Below are positions 1-64,000 of a DNA stretch of 64,000 bases, piece after piece. The notes beneath the pieces were generated by a model. It saw nothing but the letters and a program-made list of their open reading frames with translations. It was not told the origin of the DNA and searched no databases. Origin of the DNA: Arthrobacter sp. M2012083 (GTDB lineage: Bacteria > Actinomycetota > Actinomycetes > Actinomycetales > Micrococcaceae); the NCBI RefSeq assembly GCF_000281065.1, contig NZ_AKKK01000008.1, positions 1-64,000 of the forward strand, given 5' to 3'. The translations under genes were made by a program, and so were the position numbers. Numbering within the stretch: position 1 is the first letter of the stretch; each line of letters begins with the position of its first letter.

Positions 1-75
1 TTCTCAAACAACAGACACTACCGGCACCACCAAACCCCACACAAGGGACCAGGATCGCTCCGGAGCAACTTTTCA
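1..75 (-). other. 16S rRNA operon 5' leader (partial)
   Basis: Read on the minus strand, this stretch ends in TGTTGTTTGAGAA. I recognise that as the start of the TTTGAGAACTCAA element that precedes 16S rRNA in Arthrobacter relatives. The transcript would run off the left edge toward rRNA genes that are not in the window. tyrS next to an rRNA operon is a common order in this group. The assignment rests on recalled sequence and context, since no mature rRNA is present. Confidence 0.5.
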
Positions 76-104
76 AACTTACCCGATCAACCCGATCTTC
101 GCAA
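76..104 (-). promoter_or_regulatory. Candidate rRNA operon promoter
   Basis: On the minus strand TTGCGA (99-104) is followed by a 17-bp spacer and TAAGTT (76-81). The spacing suits a housekeeping sigma factor, and it lies just upstream of the presumed 16S leader. Other TTGAT-type -35 sequences occur further upstream (for example near 107-112 and 190-195), so several tandem promoters are possible. Confidence 0.4.
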
Positions 105-458
105 ATCAACGTTTCCGCGATTCTCGATCAAAGTCCCGGCCCCACCCGGCACCAGGCACACTCAAAAGCGTGCCATTTTCCAGGCTGTTATCAAGGGGGT
201 CGGCCCCCGCGGCTCTCAGCTCCAGGCTGTCTCACTCGCGGCGACTCAGAAGACATTACACGTCCATAAGCCCGGGCACAAATCCACCCCAACACCACCC
301 AAAACCCCCGCAAACACAAGCCAAACAACCCCACCAAGACCCCAAACCAACCAAAACCCGCCAAAACCAGCCCACGTGAAGCCCGTCACAAGACCAAGCC
401 AGCCACCAACCCAACGCACCGCTCCCACGCACACCACCGCCGTCGAACACTCAACCCA
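105..458. other. Intergenic region between rRNA leader and repeat; G/T-skewed minus strand
   Basis: No convincing gene. From about 270 to 372 the plus strand is almost all A and C with very few G, so the minus strand is G/T-rich with many runs of two to five G. Short open frames here are low-complexity (proline/glutamine/lysine or glycine/tryptophan/valine) and look non-coding. The stretch lies upstream of the rRNA promoter and could be an upstream promoter region or a long leader. Confidence 0.5.
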
Positions 459-554
459 AACCCGAAGGACCTGAGAGAGCGACGAGCGCAAAGCCGAAGG
501 ACCTGACAGAGCGACGGGCGCAAGCCCGAGGGAAATGAGAGAGCGACCGGAAAG
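459..554. repeat. Three tandem copies of a 32-bp repeat
   Basis: Units at 459-490, 491-522 and 523-554 share the core TGAGAGAGCGAC (TGACAGAGCGAC in the middle copy), starting at 472, 504 and 536, exactly 32 bp apart. The third unit diverges after about 549. The same 32-bp period and core occur at 6591-6718, so this is a dispersed repeat family. Confidence 0.85.
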
Positions 555-591
555 GCGGCACGCACCCACTGACAAACTCGCTTAAACGCAA

Positions 592-626
592 AAAGGGCCG
601 GCAACCATAACGGTTGCCGGCCCTTT
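592..626 (-). terminator. Rho-independent terminator after tyrS
   Basis: A perfect 15-bp inverted repeat (592-606 and 612-626) with a 5-base loop lies 24 bp after the tyrS stop. On the minus strand the stem is followed by a short T run (CCCTTTTTGCG). This fits an intrinsic terminator that separates tyrS from the downstream rRNA promoter. Confidence 0.85.
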
Positions 627-649
627 CGGAACTGGATTACTGGAGAAGC

Positions 650-1960
650 CTAAGCCGAGACCTCGATGGTGGCCAGGTTCTTCTTGCCGCGGCGGAGGAG
701 CAAATAACGGCCGTGAAGCAGTTCGTCGCGGGCAATGACGGCGTCGGGATCGGACACCTTGGTGTTGTTCACGTACGCACCGCCCTCGCCAACTGTTCGA
801 CGAGCAGCCGACTTGCTGTCCGAGAGCCCCGAAGCGACCAAGAGGTCGATGATGCCAAGGCCGTCGGCACCAACAGTCGCGGAGGGAAGTTCCGCAGTGG
901 CTGCTTCGAGGGTGCGCTCATCCAGTACCGTGAGGTCGCCGTTGCCGAAAAGTGCAGCCGATGCGGCTATGACTTTCTCGGTTGCGTCTACGCCGTGCAC
1001 CAGGGAGGTCACTTCGAAGGCGAGTTTCTTCTGGCCTTCGCGGGCAAACGGGCGCTCCTCCACAGCCTGGCCAAGTGCCTCGATTTCTGCGCGCGACAGG
1101 AAGGTGAATACCTTGAGCCGATCAACCACATCGGCATCAGCGGTGTTCAGCCAGAACTGGTAGAACGTGTACGGGCTGCACATGTCCGGGTCCAGCCAAA
1201 TGGCGTTGCCTTCGCTCTTGCCGAACTTGGTGCCGTCAGAGTTGGTGATGAGCGGCGTGCCGAGGGCATGGACGCTCTTGCCTTCCACCTTGCGGATCAG
1301 TTCGGTACCGCTGGTGAGGTTGCCCCACTGGTCCGAGCCGCCGGTCTGCAGCGCGCAGCCGTAGTCGCGGAACAGCTGGAGGTAGTCCATGCCCTGCAGG
1401 ATCTGGTAGCTGAACTCTGTGTAGCTGATGCCTTCGTCGGAGTTCAAGCGTGACGCCACGGCATCCTTGCGGAGCATGGTACCCACGCGGAAGTGCTTGC
1501 CGATCTCGCGGAGGAAATCAATGGCGCTGAGCGGTGCCGTCCAGTCCAGGTTATTGACCATGCGGGCTGGGTTCCCGCCCTCGAAGCTGAGGAAGCGTCG
1601 AACCTGGCCCTGAAGGTAGCCAACCCACTCCGCGACGGTGTCCTTGGTGTTCAAGGTGCGTTCCGCCGTCGGACGGGGGTCACCGATCAGGCCGGTGGAA
1701 CCGCCCACCAAACCGAGCGGTTTGTGGCCGGCCAGCTGCAGGCGACGCATCACCAGCAACTGCACCAGGTTGCCCAGGTGCAGTGACGGCGCTGTGGGAT
1801 CGAAGCCACAGTAATACGTGATCGGGTCCCCGGCGAGCAGCTTTTCCAGTTCAGTTTCATCAGTGGAAACGTGGACAAGGCCGCGCCATTTGAGCTCCTG
1901 CCAGACGTTGGCAAAGGCGGGATCGTTGTGCTGGGACTCGAGGTTGTTTACGTGTGACAC
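650..1960 (-). CDS. tyrS: Tyrosyl-tRNA synthetase
   Basis: Class I aminoacyl-tRNA synthetase that charges tRNA-Tyr in the cytosol. The 436-residue protein has a HIGH-type HLGN motif at residues 61-64, the tyrosine pocket segment QTGGSDQWGN near 205-214, and a KMSKS-type KFGKS at 245-249. An S4-like RNA-binding tail follows with conserved SKSAARR. I place the start at GTG 1960, after the helD stop; the open frame continues upstream to 2059 but that part overlaps helD. No strong ribosome-binding site is seen. A TAACTT box seven bases before the GTG would allow a leaderless mRNA (inference). Confidence 0.95.
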   Translation of the reverse strand: MSHVNNLESQHNDPAFANVWQELKWRGLVHVSTDETELEKLLAGDPITYYCGFDPTAPSLHLGNLVQLLVMRRLQLAGHKPLGLVGGSTGLIGDPRPTAERTLNTKDTVAEWVGYLQGQVRRFLSFEGGNPARMVNNLDWTAPLSAIDFLREIGKHFRVGTMLRKDAVASRLNSDEGISYTEFSYQILQGMDYLQLFRDYGCALQTGGSDQWGNLTSGTELIRKVEGKSVHALGTPLITNSDGTKFGKSEGNAIWLDPDMCSPYTFYQFWLNTADADVVDRLKVFTFLSRAEIEALGQAVEERPFAREGQKKLAFEVTSLVHGVDATEKVIAASAALFGNGDLTVLDERTLEAATAELPSATVGADGLGIIDLLVASGLSDSKSAARRTVGEGGAYVNNTKVSDPDAVIARDELLHGRYLLLRRGKKNLATIEVSA

Positions 1961-1997
1961 GAGATCTAAGTTAGCAGGATTGATGGTTCGCTTTGTC

Positions 1998-4226
1998 CTA
2001 GCGCTCGATGCCGGCAGGCACCGGCGCCGCCGCGATGAGGCGCAGGCGTTGCGTGGCACGGGTCATGGCGACGTAGAGGTCGCCCACCTTGCCGTGCTCG
2101 TGGTTCAGCATGGCAGCCGGTTCCAGGACCACAACACCGTCGAATTCCAGGCCCTTGGCTTCCTTGGGGCTGATCACCACGATGTCTTGCTGGTAACTGC
2201 CTGCGCCGCTGCCGATGCGGCGTCCGTAGACCTCACGCAGCGCTGCCGTGGCCTGCGGCAGCAGCGGCCCGTCGGCGATGACAGCCAGCAGGCCGCCGTC
2301 GATCGCTTCAATTTCCTCCGGCAGGACTTCAACCAAGCGATTCACGATGCCGTCCGCCTCCACATGGTCAATGATGGGCGACCATTTGCCTTCGCGGACG
2401 GCCTTGGGAGCCGAGACGACCAGGCCGGCGCGGTTGGCCATGCGGACGGCCGCTTCGGCAATTTGCGACGGCGTGCGGTAGTTCACGGTAAGTTCTTCCA
2501 GCGTCCAGCGGTCACCGAACGACGGCGCCAGCGCGCTTTGCCACGAATTGGCACCGGCTGCTGCACTCGTTTGGGCGATATCACCCACGATGGTGAAGGA
2601 CTTCAGCGGGCAACGCCGCACCAGGAGCCGCCACTGCATGGGCGAGAGTTCCTGGGCCTCGTCAACCACGATATGGCCGAAGGCCCATGAGCGGTCGCTC
2701 GTCGCTCGTTCAGCAGCGGTCAGCCGCCCTTCGCGTTCCTGGTTCTGTTCGGCAAGCTCTTCCGCCGTTACCAGTACGTCCACGCCCATCGCTTCCATGT
2801 TAGCGAGGGTCTGCTTGGCGTTGGCTAGATCGCGGGCACGGTCGGCTTCCTGCTGCGCCAATCCCCTGCCGGCGGCCGGATCCAGTTCACCCAACAACTC
2901 TGCAGCCTCATCGAGCAACGGAACATCCGCTTCCGTCCAAGGGGCATCCACAGGACGTTGCAGCAGGGCGCGCTGTTCCGGAGTCAGGTGCGGCGTGCAG
3001 GCTTCGAGGATGGCCGGCTTGCTGAAGAGTTCAGAGATGAGCTTCTCCGGAGTCATGGGCATCCAACAGAGGTTCAGCGCAATGCGTACGTCGCGGGCGG
3101 ACCGAACGTCTTCCGCCAGGTAGGCGCGATCGGCGTTGTTGCCGATGTTGCCTTCCTCCACGAGGTCCGTCAACTGTTCCGTGAGCTCACGCAGGAGGAT
3201 CTTGACGAACGTGAGCCGCGCTTCGTTGTGGGGCTTTCCTGTGGCACGGGCCTTTTCCCGAGCCCGGCGAACCTGCCGGACCGTCAGTGTCAGCTTCCGC
3301 GAATCAACTTCGAGGATGCGGTCCTCTGCAGGCGTTCGCTGCCGGTTGGCCACGGCATTTGCCACGACGGTTGCCATGTCCAGCTTCCCTTTGAGGGCGG
3401 CAACATCCGCATCTTCCTCGGGAATAGCGTGGATCCCGGGCATGAGGCGTCCCAGGCTGGCCATGACCACACCCGTCTCACCGAGCGAAGGCAGCACTCG
3501 TTCGATGTAGTGCATGAAGGACGACGACGGCCCGACAAGCAGCACACCGGCGCTCTTGAGCCGCTCGCGGTGCGTGTACAGCAGATAGGCAGCGCGGTGC
3601 AGGGCCACGGCGGTCTTCCCTGTTCCGGGACCGCCCTGGACTACCAGCGCACCGGAAATGGAGGAACGGATGATCCGGTCCTGCTCGGACTGGATGGTGC
3701 CTACAATGTCCGACATGCGGCCCGTGCGCTTGGAATTGAGCGCAGCCAACAGGGCGCCTTCGCCCTGAAGTGAGTCGTTGTCCGCGAGCATACCTGCGTC
3801 CAGGACGTCGTCTTCAATCGCTTTGACGTCACGCCCCTGAAGGATCAGGTGTCGACGACGGCGCACGCCTTGACGGTCGAACGCGGTGGCCTGATAGAAG
3901 TGGCCGGCTTCCGGGGCACGCCAGTCGACCATAAGCCGCTGCAGATCAGCTGTGGAAAGCCCGATGCGCCCGATGTATTGAGCCTCTCCGGAATCGAGAT
4001 CCAGACGGCCGAACACCAGTCGGTCGTCGACGGCGTCGAGCTGGGCAAGGCGGTCCTCGTACAGTGCCGCGAACGCGTCCCGCTCTGAGACGTTCTGCAT
4101 GGTTCCCACCGCGCCGGCCTTGCGCACCTGCGCCAGCTGGGCGCGCTTTTCGGCGCGCAGCTCATCGAGCCGGGCGTACAGCCCGGCAACATATTCCTGC
4201 TCGTGGACCAAATCAGCGTCGTGCAT
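1998..4226 (-). CDS. HelD-like RNA polymerase recycling ATPase (UvrD/Rep fold)
   Basis: A 742-residue superfamily 1 ATPase. It has a charged N-terminal coiled-coil-like region (1-60), Walker A GGPGTGKT at 198-205, the Walker B-type VVDEAQ, the motif GDIAQTSAA, and a C-terminal YVAMTRATQRL segment. Length and the early DWRAPEAGHFYQA block match actinobacterial HelD proteins, which enter stalled RNA polymerase and release DNA and transcripts; some relatives (HelR) give rifampicin tolerance. It lies 37 bp upstream of tyrS and may be co-transcribed with it. Its relation to rifampicin is not visible here. A helicase in DNA repair is the alternative, but the missing UvrD 2B region makes that less likely. 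Confidence 0.85.
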   Translation of the reverse strand: MHDADLVHEQEYVAGLYARLDELRAEKRAQLAQVRKAGAVGTMQNVSERDAFAALYEDRLAQLDAVDDRLVFGRLDLDSGEAQYIGRIGLSTADLQRLMVDWRAPEAGHFYQATAFDRQGVRRRRHLILQGRDVKAIEDDVLDAGMLADNDSLQGEGALLAALNSKRTGRMSDIVGTIQSEQDRIIRSSISGALVVQGGPGTGKTAVALHRAAYLLYTHRERLKSAGVLLVGPSSSFMHYIERVLPSLGETGVVMASLGRLMPGIHAIPEEDADVAALKGKLDMATVVANAVANRQRTPAEDRILEVDSRKLTLTVRQVRRAREKARATGKPHNEARLTFVKILLRELTEQLTDLVEEGNIGNNADRAYLAEDVRSARDVRIALNLCWMPMTPEKLISELFSKPAILEACTPHLTPEQRALLQRPVDAPWTEADVPLLDEAAELLGELDPAAGRGLAQQEADRARDLANAKQTLANMEAMGVDVLVTAEELAEQNQEREGRLTAAERATSDRSWAFGHIVVDEAQELSPMQWRLLVRRCPLKSFTIVGDIAQTSAAAGANSWQSALAPSFGDRWTLEELTVNYRTPSQIAEAAVRMANRAGLVVSAPKAVREGKWSPIIDHVEADGIVNRLVEVLPEEIEAIDGGLLAVIADGPLLPQATAALREVYGRRIGSGAGSYQQDIVVISPKEAKGLEFDGVVVLEPAAMLNHEHGKVGDLYVAMTRATQRLRLIAAAPVPAGIER

Positions 4227-4358
4227 CGAACCGTAACCCCTATCGCAAAAGACAGACCGTCCATTCTACAGCGATTTTGGTAAACGTGGGGGGTTCCCGT
4301 CATATGGCGGACTCCGTCACATGAAGTTCATTTACCGCTGAACCACCAGCGTCGAAAG

Positions 4359-5027
4359 TCACCCGGTAGCGTTGCGGGTCCGGGGCCGGGCAGCCTTGTA
4401 CCTGGAAACGGTGGGATCGTCCTCAATCCAAAACCGCCAAGGATATTCCGTGCTTCCGCCAGGACCCGCTACGCCCACCCGTGGTCCGCTGGCGACGGCG
4501 GCTGCGGGCGTCGTCGGCAACCACAGGCTGAACGGTGAGGCGAGCGCGTCACGGCCAGTATCCGCCGTCGTGAGTCCCAGCGCGGAGGCAAGCCTGGCAG
4601 GTCCACTGGCCAGTTCCCTGTGTGCTTTGGAGGCCGGCCTGCGAAGGGTAGCGAGCTCATCCCCGTCAACAATCTCTCCGGCCCGCAGGAGCAGTGCGGA
4701 CGGTGAGCCGTCAGGACCGCAGACGATGTTGGCGCAGTAGTGCATGCCGTAGGTGAAGTAGACGTACAGGAATCCCGGCGGCCCAAACATGGGTGCATTC
4801 CGGGCGGTAGGACCACCGAAGGTGTGGGAGCCGGGGTCGGGGTGCTCTGAATCGCGCGGGCCCATATAGGCCTCCACCTCTGTGAGCCTGACCGAGACTG
4901 GACCGGCTTCTGAGCAGTGGGTAAGTACCGCGCCAAGTATCAGCGGGGCGATGACACGGGGATCCCCCTCAAGGAACTTGCGCACCTCGGACGGGCTGCT
5001 GATTCCGTTGTCCATGGACGAGCTCAT
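4359..5027 (-). CDS. mpg: 3-methyladenine DNA glycosylase, AAG/MPG family
   Basis: A 222-residue base-excision enzyme of the AAG (MPG) fold that removes alkylated purines from DNA. Family blocks are clear: RLTEVEAYMGPRDSEHP near the N-terminus (catalytic Glu within EVEAY), then RNAPMFGPPGFLYVYFTYGM and HYCANIVC. The C-terminal half has the ASGPARL and GPRVGV blocks. It is divergent from the Ada/AlkA gene with only 83 bp between the starts, so two alkylation-repair activities probably share a promoter region. Confidence 0.92.
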   Translation of the reverse strand: MSSSMDNGISSPSEVRKFLEGDPRVIAPLILGAVLTHCSEAGPVSVRLTEVEAYMGPRDSEHPDPGSHTFGGPTARNAPMFGPPGFLYVYFTYGMHYCANIVCGPDGSPSALLLRAGEIVDGDELATLRRPASKAHRELASGPARLASALGLTTADTGRDALASPFSLWLPTTPAAAVASGPRVGVAGPGGSTEYPWRFWIEDDPTVSRYKAARPRTRNATG

Positions 5028-5110
5028 GAGCAGACCCTAGCAAGAAACCGTCGAACGGCCATGTCCGATTTCCGCTAGCGACTGCTTCGAACGGCTGGCA
5101 GGATGAAGCC

Positions 5111-6670
5111 ATGGACTTCTGGCAGCGTTACCGGGCGATCGACGCCCGCGACACCCGGTTTGATGGTCAATTCTTCACTGCCGTCAGCTCCACGGGCATT
5201 TATTGCCGGCCATCGTGCCCTGCCCGAACGCCCAAGGCTGAGAACGTCACCTTCTACGAAACTTCCGCAGCCGCCCATGAGGCCGGGTATCGCGCCTGCA
5301 AGCGATGCCTGCCCGAGGCTGTCCCTGGAACGCCTGCATGGAACATCCGTTCCGACATTGCCGGACGCGCGATGAGATTGATTAACGACGGCGTGATCAC
5401 TCGCGAGGGCGTCGACGGCCTCGCCCACCGTCTGGGCTACTCAGCGCGGCAGCTCAACCGCATCCTCAGCCACGAACTCGGCGCGGGTCCCCTCTCGCTG
5501 GCACGGGCAAGCAGGGCGCAGACCGCCAGGACGTTGCTGGTCTCCACCGACATGCTCCTGGCCGACGTTGCGTTCGCCTCCGGGTTCAACAGCGTGCGGC
5601 AATTCAACGACACCATTGGCGAGGTGTTCGCGATGACCCCGACGGCGGTCCGTGCCACCGCGGCGAAGTCCGCTACTCGACGAGGTCCCGGGACAGCTGG
5701 GGCAGCACCGTCCGCGCTGACACTCAACCTGCCTTACAGGGAGCCCTTCGATCCGGGCATTTTCGACTTCCTGGCAGTACGTGCGGTACCGGGCATCGAA
5801 AGAGCAACGACTGACAGTGACGGGAGCCGGACCTACGCCCGCACGCTCCGGCTCCCCCGAGGCAGCGCATCCTTTTCGGTTGCCTACAGCCCCTCAACAC
5901 CCGGCAAACCGTTGCAACTCACTGCCACGGCCGTGGACCTGCACGACCTCCCGGCACTGTTGAGCCGGGTCCGCAGGCTGTTCGACCTGGACGCCGATCC
6001 GCAAGCGGTCGATGGTGCCCTGGCAGCGGATCCGAGGCTTACGGCCAGCGTGGCCGCACTCCCGGGGATGCGCGTGCCGGGGGCTGTGGAGCCCCAGGAA
6101 CTGCTTATTCGGGCAATGATCGGACAACAGATCACCGTCGCTGCTGCCCGAACTGCCCTTACCCAGTTGTCTGCGGCCGGATCCGCCGTCGATGGCGCTG
6201 CGCCAGACCTTGATCGACTATTTCCTGCAGCAGCAGAACTCGCCGAACACGGGCGTGCCTTACTCCGAGGACCACAGCGCCGCATCGACTCCATCGTGGC
6301 CGCCGCCGAGGCCATGGCCAGCGGGGAACTGGACTTCGGCTACGGCGACGACCCGGCCAGCCTCGGCAGCAAACTTCTTCCGTTACCAGGCGTTGGGCCA
6401 TGGACCGTGGGGTACGTTGCCATGCGGGTGCTTGGCGCTCCGGATGTGTTCCTGGCCAATGACGCGGCAGTAAGGAACGGCGTGAAGGCGCTGCCCGTGG
6501 GCTTGGGACTCAGCGCAGACTTCAGGGAGGTCAGCCCGTGGCGTTCGTACGCCACCATGCACTTGTGGCGGGCAGCAGCGGTGAAGACCAAACCCGCGGG
6601 AAGTGAGAGAGCGACCAGTTCAAGCCCGGGGGAAGTGAGAGAGCGACCAGCTCAAGCCCGAGGGAAGTGA
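5111..6670 (+). CDS. Ada-type regulator fused to AlkA 3-methyladenine DNA glycosylase
   Basis: A 519-residue fusion. Residues 1-80 form the Ada methylphosphotriester domain with zinc ligands C32, C36, C63 and C66. An AraC-type helix-turn-helix region follows (about 85-185, including [17 protein letters not shown]). Residues about 205-490 are AlkA-like, with an HhH motif [16 protein letters not shown] and the likely catalytic Asp in [11 protein letters not shown]. There is no Ada methyltransferase (PCHR) domain. The protein should sense and excise alkylation damage. The last 26 or so residues, from 6591 onward, are encoded by a 32-bp tandem repeat read in successive frames, and the TGA stop lies inside the third copy. 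The natural C-terminus probably ended near HLWRAAA. Confidence 0.9.
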
Positions 6671-6718
6671 GAGAGCGTCCAGCTCAAGCCCGCGGGAAGT
6701 GAGAGAGCGTCCGGGGTT
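6591..6718. repeat. Four tandem copies of a 32-bp repeat
   Basis: Units at 6591-6622, 6623-6654, 6655-6686 and 6687-6718 share the core AAGTGAGAGAGCG, which begins at 6601, 6633, 6665 and 6697, exactly 32 bp apart. This is the same family as 459-554. The array overlaps the 3' end of the Ada/AlkA gene and reaches the stop codon of the convergent gene at 6718. Confidence 0.9.
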
Positions 6719-7455
6719 CAGCGGGCCGCCGGCTGCGCGGCCGGCCAAGGCAGCAGCTCCGGCAGGTCCACTCCGTCAGCGGCAGCAGTAGCCCTGAGGC
6801 TTCCAAGGCTGGGCTCGCGGCCCGCAAGCCACGCGGCGATGTCGGTCAGCATACCGGTGATGGCAATGGAGGTGCCGCCGGTACCAATGCTCAGTTGTGG
6901 CAGGCCCGTAGGCTGCAAGACAAATTTGAAGGATTCCGGGACGCGTGCCGCCAAGAACCCTATGAGGTGCTCGCAGAACGGACGGCTCCACGTCTCCGGA
7001 CCGTAACCCAGGCCAAGGTCGGCAGCATGAATGGTGAGTTCGCGCCACAGGGCCAGCCCGCCATCGAACACTGTGCCGTTCCGATAGGCGATGCGCGCTT
7101 GCCAATCATCCGGTCCCAGAGCGTCGAACGCCGAAATCGCCGCACTCACGGAGGTGGTGACGGACTCCCTGTGCTGGACGAGGCTGTGCCCGGCCGCGAG
7201 TTCTATCGCCTTGGTACGGCCGTCCATTCCGCCGTCGTAAAGCTCAACAGTCTCGCCGCGGCGCGCGTACTCAAGTTGCCGCGCCATGGCGTTGGAAATA
7301 CCTGCAAGGTGGGCAAGGACGTGGCCCCGGGTCCAGCCTGGAAGCTCTGACGGTTCAGCGACGGATGAGTCGTCCAGTTTGGCGAGGAGGCGGGTGACGG
7401 TGCCGGCGGCTTTGTGAAGCTCTGCGGGCAACATCTCGGGGGTGATCTGAGTCAT
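6718..7455 (-). CDS. Maleylpyruvate isomerase family, mycothiol-dependent enzyme
   Basis: A 245-residue protein of the DinB/MDMPI fold. The N-terminal helical region contains LPGWTRGHVLAHLAGISNAMARQL, typical of the metal-binding mycothiol-dependent isomerase domain (His in HVLAHLA, a later His in ELTIHAADL). The C-terminal part resembles the SCP2-like MDMPI domain (GMLTDIAAWLAGR). Relatives use mycothiol as cofactor; the substrate cannot be told from sequence. The gene converges on Ada/AlkA, and its stop codon abuts the 32-bp repeat array. Confidence 0.8.
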   Translation of the reverse strand: MTQITPEMLPAELHKAAGTVTRLLAKLDDSSVAEPSELPGWTRGHVLAHLAGISNAMARQLEYARRGETVELYDGGMDGRTKAIELAAGHSLVQHRESVTTSVSAAISAFDALGPDDWQARIAYRNGTVFDGGLALWRELTIHAADLGLGYGPETWSRPFCEHLIGFLAARVPESFKFVLQPTGLPQLSIGTGGTSIAITGMLTDIAAWLAGREPSLGSLRATAAADGVDLPELLPWPAAQPAAR

Positions 7456-7476
7456 AGCGCCATGTTAACGCACTGC

Positions 7477-7530
7477 GGGACGGCACCTCGCGTTCCCCTG
7501 CCCGAAGGCATGGCCGCGACGTGCCGTCCC
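7477..7530 (-). terminator. Possible terminator after argH
   Basis: Inverted repeat GGGACGGCAC (7477-7486) and GTGCCGTCCC (7521-7530), arms perfect over 10 bp, starting 8 bp after the argH stop. The 34-base loop is long and no T run follows, so it may be a processing or Rho-linked structure instead. Confidence 0.4.
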
Positions 7531-7537
7531 GAGTGGT

Positions 7538-10215
<2,678 letters not shown>

Positions 10216-10248
10216 GAGAGTGCTCCTTTGTTGTTGCTTGGTTCATTC

Positions 10249-10275
10249 GAATCAATGCTGTGTGAATCAATGCTG
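10249..10275 (-). promoter_or_regulatory. Candidate ArgR operator of argG
   Basis: GAATCAATGCTG occurs twice on the plus strand, at 10249-10260 and 10264-10275, 15 bp apart, next to ATTCGAAT. The minus-strand reading (CAGCATTGATTC) resembles the AT-rich TGAAT/ATTCA half-sites bound by ArgR hexamers. It sits about 35-60 bp before the argG start. Confidence 0.5.
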
Positions 10276-10286
10276 AAAAAGATCAA

Positions 10287-10823
10287 TTAGTTGCCAGGCC
10301 CGGCTTCTTCGGCCATGCGCAGGAAACGCGCTGCCAGTTCTGCCCCGCCATCGGGATCCCGTGCGACCAGCAGCAAAGTGTCGTCGCCTGCGATCGTACC
10401 CAATACCGACGGCATCACCGAGTGGTCAACTGCCAAGGCCAGGAAATTGGCTGCTCCCGGCGGGGTGCGGAGTACCACGATGTTGCCCGATGCCTCCGCT
10501 GTCACCAGGAGTTCGCCGCAAAGCCGGGTCAGCCGCGCATCCAGGATTTCCTGGGTGACGCCGCTCTTGGCGTTGCGGTCCCCACCCTCCCCCGGGACAG
10601 CGTAAACAAGTGCGCCTTCCTTGCCCCGGACCCGGACTGCGCCCAGTTCCACGAGGTCGCGGGACAGGGTGGCCTGGGTGACCTGGACGCCGTCGTCCGC
10701 CAGCAGGGCTGCAAGCTCTGCTTGTGAACGCACGGACTCACCCGTCAGGATCGCGGTGATGCGCGCCTGTCGGGCAGTCTTGGTGGCTGGGCTGGCGCCC
10801 GGCACGGACGGGTTGGTGGACAC
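10287..10823 (-). CDS. argR: Arginine repressor
   Basis: A 178-residue ArgR family regulator. An N-terminal winged helix ([26 protein letters not shown], then [12 protein letters not shown]) binds ARG boxes. The C-terminal domain, with [15 protein letters not shown], binds arginine and forms the hexamer. The GTG start overlaps the argF stop by one base (TAGTG). It probably represses the whole arg cluster, including its own gene. Confidence 0.95.
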
Positions 10824-11830
10824 TAGAACGTGCTCTCCCCGGTTCCTTCGACGGGAGAAAGACCGTCCACGAAAGCGAGACCGGAGCGGTGCATCAGCCA
10901 GGCCATCAGCGCCTTCTGGGCGTGCAGGCGGTTCTCCGCCTCGTCCCAGACAATCGACTGCGGCCCGTCGATCACTCCGGCGGAAATTTCGTAGCCCCGG
11001 TAGGCCGGAAGGCAGTGAAGCACGACGGCGTCCGGCGCGGCCTGCGCCATGGCGGCCTCATCCACGGAGTACTCGCGAAAGAGCTGCAGCCGGGCTTCCT
11101 TTTCGGCTTCCTGGCCCATGGAAACCCACGTGTCCGTTGCTACGACGTCGGCGCCCTTGAGCGCTTCGGCTGCATCACTGGTGATGAGCACCGAGCCGCC
11201 TGTCTCGGCCGCACGCTCCTCTGCCGCAGCCACGATTTCAGGTGCCGGAAGATAGCCTTCGGGGCCGGAAATGCGCACATGCATTCCGGCAGTAACTCCG
11301 GCCAGCAAGTAGGAGTTGGCCATGTTGTTGGCGGCGTCACCCAGGTAGGCCATGCTCAATCCGGCCAGTTCGCCTTTGTGTTCCTTGACGGCCAGGAGGT
11401 CGGCCAGGAGCTGGCAGGGGTGGTAGTCGTCGCACAGGGCATTGATGACGGGGACCTTGGAGTTTTCCGCCATGGCAACCAGGCCGGAGTGCGCACCTGT
11501 CCGCCATACGATGGTGGACACCATTCGCTCCAGGACCTTCGCCGTGTCCTCCACGGATTCCTTGTGGCCGATCTGGGCTTCACCCGGGTTGATGATCAGC
11601 GCGTTGCCGCCCATGTCCGCTATGCCGGTGGCGAAGGAAACACGCGTGCGGGTGGAGGTCTTGTCAAAGATCACTGCCACTGTCTTACGGCCGTTACCCT
11701 CGGCGGCGAAGGGCTGCACGCTGTACGGCGCGGCCTTCATACGGACGGCGAGTTCCAAAACCTCAGCCTGCTCGGCAGGGCTCAGATCCGTGTCCTTGAG
11801 GAAGTGACGGGTGGTGTTGGTAGTAGTCAC
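10823..11830 (-). CDS. argF: Ornithine carbamoyltransferase
   Basis: Transfers a carbamoyl group to ornithine to give citrulline. The 335-residue protein has the carbamoyl phosphate-binding STRTRVSF motif, [12 protein letters not shown], and the ornithine-site [12 protein letters not shown]. It overlaps argD as GTGA at its start and argR by one base at its stop. Confidence 0.96.
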
Positions 11831-13167
11831 TGTGCGTCCTTAGCGGTGTTGGCCGTAGCCGTAGCGATCAGGGTGGGTAGAGCGTCCAGGAAACGGTTCG
11901 CTTGATCGACGGTCAGGATCAGCGGCGGCGCGAGGCGGATGGTCCTCGGGCCCGGGCTGTTGATGATGAAGCCGGCGTCCAAAGCTGCGGTCACCATGGC
12001 GGGTGCGATGTCGGCGTTCACATCGAAGCCGATCAACAGACCCTCGCCACGGACTTCAGTGACGGCCGCGATGGCGGCCAGTCCCTCACGAAGGTGGGCG
12101 CCGACAGTCAGCACGTTCTGCAGGACACCTTGGCTTTCGATCGCGTGGAGCGTGGCCAGCGCGGCGGCCGTAGCCACCGGATTCCCGCCGAACGTGGTGC
12201 CGTGTTGCCCGGCGGTGAGCAGGGCCGACGTCGTGCTTCCGAAGGTAACCAAGGCGCCTACCGGGAAACCGCCGCCGAGGCCCTTTGCGAGGGTCACGGC
12301 GTCGGGAACAATGCCGGCGTCTTCGCTGGCCAGCCATTTACCGGTCCGGCCGATGCCGGTCTGTACTTCGTCCAGGATCAGCAAGGCACCCGCTGCGGTG
12401 GTCACCTCGCGGGCCGCTTGCAGGTATTCCGCAGTGAGTGGGCGGACGCCCGCTTCGCCCTGGATGGGTTCCAGGAAAACGGCCGCTGTGGAATCGTCGA
12501 CGGCGGCATGCAAGGCTTCGATGTCGCCGAACGGGATGTGGACCACGCCACCGGGCAGTGGCTCAAACGGTGCACGGTAAGCCTCTTTGGCCGTGAGCGC
12601 CAAGGCGCCCATGGTGCGGCCGTGGAAGGCGCCCTCCAAGGCGATGATCTTGGTGCGCTTTCCATCGGAGTTATTCCGTCGGGCGAGCTTGAACGCTGCC
12701 TCGTTGGCCTCTGTACCGGAGTTGGCAAAGAAGACCTTGGACCCTGTCGGAGCATTGGCGAGGGCCAGGAGCTTTTCGGCCAAGGCAATTTGCGTGGGGC
12801 TCGTGAAGAAGTTCGAGACATGCCCAAGCGTGGCCAGTTGGCTGGAAATCACTGACGTGACGAAGGGGTGGGCGTGACCCAACGCGTTTACCGCAATACC
12901 ACCCAGGAGGTCCAGGTATTCCTTGCCGTCGGCGTCCCATACGAGACAACCGGCGCCGCGAACCAAGACGCGCTGTGGGGTGCCAAAGACGCCCATGAGC
13001 GACGACGAGTAACGGGCAAGCCAGTCAGCGCCTGAGCTCTGTGAAACGAGCGTGGTTGCGGCAGCCTCCACAGCGATGGGGGCCCCGCCCGCTTCGCGGT
13101 GTCCGACCGCACCCGGCCCACCATCGCTGCTGCGGCTTTCGGCGGTATGGCTCAGTTCGGTGCTCAT
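11827..13167 (-). CDS. argD: Acetylornithine aminotransferase
   Basis: PLP-dependent class III aminotransferase that makes N-acetylornithine. The 446-residue protein has [14 protein letters not shown] and the PLP-lysine block [14 protein letters not shown]. The first 45 or so residues, before [13 protein letters not shown], are poorly conserved-looking and rich in Ser, Gly and Ala; an internal start is possible. The ATG overlaps the argB stop as ATGA. Confidence 0.94.
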
Positions 13168-14114
13168 GCGTTCACTTCCTCGTCGGGTACTACTTGCGTG
13201 CCAATGCCCGCCGTCGTGAAGGTTTCCAGCAGCATCGAGTGCGGGAGGCGGCCGTCAACGATGTGTGCGCGTTCCACACCTTCGTCAATGGCTTTGAGGC
13301 AGGCAGCCATCTTCGGGATCATTCCCGACTCGAGATTGGGCAACATCTCGCGGAGTTCCGATGCGGTCAGTGATGAGATCAGCGACGATTTGTCCGGCCA
13401 GTTGGCATACAGGCCTTCGACGTCGGTCAGGATGACCAGCTTGGTGGCGCCCAGGGCGGAGGCGACGGCGGCAGCTGCTGTGTCCGCGTTGACGTTGAGG
13501 ACCTGTCCGGTGGTGGGACCGGAACCGTTGCCGTCGTCGAGAATTTCCGGGGCGACCGTGGAGATCACGGGAATGCGGCCGGCGTCGAGAATGTCCTTGA
13601 TTCCCGCGGGATCCACACCCACTACTTCGCCCACCAGGCCCAGGTCCACCTCTTCGCCATCAACAACCGTGCCTGTGCGGACGGCGCGCAGTAGTCCGCC
13701 ATCTTCGCCTGACATGCCCACGGCGTAGGGACCGTGGGAGTTGATGAGGCCAACAAGCTCGCGTCCAACCTGGCCCGTGAGGACCATGCGGACCACATCC
13801 ATGGCTTCAGGGGTGGTGACGCGCAGGCCGCCCTTGAACTCGGACTCGATGCCCAGGCGGCTCAGCATGGAGTTGATCTGGGGGCCACCGCCATGGACCA
13901 CCACGGGGTGGATGCCAACGTGGTGGAGGAACACAATGTCCTCGGCGAAGGCACGACGAAGGTCGTCGTTGACCATAGCGTTGCCGCCGTACTTGATCAC
14001 CATGGTGGTACCGGCAAAACGCTGGATCCACGGAAGGGCCTCGATCAGGGTGCCGGCCTTGTCCTGGGCGTCACTCATGGAGGTGGTTTCGCGGGTGTGC
14101 GCAGTCATAGTCAT
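13164..14114 (-). CDS. argB: Acetylglutamate kinase
   Basis: Phosphorylates N-acetylglutamate. The amino acid kinase fold shows KYGGNAM near the N-terminus, [18 protein letters not shown], and [16 protein letters not shown] chose ATG 14114, four bases after the argJ stop with AGCGG in front, giving 316 residues; ATG 14108 and ATG 14075 (MSDAQDKAG) are alternatives. Feedback by arginine is usual for this family, but the N-terminal helix is too poorly defined here to judge. Confidence 0.95.
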
Positions 14115-14118
14115 CCGC

Positions 14119-15285
14119 TCAGCTCGAGTATGCGCTGTTCTCGTGCACGTAATCGTGCGTGAGGTCGTTGGTCCAAATGGTGGCTTCGGCATCGCCGGCC
14201 TGCAGGTCGATTTCGACCAGCACTTCGCGCGGCTCAAGGTCCACCAGGTTACGGTCATCGCCGATTGCGCCGTTGCGGCAGATCTGCACACCGTTCATTG
14301 CGACGTTGAGCTGGTCCGCCTCGAAGACGGCGTCAGTCGTTCCCACGGCCGAGAGCACACGGCCCCAGTTAGGGTCCTTGCCGAAGATGGCGGCTTTGAA
14401 CAGGTTGGAGCGGGCAACACTGCGGCTAACGATTTCGGCATCGCGTTCGCTGGCAGCGTTGAACGTCCGGATGGCGATGTCGTGGCTGGCGCCTTCGGCG
14501 TCACCGATGAGCTTGCGGGCCAGTTCGGCGCAGACCTGGGTGACCGCTTCGCTCAACTGCTCGGCAGATGGCAACGCCTCGGACGCCCCGGATGCCAGCA
14601 GCACCACGGTGTCGTTGGTGGACATGCAGCCGTCCGAGTCTGCCCGGTCAAAGGTGACGCGCGTGGCATCCCGCAGGACGACGTCGAGTTCATCAGCAGG
14701 AACCTCGGCGTCGGTAGTGAGGACCACCAGCATCGTAGCCAGGCCCGGCGCCAACATGCCGGCACCCTTGGCGATGCCACCCACGGTGAACTGCTTGCCT
14801 TCGGCGTCGGTGCCCGTGAAGACGGCTTCCTTGGACACGCTGTCCGTGGTCATGATCGCCGTGGCGGCAGCGGAGCCGCCGTCCTCCGACAGGTCGCGGA
14901 AAGCGGCCTCGACGCCGGGAAGGATCTTGTCCATGGGCAACTGCTCGCCGATCAGCCCAGTTGAGCAGACCACGACGTCGGAAGCAGATACTCCCAGCAC
15001 ATCTGCCACTTTCTCGGCCGTGGCGTGGGTGTTCTGGAAGCCCTGCGGACCGGTGCAGGCGTTGGCTCCACCGGAGTTCAGGACCACGGCATCCACTCGT
15101 CCGTCGCTGACCACTTGGCGTGACCAGTGGACTGGTGCAGCAGCCACGCGGTTGGAGGTAAAGACGGCGGCGGCGGACTTTTGTGGTCCGTCGTTGACTA
15201 CCAGGGCCAGGTCCGGGTTGCCCGAGGCCTTAATGGCGGCTTTGACGCCTGCGGCGCGGAATCCCTTGGGGGCGGTAATGGTCAC
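14119..15285 (-). CDS. argJ: Glutamate N-acetyltransferase / amino-acid acetyltransferase
   Basis: Bifunctional ArgJ that recycles the acetyl group from N-acetylornithine to glutamate. The 388-residue precursor has the self-cleavage region [17 protein letters not shown], where family members cut before the Thr of ATML to expose the nucleophile. Start GTG 15285 overlaps the argC stop as GTGA and gives the normal N-terminus [14 protein letters not shown]. Presence of ArgJ means the cyclic acetyl pathway is used. Confidence 0.95.
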
Positions 15286-16313
15286 GGTGCAACTCCCTGG
15301 AGGTTCAGGCCGGCGGTTTCGTCCAGGCCGAGGGCAATGTTCATGGACTGCACGGCGCCGCCAGCGGTTCCCTTGGTGAGGTTGTCGATAGCGCACGTCA
15401 CGATCACGCGGCCCGTGTGGGCGTCGAAGGCCAGCTGCATCACCGCATGGTTGGAGCCCTGGACCGACTTGGTGGTGGGCCACTGCCCCTCCGGCAGGAG
15501 GTGCACGAACGGTTCGTCGTCGTAGGCATCTGCCCAGGCTTGGCGAAGCTCCGCGTAGGAAACGCCGTGGCCAACCTTGGCCGTTGCCGTGGTCAGGATG
15601 CCGCGGCTCATCGGAGCCAGTGTTGGCGTGAACGAGACATTTACCGACTCTCCAGCCGCATTGGACAATCCCTGCTCGATCTCAGGTGTGTGCCGGTGTC
15701 CGCCGCCAACACCGTAAGGGCTCATGGAACCCATGACTTCAGAGCCAATCAAATTGACTTTGGCAGCCTTGCCCGCGCCTGAGGTCCCCGAGGCGGAGAC
15801 AATCACGACGTCGTCCGTCAGGAGGAGGCTGTTGGCGAACCCCGGCGTCAAGGCGAGCAGGGCCGACGTCGGGTAGCACCCGGGAACGGCGATGCGCGTG
15901 GCACCTTTGAGGGCTTCGCGCTGGCCGGGGAGCTCCGGAAGACCATATGGCCAGGTGCCCGCGTGGGCGGAGCCGTAGAACTTTTCCCACGCCTCGGCGT
16001 CCTGCAAACGGTGGTCAGCACCGGCGTCGATGACTACTGTGCCTTCAGGCAACTGCGCAGCGATCTCGGCTGAGGCACCGTGTGGCAGGGCAAGGAACAC
16101 GACGTCATGGCCCGACAGGTTCTCCACCGTGGTGTCTTCCAGGATCCGGCTGGCCAAACCGTGGAGATGCGGCTGCAACTCCCCTAGTCTGGAACCGGCG
16201 TTGCTGTGCGCGGTGATGGCACCGATGGTGACGTTTGGATGGCCTGCCAGCAAGCGCAGGACTTCTCCCCCGGCGTAGCCGCTGGCACCGGAGACGGCAA
16301 CAGAAATAGTCAT
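15282..16313 (-). CDS. argC: N-acetyl-gamma-glutamyl-phosphate reductase
   Basis: NADPH-dependent reductase and first gene of the arg operon. The 343-residue protein has the Rossmann start [18 protein letters not shown], the catalytic Cys block [13 protein letters not shown], and [12 protein letters not shown] 16313 is preceded by TGGAG at good spacing; an upstream start at 16331 lacks one. A likely ArgR operator lies upstream. Confidence 0.96.
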
Positions 16314-16327
16314 GACTCCACTGTACA

Positions 16328-16366
16328 GCAAGAATATTCATGCTGTCCGATATTTATGCATGCATT
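16328..16366 (-). promoter_or_regulatory. Candidate ArgR operator and promoter of the arg operon
   Basis: On the minus strand the AT-rich stretch contains ATGCATAAATA and, 10 bp later, GCATGAATATTCTTGC. The latter holds the near-palindromic TGAATATTC core typical of ARG boxes. Two adjacent boxes before the first operon gene is the usual ArgR layout. The core promoter probably overlaps (TAAATA as a -10-like box). Confidence 0.5.
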
Positions 16367-16480
16367 GGTGAGCAGTCCCATTATTTTGGAGATTAGCCGT
16401 ATGCTTAGTGGAGGGTGATCCAGACCGTGCAGTCCGAACGTCGGCTGCAGCGTTGCCCGTTAGCGATACGGGGCACATTT

Positions 16481-17569
16481 ATGTCACCCACGTCCACCGC
16501 TGAGCGCCCCAAAGCTCGCGCAATTCAACCAAATCCCGTCGTCCAGAGCTACTCAGAGCTCCTCAAGAGCGTCAAGGCAGCCGGACTCCTCGAACGCCGT
16601 AGCGGCTTCTACATCTGGGTCTTCGTGGCCTTGGTACTGCTCATGGCCGGCACCTGGCTCGGCTTCGCACTCATCGGCGATTCCTGGTACCAGCTCTTGA
16701 TTGCTGCGGCTGTGGGCATCCTGTGCACGCAGCTTAGCTTCCTTGCCCACGAGGCAGGTCACAAGCAGATCTTCGCTTCGCGGCGCGCCAACGACTGGTC
16801 CGCCCGCCTCCTGGCCACCGGTGTGGCCGGCATCAGCTACTCCTGGTGGGAACAGAAGCATGGAGCCCACCACAACCACCCCAACGTCATCTCCAAAGAC
16901 CCGGACATCCGGAACAACGCCTTGGTGTTCTACGAAGACGCTGCAGCTGAACGTAAAGGCCGCCTGGCCTTCCTCACCAAGAAGCAGGGCTGGTTCTTCT
17001 TCCCGCTCCTGACGCTCCTGGGCTTGAGCTTGCAATTCGACTCCCTTCGCTTTGTTTTCGGCAAGCAGAAAGTTCGTCACCGCTGGGTAGAGACGCCTAT
17101 CCTCGTAGCGAGGCTCGCCGCCCTCCCGGTTCTGGCTTTCACATTCCTGCCCATCGGTATGGCGTTCGCCTTCCTGGGCGTGCAAATCATGGTCTATGGC
17201 TTCTACATGGGTGCCTCGTTCGCCCCGAACCACAAGGGCATGCCGGTCCTTCCCAAGGACAGCCGGGTGGACTTCCTCAACCGCCAGATCCTGACCTCGC
17301 GCAACATCTCCGGTGGCCTCTTCATGGACTTCCTCCTGGGCGGACTCAACCGGCAGGTGGAGCACCACCTGTTCCCGGACATGGCACGTCCCCATTTGTA
17401 CAAGGCCACCAAAATCGTGCGCGAGTTCTGCGCCAAACACTCCATTCCCTACACCGAAACCACGTTGGTGCAGTCCTACGGCATCGTGGTCAGATACCTG
17501 AATGAAGTAGGCCTGGCAGCAGGCCGCGGCTTCGACTGCCCCGTCGCGTCGACGCACGGACGCCGCTAG
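16481..17569 (+). CDS. Membrane fatty acid desaturase / acyl-CoA desaturase
   Basis: A 362-residue di-iron membrane desaturase with all three histidine boxes: HEAGH, HGAHHNH and QVEHH. The order HX3H, HX2HH, QX2HH matches linoleoyl-CoA/front-end type desaturases. Hydrophobic segments near FYIWVFVALVLLMAGTWLGF and the LLIAAAVGILCT region support a membrane location. It should add a double bond to lipid acyl chains, perhaps for cold adaptation (inference). GTG 16415 would add 22 residues, with GGAGG only two bases upstream, so ATG 16481 is preferred. Confidence 0.9.
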   Translation: MSPTSTAERPKARAIQPNPVVQSYSELLKSVKAAGLLERRSGFYIWVFVALVLLMAGTWLGFALIGDSWYQLLIAAAVGILCTQLSFLAHEAGHKQIFASRRANDWSARLLATGVAGISYSWWEQKHGAHHNHPNVISKDPDIRNNALVFYEDAAAERKGRLAFLTKKQGWFFFPLLTLLGLSLQFDSLRFVFGKQKVRHRWVETPILVARLAALPVLAFTFLPIGMAFAFLGVQIMVYGFYMGASFAPNHKGMPVLPKDSRVDFLNRQILTSRNISGGLFMDFLLGGLNRQVEHHLFPDMARPHLYKATKIVREFCAKHSIPYTETTLVQSYGIVVRYLNEVGLAAGRGFDCPVASTHGRR

Positions 17570-17654
17570 GCGTTCGACACGGGAGGCCCCAACCTCCCTA
17601 GGATGGATTCTGAAACCGGGCACCGGAAGGACCGCCCCGGAGTAAGGAGCCACC

Positions 17655-18620
17655 ATGACGCACGCCATCGTTGCAAAGCAGTCCGGAGGACCTGAGGTCC
17701 TCGAGTACGCATCCGTGGAAGTACCGTCGCCTGGCCCCGGCCAGCTGTTGATCAAGGTCGCAGCTGCCGGGGTCAATTTCATTGAGACCTACCAACGCAG
17801 CGGCACCTACAAGGTGGACTACCCGTTCACTCCGGGCGCCGAGGCAGCCGGCACCGTGGAGGCCGTCGGAGCGGGGGTTGAGGAATTTTCCGTCGGCGAC
17901 CGAATTGCCACGGCCGAGGGAACCAAGACCTACGCGGAATACGCACTGGTTGACGCGAGCAAGGCTCTGCCGGTTCCGGCCGGCGTCGATGATCACACTG
18001 CCGCGGCCCTGCCCCTCCAGGGAATTACGGCCCATTACCTGATGAATTCATCCTTCCGGGTGGAGCCCGGCCACACAGTTCTCCTGCATGCAGGTGCCGG
18101 CGGCGTGGGCCTGCTGCTGACACAGCTGCTCAAGGCCCGCGGCGCGCGCGTCATTACCACCGTCTCCTCCGATGAGAAGGCCGACCTCTCCACGCTGGCA
18201 GGCGCCGATGAAGTGCTCCGCTACGAGGGCTTCGCTGACAAGGTCCGTGAACTCACCGAGGGCGAAGGCGTCAACGTAGTGTACGACGGCGTAGGCAAGG
18301 ACACGTTCGACGACTCCCTTAAGAGCCTGCGCATCCGGGGTGCCATGGTGCTCTTCGGTGCTGCCTCCGGCCCTGTACCGCCGTTCGATCCACAGCGTTT
18401 GAACGCCGCAGGTTCGCTCACTCTGACGAGGCCCACCATGGCGCACTTTGTTCAGAACGCCCAGGAACGCCGGTGGCGCTCAGCGGAGATTTTTGACGCC
18501 GCCGCCAACGGCACCCTTGCTGTCAGGGTGGGCGCAACCTACCCGCTCGCGGAAGCCGCCCAGGCTCACAGGGACCTTGAAGGCCGCCGTACCACCGGAA
18601 AAGTCCTTCTGGTTCCCTGA
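17655..18620 (+). CDS. NADPH:quinone oxidoreductase, zinc-free MDR family
   Basis: A 321-residue medium-chain reductase: GroES-like N-terminal half and a Rossmann half with LLHAGAGGVGLLLTQL. The catalytic zinc cysteines of alcohol dehydrogenases are absent. GVNFIETYQRSGTYKVDYPFTPG is typical of QOR1 enzymes, which reduce quinones with NADPH. AAGGAG lies nine bases before the ATG. It stands alone between the desaturase and the NRPS gene; whether it takes part in their pathways is unknown. Confidence 0.9.
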   Translation: MTHAIVAKQSGGPEVLEYASVEVPSPGPGQLLIKVAAAGVNFIETYQRSGTYKVDYPFTPGAEAAGTVEAVGAGVEEFSVGDRIATAEGTKTYAEYALVDASKALPVPAGVDDHTAAALPLQGITAHYLMNSSFRVEPGHTVLLHAGAGGVGLLLTQLLKARGARVITTVSSDEKADLSTLAGADEVLRYEGFADKVRELTEGEGVNVVYDGVGKDTFDDSLKSLRIRGAMVLFGAASGPVPPFDPQRLNAAGSLTLTRPTMAHFVQNAQERRWRSAEIFDAAANGTLAVRVGATYPLAEAAQAHRDLEGRRTTGKVLLVP

Positions 18621-18728
18621 CCCTCTTGAACGCCATCTGTGCAAAAAGCGAACAGTGGGGGAACAAAGCCTGACGTGCAGGAAGCGGCGGACACCTTTTG
18701 TTCATCTTTCTGCGGAAAGCTGACAGAC

Positions 18729-21700
18729 GTGAGCACAGAACATCCCGCTGGGGCCGGTACGACGCCTGCCCTGATGACGTACCGTCCCCAGCTACCGGGA
18801 GGGGCCGCGGCTCCCGCCGAGCGAACTCTCGTTGACATCCTGGAAGAAACCGCTTCATCATTCCCCGAGGCGTCGGCCCTGGATGATGGGCACAGGTCGT
18901 TGAGCTACACCGAGTTACTCAAGGCCGTTCGCGCTTTTGCCACGCAATTGAATAATGCGGGGCTTGGCCGAGGAGACAAAATCGGCGTCCGGATCCCGTC
19001 CGGCACCAATGAGCTCTACATCGCCATACTTGGAATCCTCATGGCTGGTGCTGCCTATGTTCCCGTGGATGCGGATGACCCCGAAGAGCGGGCCCGTCTG
19101 GTTTTCGGCGAAGCCAGGGTGGGGGCAGTCATTGCCGGGGGCCTTGACATCCAGCTCTCCGGCCCGGCAAAGGAAGGTGTCTCAACGCCATCCGTGCCCG
19201 GATTGGACGACGACTCGTGGATCATCTTTACCTCCGGATCCACCGGGACTCCCAAGGGCGTCGCAGTGAAGCACCGTTCGTCAGCAGCGTTCGTTGATGC
19301 GGAGGCCCGGATCTTCCTCCAAGCTGAGCCGATCGGCCCGCAGGACCGCGTACTTGCCGGCCTTTCCGTAGCTTTCGATGCTTCCTGCGAGGAGATGTGG
19401 CTGGCCTGGCGGCACGGAGCCTGCCTGGTACCCGCACCACGGGCCCTTGTTCGAACCGGCATGGACCTCGGTCCCTGGCTCATCAACCACGGCATTACCG
19501 TAGTTTCAACTGTGCCCACCCTTGCCGCGCTGTGGCCGGCCGAAGCATTGGAAAACGTCCGTTTGCTCATCTTCGGCGGCGAAGCCTGCCCGCCTGAATT
19601 GGCCGAGCGCTTGGCAGTGGACGGTCGTGAAGTGTGGAACACCTACGGGCCCACTGAGGCCACGGTCGTTGCCTGCGCCGCGCCCTTGGGTGGACCCGGC
19701 CCCGTGCGGATCGGCCTGCCGTTGGACGGTTGGGACCTGGCCGTCGTCGATCCACTGGGCGTTCCGGTGGCCGAAGGCGAAATCGGCGAACTGATCATCG
19801 GCGGGGTAGGGCTGGCCCGCTACCTCGATCCCGCCAAAGACGCCGAGAAGTATGCCCCTATGACCACACTGGCATGGGATCGCGCTTACCGTTCGGGCGA
19901 CTTGGTGCGATACGACTCAGAGGGCCTGATCTTCATGGGAAGGGCCGATGAACAGGTCAAGCTGGGTGGACGCCGGATCGAACTCGGCGAAGTGGATGCA
20001 GCGCTTCAGTCCTTGCCCGGCATAGCCGGCGCGGCTGCTGCAGTACAGACCACCGCGGCCGGCAACCAAATCCTGGTGGGTTACCTGGCTCCCGTTGACG
20101 GTTACGAGCCGGACCTGAACGAGGCCCGCAGGCTGCTGGGCGAAAGCCTCCCGGCAGCCCTGGTCCCCTTGCTGACCATCGTCGATTCCCTCCCCACCAA
20201 AACCAGCGGAAAAGTAGATCGTCATGCCCTTCCTTGGCCGCTTGCGGGAGCCGGTGCCGCCGAGGCAAGCAACGCTCCACTGAACCTTCCCGATGATGCC
20301 CGCTGGGTGGTAGACCAGTGGGAGTCCGTGCTGGGAAGCCCGGTCAGTTCACTCGACGCCGATTTCTTCGCCTATGGCGGCGGGTCCTTGGCCGCCGCCC
20401 AGCTCGTTTCGGCCCTCCGCGTTCGGTACCCCACTATCACCGTCGCCGATATCTATGCGACGCCCCGCGTGGGGGCGCTGATTGACGCTGCAAGGCAGTC
20501 ACTTCCCGACGGCGGATCGCTGGGGCCCGCTGCTGAGCGCACCGTCCGTGCTACCGCCTTGAAGTCACAAATCTTCCAGGTCCTCATGGGCGTCCCGCTG
20601 CACATTCTCGTGGGAATGAGATGGCTGACTTACCTGATGGCCGCCAACAAACTCCTGGCAGACTTCGCCGGATTCGCGGCGGCACCCGTGGCCTCCTGGT
20701 GGTGGATCGCAGCGTCGTGGCTGGTCTTCGTCAGCCCCTTGGGCCGGATGGCGATCTCCGTGGTGGCGGCAAGGGTGCTGCTCGGCAGGATTGAACCCGG
20801 GACATATCCGCGATCGGGCAAGACCCATCTGCGGCTGTGGCTCGCAGAACAAATTCAGGATCTCTCAGGTGCCATCGGCCTTGCCAGCGCCCCGTTCGTC
20901 CCCTACTACGCGCGTGCCTTGGGTGCAAAGATCGGCAAGGACGTCCACTTGCACTCCCTGCCCCCTGTCACGGGCCTGCTGTCTTTGGGTAGTGGAGCAA
21001 ACATCGAGCCCGAAGTGGACCTATCGGGCTGGTGGGTGGACGGCGATTCAGTCCACATCGGCCAAATCCATGTGGGAGCCGGTGCCGTTGTGGGCGCACG
21101 CAGCACCCTCATGCCCGGAGCGACCATCGGCGCAGGCGCCCACGTCGATGCCGGATCCGCTGTGCTGGGCAAAGTGAAAGCCGGGCACCTCGTGGCCGGC
21201 TCCCCCGCAGAACGTCGCGGGAAAGCCAAGCACGAATGGCCGGCAGCAACCAGCCGACGGCCCGTCGTCGACCGGCTCTGGTTCTCCGCCTTCGCCAGCG
21301 CGTCGGCCCTGCTGGTCCTTATCCCCTACATCTCTGCGTTCGCGGGCGCACTGGTGGTCCTGAATTTCATCCAGGGCCATGAGTCGCTGGAAACAGCGCT
21401 GCCACAGATCGCCCTGGCCGTTCCCCTTGCGGCCCTGGTGTGGTTCTTCGGCAATCTGATGCTCATCCTGATCGTTGCGAGGCTTCTCGGTTTGGGCCTG
21501 AAAGAGGGCTACTACCGCGTGCGCAGCCGCATCGGCTGGCAAGTCTGGGCCACGGAGCGCCTTCTCGACATGGCTCGAGACCTCCTCTTCCCCGTCTATG
21601 CGAGCCTCTTCACGCCGCTCTGGTTGCGTCTCCTCGGGGCCAAAGTTGGCAAGAACGTGGAGGCCTCCACGGTGCTGCTGGTTCCAAAAATGACCACCAT

Positions 21701-22685
21701 CGGCGACGGCGCCTTCCTGGCTGACGACACTATGGTGGCCTCATACGAGCTTGGCGGTGGATGGATGAAAATTGCTCCAGCCAAAATCGGGAAGCGATCC
21801 TTCCTTGGCAACTCCGGGATGACCGCTGCTGGACGGAACGTGCCCAAGAACTCCCTTGTCGCGGTACTGTCTGCCACCCCCGCGAAAGCAAAATCCGGAA
21901 CCTCCTGGCTTGGCAGCCCGCCTGTCAGATTGCGCCGCACGGCCGTAAACGCCGACCAGACCCGAACCTTCCAGCCACCCCTCAAGCTCAAGGTGGCGCG
22001 CGCTGTGTGGGAACTGTGCCGACTGGTGCCCGTCATCCTCACCGTGGCGATCGCTGTCAGCGTCATGCTGGTCCTGGACTGGATAGCACGTGGCTGGGGT
22101 TACTGGATTGCGGCAGTCCTCGGCGGTGTAGTGATGCTGGCAGCGGGAGCCGTGGCGGCGCTCAGCTCCATGGTGGCAAAGTGGGTTCTGGTAGGAACCA
22201 TCCGCTCGGGCGAGCACCCGCTGTGGAGCTCGTTCATTTGGCGCAACGAGGTTGTGGACACCTTCATTGAAATGGTCAGTGCGCCGTGGTTTGCCCGCTC
22301 TGCCGCCGGAACTCCTGCCTTGGTGTGGTGGCTCCGTGGGCTGGGCGCCAAGATCGGCCGGGGAACGTGGTGTGAGAGCTATTGGCTCCCCGAGGCCGAT
22401 CTCGTGTCCCTTGGTGAGAACTCCACAGTCAACCGTGGCTGCGTTGTTCAAACGCACCTGTTCCATGACCGCGTGATGAGCATGGATACAGTGACGCTTG
22501 GAAATGGGGCAACGATGGGCCCGCACGGCGTCATCCTTCCCGCAGCCAGCATCGGCGACGGCGGAACTGTTGGTCCGGCGTCGTTGGTCATGCGTGGCGA
22601 AACCGTCCCGGCGGGGACGTATTGGATGGGTAACCCTGTGAGCCCGTGGGTGGGCCCGCCTGCACAAGCGCCCCGTCTCAAGTAG
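18729..22685 (+). CDS. Pls/PosA-type non-ribosomal peptide synthetase (cationic poly-amino-acid synthetase candidate)
   Basis: A 1,318-residue membrane NRPS without condensation or thioesterase domains. Adenylation domain about 35-500: IIFTSGSTGTPKG (A3, 165-177), FDASCEEMW (A4, 216-224), NTYGPTEAT (A5), YRSGDL (A7) and the K495 of TSGKVDR (A10). The carrier domain has GGGSL with phosphopantetheine Ser at 553. From about 610 on, membrane spans alternate with three hexapeptide-repeat (left-handed beta-helix-like) blocks, near 735-830, about 985-1050 and about 1215-1310. This is the layout of epsilon-poly-lysine synthetase relatives. By alignment to GrsA I read the specificity code as D-A-E-S-I-G-T-V-V-K, close to the lysine code. 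GTG 18729 is the chosen start; the frame is open back to 18639. Confidence 0.85.
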   Translation: MSTEHPAGAGTTPALMTYRPQLPGGAAAPAERTLVDILEETASSFPEASALDDGHRSLSYTELLKAVRAFATQLNNAGLGRGDKIGVRIPSGTNELYIAILGILMAGAAYVPVDADDPEERARLVFGEARVGAVIAGGLDIQLSGPAKEGVSTPSVPGLDDDSWIIFTSGSTGTPKGVAVKHRSSAAFVDAEARIFLQAEPIGPQDRVLAGLSVAFDASCEEMWLAWRHGACLVPAPRALVRTGMDLGPWLINHGITVVSTVPTLAALWPAEALENVRLLIFGGEACPPELAERLAVDGREVWNTYGPTEATVVACAAPLGGPGPVRIGLPLDGWDLAVVDPLGVPVAEGEIGELIIGGVGLARYLDPAKDAEKYAPMTTLAWDRAYRSGDLVRYDSEGLIFMGRADEQVKLGGRRIELGEVDAALQSLPGIAGAAAAVQTTAAGNQILVGYLAPVDGYEPDLNEARRLLGESLPAALVPLLTIVDSLPTKTSGKVDRHALPWPLAGAGAAEASNAPLNLPDDARWVVDQWESVLGSPVSSLDADFFAYGGGSLAAAQLVSALRVRYPTITVADIYATPRVGALIDAARQSLPDGGSLGPAAERTVRATALKSQIFQVLMGVPLHILVGMRWLTYLMAANKLLADFAGFAAAPVASWWWIAASWLVFVSPLGRMAISVVAARVLLGRIEPGTYPRSGKTHLRLWLAEQIQDLSGAIGLASAPFVPYYARALGAKIGKDVHLHSLPPVTGLLSLGSGANIEPEVDLSGWWVDGDSVHIGQIHVGAGAVVGARSTLMPGATIGAGAHVDAGSAVLGKVKAGHLVAGSPAERRGKAKHEWPAATSRRPVVDRLWFSAFASASALLVLIPYISAFAGALVVLNFIQGHESLETALPQIALAVPLAALVWFFGNLMLILIVARLLGLGLKEGYYRVRSRIGWQVWATERLLDMARDLLFPVYASLFTPLWLRLLGAKVGKNVEASTVLLVPKMTTIGDGAFLADDTMVASYELGGGWMKIAPAKIGKRSFLGNSGMTAAGRNVPKNSLVAVLSATPAKAKSGTSWLGSPPVRLRRTAVNADQTRTFQPPLKLKVARAVWELCRLVPVILTVAIAVSVMLVLDWIARGWGYWIAAVLGGVVMLAAGAVAALSSMVAKWVLVGTIRSGEHPLWSSFIWRNEVVDTFIEMVSAPWFARSAAGTPALVWWLRGLGAKIGRGTWCESYWLPEADLVSLGENSTVNRGCVVQTHLFHDRVMSMDTVTLGNGATMGPHGVILPAASIGDGGTVGPASLVMRGETVPAGTYWMGNPVSPWVGPPAQAPRLK

Positions 22686-22696
22686 ATTGGGACACA

Positions 22697-24040
22697 ATGA
22701 CCGCACCCACCAGCGCCCCCCGGACCTTGCCCGACCCCTACACCCTGGACCACGGCAGCACCAGCTACCGCGTGGACCGGTATGAGTTGGACCTCGACGT
22801 CAGGCTCGGCAGCAACAAGCTGATCGGCAAGGCGGTCCTCCGTTGCACGGCATTGGAAGCGGTCAAACAGATTGTCCTTGACCTGGTGGGCTTGAGGGCA
22901 TCCAAGGTTCAGCTGGACGGCAAGAAGGTCCAGAAGTTCAGCCAGAGGGCCGAGCACCTCGTGCTGTCGCCGGCATCCGCGCTGAAACCGGGGCAGCAGT
23001 TCTCGCTGGAGATCCGCTACGACGGAAACCCCCAGCCGCGTCGCGGCCTCTGGGGAGACGTGGGCTGGGAGGAATTGAACGACGGCGTACTGGTCGCCGG
23101 CCAGCCCAACGGCGCGGCGTCCTGGTTCCCCTGCAATGACCATCCCCGATACAAGTCCAGCTTCCTCATCTCCGTCACCACGGACGACAACTACCGTCCG
23201 GTGTGCAACGGCACGTTGGTAGCCCATTCCCGCAAGTCAAGCCGGGAAACGTGGGTCTACGAACAGGCGGAGCCCATGGCAACGTACCTGGCCACTGTGC
23301 AGATCGGCCGATACGCCAGGATGCCGCTGCACGTGGACGACACCGACCACCGGGTCCCCCAGTTCGTCGCAGTCACTTCCGAAATGGCCGTGGATGCTCT
23401 CCAAGGCCTGCGGCGGCAGCCCGACATGATGCGCACGTTCGAGGATTGTTTCGGTCCCTACCCGTTCGCCGACTACACCTCAGTGGTCACGGAGGACGAA
23501 TTGGAAATTCCGTTGGAAGCGCAGACTGTCTCAATTTTTGGACGCAACCACATGCGGGACGCTTGGGATTCGCAGCGCCTGATCGCCCACGAACTCTCCC
23601 ACCAGTGGTTTGGCAATTCATTGACCGTCAGCAGCTGGAAAGATATCTGGCTGCATGAAGGCTTCGCTTGCTATGCCGAGTGGCTGTGGTCCGAGGAATC
23701 CCGGACCATGACGGTTGCGGCCCGTGCGCTGGCTGCTTGGAAAAGGCTCGACGCCGGTCCGCAGGACCTTCTGGTGGGTGACCCCGGCCCTGAGCTGATG
23801 TTCGACGACCGTGTCTACAAGCGCGGGGCTTTGGCCGTTCACGCTGTGCGGACGGCCGTCGGGGATGCGGCGTTCTTCGATTTCCTGCAGCATTGGACGA
23901 ATGCCAACCGGCACGGATCAGTGTCAACCGTGTCTTTCATCGAAGCTGCTGACGCCTTCATACCGGGGTTTGATGCCGCGGCCATCCTGCGACCATGGCT
24001 GTACGAAACCGCGCTGCCGCCGCTGCCTTCCGTGCGTTAG
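22697..24040 (+). CDS. M1-family zinc metallopeptidase (aminopeptidase N-like)
   Basis: A 447-residue gluzincin beginning 12 bp after the NRPS stop, so the two are probably co-transcribed. The zinc site is HELSHQWFGNSLT with H298, E299, H302 and the third ligand E321 (HEXXH-18-E). The N-terminal part is the beta-sandwich of M1 enzymes. The usual GAMEN exopeptidase motif is absent; at that place the sequence reads EDELEIPLEAQT, so peptide binding may differ. The C-terminal helical domain is missing, as in short actinobacterial M1 proteins. No signal peptide, so probably cytosolic. It could trim or degrade the NRPS product (inference). Confidence 0.88.
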   Translation: MTAPTSAPRTLPDPYTLDHGSTSYRVDRYELDLDVRLGSNKLIGKAVLRCTALEAVKQIVLDLVGLRASKVQLDGKKVQKFSQRAEHLVLSPASALKPGQQFSLEIRYDGNPQPRRGLWGDVGWEELNDGVLVAGQPNGAASWFPCNDHPRYKSSFLISVTTDDNYRPVCNGTLVAHSRKSSRETWVYEQAEPMATYLATVQIGRYARMPLHVDDTDHRVPQFVAVTSEMAVDALQGLRRQPDMMRTFEDCFGPYPFADYTSVVTEDELEIPLEAQTVSIFGRNHMRDAWDSQRLIAHELSHQWFGNSLTVSSWKDIWLHEGFACYAEWLWSEESRTMTVAARALAAWKRLDAGPQDLLVGDPGPELMFDDRVYKRGALAVHAVRTAVGDAAFFDFLQHWTNANRHGSVSTVSFIEAADAFIPGFDAAAILRPWLYETALPPLPSVR

Positions 24041-24675
24041 CCGAGTGCCAGGGCGGCAACAAAACCGTCAGGCAATTCCCACTCGGTGACATCGCGCAGG
24101 CCGGGCCGGTCCAGCACCTCCAGCTCCGCGGGGTTATGCCGCAGCCCTTCCCCGGTCATCTTCAACCACGCTTCCTTGCGCGCCCACAGCCGGGCACGTT
24201 GCGTGGCTAGGTCCTGTTGCGGGACGGACGCCAGGGATTTCTTCTCGGCTGCGGTCAAGGCGACGTCGTCGAAGCCTCCGAACGCGACCCCGCCTACCGT
24301 TTCAAGGTCCACACCCAGCCGGAGGCCATCCGCTCGATGCTCGACGCCGGCCAGCAGCACCCAGCCGGCTGCCCGCGATGCGCTTAGCGCCAAAGGTGCA
24401 GGACCGCCGTCGAGCGTAAACCCAGGCCGGCCGTGGTCCTGCCCCGGCCCGCACTGCGGACAGTGATAGTCGGGGACGAGTCGAGCAGGATCCACCTCGA
24501 GGAGCGAAGCGGCAAAGTTCAGCAAGGCCAGCCGGCCAGCCACAAATTCTGCCCGATCCTCAGGGTTGGTGAATGTGTCGGCACGATCCAGGGCTGGTTG
24601 GCCGAGGGCTTGGACGCGGATGTCCGGAACGAGCAAGGCGTCGAGCTTCTGCAGCTCAAGTATTGGGCTGGCCAT
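24037..24675 (-). CDS. 4'-phosphopantetheinyl transferase, Sfp type
   Basis: A 212-residue transferase that moves phosphopantetheine from CoA to carrier-protein serines. Signatures: YHCPQCG..HGRP in the middle, LGVDLETV (Mg-binding Asp and Glu) and WARKEAWLKMTGEGL (second Glu and Lys). Downstream ends overlap the M1 peptidase by four bases, tail to tail. Its neighbour NRPS has an intact carrier Ser, so this enzyme probably activates it. ATG 24675 follows GGAAG; a GTG one codon earlier is equally possible. Confidence 0.9.
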   Translation of the reverse strand: MASPILELQKLDALLVPDIRVQALGQPALDRADTFTNPEDRAEFVAGRLALLNFAASLLEVDPARLVPDYHCPQCGPGQDHGRPGFTLDGGPAPLALSASRAAGWVLLAGVEHRADGLRLGVDLETVGGVAFGGFDDVALTAAEKKSLASVPQQDLATQRARLWARKEAWLKMTGEGLRHNPAELEVLDRPGLRDVTEWELPDGFVAALALG

Positions 24676-24890
24676 CACGGCTTCCAGGCCAGGTGTCGTC
24701 TTCCAGGGCGGACCATGCCCTGCATTTCCCTACGTGGACTATGTCTTGTCATTCAGGTTCTCTCACAGATATTGCCGGCTCGCCTCAGGCAAAACTCTAT
24801 CTGCTCAGCGCTTATGGCTCCGGACAGCAGTGTTTCCCGCAGCCACGTGGACGCTGCGGGAAACACTTTTAGCGGCGTGGTACAGCCGCG
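24676..24890. other. Intergenic region between PPTase and protease genes
   Basis: No gene of support. Contains the upstream region of the PPTase gene and one strong hairpin at 24830-24866 (listed separately). Short open frames on the plus strand have no recognisable content. Confidence 0.6.
24830..24866. terminator. Hairpin terminator after the protease gene
   Basis: Perfect 14-bp inverted repeat GTGTTTCCCGCAGC (24830-24843) with its complement at 24853-24866, 9-base loop, 24 bp after the protease stop. The T run (TTTT) lies on the plus side, so it would act best on plus-strand transcripts, yet position suggests it serves the minus-strand protease gene. Confidence 0.65.
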
Positions 24891-25757
24891 CTACTTCACT
24901 GAGGTGAGGTAATTCGCCAGCGTGGGTGTGATGCGCGTGCCTGAATTGTAGCTGCCACCGTTGGTATGGATGGCCATGATCGTGTTGGAGCTGTTGTAGA
25001 CGGGGGCACCGCTTTGTCCGCCGTAGGTGTCCATCTTGTAGTAGACCTTTTCCGTCGTTGTGCTCTCAATGGGGCCGGTCATCGACCACATGGTGCCAAA
25101 GGCTTTATCCCCCGGATAGCCACGGACCGTGGTGCTGGTTCCGTTCAGGCTGGCCGTGGTGCCGGCGTAGTTGAGCCAGCCGGTGGTGTTGCCGATGGTG
25201 CAGTCCAGTTTGATGACACCCCAGTCGGCGTTAGTGTTTGCGGAGTCGATCCAGCGTTGGTCGGTGAAGATCTCCGTTGCTCCGCAAGTGCCGTAGGGGT
25301 CGGTTGAGCCGTTGCGGCCCGGAGCAACTTTGACGCCCCACGAGTAATCGGCCTCAGAACCCGTGCCGCCTTCGTGCACACAGTGACCTGCCGTCAACAC
25401 GGTGTCATCGGAAATCAAGGCTCCGGAGCAAATGTATCCACCATTGAACTCGATCTGCACGATGGAGCGGTTGGGGGCAGCCGTGGTGTTGGTGATCCGA
25501 ACCCGGCCATCAGCGCCGATAACTGAGTCCGTGGACGCCCCTCCGGTCTTGGACGGGGCGGCGATGGCGTACTTATCCGCCAACGGCGAGGCGGCGGAAC
25601 CGGAAACCTGCGACTGGTCCACGGTGTGCGACACAGGCTGGACGTCTGCTACAGCCACTTGTGGCGTCGACTCTGACGCTACTGCGGCTCCGCCCAGCGA
25701 GGACGTCAAAGCCATAACTGCAGCCCCGACAAGCAAAGCAACATTCTGCTTCTTCAT
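24891..25757 (-). CDS. Secreted glutamyl endopeptidase-like (V8-type) serine protease
   Basis: A 288-residue exported protease. A signal peptide is clear (MKKQNVALLVGAAVMALTSS, then GGAAVASES with likely cleavage after AVA). A propeptide of about 60 residues follows. The catalytic triad is visible: His in LTAGHC, Asp in NADWGVIKLD, Ser in YGGQSGAPV. The downstream IHTNGGS block is typical of V8/glutamyl endopeptidases, where the His helps read acidic P1 residues. Two Cys pairs (ICSG/GHC and GTCG/LDC) may form disulfides. A large perfect palindrome lies upstream, so expression is probably regulated. Confidence 0.9.
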   Translation of the reverse strand: MKKQNVALLVGAAVMALTSSLGGAAVASESTPQVAVADVQPVSHTVDQSQVSGSAASPLADKYAIAAPSKTGGASTDSVIGADGRVRITNTTAAPNRSIVQIEFNGGYICSGALISDDTVLTAGHCVHEGGTGSEADYSWGVKVAPGRNGSTDPYGTCGATEIFTDQRWIDSANTNADWGVIKLDCTIGNTTGWLNYAGTTASLNGTSTTVRGYPGDKAFGTMWSMTGPIESTTTEKVYYKMDTYGGQSGAPVYNSSNTIMAIHTNGGSYNSGTRITPTLANYLTSVK

Positions 25758-25814
25758 GGGTACCTTTCAAGGGACGGCTCTCAGCGAACCGTGCGTGGAA
25801 TGTGATACACATGC

Positions 25815-25852
25815 TTCACATGTGTATGACAGAACTGTCATACACATGTGAA
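25815..25852. promoter_or_regulatory. 38-bp near-perfect palindrome upstream of protease
   Basis: Arms of 18 bp (TTCACATGTGTATGACAG at 25815-25832 and its exact complement at 25835-25852) flank an AA spacer. It overlaps the likely protease promoter: on the minus strand TTGACA lies at 25860-25865 and TATGAC falls inside the palindrome. A further partial copy (GATACACATG) sits at 25804-25813. Best read as an operator for a dimeric or multimeric regulator. Confidence 0.7.
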
Positions 25853-25893
25853 TAGTCTGTCAAGATGCTGGGAGTGCAATCTCGTTAAAGAGG

Positions 25894-25923
25894 AATCCCC
25901 GGGACCAAAAGGTCCCGGGGATT
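25894..25923. terminator. Terminator after pheT
   Basis: Perfect 13-bp stem AATCCCCGGGACC (25894-25906), loop AAAA, complement 25911-25923, lying 20 bp after the pheT stop. T-rich flanks are modest on both sides. Confidence 0.75.
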
Positions 25924-25943
25924 TTAATCAATTGCGGTAAGGA

Positions 25944-28487
25944 TCAGCGCTGGACCGCTCCAAAGCGCTCGGTCGCCACGGCCACAGCAGCTGCGCGTGC
26001 TTCGGAAGCCTCGTCAGCGGTCAGGGTGCGGTCGTCTGCACGGAAGCGCAGGCCGAAGGCCAGCGACTTCTTGCCGTCCTCGATGCCGGGACCAACATAA
26101 ACGTCGAACAACGAAACATCCTCAAGAAGTACACCTGCTCCTTCGCGGAGGGCAGCCAGTACCTGGTCTGCCGGAACCTCCTGCGCGACAACAAGGGCAA
26201 CGTCCTGTGTCGCCACGGGGTACCCGGAGATGTGCTTTGCCACGATCACGTCAGCGGCCGCGTCAAACAACGCTTCCACATTGACCTCAACAGCGACAGA
26301 ACGCGCAGGCATATCGTGCGCAGCGAGGAGCTTCGGGTGAAGTTCACCCGCGTAACCCACAACATCGCCGTTGCGCAGCGCAAGCTGAGCCGCGCGTCCG
26401 GGGTGGAACGCCTGGTGGCTACCCTGGCTAACAACCAGTTCCACGCCCAGGACATCCGCCATGAGGCGTGCCACATCAACAGCGTCAGCCCAATCCCAGG
26501 CACGCGGGGTGTGCGTGGCAGCGGCGGGAGAATCGTGGCCGGTCATAACAGCGGCGATGTGCAACGGCTGGTGCGGAACGCCGTCGTACAGTGCATCCAG
26601 TACGTCATCGGCCGGCTTGACGCCCAGCGGCGGAATGGAATCCGTGCCCAGCTTGTCGCCGGGAAGGAAGACCGAACCCGCCTCATACAATGCCAGATCG
26701 CGGAAGCCGCGCGAGTGATTGCGGCGGGCAACCTCGATCAGTCCCGGCAGGATGGACGTACGGAGGAATCCTTGTTCCTCACTGATGGGGTTCGCCAGCT
26801 TCAGCGCCGGACGAGCGCCACCTTCAGCCGGAACACCGAAAGTGTCATTGGCAGCTTTGGAGACGAACGGGTAGGACAATACTTCGGTGAGCCCCGCATC
26901 CGCCAGCGCCTGGACAACCCGGCGCTTCTGCTGCTGGCTTCGGCTGAGCCCACGACCCGGAGGCGCAACCGGAAGAGTGGCAGGAATGTTGTCGTAGCCA
27001 ACAAGCCGGGCGATTTCCTCGGACAGGTCTTCCTTGGTTTCGAGGTCGTTGCGCCAGCTCGGAGCAGTAACCCGGTAACCGGTGGACGTCCTTTCCACCG
27101 CAGCGCCAAGGTCCTCAAGCGAAGTGGTGATCTGCTCGTCCGTGAAGTCAATGCCGATACGGGCGGCAGCGAACTCAGCAGGCAAGTCGATAGTCACGGC
27201 GTCAGGTGCGGTTCCGACGTCGGTCCCCGCCTCGTCCGCCGTGCCACCGGCGAGCTCGACCAACAGATCCACCACACGCTGGGCAGCGATGTGGGCCACG
27301 TGCCAGTCCACGCCACGCTCGAAGCGCTTGGAGGCTTCGGACGGCAGCTTATGGCGGCGACGGGAACGCGCGATTGAGACCTCATCGAAGTGCGCCGCTT
27401 CCACCAGGATGTTCGTGGTGGAGTCGGAAACCTCGGTGTGGGCACCACCCATGACACCGGCAATGCCGATGGCGCCGGAGTCATCGGTGATCAGCAGGTC
27501 CTCGACATCGAGCGTGCGCTCCTTGTCGTCCAGGGTGGTGATCTTCTCCCCCGCCACTGCGCGACGCACCACGATGTCGCCCGCGAGCTTGTCGAGGTCG
27601 TAACAGTGGTTCGGCTGCCCGAGCTCAAGCATGACGTAGTTGGAGATATCAACCGGCAACGAGATGGAGCGAACGCCGGCCAAGCGAAGTCGCGCGGACA
27701 TCCACGGCGGGGTGGGACGGGAAGCGTCAACGCCACGAACTGTGCGGGCCACGAAGCGGTCGCAGCCAGGCTTACCGTAGATGGGAGCGTCGTCGTTGAG
27801 CTTGACGCCATAGCCGCCCTGCAGGGTGGCCGGAGCCGTGACCCTGGACGCCGGGTCCACGAAGGTGGTTCCGGTGGCGTGGGCGTACTCGCGTGCCACA
27901 CCACGGATGGAGAAGGCATAACCGCGGTCCGGTGTGACGTTGATTTCCGCTGCTTGGTCGTACAGACCCAGCAGTTCCATCGCATCAGTGCCGATTTCCG
28001 GATCCAGGCCGATGCGCGAGAGCACCAGGATGCCGTCGTGGTCATCGCCGATGCCGAGCTCACGGACGGAAGCGATCATGCCCGCGGAAAGGTGACCGTA
28101 GGTCTTCCGTGCGGAGATCTGGAAGTTACCTGGCAGCACGGCACCGGGGAGGGTGACAACAACTTTGTCGCCTTCCACGAAGTTGTGCGCACCGCAAATG
28201 ATGCCTTGCACGCCCGAAGGATCAATTCCCTTGCCGGTAAGGGTCTGCTGCTGGCCTTCCGGAACAACTCGAACCTGGCACCAGTTGATGGTCTTGCCAT
28301 TGGTCTGCGGTTCTTTGACCAGGCTCAGTACTTGGCCAACCACAATGGGACCCGTGAGCTCGTCCGTGGGACGGTGGACTCCCTCTTCTTCAAAGCCGAC
28401 CTTGACCAGGTCAGCCATGACGTCTTCGGCCGTAGCATCGGCCGGAACCTGCGCGAATTCGCGCAGCCAGGAAAGTGGGATACGCAC
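25944..28487 (-). CDS. pheT: Phenylalanyl-tRNA synthetase beta subunit
   Basis: An 847-residue subunit of the alpha2-beta2 enzyme that charges tRNA-Phe. The start is GTG 28487, two bases after the pheS stop, giving the normal N-terminus VRIPLSWLREF. A tRNA-binding OB fold (about 40-155, with IICGAHNF and LPGAVLPG), the B3/B4 editing region, B5, and the C-terminal FDX-ACB anticodon-binding domain (KHISGYPVATQDVALVV) are present in order. Confidence 0.96.
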   Translation of the reverse strand: MRIPLSWLREFAQVPADATAEDVMADLVKVGFEEEGVHRPTDELTGPIVVGQVLSLVKEPQTNGKTINWCQVRVVPEGQQQTLTGKGIDPSGVQGIICGAHNFVEGDKVVVTLPGAVLPGNFQISARKTYGHLSAGMIASVRELGIGDDHDGILVLSRIGLDPEIGTDAMELLGLYDQAAEINVTPDRGYAFSIRGVAREYAHATGTTFVDPASRVTAPATLQGGYGVKLNDDAPIYGKPGCDRFVARTVRGVDASRPTPPWMSARLRLAGVRSISLPVDISNYVMLELGQPNHCYDLDKLAGDIVVRRAVAGEKITTLDDKERTLDVEDLLITDDSGAIGIAGVMGGAHTEVSDSTTNILVEAAHFDEVSIARSRRRHKLPSEASKRFERGVDWHVAHIAAQRVVDLLVELAGGTADEAGTDVGTAPDAVTIDLPAEFAAARIGIDFTDEQITTSLEDLGAAVERTSTGYRVTAPSWRNDLETKEDLSEEIARLVGYDNIPATLPVAPPGRGLSRSQQQKRRVVQALADAGLTEVLSYPFVSKAANDTFGVPAEGGARPALKLANPISEEQGFLRTSILPGLIEVARRNHSRGFRDLALYEAGSVFLPGDKLGTDSIPPLGVKPADDVLDALYDGVPHQPLHIAAVMTGHDSPAAATHTPRAWDWADAVDVARLMADVLGVELVVSQGSHQAFHPGRAAQLALRNGDVVGYAGELHPKLLAAHDMPARSVAVEVNVEALFDAAADVIVAKHISGYPVATQDVALVVAQEVPADQVLAALREGAGVLLEDVSLFDVYVGPGIEDGKKSLAFGLRFRADDRTLTADEASEARAAAVAVATERFGAVQR

Positions 28488-28489
28488 TG

Positions 28490-29551
28490 TTAGATCTCCA
28501 TCCCGAAGTGCTCGCTGAAACGTATGTCGCCTTCGATCATGTCGCGCATGTCGCCAACCTCGTTGCGGAACATGAGCGTGCGCTCGATGCCCATGCCGAA
28601 GGCAAAACCTGAATAGATGTCCGGATCGATGCCGGCTGCCCGGAGGACGTTGGGGTTGACCATCCCGCAGCCGCCCCACTCAATCCAGCGGGGACCACCC
28701 TTGGCACCCGGGTGCCAGATGTCGAGCTCAGCGGAAGGCTCCGTGAACGGGAAGTAGTTGGGGCGCAGGCGAATGGAAGCTTCGTCTCCGAACATCTGGC
28801 GGGCAAAGTGTTCCAGCGTGCCACGAAGATCCGCCATGCTCAGGTCCTTGTCGATCGCCAATCCCTCGAACTGGTGGAAGACAGGGGTGTGCGTTGCGTC
28901 CAGTTCATCCGTGCGGAAGACCTTGCCAGGGCACAGCACATAGATAGGCACTTCGCGTTCCAACATGGAACGGACCTGCACCGGGGACGTGTGCGTCCGC
29001 ATGAGCAGGTGCGCTTCGGGTGGCTCCACAAAGAACGTGTCCTGCATTTCGCGTGCCGGGTGATCCGGCTTGAAGTTAAGGGCATCGAAGTTGAACCACT
29101 CAGACTCCACCTCGGGGCCTTCGGCGATTTCCCAGCCCATGCCAACAAAAATGTCCGAGACGCGGTCCTGCAACGTGGACAGCGGGTGGCGGGCACCGGC
29201 GCGACGGCGACGCGGAGCGGCCGTAACATCAACGGTTTCTTCCACCAGGATGCGGGCGTCATTCTCGGCCTCGAGAACTTCAGTCCTGGCTGCGAGCGCC
29301 TTGTTGACCCGGCCACGGGAGGAACCCATGAGCTTGCCGGCGGCAGCCTTGTGCTCCTTGGCCAAGCCACCGATTTCACGGTTGGCCAGGCTCAGCGGCG
29401 ACTTCTCACCTGTGTGGGCGAGGCGGACAGCCTTGAGTTCTTCGAGGGAGGAAGCAGCCGAAATGGCGGCAATGGCGTCCTCGACGGCAGCGGTAATGGC
29501 GGCTTCATCCAGCGGATCCGGGATGGCAGCGCCTGGCAAAGTGTCAGTCAT
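28490..29551 (-). CDS. pheS: Phenylalanyl-tRNA synthetase alpha subunit
   Basis: A 353-residue catalytic subunit. It has an N-terminal coiled coil, motif 2 with VFHQFEGLAID, and motif 3 with SGFAFGMGIERTLM. It is followed at once by pheT. No T-box or leader peptide rich in Phe codons was seen upstream. Confidence 0.96.
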   Translation of the reverse strand: MTDTLPGAAIPDPLDEAAITAAVEDAIAAISAASSLEELKAVRLAHTGEKSPLSLANREIGGLAKEHKAAAGKLMGSSRGRVNKALAARTEVLEAENDARILVEETVDVTAAPRRRRAGARHPLSTLQDRVSDIFVGMGWEIAEGPEVESEWFNFDALNFKPDHPAREMQDTFFVEPPEAHLLMRTHTSPVQVRSMLEREVPIYVLCPGKVFRTDELDATHTPVFHQFEGLAIDKDLSMADLRGTLEHFARQMFGDEASIRLRPNYFPFTEPSAELDIWHPGAKGGPRWIEWGGCGMVNPNVLRAAGIDPDIYSGFAFGMGIERTLMFRNEVGDMRDMIEGDIRFSEHFGMEI

Positions 29552-29608
29552 CTACTGTTCTTAGCTACGAGTAGGGAGCGGCCCGGCAAGGCGGACCTGC
29601 AAAACGAA

Positions 29609-29645
29609 AGGGTAGTGCTCGCCGCGGACGGCAGGCACTACCCTT
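29609..29645 (-). terminator. Hairpin between lipoprotein gene and pheS
   Basis: GGGTAGTGC near 29610-29618 pairs with GCACTACCC ending near 29643. On the minus strand the stem is followed by TTTCGTTTT. It could end transcription of the upstream lipoprotein gene or act as an attenuator in the pheS leader. Confidence 0.55.
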
Positions 29646-29735
29646 CAGTCTAGTTGAACCTCACAGGCGCGATTTAACCCACCGGAATGCGTCGCGCCAT
29701 GCGAAAGTCACGACGGCGGCAGTCGCCCTGGGTGC

Positions 29736-30668
29736 TTAGGCACCCGAAGCGGGCGGTGCCGGTGGCGGCGGTGGCAACTGACCGTCGTCGCGCGTCTGCC
29801 CCGGCTGCTGAACCGAGGGCTGCTGAACCGGGGGCTGCTGAACCGGGGGCTGCGGCGAGTAGGGCGGTTGCTGCGGTGCATATGGTTGCTGCGGGTTGTA
29901 AGCCGGCTGCTGGTGAGGAGCGTAACCTGCGTGCCCCTGCTGGGGCGCGTAACCCGGCTGGCCATAAGGAGTAGCACCTGCGAGCGCCGGCGCCTGCCTG
30001 GCTGACCTCTTGCGCAACAGCACAAACAGCAGAATCAGCGCGGCGGCAATGACGAGAACTGCAACGAGGACCCAGATGATCCACATCGGGATTCCTGCAT
30101 TTGCCTCCGCCTTGGCTTGGACAACTGACTCGTTAATGGAGAGCATGTCGAAGGTGGCCGTATTGCCATCGACAGTTGCGCCCGTGGCTTCCACCACCTT
30201 GCCTGGGAAGGTGAACGTGACGGAGGCTTCGTCGAACATTGACTTTGCCATGGCCGACGACGAGGCGTCACCGCTTCCAGCACCGGTCACTCCGCCCATG
30301 GAGATGACGTAGAAGTCCCCTTCCTTCTTCAGTTCGAAAGGGTTGTCGGAGCTGGATGAGTCAGCGATCTTTGCAGGGTCGAGGTTGACGGCCGTGATTC
30401 GTTTGCCTTTGTACTTCTCGTCCTCGTAGTCCACCACGGTTGCGCCGTCCGGGATGTCCATCTGCTGGCTTCCGCTACCGTTCGACTCCATGAATTCGTC
30501 GAAGGACTTTTCGCCCAGCACGGATTTTTGGATGGCGTAGACAACTTCGTAGTCCACGCTCTTTTCATTGTTGACCTTCACGGACATGTTGAGCTTGACG
30601 CAACCAGTCAATGCCAACATGAGTGCGATCAGTACACCGACTACGCCCAAGGCGCGTTTCGCGTTCAT
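29736..30668 (-). CDS. LppM-domain lipoprotein
   Basis: A 310-residue envelope protein. A lipoprotein signal ends in the lipobox LTGC (Cys 23). The extracellular domain, about 24-190, resembles mycobacterial LppM (VNNEKSVDYEVVYAIQKS). A membrane span follows (IPMWIIWVLVAVLVIAAALI, about 194-218), then RKR, then a long tail made of Pro, Gln, Tyr and Gly (repeats such as PVQQP and YAPQQ) that should lie in the cytosol. Function of LppM relatives is poorly known. Confidence 0.75.
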   Translation of the reverse strand: MNAKRALGVVGVLIALMLALTGCVKLNMSVKVNNEKSVDYEVVYAIQKSVLGEKSFDEFMESNGSGSQQMDIPDGATVVDYEDEKYKGKRITAVNLDPAKIADSSSSDNPFELKKEGDFYVISMGGVTGAGSGDASSSAMAKSMFDEASVTFTFPGKVVEATGATVDGNTATFDMLSINESVVQAKAEANAGIPMWIIWVLVAVLVIAAALILLFVLLRKRSARQAPALAGATPYGQPGYAPQQGHAGYAPHQQPAYNPQQPYAPQQPPYSPQPPVQQPPVQQPSVQQPGQTRDDGQLPPPPPAPPASGA

Positions 30669-30766
30669 TTCCCTCGTCCCCCAATTTTTGTTTTGGCACC
30701 GGCGCGTGCTCGAACAGCGTATCGCTACTCACGCCGCGTCATACACTACGGCGCTAGCATGGCATC

Positions 30767-31213
30767 ATGACTCCGGCGCAACGCTTGCGGCAGATCGCAA
30801 ACGTCCTGAACCTGTCCACCCCGTTGGGGCTGGCGGTAGCAGCCGTGTCCCGTTCCACCGTTTCCCACGGCCCGCGAGGGCTTCTGATCGCTGCCGGGTA
30901 CAGCTGGAAGCTCCCCCACGCAGGCGCGTTTACGGTGGGGAATGTCATCCTGTACCGGGCGCCTCAAGGTGTGGCCGGAACCAACACAGTTCTCCTGGGG
31001 CATGAGGAGCGGCACAGCACTCAGTACGCCTACTGCATGGGGCTTCCTTTCCTTGCCCTCTACGGCGTGGCCGCCGGGTGGTCCATGCTTCGCAGCGGGA
31101 ATCCAGCCTCGCGGAATTTCTTCGAACGGCAGGCCGGCCTCGTGGCCGGCGGCTACATTGGCAACTACCACCGCCGGCAGGACGGCCCTGCAGGCAACGG
31201 AATCGAGGCTTGA
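30767..31213 (+). CDS. Small protein with HEERH putative zinc motif
   Basis: A 148-residue protein I cannot name. It has HEERH at residues 79-83 (HEXXH form), followed by STQYAYCMGLPFLALYGVAAG, a hydrophobic stretch that may be a membrane or buried helix. The N-terminal half includes VILYRAP, like a short beta region before a gluzincin-type helix. The gene is divergent from the LppM gene and ends two bases before the SIMPL gene, so those two form an operon. A metallopeptidase-like role is possible; no third ligand can be assigned. Confidence 0.65.
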   Translation: MTPAQRLRQIANVLNLSTPLGLAVAAVSRSTVSHGPRGLLIAAGYSWKLPHAGAFTVGNVILYRAPQGVAGTNTVLLGHEERHSTQYAYCMGLPFLALYGVAAGWSMLRSGNPASRNFFERQAGLVAGGYIGNYHRRQDGPAGNGIEA

Positions 31214-31215
31214 GC

Positions 31216-31845
31216 ATGAACCGAACCATCACTGTTACCGGGACCGCGAGCGCACAGGCCGTCCCGGATCTGGTGACGTTGACGCTTGGCGTGGAGACGC
31301 GTCGGGACACTGCCGCGAAGGCCTACGACGACGCCGGCAAAGCGGCTAACGCTGTCGCGGCCAGTTTGCGCGCAGCGGGTGTATCCGACGCAGACCTTCG
31401 AACCAGCGGTTTGAACCTTCGTGCCGATCTGGTGTGGGTGGAAGGGCAAGGACAAAAGGTGACTGCGTACGTGGCGTCCACGAACCTGCAGGTGGGAATC
31501 CGTTCCCAGGCGGATGCTCCCGCTGCCATCGCCGCTGCTGTTGCGGCTGGCGGAGACCACATCCGGATCAACGGGATCGAACAAGGATTTGCCGATGCCT
31601 CCTCGGTCACAGCCCGGGCTCAGGAGGCAGCCTGGCAGGACGCCGTGGCGCGGGCCGAACAGTATGCTTCGCTGGCATCTGCCCGGCTTGGGCAGGTGGT
31701 GTCCATATCCCAGGAGCCCCTGCACGGCGGCCCCATTCCCCTGGGTGGAATGGTGAGGGCATCCTTCACTGCGGAGGCGTTGCCCGTGGAAGCTGGAGAG
31801 TCCTCAGTCTCGGCAAGCATCAAGGTGGAATGGGAACTGGTTTAG
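31216..31845 (+). CDS. SIMPL (DUF541) domain protein
   Basis: A 209-residue SIMPL/DUF541 protein. ITVTGTASAQAVPDLVTLTLGVET at the N-terminus and the EAWQDAV-type helix mark the family. Unlike many relatives it has no signal peptide or membrane anchor, so it may act in the cytosol. Its stop overlaps the convergent pcp gene by four bases. Biochemical role of the family is unclear. Confidence 0.8.
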   Translation: MNRTITVTGTASAQAVPDLVTLTLGVETRRDTAAKAYDDAGKAANAVAASLRAAGVSDADLRTSGLNLRADLVWVEGQGQKVTAYVASTNLQVGIRSQADAPAAIAAAVAAGGDHIRINGIEQGFADASSVTARAQEAAWQDAVARAEQYASLASARLGQVVSISQEPLHGGPIPLGGMVRASFTAEALPVEAGESSVSASIKVEWELV

Positions 31846-32483
31846 CGGATTGCTCCGGCTGACATTTTCACGTCTGTCTGTGTATGCAGCGTCGTCCGGA
31901 CAATGACGGCAAGACCCTCCGCCATTAATTCCAAAGGCATGGACGGAGTTGGGCTGCCTTCCGGCAACTGTTCCGGCAAATAGGGAACATGGACGAAACC
32001 GCCACGAATACCCGGCTTCGACGCGATGCCATGCATCAAGGCATAAAAAACGTGGTTGCAGACGTAGGTCCCAGCAGACTGCGAGACCTCGCCCCTGATT
32101 CCGGCGACCTGGAGGGCTCTCAGCGCGGCCTTAATGGGCAGGGTTGAAAAGTATGCCGCAGGACCGCCTCGGATGACTTCCTCATCGATGGGGCGCTGGC
32201 CTTTGTTGTCCGGCATCCGGGCGTCATCGCAATTGATGGCGACGCGTTCCAGGGAGAGCCGCCCACGGCCTCCCGCCAGGCCGGCACAGAGAACTACGTC
32301 CGGATTCAGGCGGCTTATCGCGTCCGTGAGGACTTTCCCCGACTCACCAAAGACACATGGCAGCTGCACGGCTTCAACGGCGATGCCTTCTGGTCCGAGC
32401 AACTCTGCCGCCCGCCGTGCTGCAAGCCAGGAAGGATTCACATCATCCTCGCCAAAGGGTTCGAATCCAGTCAGCAGAATCAT
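31842..32483 (-). CDS. pcp: Pyroglutamyl-peptidase I
   Basis: A 213-residue cytosolic cysteine peptidase that removes N-terminal pyroglutamate. The triad fits the family: Glu 79 (LSLERVAIN), Cys 142 (AGTYVCNHVFY) and His 165 (GFVHVPYLPEQ). LLTGFEPFG is the typical N-terminus. Stand-alone gene, tail to tail with the SIMPL gene. Confidence 0.94.
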   Translation of the reverse strand: MILLTGFEPFGEDDVNPSWLAARRAAELLGPEGIAVEAVQLPCVFGESGKVLTDAISRLNPDVVLCAGLAGGRGRLSLERVAINCDDARMPDNKGQRPIDEEVIRGGPAAYFSTLPIKAALRALQVAGIRGEVSQSAGTYVCNHVFYALMHGIASKPGIRGGFVHVPYLPEQLPEGSPTPSMPLELMAEGLAVIVRTTLHTQTDVKMSAGAIR

Positions 32484-32549
32484 GGCCCAACCTTAGCAAT
32501 GCTCCCGTCCCGGTTATCCGCAGCTGGCGTTCCGGGCCTTGACATTCAT

Positions 32550-32565
32550 TCGAACATACATTCGA
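32550..32565 (+). promoter_or_regulatory. SOS box (LexA site) before radical SAM gene
   Basis: TCGAACATACATTCGA matches the actinobacterial SOS consensus TCGAAC-N4-GTTCGA with one mismatch. It ends ten bases before the chosen start of the radical SAM gene. I recall that the mycobacterial homologue Rv2578c is also in the LexA regulon, which supports the site. Confidence 0.75.
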
Positions 32566-32574
32566 ATGGAGTCC

Positions 32575-33666
32575 ATGAGATGGGACGCACAAGCACTTTC
32601 ACCTACACGTGGACCGGCGGCAGAACCCAGTGGTATCGAGGCGCCGGGCCCTGCCCCGGCCTTGGACGCCTTGCTGCCGCTTGCCGGGCTTGTGCGTTCC
32701 GTCTCGACACCCGAATTCTCCGGAGTCACCTTCCATGAGGTCACCGCAAAGTCAGTGCTCAACAAGGTGCCTTCCGGTTCCAACATGCCGTTTGAATGGA
32801 CGGTGAACCCGTATCGCGGATGCAGCCATGCCTGCGTGTACTGTTTCGCCCGCAAGACCCACACCTATTTGGAGTTCGACGCCGGCCGGGACTTCGATTC
32901 GCAGGTGGTGGTCAAAATCAATACCGCCGAGGTTCTCCGCAAGGAACTGGCCAAGCCTTCTTGGGAACGGCCCCAAGTCGCCCTCGGCACCAACACCGAT
33001 CCCTATCAACGCGCAGAGGGCCGCTACATGCTCATGCCTGGAATCATCCGGGCCCTCGCAGACTCCGGCACGCCATTCTCCATCTTGACCAAGGGCACGC
33101 TGCTGGCAAGGGACATTCCCCTGCTCAAGCACGCCGCCACCCAGGTCCCCGTAGACCTTGGCATCTCGCTGGCAATGACCAACCAGGACCTCGCAGAGCT
33201 CATAGAGCCTGGCACTCCTTCACCCAAGGCCCGGCTCAAGCTCATCGCACGGCTCCGCGACGCCGGCCTGGGGTGCGGCGTCATGGCCATGCCCATCCTG
33301 CCTTGGCTCACGGACTCGGACGAAGCCCTGGATTCCCTGTTCGCGGAACTGACCAAGGCGGGCGCCACAGGAGTCACTGCCGGCGCCCTGTACCTAAAGC
33401 CCGGAACCCGTGAGTGGTACATGAAGTGGCTGGCAACCCAACACCCGGAGTTGGTGGGCAAGTACCGGCGACTCTATGGACAAGGCTCCTATGCTTCCAA
33501 GGAGTACCGTGCGTGGCTCACCGGCAGGATCACCTACTTCAAGGCGAAGTACGGCTTCACCGGAACTTCCGGCTTCAGCCACCGGAATGCTCGCGCCGCC
33601 GCTGGGTCGGCGGACGCCACCGTGCACGCCTCCGCTCCCCTTCCAGGACAACAGACGCTTTTCTAG
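32575..33666 (+). CDS. Rv2578c-family radical SAM protein
   Basis: A 363-residue radical SAM enzyme. The Fe-S motif is C-SHA-C-VY-C at residues 83, 87 and 90 (CX3CX2C), set in the block NPYRGCSHACVYCFAR shared by the SplB-like and Rv2578c families. The later ALGTNTDPYQRAE and FSILTKGTLLARD blocks fit as well. SplB repairs spore photoproduct; whether this protein repairs DNA is unknown, but the SOS box upstream points that way. Start chosen at ATG 32575 (MRWDAQ) after GGAG; ATG 32566 is the alternative. Confidence 0.85.
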   Translation: MRWDAQALSPTRGPAAEPSGIEAPGPAPALDALLPLAGLVRSVSTPEFSGVTFHEVTAKSVLNKVPSGSNMPFEWTVNPYRGCSHACVYCFARKTHTYLEFDAGRDFDSQVVVKINTAEVLRKELAKPSWERPQVALGTNTDPYQRAEGRYMLMPGIIRALADSGTPFSILTKGTLLARDIPLLKHAATQVPVDLGISLAMTNQDLAELIEPGTPSPKARLKLIARLRDAGLGCGVMAMPILPWLTDSDEALDSLFAELTKAGATGVTAGALYLKPGTREWYMKWLATQHPELVGKYRRLYGQGSYASKEYRAWLTGRITYFKAKYGFTGTSGFSHRNARAAAGSADATVHASAPLPGQQTLF

Positions 33667-33722
33667 GTTGAAGGCCACCGGCTACGGGAAGCCGCCATCC
33701 CTTCCATCCCAGCACCAGGTCC

Positions 33723-34157
33723 TCACGCGGGAGCGGCTACCCGGCTAAGCAACGCCCGGACTATTGGAAGGTCCGCCGGAATCCACGGAAGGCCGAGAGC
33801 TTCGTCACGGTCAGCCAACGACACCCAACGCAATTCGTCGTGATCCTCCAGCGGCCTTGGCTCTCCCGACACCAGTTCAGCGAACCAGACACGCATGGAG
33901 GCACGGTCATTGAGCGTCCACCCAGCGACGTTGCCCGAATCCAGCTCCGGCCCCAGCTGCACTTCAATTCCCAGTTCTTCCGCGAGCTCACGGTGCAGGG
34001 CAGCCTCCGCGGTCTCACCGGCTTCCACCTTGCCGCCCGGGAATTCCCACATGCCCGCAAACCGGGGCGGCGCGGTGCGCCGAGCAACAAGAAGGCGGGT
34101 GGGGGCGTCCAAGGAGTCGACGACGGCAGCGCCCACGACATTAATCAGTGCAGTCAC
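33723..34157 (-). CDS. MutT-like NUDIX hydrolase
   Basis: A 144-residue NUDIX protein with the complete box GGKVEAGETAEAALHRELAEELG. The N-terminal AAVVDS and VARRTAPPRFAGMWEFPGG match 8-oxo-dGTP diphosphatases (MutT/NudG type), which clean the nucleotide pool of oxidised dGTP. Substrate cannot be fixed from sequence. It is divergent from an MFS transporter. Confidence 0.85.
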   Translation of the reverse strand: MTALINVVGAAVVDSLDAPTRLLVARRTAPPRFAGMWEFPGGKVEAGETAEAALHRELAEELGIEVQLGPELDSGNVAGWTLNDRASMRVWFAELVSGEPRPLEDHDELRWVSLADRDEALGLPWIPADLPIVRALLSRVAAPA

Positions 34158-34291
34158 CGAAACAGTCTATTGGGGCCCGATGAATGGGCATCGTCACATA
34201 GCTGCGACAAGTCACGGGGCCCCGGACTAAACTTGTTATCGGATTTTCTCCAGTTTCCCTAGCCCACAAGGCACCCTCAAGAAGCAGGCTT

Positions 34292-35500
34292 ATGACTACC
34301 ACCGTGTCCACCCCCGCCACCGCCAAAGCAGCACGGAAACACCTTGGCTTGGCCATCCTGGCTTTGGCCATGGGCGGGTTCGCCATTGGTACCACCGAAT
34401 TCGCCATGATGGGCCTGCTGAAGGAAATCGAGGAAGGGCTGGGCATCAGCACGCCCGAAGCCGGCAACCTCATCTCGGCTTACGCCTTGGGCGTCGTTAT
34501 CGGCGCGCCCCTCTTCGCTGCGTTCGGGGCGAAACTTCCCAGAAAGCACCTTGCGTTGGGGCTCATGCTGTTCCTGTCCTTGGCGAACCTGACGTCCTTC
34601 ATCGCACCGGATTACGGCTTCATGCTCCTCTCCCGTTTTGCTTCCGGACTTCCCCACGGAGCTTTCTTCGGAGTGGCAGCAGTCATCGCAGCAGGACTCG
34701 TCGCTCCTACCAAACGGGGCTGGGCAATCTCCATGGTGATGGCGGGACTTACGGTCTCCAACGTCATCGGGGTGCCGTTGGCCACGTGGGTAGGGCAGAC
34801 GTTCGGGTGGCGGCTCCTCTTCGTCATTGTGGGGGCCATCGGATTGCTGACCGTCACCATGGTGTGGAAGTTCGTCCCCTTCGAGGCAGCCCATCCCGAA
34901 GCCAGCATCCGTCGCGAACTTGGAGCCCTCAAACGGCTCCAAGTTTGGCTGGCGCTCCTGATCGGAATCATTGGGTTTGGTGGCTTCTTCGCCGTTTACA
35001 CCTACATTGCGCACACCATGACCTCTGTGGCGGGCATACCGGAGAACCTGATCCCCGCCGTTGTGGCCCTCTACGGACTGGGCATGGTGGTAGGAAACAT
35101 CTTCGGTGGACGCCTGGCCGACAAGTCCGTGATGGGCACCATCTACTGGGTAATGCCAGGAATCGCCGTGGCCCTGGTGGTCTACGCCATTGCTGCGCAC
35201 TGGGCCTGGGCGGCCTTCATCATGGCGTTCGTTGTGGGCGGCGTGGGCTCCATGCTCACTCCCGCGTTGCAAACCCGCCTCCTGGACGCGGCTCCGGGCG
35301 CTGCATCACTCGCATCCTCACTGAACCACTCCGCCCTCAACATCGCCAACGCGCTTGGTGCCTTCCTGGGCGGCACTGTTATTGCCTGGGGCTGGGGATA
35401 TGTGGCTCCCGCGTTGGTAGGCGCAGTCCTTGCCCTCCTGGGCCTCGGAGTGGCCCTCATCAGTGGTCTGCTGGAGCGAAAAAAGCCGCTGGCCTCCTGA
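34292..35500 (+). CDS. MFS transporter (AraJ/purine-efflux type)
   Basis: A 402-residue major facilitator with 12 predicted hydrophobic spans. GGFAIGTTEFAMMGLL in helix 1 and the RFASGLPHGAFFGVAAV block are typical of the DHA1 drug:proton antiporters related to AraJ and PbuE. The substrate is unknown. No regulator gene is adjacent. Confidence 0.85.
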   Translation: MTTTVSTPATAKAARKHLGLAILALAMGGFAIGTTEFAMMGLLKEIEEGLGISTPEAGNLISAYALGVVIGAPLFAAFGAKLPRKHLALGLMLFLSLANLTSFIAPDYGFMLLSRFASGLPHGAFFGVAAVIAAGLVAPTKRGWAISMVMAGLTVSNVIGVPLATWVGQTFGWRLLFVIVGAIGLLTVTMVWKFVPFEAAHPEASIRRELGALKRLQVWLALLIGIIGFGGFFAVYTYIAHTMTSVAGIPENLIPAVVALYGLGMVVGNIFGGRLADKSVMGTIYWVMPGIAVALVVYAIAAHWAWAAFIMAFVVGGVGSMLTPALQTRLLDAAPGAASLASSLNHSALNIANALGAFLGGTVIAWGWGYVAPALVGAVLALLGLGVALISGLLERKKPLAS

Positions 35501-35542
35501 TCCGCCCCAAGAGCGCTGGATAGGCGGGAAACCGCATACAAC

Positions 35543-35574
35543 AAGATGGGCTCCGCCACGGCGGAGCCCATCTT
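35543..35574 (+). terminator. Terminator after MFS gene
   Basis: 14-bp perfect stem AAGATGGGCTCCGC (35543-35556) with complement 35561-35574, loop CACG, then CTTT. It lies 42 bp after the MFS stop and may also serve the convergent rRNA methyltransferase gene. Confidence 0.8.
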
Positions 35575-35651
35575 CTTTAACCACGTATCGAAACAGCTCA
35601 TCCGGACGGAACGTATACGGAACGGCTAACACTGTGGCGCCTGGACGCGCT

Positions 35652-36560
35652 CTATGTCGCCAGTCGGGCGCCCTGCTGGGAACGGGCGCTGGCGTAAAGA
35701 CACACCGTGGCGGCGGTACCCAGGTTCAGGCTTTCAGCTGCCCCATAGACCGGAACCGCCACGCGATGATCGGCCAGCGCAAGTTCTCCCTCCGACAAAC
35801 CCTGTGCTTCGTTGCCGAACAGCCAGGCCGTAGGTGACTCAAGCGCATAGTCCGACGCTACAGATTCATTTCCAAGTCTCCGCGCCGCATTCTCGTCCTG
35901 CAGTTTGTCCAAGTTCACGGTTCCATATCCATCCGCGGCCAAAACGCCAATGCCGCGTTCCCGGCAGCGTGCCACCAAGTCCTCAACATCAGCTCCCAGC
36001 ACAACCGGCAGGTGGAATAGGGAGCCAGCCGTCGAACGAACAGCCTTGGGGTTGTAGATATCCACGCTCGAACCTGTAAGGACAACGGCGTCGGCGCCCG
36101 CGGCATCCGCAGCGCGGAGGACCGTCCCGGCGTTACCTGGATCGCGCACCTGGCACATGACAGCGAGCAGGCGTGGACCGGCGTCGAGCACTGCCTCCAG
36201 GCCGACATCCACAAAACTACACACAGCCACGATCCCCTGCGGATTGACGGTATCCGCCATGGCGGCAAGTACTTCGTCATTCGCAAGCCGGAGCTGCGTT
36301 TCCCGCGCCAAGTCGGCAAGCTCAGGGAGGCGCTCCAGGGACGCTTCGCTGGCAAAAACTTCGTGGACGACGGCGGGACCTCCGGCCGCAGCGCGCTCAC
36401 GGTGCAGGGTCAAAGCCTCACGCACCGCCTGCGGACCTTCAGCAAGGAATCGCCCGCGTTTTAAACGCGCCGGGCGCCCGGCAAGCTTGGCGACGTCCCT
36501 CACCCGATCAGCTCGGGGGTTGGTCATCGGAAAGTCTTGCGGGCGCCCGGTTTCGTTCAT
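35652..36560 (-). CDS. TrmH-family RNA 2'-O-methyltransferase (SPOUT)
   Basis: A 302-residue SPOUT methyltransferase. An N-terminal substrate-binding domain (RGRFLAEGPQAVREAL) is followed by the knotted domain with NAGTVLRAADAAGADAVVL, LFGNEAQGLS and AESLNLGTAATVCLY, which are SPOUT motifs 1-3. It probably methylates rRNA ribose. It lies 26 bp after rplT, within or just behind the infC operon. ATG 36527 (MTNPRADRVRD) is an alternative start; neither has a clear ribosome-binding site. Confidence 0.88.
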   Translation of the reverse strand: MNETGRPQDFPMTNPRADRVRDVAKLAGRPARLKRGRFLAEGPQAVREALTLHRERAAAGGPAVVHEVFASEASLERLPELADLARETQLRLANDEVLAAMADTVNPQGIVAVCSFVDVGLEAVLDAGPRLLAVMCQVRDPGNAGTVLRAADAAGADAVVLTGSSVDIYNPKAVRSTAGSLFHLPVVLGADVEDLVARCRERGIGVLAADGYGTVNLDKLQDENAARRLGNESVASDYALESPTAWLFGNEAQGLSEGELALADHRVAVPVYGAAESLNLGTAATVCLYASARSQQGARLAT

Positions 36561-36586
36561 ATATAGAACTTTAGTGGCAGTTGCGA

Positions 36587-37252
36587 CTAGTTCTTGATCT
36601 GCTGGCGGGCTTCGCCACCTGCAGGCTCAAAGCCGGCAGCCTTTGCAGCCTCAACGGTGGAGAACCAGTACTCAGCAGCAGTGGTGTTGTACCAGGTGGA
36701 ACCCGGAACGTGGTACTTCTTGGACTCAGCGTTGCCCTTGATGGCGTAGCCTTCCGGAGCCTCGTCGCCATCAGCAGCAACTGCGCCGTCGATGGCCGGC
36801 TTCTCGGAAACGACAGCCTTGACAGCCGTTGCGGTGGCAGCAGCCGGAGCAACCTTGGCAGCCTTGGGAGCAGCAGCGGCCGGCGCGGAGGTGTCAGCCG
36901 GGAGTGCAGCCTTGGCAATGTTCACCAGAGCGGCGAAAGCGTTGGCGTCAGAGACAGCCAGCTCGGCCAGCATACGGCGGTCAACCTCAACCTCAGCGGC
37001 CTTGAGACCCTGGATCAGGCGGTTGTAGGTGAGGCCGTTGGCGCGGGATGCAGCGTTGATGCGCTGGATCCAGAGGCGACGGAAGTCACCCTTCTTCTTG
37101 CGGCGGTCGCCGTAGCTGTACACAAACGAGTGCAGCAGCTGCTCTTTGGCCTTACGGTACAGGCGCGAACGCTGTCCGCGGTAACCCTTTGCGCGTTCGA
37201 GGACAACCCGGCGCTTCTTGTGGGCGTTTACCGCCCGCTTCACACGTGCCAC
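36587..37252 (-). CDS. rplT: Ribosomal protein L20 with C-terminal sunset-like domain
   Basis: Residues 1-117 are a complete bacterial L20 ([15 protein letters not shown] through [19 protein letters not shown]), which binds 23S rRNA early in 50S assembly. Normal L20 ends there. Here an Ala/Pro/Val linker (118-165) leads to a second unit, 167-211, with [18 protein letters not shown], then [15 protein letters not shown] recognise this as the small domain called sunset (GN..SK.YH.PG...E.WF.T...A..AGF). The reading frame is uninterrupted to TAG 36587. The extra domain should project from the ribosome surface (inference). Confidence 0.93.
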
Positions 37253-37371
37253 GTGCGTACTCCTTCAGAAATCTTTATCCCAAGCTGCTACTGCCGGAAA
37301 CCCGGCCGGCCTGAGAAGGCTTTTGGTGTAGTCGGTCCCTGCCGGATGGCAGTAACCAAAGAACTTGGAAC

Positions 37372-37566
37372 TTAGACGCCGAGCATCTTCTTGATGACCT
37401 TGGCATCGCCCTTGAAGACGAGCTTGTCGCCGGCGAGGCGACGGGTCAGCCTGGAGGACTTGTGCTCAAGGTAGTGACGGCGGTTGGCCTGCTGACGCTT
37501 CAGCTTGCCGGTACCGGTCAGCTTGAAGCGCTTCTTAGCACCGCTGTGGGTCTTCATCTTCGGCAT
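37372..37566 (-). CDS. rpmI: Ribosomal protein L35
   Basis: A 64-residue 50S protein with the standard start [20 protein letters not shown] and basic middle. Second gene of infC-rpmI-rplT. The gaps to infC (117 bp) and rplT (119 bp) are wider than usual for this operon. Confidence 0.96.
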
Positions 37567-37618
37567 GGGAACCGATCTCCTTACGTATCCACGGACGAGT
37601 CCGCGATTCTATCGCGCA

Positions 37619-37638
37619 GCCGGCCTACGAGGGCCGGC
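37619..37638 (-). other. Hairpin in the infC-rpmI gap
   Basis: GCCGGCC (37619-37625) pairs with GGCCGGC (37632-37638) around a 6-base loop. No T run follows, so it is more likely a processing or stability element than a terminator. Confidence 0.4.
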
Positions 37639-37683
37639 GTGCTGGTTGCTTGCCGATGGAAGCGGGGCCTCCGTGGCGTTGAA

Positions 37684-38745
37684 CTAGTTGGTCTTGCGTG
37701 ATGCAGGCTTCGGGGCAGCTTTGGGGGCCGCGGGCCGAGCTGCCGGCTTGGGAGCTGCCGGCTTGGCAACGGGCTTCGGAGCCGAAGGAACTGCAGGCTT
37801 CGGGGCGGCTGCCGGGACAGCCGGCTTCGGAGCTGCTTCTGCCGGTGCTGCCTTGGCGGCCGGTGCGGGGGCTGCCTTGGCCGGAGCTGCCTTAGCTACA
37901 GGAGCCTCGGCCACGGGTGCTTTTTCAACAACCGGAGCAGGGGCTTCTTCAACAACCGGAGCTTCCTCAGCAACGGGAGCTTCTTCAACAACCGGAGCTT
38001 CTTCAGCAACCGGAGCTTCCTCAGCAACCGTGGCCTCGGCCTCGGGGGCTTCAACAGTTTCCTGCTTGGTCTCCTCTTCGGTGACCTTGAAGCCCTCGGG
38101 AAGAAGGTCAGCGAGGCTCTGCGTCAGCGGAGCCTGCTCGCCCGTGGTGTCAACGCGTCCCGATGCCTTGGCCTCGTTCTGCGCCTTGGCTTCAGCACGC
38201 TGTGTAGCGCGACGGGCTTCGGCCTTGGCTTCAGCCTTGTTCTTCAGCGGTCCGATCACCATGACCATGTTTCGGCCATCGATGCGCGGGCTGGACTCGA
38301 TGATGCCAACCTCGGCAACGTCTTCAGCGAAACGCTGCAGCAGACGGATACCCATCTCAGGACGCTGCTGCTCACGGCCGCGGAACTGGATCATGGCTTT
38401 GACTTTGTCGCCGGCGCCAAGGAAGCGAAGTGCGTGTCCGCGCTTGGTTTCGTAGTCGTGCTTGTCGATCTTCAGGCGGAAGCGGATTTCCTTCAGAACC
38501 GTGTTGGTCTGGTTCTTGCGGGCCTCGCGGGCCTTGACGGCAGCTTCGTACTTGTACTTGCCGAAGTCCATCAACTTGCAAACAGGAGGCTTAGCCTGCG
38601 GGGCAACTTCAACGAGATCGAGATCGGACTCGGCAGCAAGACGCAGGGCGTCCTCGATGCGGACAATTCCTACCTGTTCGCCGGCAGGACCGACCAACCG
38701 CACCTCGGGGACGCGGATACGCTCATTGATTCTTGGCTCGCTAAT
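37684..38745 (-). CDS. infC: Translation initiation factor IF-3 with long C-terminal tail, AUU start
   Basis: The start is ATT at 38745, giving [19 protein letters not shown], the conserved IF-3 N-terminus; AGGAG lies seven bases upstream. The first usual codon in frame (GTG 38703) would cut off 14 conserved residues. An AUU start is the known basis of IF-3 autocontrol, since IF-3 rejects non-standard starts. The core (about 1-175) has both IF-3 domains. A tail of about 130 residues follows: acidic repeats ([12 protein letters not shown]) at about 235-272, then an Ala/Pro/Lys-rich stretch to residue 353. Confidence 0.95.
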
Positions 38746-38780
38746 GTTAAAGCTCCTGTGGTTGTGGTGATGTCACCGGC

Positions 38781-38821
38781 AAAAAGAGAAGGCCCCCAAT
38801 TGCTGGTGCAATCGAAGGCCT
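38781..38821 (-). terminator. Attenuator-type terminator in the infC leader
   Basis: On the minus strand an AGGCC/GGCCT outer stem encloses a CGATTGC-ACCA-GCAATTG inner stem, followed by TCTCTTTTT. It ends about 35 bp before the infC start codon. A terminator here can only act as an attenuator of infC-rpmI-rplT or as the end of a short leader RNA. Confidence 0.7.
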
Positions 38822-39050
38822 CGAAGATCGGCTGCACTCCCCTTTGGGAAGTACGCACCCCCGGAGGCAATGCCTCCATCAGTGTCCGACCAGGTACCCG
38901 GCAACCTCTTGTCCCGAAAAGGGATCCTGTCCCCAAGGGGAACGGCTGACGCGGGTGGGAGAGAACTCCGCTTGCAAACTGAAAGTCAATTCTACAGAAA
39001 CAACCCGCCAAGCGCACATTGCGGAAGGCGGGAGCAAGAACTGCAGATGT
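38822..39050 (-). promoter_or_regulatory. Structured 5' leader of infC-rpmI-rplT
   Basis: About 230 bp of non-coding sequence with several potential stems on the minus strand, for example GGAGGC/GCCTCC near 38865-38878, CTTTTCGGGACA/TGTCCCGAAAAG near 38909-38925, and CCCCTTGGGG near 38932-38941. Together with the downstream terminator this resembles ribosomal-protein leader control (L20 or IF-3 sensing in other phyla). I cannot assign it to a named RNA family. Confidence 0.5.
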
Positions 39051-39097
39051 TGACTGTGAATAACGACTTCCAGTCGGTCTGTGACAAGCTTACCAGT

Positions 39098-39496
39098 ATG
39101 AGCACTGAAGACAGCAATTCCCGTAACTCCTATGGCGAAGACGCCGCCCCCGCCGCTGATGCCGGGGTGTCCCGGCAGATCCGCGACATCGCAGAAGTTC
39201 CGGCCGTTGAAGTTATAACTACCGGCGCCGTTCACCTCATGAGCGCAGCAGCCGTCAAGGTCGGCCTGGCGGATGACCCCAACGCCGAGGACCTTAAGGA
39301 CTTGGACGAAGCCCGCAAGCTGATCACAGCCCTCGCCGGGCTGGTGTCAGCGGCCGCCCCGGAAATCGGTTCACAGCATGCCGGCCCGTTGCGCGATGGC
39401 CTTCGCTCCCTGCAGCTGGCGTTCCGCGAAGCTTCCCTCATCCCCGACGCCCCTGGCAAGGGCCCGGGCGAAAAGTTCACGGGACCCGTGAACTAG
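39098..39496 (+). CDS. DUF1844 protein
   Basis: A 132-residue DUF1844 protein, with VPAVEVITTGAVHLMSAAAVKVGLADD and DLDEARKLITALAGLVSAAAPEIG as the family core (about 33-115). Such genes commonly sit divergent to infC in Actinobacteria. No function is known. ATG 39098 is chosen because earlier in-frame codons run into the infC leader region. Confidence 0.85.
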   Translation: MSTEDSNSRNSYGEDAAPAADAGVSRQIRDIAEVPAVEVITTGAVHLMSAAAVKVGLADDPNAEDLKDLDEARKLITALAGLVSAAAPEIGSQHAGPLRDGLRSLQLAFREASLIPDAPGKGPGEKFTGPVN

Positions 39497-39518
39497 CCCC
39501 AACTTCCGCAACAGTCAA

Positions 39519-39556
39519 CGACGGCGGGTCGACCATATATGGTCGGCCCGCCGTCG
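39519..39556. terminator. Bidirectional terminator between convergent genes
   Basis: Long inverted repeat centred on CCATATATGG with arms CGACGGCGGGTCGACC and a near-complement GGTCGGCCCGCCGTCG. It lies between the convergent DUF1844 gene and the MFS gene. Confidence 0.75.
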
Positions 39557-39592
39557 TCGCTTGTGTAGTTCCAGGCTCCGGATTTCAGGGCT

Positions 39593-40897
39593 TCAGACGC
39601 GGGCGGCCCTGCGGCGCAAGGACGTCAGGATGAGTCCCGTAGCGCAGAGAGCGACACCGGCAACGCCGACGGCGGCAAAGCCACCCGATGGACCCACGGT
39701 GTCAATAAAGACCCCGGCCAGAGGCGCACCCAACGCAACGCCTGCAGTCAGCGCCGAGCCGTACCAGCCCATCGCTTCACCCCGGCGCTCCTCGTCCACC
39801 AGGTCAGCCACCATCTCGGACGATGCCGACAAGACGGGGGCGCATAACAGGCCGGGAAGAAGCGACAGTAATGCGAGGGTCCAGGTGTCCTGGGCAAAGC
39901 CCATTGGAATCGTGAGAGCGGCCATGCCCAGGAGCAAGAGCATGGGGGAAATGGTCCGCTTCATTGACCCGTAGATGAGTCCACCGACCACGGACGCTGC
40001 GCACCAGAAGAAGAACACGATGCCTATTTCATTCTCATGGCCACCACGTTCCAACAGCCCGACGATGCTGACATCGGAACCACTCAGCACCATGCCCGAT
40101 CCCGCGGCTACGGCGAAGAGCGCCGCAACGGAAACCGTGAACCACGTAAAGTTCCTGGCGACGCGACTCCGGAGGGCTGATGTGCGCGAGGTTGCCGAGG
40201 CCATTTCGGAGGCCGCCTCCTGGACGTGGGCAGGCGCGGAGGCCACCATGGCAGCCTCCGCAGCAGCGAGATCAGCCGCTGCCCTGTCCGCCGTCTCCTG
40301 CGGGGTGCAGAGCACTTCGCTCCGGGTTGGCGGGTTGAACCACATAAGGAACAGCCCGGCAACGGAGACCGAAATTCCTACTGCCGTCAGGCCGATCGCC
40401 GAGAAGCCGCTGGTTGCAACGATGGCGCCGACAGCCGGGCCGATCATGAAAACCAGCTCGGTGGCGATGGAATCGAGGGCAAAGGCCGATCGCCGCTGCT
40501 CGCCATCCACCATGACGCCCAGTGACTGGCGGACAACACTGAAGATGGGCAGCGTGAAAAGACCGCCGACAAACACCAATGGCAGCAGCCATTCATACGA
40601 AACGTGCGGGACTACCGACCAGATGACAGTTTCTGACACAACCGAAGGGATCAGGGCCTTCCTCAGTCCCACCATGTCCACCCGGCGACCACGCCAGGGT
40701 GCACCCAGCGCAATGCCGATGGTCATGACGGCGGCCGCGGCACCGGCGGCGGCGTAGCCCTGGCCCAGCGTCAGCACGATGTGCAGAGTAAGGAGCACGC
40801 CCGCCGCTGAATGTGGAATGCGCGCAATCATGCCCACAACCAACAAACGCCGGACAGGGCGGATGGACAGCATCTCTTTATAGAGAGCGAAGTTCAC
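39593..40897 (-). CDS. MFS transporter
   Basis: A 434-residue major facilitator with two six-helix halves joined by a charged loop of about 50 residues (TPQETADRAAADLAAAEAAM onward). The motif GAPWRGRRVDMVGLRKALIPS follows helix 2 and fits the motif A position. Substrate unknown; the family includes sugar and drug exporters. Confidence 0.82.
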   Translation of the reverse strand: MNFALYKEMLSIRPVRRLLVVGMIARIPHSAAGVLLTLHIVLTLGQGYAAAGAAAAVMTIGIALGAPWRGRRVDMVGLRKALIPSVVSETVIWSVVPHVSYEWLLPLVFVGGLFTLPIFSVVRQSLGVMVDGEQRRSAFALDSIATELVFMIGPAVGAIVATSGFSAIGLTAVGISVSVAGLFLMWFNPPTRSEVLCTPQETADRAAADLAAAEAAMVASAPAHVQEAASEMASATSRTSALRSRVARNFTWFTVSVAALFAVAAGSGMVLSGSDVSIVGLLERGGHENEIGIVFFFWCAASVVGGLIYGSMKRTISPMLLLLGMAALTIPMGFAQDTWTLALLSLLPGLLCAPVLSASSEMVADLVDEERRGEAMGWYGSALTAGVALGAPLAGVFIDTVGPSGGFAAVGVAGVALCATGLILTSLRRRAARV

Positions 40898-40948
40898 TGG
40901 CTAAATCCTCTTGTTCCCCAGGGCAGCCCCGGGGAACCGGCACTGCCA

Positions 40949-41860
40949 TTAATGCCGCGCGGGCTCCTGTGCTGCGCGCTGCAGTTTTACTTCCATGGAA
41001 TCAACGCCCTCGGCAAAGGAATCCATCCTTGCCCACGCATCGTTCAAGTGGGCAAGGAGCGTCTGCACAGCCACGGCGTCGAGTCCATCTTCGAGGAAGA
41101 GCACCACACGCAGTTCCGGCCCTGCACCGCCGCCAGGTACCTGACGACCGTCGGCCGTGAGGGACGCAACACCGCCACCGGGCTGCGTCTCCAAGCGACG
41201 GACGGTCCGAAATGCCGAGATCGTTGAAACGAGAGCAGCCTCCAGTTGATCATCAAGGTATGACGGCGTCCAGTCCTTCTGCTGGGCAAGGGCCCACATC
41301 GCCGGGCGCCGCACAACAAAAGCGAAGTCGGAGCCCGGGTCCATCACCAACATTTGCGCACCCTCGGACACTGCAGAAAGCGCTGCGCGCGCAGCGTATA
41401 CCGCCACCGGGCGCGCCTCGGAATGCCATGCCTCAAGGGCAGCTGCCGAAGTGAAGACCGGCATGGCCATGCGCCCATCGGGGGCCTTTAGTGTGACCAA
41501 AGCCATATCCGCCTGCTTGTCGGCGTGGAGGCCATCGACGCCTTCCGCTTCCTCAGCCAACTGGGCAACTACCGGAACGAAAACCCTGGCCGTCGCAAGG
41601 GAGGCTACAACGTCTGCCTCACTGCCGGTTCCGTTGATCAGTGCCGCGATGGCGGCTCCATAACCGGCATCCGCCGAGCCGTCGTCGTCCTCAAAATTGT
41701 GGATCTTGGCGTCGTCACCACTGAGGCTCCTCCCGGACCAAGGCTGGCCGGCAGAGTCGGTAGCGCCACCGGCACCGGCCAAGGCCGCCGCAATGTGGCC
41801 GGGAAGCTCGCGCCTGCTGTGGCCCTGATCGTCGTGCTGATGTCCTGCGCTGTGGGCCAT
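40949..41860 (-). CDS. SseB-family protein
   Basis: A 303-residue protein with two SseB-like segments: VFVPVVAQLAEE...MALVTLKAPDGRMAMPVFTS and, further on, the enhanced C-terminal part ending in LRVVLFLEDGLDAVAVQTLL. The first 60 residues are His/Gly/Asp-rich and look disordered. It shares one base with priA (TGATG), and the same pairing of hisA/priA with SseB occurs in related Actinobacteria. Function unknown. Confidence 0.75.
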   Translation of the reverse strand: MAHSAGHQHDDQGHSRRELPGHIAAALAGAGGATDSAGQPWSGRSLSGDDAKIHNFEDDDGSADAGYGAAIAALINGTGSEADVVASLATARVFVPVVAQLAEEAEGVDGLHADKQADMALVTLKAPDGRMAMPVFTSAAALEAWHSEARPVAVYAARAALSAVSEGAQMLVMDPGSDFAFVVRRPAMWALAQQKDWTPSYLDDQLEAALVSTISAFRTVRRLETQPGGGVASLTADGRQVPGGGAGPELRVVLFLEDGLDAVAVQTLLAHLNDAWARMDSFAEGVDSMEVKLQRAAQEPARH

Positions 41861-42603
41861 CAGCGTCGGCCGGCCACGTCCAGCGCTTCGGGCAGCGTGA
41901 AGGCACCAGCGTAGAGCGCCTTGCCTACGATCGCGCCTTCAACACCCAGCGGTACCAGTTCCCGCAGAACGCGCAGGTCCTCCAGGCTGGAGATACCGCC
42001 CGAAGCGACAACGGGCTTGCCGGTCTTCTCCACCATCTGGCGAAGGAGTTCCACGTTCGGGCCCTGAAGGGTCCCGTCCTTGGTGACGTCTGTGACAACG
42101 TAGCGGGCGCAGCCTGCGTCCTCGAGGCGTGCCAGAACCTCCCAAAGGTCACCGCCCTCCTTGGTCCAACCGCGTCCGGCAAGGGTTGTCCCGCGGACGT
42201 CAAGGCCGACGGCGATCTTGTCACCGAAGCGGTCGATTGCCTTTCGGGTCCACTCCGGATTCTCCAACGCTGCCGTTCCGAGGTTCACGCGTGCGACGCC
42301 CAGCTCCAGTGCCCGCTCGAGGGATTCGTCGTCCCGCAAGCCACCGGAGAGTTCCACCTTGACGTTGAGCTGCGACACAACGTCGCTGATCAGCGCTGCG
42401 TTGTTTCCACGGCCGAACGCGGCGTCGAGGTCCACCATGTGCACCCATTCGGCACCGGCGTTCTGCCAGTTCAATGCTGCTTCCAGCGGTGTACCGTAGC
42501 TGGTTTCCGAGCCGGCTTCTCCCTGCAGGAGGCGGACTGCCTGGCCATCAACGATGTCGACGGCGGGAAGGAGTTCCAGAACGGACTGGGCGGAGGTGGT
42601 CAT
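41860..42603 (-). CDS. priA: Bifunctional HisA/TrpF isomerase (PriA)
   Basis: A 247-residue beta/alpha barrel that isomerises both ProFAR (histidine) and PRA (tryptophan). [15 protein letters not shown] holds the first catalytic Asp and [16 protein letters not shown] the second. The actinobacterial arrangement of substrate loops ([15 protein letters not shown]) supports PriA rather than plain HisA. No trpF is in the window, so dual use cannot be tested here. Confidence 0.9.
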
Positions 42604-42650
42604 GTGTGTCCTTGGAGTTCGAAGGTGACGCGGTTTGTTGAACGACTGGT

Positions 42651-42809
42651 TCAGTTACCCAGCGTCAGGAGATAGGCGGCAAGCAGGGACATCCCGGCCA
42701 GCACATAGAAAGAGATGGATACCCACCGGGGCTTTTTCTGCTGATGGAAGGAGATACCCCCACCCACCAGCAGGCCGGCAAGGCCCATCAGTATCACCGA
42801 CCACCACAT
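42651..42809 (-). CDS. 52-residue membrane peptide gene between hisH and priA
   Basis: Not a recognised family. ATG 42809 follows the hisH stop directly (TAAATG) and the frame runs to TGA 42651. The product starts [20 protein letters not shown], then a short basic turn FHQQKKPRW, then a second hydrophobic helix [19 protein letters not shown]. This two-helix hairpin with a charged loop, and the tight coupling to hisH, make it a likely real gene. Its role is unknown; it may simply be carried with the his operon. Confidence 0.7.
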
Positions 42810-43553
42810 TTAGGCGGCACCGCTTCCGGATGCTTCCGGAGCCGGCTTACGGAGGCTGTCCACCCAATTTCGCAAGAGCCGGGCTCCGGCATCGCCTGAC
42901 TTCTCAGGGTGGAACTGCGTAGCACAGAGCGGGCCGTTCTCGACGGCAGCAATGAAGCGCGCACCGTGCTCGGACCAAGTGACCATGGGAGGAGCCATGC
43001 GGGGCTGAACGACATCGAAGTTCCACTCCTGGACACCGTAGGAGTGCACAAAGTAGAAACGTTCCTGCTCGACGCCGGCGAACAGCTTGGAGCCCTCCGG
43101 TACGTCCACGGTGTTCCAGCCCATGTGCGGCACCACGGGAGCGGGAAGGAGTTCAACCTTGCCCGGCCACTCGGCCATGCCTTCGGATTCGGTACCGTGC
43201 TCTACACCGGCTTCGAAAAGGACCTGCAAGCCGACGCAAATGGCCAGCACAGGACGGCCTCCGGCAACCCGGCGTCCGATCATGCGGATGGCATCGACGG
43301 ACTTAAGCTCCTTCATCACCGTCTCGTAGGCACCCACTCCGGGCACCACCAGGCCGTCAGCGTTGAGCACGTCCTCAGGCTTGGAGCTCAGAACCACGTG
43401 GGCGCCGGCGCGCTCAAGTGCACGCACAGCCGACCGCACGTTGCCCGATCCATAGTCCAGCACGGTGACAGTGGGCTTGCCTTCCGGCGACTCCGGCTTC
43501 ACCGATGCAGTCGCGTCAACCACCGCTCCGTTCTTCAGAACCTGGCCGCTCAT
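42810..43553 (-). CDS. hisH: Imidazole glycerol phosphate synthase, glutaminase subunit
   Basis: A 247-residue class I amidotransferase that supplies ammonia to HisF. The nucleophile Cys lies in [12 protein letters not shown], and the His-Glu pair is in [13 protein letters not shown]. The oxyanion loop [10 protein letters not shown] is present. A 25-residue N-terminal extension precedes [10 protein letters not shown], so a start downstream is possible. hisF is not in the window. Confidence 0.94.
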
Positions 43554-44176
43554 AGTGCGCCCTTGGTGGAAGGAATGCCCTCCACACGGGGATCGGACTC
43601 CACGGCTGCGCGCAGCGCGCGTGCGAAGGCCTTGAACTGGGCCTCGACGATGTGGTGCGGGTCCCGGCCAGCCAGGACATTCATGTGCAGGCAGATCCCG
43701 GCGTGCAGCGTGATCGCTTCAAAGACGTGGCGTGTCAACGAGCCCGTGAAGTGTCCACCTATCAGGTGGTACTCCTGCCCGGCCGGCTCACCACCGTGTA
43801 CCAGGTAGGGACGTCCGGAAACATCGACGACGGCGTGCGCCAATGCTTCGTCCAGGGGAACCGTTGCTTCACCGAAGCGACGGATGCCGGCCTTGTTGCC
43901 CAATGCCGTCCGCAGGACCTCGCCAAAGGTGATGGCGACATCTTCCACCGTGTGGTGCGCATCAATGTGGGTATCGCCAGTGGCCTTGACGGTCATGTCG
44001 ATCAGGGAGTGCTTGCACAGAGCCGTCAGCATGTGGTCATAGAACGGAACAGAGGTACTGATGTCCGAGACACCGGAACCGTCCAGATTAATCTCCACCA
44101 GGACTGAAGACTCGCTGGTGGTGCGCTCCATGCGCGCGGTGCGGGCAGCGGTCGGCTTGGCGCCGGTTTCGCTCAT
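43550..44176 (-). CDS. hisB: Imidazoleglycerol-phosphate dehydratase
   Basis: A 208-residue monofunctional IGP dehydratase (no phosphatase domain). Metal-binding motifs are [11 protein letters not shown] and the later [10 protein letters not shown]-type [10 protein letters not shown]. Start ATG 44176 gives [20 protein letters not shown]. The stop overlaps hisH as ATGA. Confidence 0.95.
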
Positions 44177-44222
44177 TGGGACGTCCTTATACACGGAGGA
44201 TGGGTTGGGTCTATGGACAAGT

Positions 44223-45344
44223 TTAGGCGCGCTGTGGCGCCGTGCTGTCCAGCAGTGCTTCCAAAGCCTCAAGGAAGGCTGTGGTTTCCGGTTCGGTTCC
44301 AGCGGTGACACGCAAGTGTCCAGGGATGCCGACGTCGCGAATCAGCACACCGGCATCGAGCAGGCCCTGCCAAATCTTGTGCGGCTCCTCGAGGCCGCCA
44401 AAGAAGACATAGTTGGAGTCGGACGCCGCAGGCTTGAGGCCCATGCGCAGCAACTCAGTCACAATCCGGTCGCGTTGGACCTTGATGTCCTCGACGTCGG
44501 CCATGAGGGCTTCGCGGTGGTTGAGCGCGGCCAGGGCAGTTGCCTGCGTGACGGCAGACAGGTGGTACGGGAGGCGGACCAGTCTGATGGCGTCCGTGAC
44601 TTCCGGGGCTGCCGCCATGTAGCCGAGCCGGGCGCCTGCCAGGGCGAATGCTTTGCTCATGGTGCGCGAGACGATCAACCGCTCGCGTCCGGGCAATAAC
44701 GTCAAGGCGCTCGGAGTATTGTCGTGCGCAAACTCGTGGTAGGCCTCGTCCACAATCACGATGGCTTGGCTCGCTTCGCCCGCCTCGTAGACGGCCTCCA
44801 CAACGTCCAGGCCCAACCCTGTACCGGTGGGATTGTTGGGTGAGCAGAGGAACACGATGTTGGCACCCGTTTCCCGAACCTGCGCGGCGGCCGATTCGGC
44901 GTCTAGCCCATAGTCGTCAGCTCGCACCCCGCGGACATACTCTGTATCGGTGCCGCTAGCCAGGAGGGGGTACATGGAGTACGTGGGCGGGAAGCCGAGC
45001 GCCTTGCGTCCCGGTCCACCGAATGCCTGGAGGATTTGCTGCAGGACTTCGTTGGATCCGTTGGCCGCCCAGATGTTGTCAGGAGAGAGTCCGTGGCCAA
45101 GGTACTCGGCCAGGGCTTCACGTAGTTCGGTAAACTCGCGATCCGGATAGCGGTTCAGTCCTGTGGCGGCAGCGGCGACAGCCTCGGTGATGGCGGCTTG
45201 GACATCCGCCGGGACGCCATGAGTGTTTTCGTTGACGTTGAGCAGGATGGGAACGTCAAGCTGCGGTGCGCCATAGGGGCTCAGTCCACGCAGGTTGGTC
45301 CGGAGGGGAAGTCTGTCAAGTCGCTCAAGCTGGTCACTCACCAT
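44223..45344 (-). CDS. hisC: Histidinol-phosphate aminotransferase
   Basis: A PLP-dependent class I aminotransferase of 373 residues. NVNENTHG near the N-terminus, [10 protein letters not shown] and [18 protein letters not shown] with the PLP lysine are diagnostic. First gene of the local his operon. Codons GTG 45347, ATG 45344 and GTG 45341 follow one another, so the exact start is uncertain. No clear ribosome-binding site is seen. Confidence 0.94.
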
Positions 45345-45418
45345 CACAGTTTAAGGGGCACTCGGGACTGCCGACTAACTGTGACGCCAGGCCAACGGTT
45401 CCTGCGGATGGTGGACCA

Positions 45419-45778
45419 CTAGTTCGCAGGAACAAACAGCTGCTGGCCTGGCAGGATGCGGCCGCCACGGAGGTCGTTCAGCTGGATGATCTCTGCGATG
45501 ACATCACGAGGGTCCCTCTCGGGTGCGGCAGCTCCGGCGATGCCCCAAAGGGATTGGCCCGGCTGGACCGTGACCGTGACTGCAACGGGCGGACGCAATT
45601 GGGACTGGGAGTCCGACGCCTTGGCCGGGGAGTTGATGAAGCCGGCGAGGGTCAACAGCGCCGCCACCAACAGCATTGCCGGGATGCCGAAGAAGACAAT
45701 CCGTCCCCGCCGGGTCAGACGCAGGCGAGCAGGTGCCTGAGTGGTGCGGAAATCAGCGAACGTAGTGATTGCGGACAT
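45419..45778 (-). CDS. LysM-domain membrane protein, ChiZ-like position
   Basis: A 119-residue protein with an N-terminal cytosolic stretch, one membrane span (about 28-47, IVFFGIPAMLLVAALLTLAG) and a LysM domain (about 68-116, VTVQPGQSLWGIA to ILPGQQLFVP) outside the membrane. The LysM fold binds peptidoglycan. It is divergent from lexA, as is mycobacterial Rv2719c (ChiZ), an SOS-induced regulator of division, so a similar role is likely. Confidence 0.82.
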   Translation of the reverse strand: MSAITTFADFRTTQAPARLRLTRRGRIVFFGIPAMLLVAALLTLAGFINSPAKASDSQSQLRPPVAVTVTVQPGQSLWGIAGAAAPERDPRDVIAEIIQLNDLRGGRILPGQQLFVPAN

Positions 45779-45866
45779 GAGCTGAGCCCTTCTGAGCTAT
45801 TGCCAGGCTCCGGGGTGCCCGGTGCCTGGCGGCCAATTCTTTGCGTTCCCCTCATCTGATTCCGGA

Positions 45867-45892
45867 TGTTCGAACACTCTGTTCGAACATTC
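45867..45892. promoter_or_regulatory. Tandem palindromes in the LysM-lexA intergenic region
   Basis: Two direct 13-bp copies, TGTTCGAACACTC (45867-45879) and TGTTCGAACATTC (45880-45892). Each contains the perfect 10-bp palindrome TGTTCGAACA. Between copies the sequence also reads TCGAAC-N5-GTTCGA, an SOS box with one extra spacer base. It lies about 90 bp upstream of the LysM gene. Confidence 0.65.
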
Positions 45893-45911
45893 GGCGTCAG
45901 CATCAGGTTTA

Positions 45912-45927
45912 TAGAACACATATTCGA
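45912..45927. promoter_or_regulatory. SOS box in LysM-lexA region
   Basis: TAGAACACATATTCGA fits TCGAAC-N4-GTTCGA with two mismatches. It lies between the tandem palindromes and a third site closer to lexA. Confidence 0.55.
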
Positions 45928-45978
45928 ACCTTGCTATGACATTTTTAGCACTTATCAACGAACGGTGTCGAGACTCGC

Positions 45979-45994
45979 TAGAACAAATGTTTGA
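45979..45994. promoter_or_regulatory. SOS box upstream of lexA
   Basis: TAGAACAAATGTTTGA fits TCGAAC-N4-GTTCGA with two mismatches and keeps the symmetric GAAC/GTTT core. It is about 135 bp upstream of the lexA start, so lexA should repress itself. Confidence 0.65.
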
Positions 45995-46128
45995 TAAACG
46001 CCTGTGCCTGCCCTACGTTTGAGTGAAGAAACAGCACTGTTTCAGTGGAACAGGAGGGTCTGACATTTTTTGCAGACCCGACGACCCCCGGGCTCGCTTC
46101 GGGGCGACATGGAAAGGCATTGGCGAAG

Positions 46129-46872
46129 ATGGCAGCGAAAGCCACGGGCGGCGGGGCACCCCTGCGGAGCCAGCAGCCTCAAAAGAGTCCCAAGAGCCTG
46201 ACTGTCCGGCAGAAAAAGATCCTGGAGACCATCCAGCGGTCGGTCAATGACAACGGATACCCGCCCAGCATGCGCGAGATCGGGGACACGGTGGGTCTGG
46301 CCAGTTTGTCGAGCGTCACTCATCAGTTGTCCCAACTGGAGAAGCTTGGCTACCTCCGCAGGGACCCGAAGCGTCCTCGCGCCATGGAAGTCCTCATGCC
46401 TCTGACCCTGGACGGTGGCACCATACCCGGCGTGGAAGCGCCCACCACCCTTCGCAGCGCGGGTGGCCTTGCCGTCACAGAGCTGGCCAGTGCAAGTGAT
46501 ACCGCCATGGTGCCGCTGGTGGGCCGCATTGCGGCCGGTGGCCCCATTCTGGCCGACCAGACGGTGGAAGACGTCCTCGCGCTCCCCCGGCAACTTGTGG
46601 GGCATGGCGAATTGTTCATGCTGAAGGTAGCCGGAGATTCCATGATTGACGCAGCAATCTGTGACGGTGACTGGGTAGTGGTCCGCCGCCAGAACGACGC
46701 CATCAACGGTGACATAGTGGCAGCCCTGCTGGATGACGAAGCAACCGTGAAGACCTTCCGGCAGCGGGACGGCCATACGTGGCTGCTACCGCAGAACACC
46801 CAATACGAACCCATCCTGGGCGATCAAGCCACCATCATGGGCAAGGTAGTTTCGGTACTGCGCTCCCTTTAG
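46129..46872 (+). CDS. lexA: LexA repressor
   Basis: A 247-residue SOS repressor. The winged helix (about 22-88) has [24 protein letters not shown]. The self-cleavage site is Ala136-Gly137 in GRIAAGGP, with catalytic Ser171 (VAGDSM) and Lys208 (ATVKTF). RecA, also in this window, would trigger cleavage. ATG 46129 (MAAKATGGG) is preferred over a GTG at 46045, although AGGAGGG lies just after that GTG. Confidence 0.95.
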
Positions 46873-46877
46873 GGGCG

Positions 46878-48938
46878 CTAGGGGGCCTTGGACGGGCCCA
46901 GGCGCTCCAGAACGCCACGCACTACTGTCCGGTCCGTCGTTGCCCAGAACGGCGGCAGGGCCGCACGCAGGAAGCCTCCGTAGCGTTCCGTTGAAAGTCG
47001 CGAGTCGAGCACAGCGACTACTCCCTTGTCACCTGTCGAACGGATCAGGCGGCCAGCACCCTGTGCCAGTCGGATGGCAGCATGCGTAGCCGATACGGCC
47101 ATAAAGCCATTCCCGCCTGATTGCGCCACTGCCCGGGAGCGCGCAGTCATCAGGGGATCATCAGGCCGCGGGAAGGGTATGCGGTCAATGACCACCAAGC
47201 GGCACGAGCCGCCGGGAACGTCTACGCCCTGCCACAGTGACATGGTTCCGAAGAGGCATGTGTCAGGCTCATCGGCGAACTGCTTCACGAGGGCCGCCAT
47301 GGTGGATTCGCCTTGGCAGAGGATATTCACATCCAGCCGGAGCCGCATTGCGTCGGCTGCTTCTTCGGCCGCACGCCGCGAAGAGAACAAGCAAAGGGCT
47401 CCCCCGCCGGACGCGCGGATGAGGTCTTCCAATTCGTCGAGCGCCTCGGGCGAGGTACCGCGACCTGGTTTCGGGAGGTGCTTCGCTACATACAGGACAC
47501 CCTGTTTGGGATAATCAAAGGGCGAACCCACATCGATGCCTGTCCAGCTCGGGGCACCGTCGCCAATAAGGCCGAGGCCGCCCGCTGCCGGTTCGAAAGC
47601 CGAGCCGATGGCTAGCGTGGCGGAGGTAAGCACCACGGTGTGGTCGGCAAAGAGGCCTTCGCGAAGCCGCCCGGCAACGCTGAGTGGGGCGATGTTGATC
47701 AAGGCCGGGGCGGTCTCATCAGGGTGCGAATACCCCTGCTGGGGGTCGAACGTGCTGTTCCGGGAAAACCAGACCACTTCGCGGTTCTCCTTGGCGGCCA
47801 GCATGCGTTCGCACAATTCCAGGATCAGCATGAGCCGTGAACGGGCCAGCTGCCGTCCGCCGTCGACTGCATTTGACGAATCCGTCTTCGAATCCGAGAG
47901 CGCAGCGCGGGCGGCGTCCCGTAACTGGTCCAGGCAATCCAGCTGTTCGTCGTTGAGTCCGTTGGGCAAGAGCCCATTGGGCACGCCGGCGATGGCCATA
48001 TCCAGCCGCTCCGCTGCAGCGTTGAGGGCGTCCACTGTGATGGCTGTGTGCTTGCGGGCACTTGATGCAGCAGCATGAACCATGGCCACGGACAACTGGC
48101 CTGAAACGGCGCCAGTCACGCGGTCTTGAAGCTCGTGCGCTTCGTCAACCACCACGACGTCATATTCAGGCAGCACGGCCAGGCCTTCAAAGGCGCTGAC
48201 TGCCAACATGGCGTGGTTGGTGACCACGACGTCGGCTTCACTCGCCCGTGAGCGCGCCAGCTCGCTGAAGCACTCTTCTGCCACGGGGCACTTCTGGGCG
48301 CCCAGGCACTCCATGGAGGTCACGGAAACCTGGCGCCAGGCCCTGTCGGTGACTCCTGGCATGAGTTCATCGCGGTCGCCGGTGGCGGTTTTCTCCGCCC
48401 ATTCCCGAAGACGGACTACTTCTTTACCCAGCTGGGATTGCGGCCCGCCCATGGAGGCAGCAAAGTGGGGCACGCTGGTGTCCTCGCCAAGGGAGAACAG
48501 CTGCCCTTCGGAAGGCTCTTCGCTGGGGAACCCTCCTTCGAGTTTCTGCAGGCACACATAATTTGCCCTGCCCTTGACCAGCGCCACATTGACCGGGCGC
48601 TCCAGGGCAGGGTTGATGGTCTCCAGCAGCCGGGGAAGGTCACGGCCCACGATTTGGGTCTGGAGTGCCAGGGTGGCGGTGGACACGAGAGTCGGTTTAT
48701 CGCTGTCCATGGCATGGGCGATCAGCGGAATCAGGTAAGCCAACGACTTACCTGTTCCCGTTCCCGCCTGGACCAGCAGATGCTCCCCGGTCTCGATGGC
48801 CCGGGTAACATGCTTGGCCATCTCGTGCTGGCCGGCGCGGCTTTGCCCGCCCATTCCGGCAACAGCCCGATCCAACAGCTCGAGAGTGGTCTTCTCCCCC
48901 ACCGACTCGACGGCGTCCGCCGCCACCTTCTCAACCAT
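46878..48938 (-). CDS. DinG-like ATP-dependent DNA helicase
   Basis: A 686-residue XPD/DinG-type superfamily 2 helicase. Walker A is QAGTGTGKSLAYLIPL, the Walker B box is VVVDEAHELQ, and four cysteines around YVCLQK and MECLGAQKCPVAEECF should hold the Fe-S cluster. The C-terminal motif VI block RLAQGAGRLIRS is intact. E. coli DinG is SOS-induced. This gene ends against lexA and overlaps hflX by eight bases, so it is probably read from the hflX promoter. Confidence 0.9.
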   Translation of the reverse strand: MVEKVAADAVESVGEKTTLELLDRAVAGMGGQSRAGQHEMAKHVTRAIETGEHLLVQAGTGTGKSLAYLIPLIAHAMDSDKPTLVSTATLALQTQIVGRDLPRLLETINPALERPVNVALVKGRANYVCLQKLEGGFPSEEPSEGQLFSLGEDTSVPHFAASMGGPQSQLGKEVVRLREWAEKTATGDRDELMPGVTDRAWRQVSVTSMECLGAQKCPVAEECFSELARSRASEADVVVTNHAMLAVSAFEGLAVLPEYDVVVVDEAHELQDRVTGAVSGQLSVAMVHAAASSARKHTAITVDALNAAAERLDMAIAGVPNGLLPNGLNDEQLDCLDQLRDAARAALSDSKTDSSNAVDGGRQLARSRLMLILELCERMLAAKENREVVWFSRNSTFDPQQGYSHPDETAPALINIAPLSVAGRLREGLFADHTVVLTSATLAIGSAFEPAAGGLGLIGDGAPSWTGIDVGSPFDYPKQGVLYVAKHLPKPGRGTSPEALDELEDLIRASGGGALCLFSSRRAAEEAADAMRLRLDVNILCQGESTMAALVKQFADEPDTCLFGTMSLWQGVDVPGGSCRLVVIDRIPFPRPDDPLMTARSRAVAQSGGNGFMAVSATHAAIRLAQGAGRLIRSTGDKGVVAVLDSRLSTERYGGFLRAALPPFWATTDRTVVRGVLERLGPSKAP

Positions 48939-50490
48939 TACTGACGAACGACTCCAGTTCGGCGGCCAGGCCTTCGCGCACCATGACAACTACGCGAGTC
49001 CCGTTCTCCTCATGCTCAAGGCTGAGGATTTCCGAGTCGGAATTGTGCAACTTGTTGATCATTTCCCCACGATCGTAGGGAATGAGCAGTTCAAGGCGGA
49101 CACCAGGCCGGGGAATGGACCGGCTGATGTCTTCCAACAGTTCCGCGATGCCCTGGCCCGTGCGGGTGGACACAACAGCGTGGCGGGGTTCTTTCTGCTT
49201 GAGGCGCTCCACCACAAAGGGATCCGCGACGTCCACCTTGTTGAGGACGATGATCTCCGGGACCTTTCGGGCATCCACCTCGGTGAAAACGGCCCTTACC
49301 GCCGCGATCTGGCCCTCAGGGTCGGGGTGGGATGCATCCACCACATGGAGGATCAGGTCCGCATCAGCAACTTCCTCCAGCGTTGACCGGAAAGCCTCGA
49401 TGAGCTGGGTTGGGAGTGAACGAACGAACCCAACGGTGTCTGCGAGGGTATAGCCGATGCCGTCCGGGGTTTGCGCCTTGCGGACTGTGGGATCCAGGGT
49501 GGCGAACAAGGCGTTCTCCACCAGGACGCCTGCGTCAGTGAGGCGGTTGAGCAGGGACGATTTTCCGGCGTTCGTGTACCCGGCGATGGCAACAGACGGA
49601 ACCGCGTTCCGACGACGGTTGGCACGTTTGGTCTCACGCGCAGGCTTCATCGCGGCGATTTCACGACGCAGCTTAGCCATGCGGGTGCGGATTCGACGCC
49701 GATCAAGTTCGATCTTGGTTTCACCAGGACCACGCGAACCCATTCCGGCCCCTGCTCCACCCACCTGGCCTCCGGCTTGGCGGGACATGGAATCGCCCCA
49801 ACCACGAAGCCTCGGAAGCAGGTACTCGAGCTGGGCGAGCTCCACCTGCGCTTTGCCTTCACGGCTCTTGGCGTGCTGGGCGAAGATATCCAGGATCAGC
49901 GTGGTGCGGTCAACAACCTTGACCTTCACAATGTCCTCAAGGCCGCGTCGCTGCGACGGCGCCAGCTCAGTGTCCACTACCACTGTGTCGGCGCCTGTTG
50001 CCGCAACGATGTCCTTAAGCTCCTGGGCCTTACCGGAACCCAGGAAGGTCCCGGGGTCCGGCTTCTGCCGACGCTGGACGAGGCCATCCAGCACCTCAGA
50101 TCCGGCCGTCTCCGCAAGTGCTGCGAGTTCGCGGAGGGAGTTCTCCGCATCTGCCAGGGTTCCCTCAGTCCACAGGCCTGCCAGTACAACGCGCTCAAGG
50201 CGCAACTGCCGGTACTCGACCTCCGTGACATCTTCAAGCTCGGTGGACAGTCCTGCGGTACGGCGAAGGGCGCGACGTTCAGCCAAGTCTTCCTGGTCGC
50301 CGTCGTAGATGCTGTGTTCCTGGTCCAGCGTGGAAATCGCCTGCGCCTTGCCGAACACACTGTTGGCTTCGTCGTCGGGTGCCTGCGCAGGTACATCCTT
50401 GGAAAGAATCCGGTCGATGACGGCCTGGATTTGTTCAGGACTCATGTCCTGGGCGTCGGAATCGGATCCGGAGTGCTTCTGGGTGGTCAT
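48931..50490 (-). CDS. hflX: GTPase HflX, ribosome-rescue factor
   Basis: A 519-residue HflX. The N-terminal glycine-rich nucleotide-binding region ends in GGAGAGMGSRGPGETKIELDRRRI, and the G domain has the P-loop GYTNAGKSSLL, DTVGFVRSLP (G3) and LNKVD (G4). HflX splits stalled ribosomes under heat or antibiotic stress. ATG 50490 has TAAGGAG nine bases upstream. An N-terminal extension of about 80 residues is Asp/Gln/Ser-rich. A long structured leader precedes it. Confidence 0.93.
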   Translation of the reverse strand: MTTQKHSGSDSDAQDMSPEQIQAVIDRILSKDVPAQAPDDEANSVFGKAQAISTLDQEHSIYDGDQEDLAERRALRRTAGLSTELEDVTEVEYRQLRLERVVLAGLWTEGTLADAENSLRELAALAETAGSEVLDGLVQRRQKPDPGTFLGSGKAQELKDIVAATGADTVVVDTELAPSQRRGLEDIVKVKVVDRTTLILDIFAQHAKSREGKAQVELAQLEYLLPRLRGWGDSMSRQAGGQVGGAGAGMGSRGPGETKIELDRRRIRTRMAKLRREIAAMKPARETKRANRRRNAVPSVAIAGYTNAGKSSLLNRLTDAGVLVENALFATLDPTVRKAQTPDGIGYTLADTVGFVRSLPTQLIEAFRSTLEEVADADLILHVVDASHPDPEGQIAAVRAVFTEVDARKVPEIIVLNKVDVADPFVVERLKQKEPRHAVVSTRTGQGIAELLEDISRSIPRPGVRLELLIPYDRGEMINKLHNSDSEILSLEHEENGTRVVVMVREGLAAELESFVSNG

Positions 50491-50948
50491 GGTCTCCTTA
50501 GACTGTTCGGCAATTCCAGAATAGTGCGGTTTAGTGCTCGATGGGGCGCTATTCGCGCTGGGCTGACGGGCATCGGCCAAAAGGGCCTCCTATGTGCTGG
50601 GCAGTCGGTGCCTTTCGGCGGCAGGGACTGCCGGGATGTGGCGTGTATGACTCCGCGGGAGGGTCCTTTGGCCAACGTGAGGATGCTCTTCCTACACCAT
50701 CGATTGGCCGGGCAGAACCCAGCGGCCCAAAGCGGATGTGGTGTGGATCGGTATCTTCAGAGCGTCCGGCTCCGTGTACAGGATTGGCCGGACTGAGCCA
50801 GAGGTGACCTGCCGGGCGGAAAGGCCGACCTGGCTGAAATGCCAAGCGGGCCTGCGTCGCGGGCGGTACCGTCAAACGCCTGATGACTCGGGCGTTTGTG
50901 GGCTGATTACTCGAAGATCAAGAACATGCATTCCACTTTAGCAGTCAT
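50491..50948 (-). promoter_or_regulatory. Long structured leader or ncRNA region upstream of hflX
   Basis: About 450 bp without a conserved protein frame. Stems: GGCCAAAAGGGCCTCC (50575-50590) with GGAGGGTCCTTTGGCC (50658-50673, imperfect) enclosing GGCAGTC/GACTGCC (50600-50606, 50626-50632) and GCC-TTTC-GGC (50610-50619); AGCCAG/CTGGCT (50796-50835); CAAACGCC/GGCGTTTG (50873-50898). On the minus strand TTGACA lies at 50949-50954. Two short frames follow: 50907-50948 (MTAKVECMFLIFE) and 50868-50927 (19 codons and stop), the second ending inside the last stem. Leader or independent RNA cannot be decided by eye. Confidence 0.5.
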
Positions 50949-51013
50949 TGTCAAACCTGCTGTGGAAGGAGGCGGTTTCCCAAGCCGACGATAGCCAACT
51001 AATCTGGCAAATT

Positions 51014-51628
51014 ATGGAGTCTGCACACTATTTCACCGCCCAACCGGCCGGACCATTCACCCGCAAGCCACTCACAGTGGAACTCGCAGGAGCCACACGC
51101 CAGTTGCAGACCTCGTCGGGAATCTTCAGTCCCGACGGCGTGGATAAAGGCACGGCGGTACTTTTCTCCGAGGTCCCGCCGCCGTCACCTAAGGGTCACC
51201 TGCTGGACATCGGCTGCGGCTGGGGTCCGATTGCCCTCACCTTGGGGCTGATGGCGCCACATGCCCAGGTTCATGCGGTGGATGTGAATGAGCGTTGCAT
51301 CACGCTGACCAACGAGAATGCGGCGGCGCTAGGCCTCACCAACGTCATGGCCAGCCTCCCGGACGAGGTGGACCCCGCCGTCGAGTTTGACACCATCTGG
51401 TCCAACCCGCCCATCCGCATCGGCAAGGACGAACTCCACACGCTGCTGCTGACATGGCTGCCTCGGCTGGCTCCAGGAGGCAATGCGTGGTTGGTTGTTC
51501 AGAAGAACCTGGGCTCCGACTCCCTCCAGCGGTGGCTCGCCACCGAACTGGACAGCTCCTACACGGTCACCCGTGAAAGCACATCCAAGACGTTCCGCAT
51601 CATCCGTGTCAGGAAAGCGTCCCAGTAG
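51014..51628 (+). CDS. RsmC/RlmG-like class I SAM methyltransferase
   Basis: A 204-residue methyltransferase of the MTS family. Motif I is [16 protein letters not shown], the acidic strand is VHAVDVN, and the catalytic motif IV is WSNPPIRIG (NPPY/F-like N-P-P-I). It starts at ESAHYF and has [13 protein letters not shown], as in RsmC-type enzymes that methylate guanine N2 in rRNA. ATG 51014 is chosen; TTG 50948 would add 22 residues. TAATCT eight bases before the ATG would suit a leaderless transcript. The end overlaps dapF by 20 bp, convergent. Confidence 0.85.
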
Positions 51629-52577
51629 CCACGATGACGGCCGGGCCACTGAGTTCAACATGCTCGCGGCCACCTGCACCTGGGAAGAACTTCACACCCA
51701 CGACGCCGCCCGGCACGTTGACGTGCCAGTCGTTGGGAGCCGTCTCGCCCGCCCAGTGACGAATCGCGACGGCGGCAGCGCACGCGCCGGTGCCGCAGGA
51801 TTGCGTCTCTCCCACTCCACGCTCGTGAACGCGCATGGTGATGGTTCCTACGCCGTCCTCCACCAGCGGCTCCGCGGGAACCACGAACTCCACGTTGGTT
51901 CCATTTGCGGGCTTGGGATCCACCACGGGTGCCTTGAACAATTGTGTGGCTGAAAGCTCACTGAGCTCCGCAAGGGCAACTACCGTGTGGGGATTGCCCA
52001 TGCTGACAGACAGGCCGGGCCGTGCCACTTCCAGGCCGTCGGCGCTTACCAGTGCATCCATGGCCTTGCTGGTGGCTTCCTTGGGGAAGATGAACTCCCA
52101 TGGGCCCATGTCCACGGCATAACCGTTGACTGTCCTTACAACCTTTTTGACGCCGCCACGTGTGCCGATGGTGAGTGTCTGACCGGGGCCCAAATCCACC
52201 AGGCCCTCCGCAATCAGGAAATGGACGAAAACGCGTACGCCATTGCCGCACATTTCGGAGAGCGAACCGTCTCCGTTGCGGTAATCCATGAACCACTCTG
52301 CATCGGGATCCTGCTCAAGGGCGACACGACCTTCCGGGAGAAAACGGGAAGGAACTGCCCGAATGAGGCCGTCACCCCCGATGCCAATGTGTCGGTCGCA
52401 CAACTGCGCCACCTGCTCGGCCGTGATCTCGTGGGCGTCACCGGGATCAGCGATAAGGACAAAATCATTGCCCGTTCCGTGGCCCTTGGAGAACTCCAGG
52501 CCGGCGAGGCTGGAAGCTGGCACTGGAGCACCGGCAGTTGCGGGCTGCGGGGCGGGAACTGCGGCGGTTTCATCCAT
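51609..52577 (-). CDS. dapF: Diaminopimelate epimerase
   Basis: Converts LL- to meso-diaminopimelate for lysine and peptidoglycan. The 322-residue protein has both catalytic cysteines: MCGNGVR and [23 protein letters not shown] is the family start; about 30 Ala/Pro-rich residues precede it, so an internal start is possible. It lies 46 bp after miaA, last in the recA-recX-miaB-miaA-dapF run. Confidence 0.95.
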
Positions 52578-52623
52578 GGATCTAGGCTACCTGCCACGCC
52601 TCTTTGGCCAGAAATTGCAGCGG

Positions 52624-53562
52624 TTAGGGCGCGCTGGCCGCAGTTGCCGCATTTGCTGCTTTGACTGCCTTAGCCACAAGCTCCGGATCCTGCCAGTCGA
52701 GCCAAGTGATTCGTGGATCCGCCCGGAACCATGTCAGCTGCCGCCTTGCAAACTGCCTGGTAGCCACGATGGTTTCCTCCGCGGCGGCGTCCGCTGTCAT
52801 CCCGCCGTCCAGGACTTTCAGGAATTGGGCGTATCCCAAAGCGCGCGAAGCTGTCTTGCCCCTCCGCAACCCCACGGCGTCGAGTCGTTCAACTTCCTGC
52901 TGGAGCCCGGCATCCACCATCCGATGCACCCTCAGTGCCAAACGTTCCCGCAGTTGCTCCCGATCAACCTCCAGGCCGATCTGGAGTGCCGGCTGGAAAT
53001 ACTCGCGTTGTGGCATGAACGAGCTGAAAGGGCGGCCGGTGAGACCGTGCACTTCCAAAGCCCGGATCACGCGCCGGGCGTCTCCCAGGCGGGCAGCAGA
53101 GACGGGGTCGACTTCCTCAAGGCGGGCTCTCAGCGGCCCCAGCCCCTTGGTTTCGAACTCTTCTTCCAGATTCCCGCGGAGCACCGGATCTGTGCCCGGA
53201 AATTCCAGCACGTCAAGCGCCGCCCGCACATACAACCCTGATCCGCCCACAAGGACGGCACGTTTTCCCCGTGAGTGGATGTCATGGATGATTGCGCGGC
53301 ATGCATTTTGGAAGTCGGCCACACTGGCTTCCTGCGTAACGTCCATGGTGTCCAGCAAATGGTGCGGCACACCTTGGCGCTCTTCCACCGTGATCTTGGC
53401 AGTTCCGATGTCCATGCCACGGTAGAACTGCAAGGCGTCGGCGTTGATCACCTCGCCATTCAGGGCCAGAGCGAGGTTGACGCCCAGATCCGACTTACCG
53501 GAACCTGTGGGACCGACAACGGCAATGACAGGCAGAAGGGGTTCCGGACTGGAGAACGACAT
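52624..53562 (-). CDS. miaA: tRNA dimethylallyltransferase
   Basis: Adds an isopentenyl group to A37 of tRNAs reading UNN codons. The 312-residue protein has [33 protein letters not shown] and [13 protein letters not shown]. Start ATG 53562 (MSFSSPEP), 19 bases after the miaB stop. MiaB then thiomethylates the same base, which explains the pairing. Confidence 0.95.
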
Positions 53563-53581
53563 GTGGTCCTGGCTCACGTAC

Positions 53582-55111
53582 CTAGGCGCGGCGAACCGGC
53601 AACGACGGCATGCCCAAGGACACGCCGGTCTTGCCCGACGCCGATCCTGCTGCCGGGACCCCGCAAGAATCAGCCTGCGAACGATCCCAGGCATCGCCTG
53701 CACGGGAGCGGCGCAAAAAGTACTCTTCCACTGTTGCCGGATCAGCTACCAGGTGGAAGGCAGCGGCCTCAGTAATAGTCACAGTGACGAAGTCACCCGG
53801 CCGAGGAGTTTCGGCTCCGGTCGGCACGGAGAAGTGCACCAGCCTTTGGTCCTTCGAACGGCCGGACAGCCGGTGTGTTTCGCCGGCTTTTCGTCCTGAT
53901 TGCGCTGTGACCAGGACTTCCACCTTCCGCCCCAACTGCTTGGCGTTCTCTTCTGCGGCAATACGGTCCTGCAGCGCTGTGAGGCGCTCGTAGCGCTCTT
54001 GCACCACGGCCTTGGGCAGTTGCTCCGGAAGGTTCGCAGCCGGCGTGCCAGGCCGCTTGGAGTATTGGAACGTGAAGGCGGACGCAAAACGCGACTTCTC
54101 CACCACATCCAGGGTTGCTTGGAAATCTTCCTCGGTTTCGCCCGGGAAGCCCACGATGATGTCGGTGGTGATGGCGGCATGCGGGATGCGTTCCCGCACT
54201 TTGTCCAGGATTCCCAAAAATTTGCTGGAACGGTACGAACGGCGCATGTCCTTCAGCACTTTGTCCGAGCCGGACTGCAGCGGCATGTGCAACTGGGGCA
54301 TGGCGTTGTGTGTTTCGGCCATGGCGTCAATGACATCGTCCGTAAATGCGGCGGGGTGGGGGCTGGTGAAACGAACCCGTTCCAAGCCTTCGATTTCGCC
54401 GCATGCCCGCAGGAGTTTGGAGAACGCCTGGCGGTCACCGAATTCCACACCATAGGAATTCACGTTCTGGCCGAGCAACGTGACTTCCACAGCCCCGTCA
54501 TCCACGAGCGCCTGGATTTCCGCCAGAATCTCGCCTGGACGCCGGTCTTTCTCCTTGCCACGAAGCGAGGGCACGATGCAGAACGTGCACGTGTTGTTGC
54601 AACCCACAGAGATTGACACCCACCCTGCATACACAGAGTCGCGCTTGGTGGGGAGCGTTGACGGGAACACATCCAAGGATTCGAGAATCTCGAGTTGAGC
54701 CTCATTGTTGTGCCGGGCACGGTTCAGCAGGGCCGGCAGGGCTCCCACGTTGTGCGTTCCGAACACGGCGTCAACCCACGGCGCCTTCTTCACAATGGTT
54801 TCGCGGTCCTTCTGGGCCAGGCAACCACCGACGGCAATCTGCATTCCGGGGTTAGCTTCCTTGACCTGCCGGAGCTGCCCAAGGTTTCCATAGAGTTTGT
54901 TGTCTGCGTTCTCCCGCACAGCGCACGTGTTGAAGACCACGACGTCGGCCACCTCACCGTCCGCAGGCACGTACCCTGCTTCTTCAAGGAGCCCCGCCAT
55001 GCGCTCAGAATCATGGACGTTCATCTGGCAGCCAAATGTCCGAACCTGGTACGTCCTGGGCTCGGCGGAAGGAGTGGCGGCAACTGTGGGGGAAGGAATG
55101 GTCAAACTCAC
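53582..55111 (-). CDS. miaB: tRNA-2-methylthio-N6-dimethylallyladenosine synthase
   Basis: A 509-residue radical SAM methylthiotransferase. The N-terminal UPF0004 domain has [26 protein letters not shown] and AVGGCLAQK (three Cys for the auxiliary cluster). The radical SAM site is [23 protein letters not shown] domain follows ([20 protein letters not shown] to FVTVTIT). The last 45 residues are an unconserved extension. It shares one base with recX. Confidence 0.96.
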
Positions 55112-55653
55112 TACTCAAGGGTACCGGCTTCCGCCAGCACCTCACCGACGATCCTGAACGCCATGGAGGGGGCGTAGCCCTTGCGTGCCAGCATCGACGC
55201 AAGCCGTCGGGTGTATTTGTCCCGCTCGGCCCGATCCGACAGGTCCATGCTTGGCCGCAGCTTGCGATGAACGAGCTCCCGGGCAGCCAGTTCTTCGTCT
55301 TGGTCGCTGACCTGCGATAGGGCTTCCTCCGCTGCATCCAGCTCTATGCCTTTGTCTGCCAATTCTCGACGAATGGCGCCCTTGGCGAGCTTCTTGCTCT
55401 GGGATCGGCTGCGGACCCACATCCTGGCAAATTCAGCATCGTCGATCAGCTGAACTTCTTCGAAGCGGTCCAAGACTGCCTCAGCCACATGCTCGGGAAC
55501 ATTCCGTTCAGCGAGTTTCCGGGACAGTTGCAGCCGGCTCCGCGGCGCCATCGTCAACTGCCTCAGGACGATGGCACGCGCCACGGATTCAGGATCAGGT
55601 TCGGGATCGGCCGCAACGGAAGAATCCGGATCCGGCCCTCTCCTAGCCGTCAA
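55111..55653 (-). CDS. recX: Regulatory protein RecX
   Basis: A 180-residue helical protein that binds RecA filaments and limits their activity. Three-helix repeats are visible: [51 protein letters not shown], and [16 protein letters not shown]. It overlaps recA by 11 bp, so both come from the SOS-controlled recA promoter. Confidence 0.92.
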
Positions 55654-56686
55654 CGGCCTTCAGCTTCGGGGAATCTTCTTCAGCCTTCACAACGCCCACG
55701 CCAAGCTTTTCCTTGATGAGGCGCTCCAGTTCCTGGGCGAGCTCAGGGTTGTCGCGCAGGAATCTGCGCGAGTTCTCCATGCCTTGACCCAGCTGATCGC
55801 CGTCATACGTGAACCACGAGCCCGACTTCTTGATGATGCCGTGCTCCACACCCATGTCAATGATGCCTCCCTCGCGGGAGATGCCCTGACCGTAGATGAT
55901 GTCGAACTCGGCGATCTTGAAGGGCGGAGCCATCTTGTTCTTGACGATCTTTGCCTTGGTGCGGTTACCGACAGAGTCGGCACCTTCCTTCAAGGTCTGG
56001 ATGCGACGAACGTCGATTCGCACTGACGCGTAGAACTTCAGGGCCTTACCACCGGTGGTGGTTTCGGGTGATCCGAAGAACACACCGATCTTTTCACGCA
56101 ACTGGTTGATGAAGATGGCGGTTGTCTTGGTCTGGCTCAAGCGGCCCGTGATCTTACGCAGGGCCTGGCTCATGAGTCGAGCCTGGAGGCCAACGTGGGA
56201 GTCACCCATTTCGCCTTCGATTTCGGCGCGGGGTACCAGGGCAGCCACGGAGTCAATGACGACGATGTCGAGCGAGCCGGAGCCCACCAGCATGTCCATG
56301 ATCTCCAATGCCTGCTCACCGGTGTCCGGCTGTGACACCAAGAGTGCATCCGTGTCCACGCCAAGCTTGGCGGCGTAGTCCGGGTCAAGTGCGTGCTCGG
56401 CGTCAATGAACGCTGCGATGCCACCTGCCCGCTGTGCGTTGGCTACAGCATGAAGTGCAACGGTGGTCTTACCCGAGGATTCCGGACCGTAGATTTCCAC
56501 CACGCGCCCCCGGGGCAGGCCGCCAATGCCAAGAGCGACATCCAGTGCAATGGAGCCGGTGGGAATAACCTCAATCGGGGCGCGGGTGTCATCACCCAGG
56601 CGCATGATGGAGCCTTTGCCGAACTGCTTGTCGATCTGGGCAAGCGCTGCTTCGAGCGCCTTTTCACGATCCGGGGTTGCCGCCAT
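55643..56686 (-). CDS. recA: Recombinase RecA
   Basis: A 347-residue strand-exchange ATPase and LexA coprotease. Walker A is [12 protein letters not shown], Walker [14 protein letters not shown], and the conserved [17 protein letters not shown] and [19 protein letters not shown] blocks (loop 2) are intact. AGAGGTG lies before the ATG. A SOS box is found about 190 bp upstream. Confidence 0.98.
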
Positions 56687-56875
56687 GGTTCACACCTCTG
56701 ATGCTTTCTCGCTGTGGAGTGGCCCGAAAGGCCGCTTTCCTGTCATGTCTGACGCTAGTGCGGTGCTCTGACATTTTTAGTAGCCGGCACTGGCTATGTG
56801 GATAACCTGGGCTGCCGGAACCTCTGGAATGCGTCCTTCGAAATCAATTTTCCTCTCACAGGAGCATATCCCTAT

Positions 56876-56891
56876 CCGAACAGATATTCGA
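56876..56891 (-). promoter_or_regulatory. SOS box upstream of recA
   Basis: CCGAACAGATATTCGA fits TCGAAC-N4-GTTCGA with two mismatches. A second partial site, TCGAAC-N3-GTTCCG, overlaps at 56888. It lies between recA and the DUF3046 gene. Confidence 0.6.
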
Positions 56892-56945
56892 ACAATGTTC
56901 CGGCGTGTCCCTACCCTTCGGGCAGTAACCGCCACGTGTCGGACT

Positions 56946-57170
56946 TCAGTTGGAAGCCGGTTTGATGTCCCTGCCAAGCCTGCGCTCGGGGGGAACGTCC
57001 TGAACCTCGCACACGGCCAACCAGACGTCGCGAGGTTGATAACCGGAGGCCAAAGCCTCTACGGCAGTTCGCCCGCCAACGCCGGCGAGTACCAGGGAGT
57101 TGGCCAGGACCCGGGAGTAGCCTGTCCCGAATTCGTCGTCCATTAATCGCCAAAAGTCACTTGCCCTCAC
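56946..57170 (-). CDS. DUF3046 small protein
   Basis: A 74-residue DUF3046 protein (FWRLMDDEFGTGYSRVLANSLVL, then PRDVWLAVCEVQDVPPERRLGRD). In mycobacteria the same small gene (Rv2738c) precedes recA-recX. No function is known. The start is GTG 57170 with no strong ribosome-binding site. Confidence 0.85.
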   Translation of the reverse strand: MRASDFWRLMDDEFGTGYSRVLANSLVLAGVGGRTAVEALASGYQPRDVWLAVCEVQDVPPERRLGRDIKPASN

Positions 57171-57211
57171 GGATAGAGTCTCTCATGGCGCCGGACTCTA
57201 GAATGGTTGCC

Positions 57212-57751
57212 ATGAGCAATCCTCTCCAGAGCAAGCCAGGTCCGGCATTGCCAGGCGACGCCGTGGACGACGCCCTCCAGCAGGTGGAACACCAGCTGAG
57301 CCTGCTCTGGCGCCGCGCCCGCTCCATCTCGCATCAGTTGTCACGCCAAGTACATCCCGACATGGAACCGGCCGCCTATGGGCTTCTCACGGTCATCCGC
57401 AGGGAGGGTCCCATCCGCCTCACGGACCTGGCCACCTGCATCGGAGTGGGCAAGCCTTCCGTGAGCCGCCAGATCGCTTTCCTGGAGAGCATCGGCCTCG
57501 TCTACAAGGAAGCAGATCCCCAGGACGGCAGGGCCCAGTCCATCCGTTTGACGGATAAGGGCGAACAGAAGATGCACCAGGTCCAAGATGCCCGCAGGCA
57601 GGTCTTCCGTGAGCGACTCGGCGAATGGCCCTTGGAGGATGTCCAGACGCTTGCTGACTACATGGGCCGCCTCAACGCCATTTACGGGGACGGCGTGCTC
57701 AACGTGAAAGAACCCGAAAGCGACGTCGAGGACAAGCCCGCAGGCGTTTGA
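57212..57751 (+). CDS. MarR-family transcriptional regulator
   Basis: A 179-residue winged-helix regulator. The recognition region is IRLTDLATCIGVGKPSVSRQIAFLESIGLVYKEADPQDGRAQSIRLTDKG, with the wing DPQDGRAQ. Ligand and targets are unknown; it is divergent from the DUF3046 gene by about 40 bp and might regulate that region. ATG 57212 (MSNPLQSK) is chosen. Confidence 0.88.
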   Translation: MSNPLQSKPGPALPGDAVDDALQQVEHQLSLLWRRARSISHQLSRQVHPDMEPAAYGLLTVIRREGPIRLTDLATCIGVGKPSVSRQIAFLESIGLVYKEADPQDGRAQSIRLTDKGEQKMHQVQDARRQVFRERLGEWPLEDVQTLADYMGRLNAIYGDGVLNVKEPESDVEDKPAGV

Positions 57752-57788
57752 GCAGCGCCTAGCCTCAACCGACGCCCAACCTCAACGA

Positions 57789-57821
57789 AAAAGGTCCCCA
57801 GCCTGAGGCTGGGGACCTTTT
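57789..57821. terminator. Bidirectional terminator between marR and clgR
   Basis: Perfect 15-bp stem AAAAGGTCCCCAGCC (57789-57803), loop TGA, complement 57807-57821 ending in TTTT. A-rich on one side and T-rich on the other, so it can serve both convergent genes. Confidence 0.85.
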
Positions 57822-57840
57822 CCATGGTCTTGCTGGATCG

Positions 57841-58182
57841 TTACCGGGCTCCGGAAAGCATTCCTTGCGGGAAATCGTCCGTGAGGTCGAGATCGCGACC
57901 GTAACGCTGGGAGAATTCCTGCGGAACGGTGTCCGGAACTGCAACACCTTCTGCGACGGCCACACGGTCGCTGACTTCGCGAAGCATGTGGGACAACGGA
58001 ACATCGAGGGCTGTGCAGATAGAGGACAGGAGCTCGGAAGAAGCCTCCTTCTGGCCGCGTTCAACTTCACTCAAGTAACCAAGTGAGACGCGGGCGCTGT
58101 GCGAAACCTCGCGGAGGGTACGGCCCTGACGCTGGCGGACATCGCGCAGTACATCACCGATCTCGTGGCGTAGTACAACCAT
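57841..58182 (-). CDS. clgR: ClgR-like XRE-family regulator
   Basis: A 113-residue activator of Clp protease and stress genes. The Cro/C1-type helix-turn-helix covers [37 protein letters not shown], the typical ClgR block. ATG 58182 has AGAAGGAG eight bases upstream and matches the length of other ClgR proteins. A longer form from ATG 58275 would add 31 plausible residues. The neighbours cinA and pgsA are the same as around mycobacterial clgR. Confidence 0.88.
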
Positions 58183-58303
58183 TTTGCGCTCCTTCTGTTC
58201 GCTCTGTGCCTGATCAGCCAAGCCCACATCCTTCCAGCGGACAACGCCGTTCACGGATACGGGCTGCTTTACCATCTGTATCGCCTTGCTCCCTCATTCA
58301 TCC

Positions 58304-58323
58304 GGTTCGCTGGCTGGCGGACC
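58304..58323. promoter_or_regulatory. Candidate ClgR operator
   Basis: Imperfect palindrome GGTTCGCTGGCTGGCGGACC, of form GGTNCGC-N6-GCGNACC, in the clgR upstream region. The CGC-N6-GCG shape is like ClgR sites in other Actinobacteria, so autoregulation is possible. Confidence 0.35.
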
Positions 58324-58412
58324 GGGTTGGTTTATACATCCTAGGCGCCCCGGCTCTTCCGAAGCGACACAATGACACAACTATTGGTAATCAGTTTTTG
58401 TTCCCGACTACT

Positions 58413-58925
58413 TTACGAACGGTAACCAACGTCACTCAGTGCAGCAAGCAGACGCGCCAAGGCGGCCTCGCAGGCCTGCTCCCTGATGGACTGTCTGTCC
58501 CCCGAAAAACTGTACTCAAACGCTTCGGTTCCGGATTTGCCCGAAATCCCGATGAACACAGTTCCTACTGCTTTGCCGTCGTGCGGCTCGGGTCCGGCCA
58601 CACCCGTCGTGGAAATTCCAAGATCGGCGCCGCAGACGCGCCGGGCGCCGTCGGCCATGGCTTCGGCCACCTGACCGTCAACGGAACCGACCTCGGCAAG
58701 CAGCTCCTGCGACACCCCCAGGACACCAGCCTTCACGGAGTTCTGGTAAGCAACCACGCCGCCTTGCAGCATCCCGGATGCTCCAGGCGTGTTCGCCAGC
58801 GTTGCCGCAACCATCCCCGCGGTGAGGGATTCAGCCGTGGCCACGGTGAGTTTGTTCCCAACAGCCATAGCGACTGCCGCCGTCGACGATTGCGCGGCGG
58901 CGGATAGGCCGACATGGAGCGTCAT
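58413..58925 (-). CDS. CinA C-terminal domain protein (nicotinamide-nucleotide amidase)
   Basis: A 170-residue stand-alone CinA_C (PncC-like) domain. TVATAESLTAGMVAATLANTPGASG and GISTTGVAGPEPHDGKAVGTV are diagnostic; the N-terminal MoCF-like half of full CinA is absent. PncC deamidates nicotinamide mononucleotide. The ATG overlaps the pgsA stop as ATGA. Confidence 0.88.
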   Translation of the reverse strand: MTLHVGLSAAAQSSTAAVAMAVGNKLTVATAESLTAGMVAATLANTPGASGMLQGGVVAYQNSVKAGVLGVSQELLAEVGSVDGQVAEAMADGARRVCGADLGISTTGVAGPEPHDGKAVGTVFIGISGKSGTEAFEYSFSGDRQSIREQACEAALARLLAALSDVGYRS

Positions 58926-59524
58926 GCACGCCGCCCGGCCGCGCGAAGCTTCAACGCTTGGATGACATATTCGACGCCGGTCCACAAGGTGATGCCCAGC
59001 GCCACCATCATCACCCAGAAGGCGACGTCGCCCAGCCAGGGAGCGATCGCCTTCAGCGGCAGGATGTAGAGGAATATGGCCACGGTCTGGACTACTGTTT
59101 TCAGCTTGCCACCGCGGGAGGCCGGCATGACGCCGTACCGGATAACGACGAACCGAAGCGCGGTAATCCCCCATTCCCGCACCAGGATGAGGATGGTGAC
59201 CCACCAAGGCAGCTCACCCAGGATGGACAGCAGAACCAGCGCGGAACCGATAAGCAGCTTGTCGGCGATGGGATCGGCAATCTTGCCGAAATTGGTGATC
59301 AAGCCCCGCGCCCTGGCGATGTCGCCGTCGAGCTTGTCCGTATAGATGGCGACCGCAAAGGCCACAACAGCTGCCCAACGCCAGATCCCGTACTCACCGT
59401 CGTCCGCCACCAGGAACCATACGAAGAATGGAACCAGGACGATGCGGAGCATCGTGAGGATATTGGGTAGGTTCCAGACGTCGGAGCTGCTGGAAGTCGC
59501 GTTATCACCCTCGGCTGTAGTCAC
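58922..59524 (-). CDS. pgsA: CDP-diacylglycerol-glycerol-3-phosphate 3-phosphatidyltransferase
   Basis: A 200-residue integral membrane enzyme that makes phosphatidylglycerol phosphate. The CDP-alcohol phosphatidyltransferase motif is LDGDIARARG...GKIADPIADK (DGX2ARX8GX3DX3D). Several hydrophobic spans are present (LTMLRIVLVPFFVWFLV and others). It lies 23 bp after ftsK. Confidence 0.93.
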   Translation of the reverse strand: MTTAEGDNATSSSSDVWNLPNILTMLRIVLVPFFVWFLVADDGEYGIWRWAAVVAFAVAIYTDKLDGDIARARGLITNFGKIADPIADKLLIGSALVLLSILGELPWWVTILILVREWGITALRFVVIRYGVMPASRGGKLKTVVQTVAIFLYILPLKAIAPWLGDVAFWVMMVALGITLWTGVEYVIQALKLRAAGRRA

Positions 59525-59547
59525 CCCACAAGGCTACCTTCTTTGGG

Positions 59548-62433
59548 CTAACGCCCCGTCAGCGACCAGGCGTCCTCGCCACCCTCTTCGTCGTCGTTCG
59601 GACCATCGGCGCCGTCGTAGTATTCGATGGCCTGCGTCCGGTTGTCCAGGTCCGCCTGGACAAGGTCTTCCGCATAGCCTCCGACGGCGATGTTCGAGTT
59701 CGCGTTATCGCTCAAGGCCGCCGTGTGTGCGTCGGGCGCCGCGGGTGAATCCTGGCCCTTCATCGCGGCAAGCACCGCGGCGAGGTCGTCGGGCTTGACC
59801 AGGACATCGCGCGCCTTGGAGCCCTCCGAAGGACCAACAACGCCACGGGACTCAAGGAGGTCCATGAGGCGGCCGGCCTTGGCAAAGCCCACACGAAGCT
59901 TTCGCTGGAGCATGGACGTTGAGCCGAATTGCGTGGTCACCACAAGCTCTGTTGCCTGAAGCAGGACCTCGAGGTCGTCTCCAATGTCGTCGTCGATCTG
60001 CTTCTTGGGCGCCTCCGCAGCGACGTCGTCCCGGTAGACGGCCTGCAGTTGTCCCTTGACGTGCTCCACAACCTTGTGGATCTCGGATTCCGTAACCCAG
60101 GCACCCTGGACACGCATTGCCTTGGAGGCACCCATGGGAAGGAACAGGGCGTCACCTTGGCCAATGAGCTTCTCGGCGCCCGGCTGGTCAAGCACCACGC
60201 GGGAGTCCGTAACGGACGACGTAGCGAACGCCATACGCGATGGCACGTTGGCCTTGATGAGGCCTGTCACCACGTCCACGGAGGGGCGCTGTGTCGCAAG
60301 CACCAGGTGGATGCCGGCGGCACGTGCGAGCTGCGTGATGCGGACAATCGAGTCTTCAACGTCGCGCGGGGCAACCATCATGAGGTCGGCGAGCTCGTCA
60401 ACGATCACCAGCAAGTATGGGTAGGGCTTGATGACTCGTTTGGAGTCCACCGGCGGCACAACCTTGCCCGCCCTGACCGCCTTGTTGAAGTCGTCAATGT
60501 GCTTGTAGCCGTAATTGGCGAGGTCGTCGTAGCGGGCATCCATCTCGCGAACCACCCATTGCAAGGCTTCAGCGGCCTTCTTGGGGTTGGTGATGATGGG
60601 CGTGATGAGGTGCGGCACGCCCTCATAGGCCGTGAGTTCCACGCGTTTGGGGTCCACCATGACCATGCGCACTTCATCCGGCGTAGCGCGCATGAGGATG
60701 GAGGTGATCATGGAGTTCACGAAACTCGACTTACCAGCACCGGTGGCACCGGCAACAAGCAAGTGGGGCATCTTGGCGAGGTTGGCCACCACGTAGCCAC
60801 CCTCAACGTCCTTGCCGACGCCCATGACCATCGGGTGGTCGGTCCGGCGTGCGTTCTGGCTTCGCAGTACATCGCCCAGCGACACGGTTTCGCGGTCTGT
60901 GTTGGGAATCTCGATGCCGATGGCGGACTTGCCGGGAATCGGGCTCAGGATGCGAACGTCACTGGACGCCACGGCGTAGGAGATGTTCTTGGACAGCGCG
61001 GTGACGCGCTCCACTTTGGTACCCGGAGACAGCTCGATTTCATAACGCGTCACAGTGGGACCACGACTAAAGCCAGTCACAGCGGCCTCTACATTGAACT
61101 GCGTGAGGGTGTCCGTCAGTGCAGCGACGACGGCGTCATTGGCTTCCGTACGCTCCTTGGGAATGGAGCCGGGCGTCAGGTAGTCCGATGCCGGCAGGGT
61201 GTACGTGACATCCCCCGCCAGGGACAGTTGCTCCGTGCGCTGCGGGATGGGCGTCTGTGGGAGGGGCGCCCCTGCAGGCTTCGCCGGAACCTGTGCCACG
61301 GGAGCCGCGGGTGCGGTCATCTCCGGAGTAAGAATGGGAATGGCTTCGGTTGGGTTCTCGATCCCGGGCGTGGCGCCCAGGCCTTGGGCCGCCTTGATCT
61401 TCCCGACGGCGATCTCTGCCTGCGTTGGACGACGTACGCCCGGCGGAACGCGCGGTGCGGACGCATCCGGGGTTTCGTCGTCGTCGACTATTGCGTGCTC
61501 GAAGGCTTCGTCCCCGACGTAACCCTCCAAGCTCGTATCTGTTTCCTCGTCCTTACCGAAGAAGCGCATGCGCTTCTTCTTCGGCTTAGCGAGAGCGTTG
61601 TTCTCGTAAAGGTAGCTGCGGTCATGGGCGTCCTTGCCGGACTCGTCCATCAGGTCAACGCCCATAAGGTGTTCGTAAGCGCCCCTGATCCGGGACGGGA
61701 TGGCACCAAACGGTGTGGCCGTGACGATCAACACGGACACAAACGCCAGGAGTCCGTAAAGGACAACAGGGACAGCCACATGAATTGCAGCCAAGGGCGC
61801 CGCTGCGAGGAAGCCCAGCATTCCGCCCGCCTTGCGCAGGCCGTCGAAGCCATCCGCAACGGTGGGCAGACCTCCGATGACGTGTGCCAGGCCCGAACCG
61901 GCCAGCGTCATGATCATGAAACCGATGCCCACGCGGTTGTTCCCACGACCGTCCTGTGGCTTCCGGAAAAGCCTGAATGCACAGACGAACAGCATGAAGG
62001 GCAGGATCAGGGACATCCACCCGAACGTGCCGTTGACCACGCTGTAGACCATGTCAGGCAGCCAGCCGGTCAGACCCCACCAAGCGAAGGTGGCGATCGC
62101 GATGCCCAACACCAAATTGAACAGGGCTGCGCCATCCCGACGGTCATCGGGGTCCAGATCGCTGACGTCATAGCCGATTCGCCGCACCCCGGCACCTACC
62201 ACATGGCCAATCCCCTGCCAGAAACCTGAGAGCATTCGCAGCGGCAGCGGAGCATGCGGTTCGACGGCGGCCGCTTGCTTGGTACGGGCAGTGCTGCCAC
62301 GCCCGCTCTTGGTCGCGGCTGCGCTGCTTTTCGAAGCAGCACCGCTGGTTTTGGATGCGGCTGTGCTCCGGCCTGTGCCGCCGGATTTACTGCTGGAGCT
62401 GCCTCGTGGCGTGGAGGTAGTACGGGTCGCCAT
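59548..62433 (-). CDS. ftsK: DNA translocase FtsK
   Basis: A 961-residue DNA pump for chromosome segregation at the septum. A Ser/Thr/Lys-rich head (1-55) precedes about four membrane spans (about 75-250). A linker with acidic and Pro-rich parts follows. The motor has Walker A LLVAGATGAGKSSF and Walker B LLVIVDELADLMM. A C-terminal gamma winged helix (TQFGSTSMLQRKLRVGFAKAGRLMDLLESRGVVGPSEGSKARDV) binds KOPS-like sites. Start ATG 62433 is chosen over an upstream frame that runs into a terminator. Confidence 0.95.
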   Translation of the reverse strand: MATRTTSTPRGSSSSKSGGTGRSTAASKTSGAASKSSAAATKSGRGSTARTKQAAAVEPHAPLPLRMLSGFWQGIGHVVGAGVRRIGYDVSDLDPDDRRDGAALFNLVLGIAIATFAWWGLTGWLPDMVYSVVNGTFGWMSLILPFMLFVCAFRLFRKPQDGRGNNRVGIGFMIMTLAGSGLAHVIGGLPTVADGFDGLRKAGGMLGFLAAAPLAAIHVAVPVVLYGLLAFVSVLIVTATPFGAIPSRIRGAYEHLMGVDLMDESGKDAHDRSYLYENNALAKPKKKRMRFFGKDEETDTSLEGYVGDEAFEHAIVDDDETPDASAPRVPPGVRRPTQAEIAVGKIKAAQGLGATPGIENPTEAIPILTPEMTAPAAPVAQVPAKPAGAPLPQTPIPQRTEQLSLAGDVTYTLPASDYLTPGSIPKERTEANDAVVAALTDTLTQFNVEAAVTGFSRGPTVTRYEIELSPGTKVERVTALSKNISYAVASSDVRILSPIPGKSAIGIEIPNTDRETVSLGDVLRSQNARRTDHPMVMGVGKDVEGGYVVANLAKMPHLLVAGATGAGKSSFVNSMITSILMRATPDEVRMVMVDPKRVELTAYEGVPHLITPIITNPKKAAEALQWVVREMDARYDDLANYGYKHIDDFNKAVRAGKVVPPVDSKRVIKPYPYLLVIVDELADLMMVAPRDVEDSIVRITQLARAAGIHLVLATQRPSVDVVTGLIKANVPSRMAFATSSVTDSRVVLDQPGAEKLIGQGDALFLPMGASKAMRVQGAWVTESEIHKVVEHVKGQLQAVYRDDVAAEAPKKQIDDDIGDDLEVLLQATELVVTTQFGSTSMLQRKLRVGFAKAGRLMDLLESRGVVGPSEGSKARDVLVKPDDLAAVLAAMKGQDSPAAPDAHTAALSDNANSNIAVGGYAEDLVQADLDNRTQAIEYYDGADGPNDDEEGGEDAWSLTGR

Positions 62434-62447
62434 AAGTGCCACGCTAC

Positions 62448-62489
62448 CCCAAGGGGGCCTGAAATCCGCGGATTTCAGGCCCCCTTGGG
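62448..62489. terminator. 42-bp perfect palindromic terminator between rnj and ftsK
   Basis: Arms of 21 bp (62448-62468 and 62469-62489) are exact complements, centred on CCGCGG, with ends CCCAAGGGGGCC and GGCCCCCTTGGG. It starts 20 bp after the rnj stop. A stem of this length with no true loop is stronger than a usual terminator. Confidence 0.75.
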
Positions 62490-62508
62490 CATGCATGTTG
62501 CTGGCTGG

Positions 62509-64000
62509 CTACGCTTCCAGGACGACCGGGATAATCATGGGACGGCGGCGAAGCTTTCGATTCACCCACGTGCCGATGATCCTGCGGACCACCTGCTGCA
62601 ACTGGTGGTTGGTGTGATCCGTGTGGTTAAGCACGGCTTCTTCGAGGGCGGCGTTGATCTTGGGAATGATCTCGTCAAAGACGGAGTCATCCTCGGCCAC
62701 GCCACGGGCGTGGATCTCCGGGCCGGACACGATCTTGCCGGTGGTGCGGCTGATGACCGTGATAACGGAAATGAAGCCTTCATCGCCCAGGACGCGGCGA
62801 TCCTTGAGGTCGGCATCGGTAATTTCGCCCACGCTGGAACCATCTACGTAAACGAAACCGACTTCCACCTGGCCGACCACGTTTGCTTTGTGGTCCTTGA
62901 GGTCGATAACTGTGCCGTTGTCGCTCAGGATGATGCCGTCGGACGGAACGCCCGATTCGAGCGCGATGTTGCCATTGGCAATCAGGTGGCGGGTTTCACC
63001 GTGCACCGGCATCGCGTTGAGGGGTTCGAGGATGTTGTAGCAATAGAGCAGCTCACCGGCGGCTGCGTGCCCGGACACGTGAACCTTCGCAGTGCCCTTG
63101 TGGATCACGTCGGCACCGAGCTTGAGGAGGCCGTTGATGATACGGAAAACGGCGTTCTCGTTGCCCGGGATGAGGCTGGAGGCAAGGATTACGGTATCGC
63201 CCTTGCCCACGATCACACGGTGGTCGCCGTTGGCCATACGGGAAAGCGCAGCCATCGGCTCACCCTGAGAGCCGGTGGACATGAGGACCACGCGGTCATC
63301 CGGCATGTTGTCGATGTTCTTGATGTCCACCAAGATGCCCTCCGGGACATCGAGGTAGCCGAGCTTGGCTGCGATGGCCATGTTGCGGACCATGGAACGG
63401 CCAACGAAGGCCACCTTGCGCCCATGCTTGGCTGCGGCATCCAGGACTTGCTGGACACGGTGCACGTGGGACGAGAAGGAGGCTACGATGATGCGCTTCC
63501 TGGCCTGTCCGAACAAGCGGTCCAGGGTGGGACCAATTTCCTTCTCGGCAGTGGTAAAGCCCGGCACGTCCGCGTTGGTGGAGTCTGCCATGAACAGGTC
63601 CACGCCTTCTTCTCCCAAGCGGGCGAAGTGCCGGAGGTCCGTGATGCGGCCATCCAGCGGCAACTGATCCATCTTGAAGTCGCCCGTGTGAAGGACGTTT
63701 CCACCCTCTGTGCGGATGAAAACTGCCAACGCATCCGGGATGGAGTGGTTGACTGCCACGAACTCACACTCGAACGGGCCGAACTGCTCAACCTGCCCCT
63801 CCGTCACCGTCAGGGTGTACGGCTTGATCCGGTGTTCCTGAAGCTTTGCTTCCACCAGGGCAAGGGTCAGCTGGGATCCGATCAGCGGGATGTCGGCCTT
63901 GAGGCGCAAGAGGTAGGGAACAGCGCCAATGTGGTCCTCATGGCCATGGGTCAGGACGACGCCTACGATGTCCTGCAGGCGGTCCTCAATGTAGGAGAAA
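62509..64000 (-). CDS. rnj: Ribonuclease J (5' end cut by window)
   Basis: Metallo-beta-lactamase/beta-CASP ribonuclease for mRNA decay and rRNA maturation. The frame is open to the right edge; residues before MRLKADIPL include LTHGHEDHIGAVPYLLRL, the metal-binding HXHXDH motif. FMADSTNAD, STGSQGEPM, VSGHAAAGEL and PVHGETRHL follow in order. The N-terminus and start codon lie beyond position 64000. Confidence 0.95.
   Translation of the reverse strand, partial: FSYIEDRLQDIVGVVLTHGHEDHIGAVPYLLRLKADIPLIGSQLTLALVEAKLQEHRIKPYTLTVTEGQVEQFGPFECEFVAVNHSIPDALAVFIRTEGGNVLHTGDFKMDQLPLDGRITDLRHFARLGEEGVDLFMADSTNADVPGFTTAEKEIGPTLDRLFGQARKRIIVASFSSHVHRVQQVLDAAAKHGRKVAFVGRSMVRNMAIAAKLGYLDVPEGILVDIKNIDNMPDDRVVLMSTGSQGEPMAALSRMANGDHRVIVGKGDTVILASSLIPGNENAVFRIINGLLKLGADVIHKGTAKVHVSGHAAAGELLYCYNILEPLNAMPVHGETRHLIANGNIALESGVPSDGIILSDNGTVIDLKDHKANVVGQVEVGFVYVDGSSVGEITDADLKDRRVLGDEGFISVITVISRTTGKIVSGPEIHARGVAEDDSVFDEIIPKINAALEEAVLNHTDHTNHQLQQVVRRIIGTWVNRKLRRRPMIIPVVLEA

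Follow-up and report, generated by a model that had tools for sequence, protein, structure and literature searches.

The locus described here is a gene set with which a soil bacterium is predicted to make epsilon-poly-L-lysine, an antimicrobial polymer and food preservative. Gene sets of this type are already known and occur widely. The host genome measures 4.63 Mb, and the locus lies on contig C8 within the window, by which is meant the whole stretch of 64,000 nucleotides that was analysed. Among the tblastn matches listed, the closest named relatives of the synthetase belong to Paenarthrobacter, with best-segment identities of 94% in P. aurescens TC1, 91% in both P. histidinolovorans and Paenarthrobacter sp. 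AR 02, and 89% in P. nicotinovorans.

Layout of the locus and family of the synthetase

The pls gene (18729..22685, plus strand) is predicted to encode a Pls-type, NRPS-like epsilon-poly-L-lysine synthetase of 1318 aa; it starts with GTG, and an alternative in-frame GTG is found at 18639. The gene of a PldII-like M1 metallopeptidase of 447 aa (22697..24040, plus strand) comes next, followed by that of an Sfp-type 4'-phosphopantetheinyl transferase (PPTase) of 213 aa (24037..24678, minus strand). A sequence-only reading had placed the peptidase gene 12 bp downstream of the synthetase gene and the PPTase gene directly after it. Both positions hold, but the first spacing is 11 bp (22686-22696), and the PPTase gene is convergent with the M1 gene, the two 3' ends overlapping tail to tail by 4 bp (24037-24040). 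Because it is read from the opposite strand, the PPTase gene is not co-transcribed with pls and the M1 gene; it lies outside their operon, and its minus-strand position rules out membership of the pls operon.

On the left, the immediate neighbour of pls encodes a zinc-binding, quinone-oxidoreductase-like dehydrogenase (17655..18620, plus strand), preceded by a fatty-acid desaturase gene (16415-17569, plus strand) and, further out, by argB, argJ and argC on the minus strand. On the right, a trypsin-like protease gene (24891-25757, minus strand) is followed by pheT and pheS, likewise on the minus strand; the arg and phe names are our reading of the sequences. The earlier placement of the locus between housekeeping operons agrees with these flanks.

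The window Pls matches the NCBIfam model TIGR02353 of the Pls/PosA family with 702.5 bits, the cut-off being 423.1, and it contains an AMP-binding (E 3.5e-62) and a PP-binding domain (E 2.4e-10) plus hexapeptide repeats, in the order A-T-membrane/beta-helix domain. No separate condensation or thioesterase model was found among its four Pfam matches at E<=0.001 or the best 25 of its 106 NCBIfam matches, and the earlier description as a Pls/PosA-type NRPS devoid of these domains is thereby confirmed. In this family, a serine of the carrier domain is the attachment site of phosphopantetheine; the predicted residue, located with PF00550, is that of a GGGS motif (20385..20387, plus strand). A Pls is further expected to have three tandem C-terminal domains separated by six transmembrane segments. 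Simple hydropathy found five segments, one of them weak, in the C-terminal part of the window protein (665-1145), and a further one, certainly spurious, within the A domain.

The case of Corynebacterium variabile suggests that loci of this type may be silent. Its pls gene made epsilon-poly-L-lysine in S. coelicolor, while in C. variabile itself neither the polymer, under the conditions of the test, nor Pls, in the proteome, was detected according to the published account (PMC8117764). A silent or decayed locus is accordingly conceivable in the present host, albeit the less probable state: the three reading frames are uninterrupted, and those catalytic motifs that were checked are conserved.

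Linkage of the PPTase gene

The PPTase has a PF01648 match (E 4.4e-11), the motifs GVDLE and WARKEAWLK, and a length above 200 aa, which places it in the Sfp type. The sole other PF01648 match in the host genome is a 118-aa open frame of AcpS size. Four PP-binding matches were found in the genome. Besides Pls, they comprise a 90-aa frame, presumably AcpP, a 110-aa ACP-like frame beside an apparently FabH-like gene, and an A-T-acyltransferase protein of 870 aa.

Conservation of the neighbourhood was followed in 80 named loci, which are the best 80 of at least 589 confirmed ones and thus biased to near relatives. Loci L111 and L046, on equally long contigs, are probably one and the same. With an alignment-based model, the stretch fetched around each named locus was found to hold a PPTase gene for 29 of 36 loci from Micrococcaceae, 7 of 8 from Microbacteriaceae and 1 of the 36 others, the family of each locus being the one to which we presume it belongs. 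One of the Microbacteriaceae matches is weak (L070, E 6e-6), and at least one miss, that at L012, falls where the contig ends. The linkage of PPTase and synthetase genes that had been proposed as a check is therefore found in most loci of these two families and in hardly any of the others, and its near absence there counts against the reading of the locus proposed below. In most loci the gene is convergent after the M1 gene. It follows that gene on the same strand in L020, stands upstream of pls in L030, L031, L107, L146 and L147, and lies between the dapA-type block and the M1 gene in L106 and L143-L145, where the scores are weaker (E 2e-15 to 3e-17). This variable placement favours functional association over inherited order alone.

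Co-occurrence was surveyed in 197 genomes of the host family, 115 with TIGR02353 above cut-off (a class that takes in members of another code, from genus g8) and 82 without. At least two PF01648 genes are present in 106 of the 115 and in 25 of the 82; within the 11 genera having both states, the counts are 59/62 with and 8/48 without TIGR02353. Fisher's test gave a p of about 3e-20 for the survey table, a value that overstates independence since the genomes are related. The PF01648 model misses diverged PPTases: with the alignment-based model, a PPTase-like ORF was found in two or more of the nine genomes scored as lacking a second gene, among them G020 and G010.

Sites without pls provide a complementary view. 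The argC gene was located in eight pls-free genomes, and the site was fetched in five of them. In G172, a member of the same genus as the host, the order is pheT, a transposase pair with rve and HTH domains (presumably of IS3 type), dehydrogenase and argC; pls, M1, PPTase, protease and desaturase genes were unmatched in the 17 kb fetched. Loss of the block through the transposase pair has been considered. No match to pls, M1 or PPTase was found in the stretches fetched for L114-L116. At L117, the fifth site, a PPTase-like ORF is kept (alignment model E 9e-24), and it has no Pfam match. The dehydrogenase gene is present at all five fetched sites; being kept without pls, it is untied to the synthetase and is excluded from the pathway.

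The PPTase might instead be a general Sfp-type enzyme that serves other carriers and stands beside pls by inherited order. Its strand, the L117 site and the pls-free genomes with a second PF01648 gene fit such a role, and the ACP-like frame and the A-T-acyltransferase protein are two further carriers that could be its targets, which counts against an exclusive pairing with Pls. On the other side, the gene tracks TIGR02353 and joins the pls cluster in several arrangements, which leaves the general role a possibility of lower rank than service to Pls. As regards published work on Pls together with phosphopantetheinyl transferases, the accessible text of PMC4361855 uses the latter word in a gene-ontology enrichment context.

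Specificity code and monomer

The ten codons of the specificity code span 19377..20213 on the plus strand and encode D217, A218, E221, S260, I281, G283, T305, V313, V314 and K495, that is, DAESIGTVVK. In the alignment to the solved A domain of the S. albulus Pls (7wew; E 2e-196, next chain 2e-104), which is gap-free next to the code sites, all ten residues remain as the sequence-only reading had assigned them. That reading had compared them with a remembered lysine code, DAESIGSVCK. The agreement of 8/10 is correct, and the code read from 7wew is the better match, with 10/10 identical. The same ten residues occur in 81 of 81 Pls proteins, namely that of the window and those of the 80 relatives.

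A polymer of another cationic amino acid, such as ornithine, diaminobutyrate or beta-lysine, has to be weighed, as synthetases of poly-ornithine, poly-DAB and poly-Dap belong to the family (PMC10522769, PMC8117764) and a poly-beta-lysine antibiotic has been described. These three monomers are rejected on the specificity code, which is that of the S. albulus Pls at every position, and the alternative as a whole is improbable. An Asp at the position of GrsA D235 is expected for alpha-amino acids, and it is kept in the window Pls. PosA, the delta-poly-L-ornithine synthetase, belongs to the same family and shares the equivalents of Asp217 and Glu221 and six of ten code positions with the window, but its code DMEHNGTVSK differs at the other four; in particular, it has Met where the window has Ala, and the PosA variant M218A is reported to raise kcat/KM for lysine nearly tenfold (PMC10522769). 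The same source describes PosA as a single-gene operon, unlike the pls-M1 pair of the window.

Neighbouring genes in relatives add to this distinction. In 8 of 8 TIGR02353-positive genomes from genera g12 and g31 (loci L106-L108 and L143-L147), a dapA-like gene, by its type one of the lysine pathway, lies directly 3' of pls; that of L106, the one locus given to Pfam, matches PF00701 with E 6.8e-78. The codes of these loci are DAESIGTVVK or DAESIGTVIK. Some g8 copies (L102, L103 and L109) have the different code DFECLSVVTK, and at L102 the neighbours are an aspartokinase-like kinase and a class-III aminotransferase, which match the ask/dat pair described for gamma-poly-L-diaminobutanoic acid (PMC8117764). 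The neighbouring genes are thus in line with the code, both pointing to lysine in the dapA-type loci as opposed to the DAB-like L102. A link between pls and dapA was not found in the literature search, which drew on partial texts and is weak evidence of absence.

The window Pls and the S. albulus Pls have the A domain and its code in common, and close relatives of 7wew are of the full-length TIGR02353 type with an M1 gene next door, like the window. The two closest of them, with A domains 93-94% identical to 7wew, share only 52-53% full-length identity with the window Pls. A FastTree phylogeny (51 sequences, with the DFECLSVVTK proteins as root) includes twelve loci fetched by A-domain match, of which L139-L141 belong to genera other than the S. 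albulus-like one. Its first split separates L091 and the dapA-type proteins (support 0.95), and the next the S. albulus clade (1.0). The window Pls falls outside the latter, in a broad sister clade (1.0) that it shares with a second type found in the S. albulus-like genus; G856 and G716, two genomes examined, carry both types.

The M1 peptidase and the proposed pathway

The M1 protein matches PF01433 and PF17900 (domain E 4e-24 and 4e-18) and has the motif HExxHx18E, starting at residue 298. Its zinc ligands and Y374, which we take to be the catalytic tyrosine, are conserved in all 15 homologues that were aligned. Each of the 80 named loci has an M1 gene downstream of pls, with larger spacing in Tsukamurella and Williamsia, and so do 11 of 12 further loci fetched by A-domain match, so the linkage expected by the earlier reading is found in relatives. 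Strong M1 matches, defined by E<=1e-95 once the list had been viewed, were obtained in 103 of the 115 surveyed genomes with TIGR02353 and in none of the 82 without; in G116 and G141 the match is split into two pieces.

The pairing has exceptions, which count against the proposed pathway. Twelve of the 115 genomes, seven of g6, four of g8 and one of g21, lack the strong match. L091 (G060), the one copy examined from g6, has the code DAESIGTVIK and is a real exception: M1 is absent from the 11 kb fetched, and the genome-wide match is weak. In L135, of the S. albulus clade, M1 is absent from the stretch fetched.

M1 enzymes are generic, and none of the 197 genomes is without an M1 match at E<=0.001. 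An ordinary aminopeptidase without a role in polymer metabolism is nonetheless unlikely, given that the strong subtype is confined to TIGR02353-positive genomes and adjoins pls throughout the named loci, and that its relative PldII is reported to be the major epsilon-poly-L-lysine-degrading enzyme of S. albulus (PMC9223678).

PldII, the known counterpart of the window M1, is reported to be located outside the membrane, and its gene to adjoin pls and be translationally coupled to it (PMC9223678); both are aminopeptidase-type genes next to pls. The window M1 is 39% and 40% identical to the M1 after pls in L131 and L132, loci of the S. albulus-like genus (392 genomes searched) whose A domains are 94% and 93% identical to 7wew. 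In L131, L132 and L133, all of the S. albulus clade, the M1 has a Tat-like N-terminus, with SRR followed by a hydrophobic run. The best 15-residue N-terminal hydropathy is 1.36-1.90 in this clade versus 0.02 in the window M1, and at most 1.08 in the remaining homologues scanned. No export signal of the window M1 was visible in this plain hydropathy scan, which took in up to 60 in-frame upstream residues and is cruder than a trained predictor. The enzyme is therefore predicted to be intracellular, which would be a difference from PldII. As an M1 metallopeptidase with HExxHx18E adjoining pls, it resembles PldII; it is called PldII-like rather than PldII because the hydropathy prediction speaks against an extracellular location.

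The synthesis of a lysine-like cationic polymer, as proposed by the earlier reading, is the best-supported interpretation, given the code identical to that of 7wew, the M1 partner in all 80 named loci and the dapA-like genes beside pls in relatives. To judge from these comparisons, the locus would make epsilon-poly-L-lysine or a closely similar isopeptide polymer of L-lysine, with a probability of roughly 0.85. The PPTase would place phosphopantetheine on the carrier serine of Pls, whose A domain, as its code suggests, would adenylate L-lysine and load the carrier. By analogy with characterised Pls, the C-terminal membrane/beta-helix domain may join the epsilon-amino to the alpha-carboxyl group and pass the chain out, and the M1 enzyme, as a relative of PldII, may hydrolyse the polymer. 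With no export signal visible, it most likely acts inside the cell; the chances are about even that its substrates there are misdirected or re-imported chains. Trimming or self-protection, suggested earlier, may then be the role of a predicted cytosolic enzyme.

This type of locus is already published as the pls-pldII operon: Jiang et al. 2021 described homologues of Pls from Corynebacterium, Brevibacterium and Arthrobacter, among other bacteria, with a peptidase in the pls operon and lysine predicted from the pocket (PMC8117764). Likened by this description, the Pls of C. variabile and other coryneforms shares architecture, peptidase operon and predicted lysine pocket with that of the window; linkage to a PPTase or dapA gene is not mentioned in the accessible text of that account. 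Clusters of the antiSMASH class NAPAA, named for epsilon-polylysine-like polymers, have been reported from the same and a neighbouring genus, with a best known match to stenothricin (31%) in Paenarthrobacter lasiusi (PMC11719660) and no similarity to known clusters in Pseudarthrobacter So.54 (PMC12025171). These clusters are possible counterparts of the window locus, and the accessible text of both accounts holds no analysis of code, peptidase or PPTase. The novelty of the present findings is modest and consists of the M1 gene in every named locus, a second PPTase-family gene tracking TIGR02353, the dapA-like neighbours and an M1 enzyme with no visible export signal.

The natural role of bacterial poly-lysine has been described as unclear (PMC9606270). 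Pls-like A-domain matches at E<=1e-100 were obtained for 70 of the 296 genomes sampled from the class, the host's own among them, and for 167 of the 392 sampled from a single genus, most probably Streptomyces, which suggests that the capacity extends beyond the known producers. A tentative extension, which we consider doubtful at present, is that the partner peptidase of the broad clade is an intracellular poly-lysine hydrolase and that Micrococcaceae have a dedicated PPTase gained and lost together with pls. If so, poly-lysine would be handled inside the cell, for recycling, length control or as a lysine store, and carrier loading would switch synthesis on, in contrast to the picture of an export-only antibiotic in S. 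albulus. A simple model would be provided by a non-filamentous Paenarthrobacter that has a single locus, a single Sfp-type PPTase and a peptidase that is apparently cytosolic.

Distribution of the M1 and trypsin-like peptidase genes

In genome G005 (genus g6), a PldII-like M1 gene is present at locus L148, and no pls match was found around it in a 14 kb stretch, about 10 kb of which lies upstream. Two Pls types are encoded in each of the genomes G856 (loci L133 and L134) and G716 (L135 and L136). An M1 match is present at L136, the second Pls locus of G716, and none was found in the 10 kb stretch around L135.

In the window, a trypsin-like protease gene (24891–25757) is located between the PPTase gene and pheT. 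Among the loci compared, this protease is matched only in L008, L009, L022 and L112, which belong to the window's genus, and in L040.

Variant pls neighbourhoods and Pls-type proteins

In genera g12 and g31, the lysine-code pls is followed directly downstream by a dapA-like gene in 8/8 genomes (L106, L107, L108 and L143–L147). The next gene encodes an HGSNAT/acyltransferase-like membrane protein in L106 (by Pfam) and in L107 (by eye).

Locus L104 (genome G159, genus g8; 4662–13765) encodes an 1124-aa protein with four tandem carrier domains and a Pls-type membrane domain, and without an adenylation domain; a separate A-T protein adjoins it. The neighbouring genes resemble those for SbnA, SbnB and a TauD-type oxygenase. 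L104 possibly represents a diaminopropionate polymer pathway whose carriers are loaded in trans. A similar protein without an adenylation domain, L105 (6269–9379; genome G084, window's genus), has three tandem carrier domains. G084 also contains a full-length TIGR02353 protein, together with a strong M1 match.

A possible further PPTase substrate

The window's own genome encodes an 870-aa A-T-acyltransferase_3 protein (L090; G000:C2:98748-101876), and hexapeptide-type matches also lie on contig C2, about 15 kb from its gene. This protein may be a further substrate of the window PPTase.
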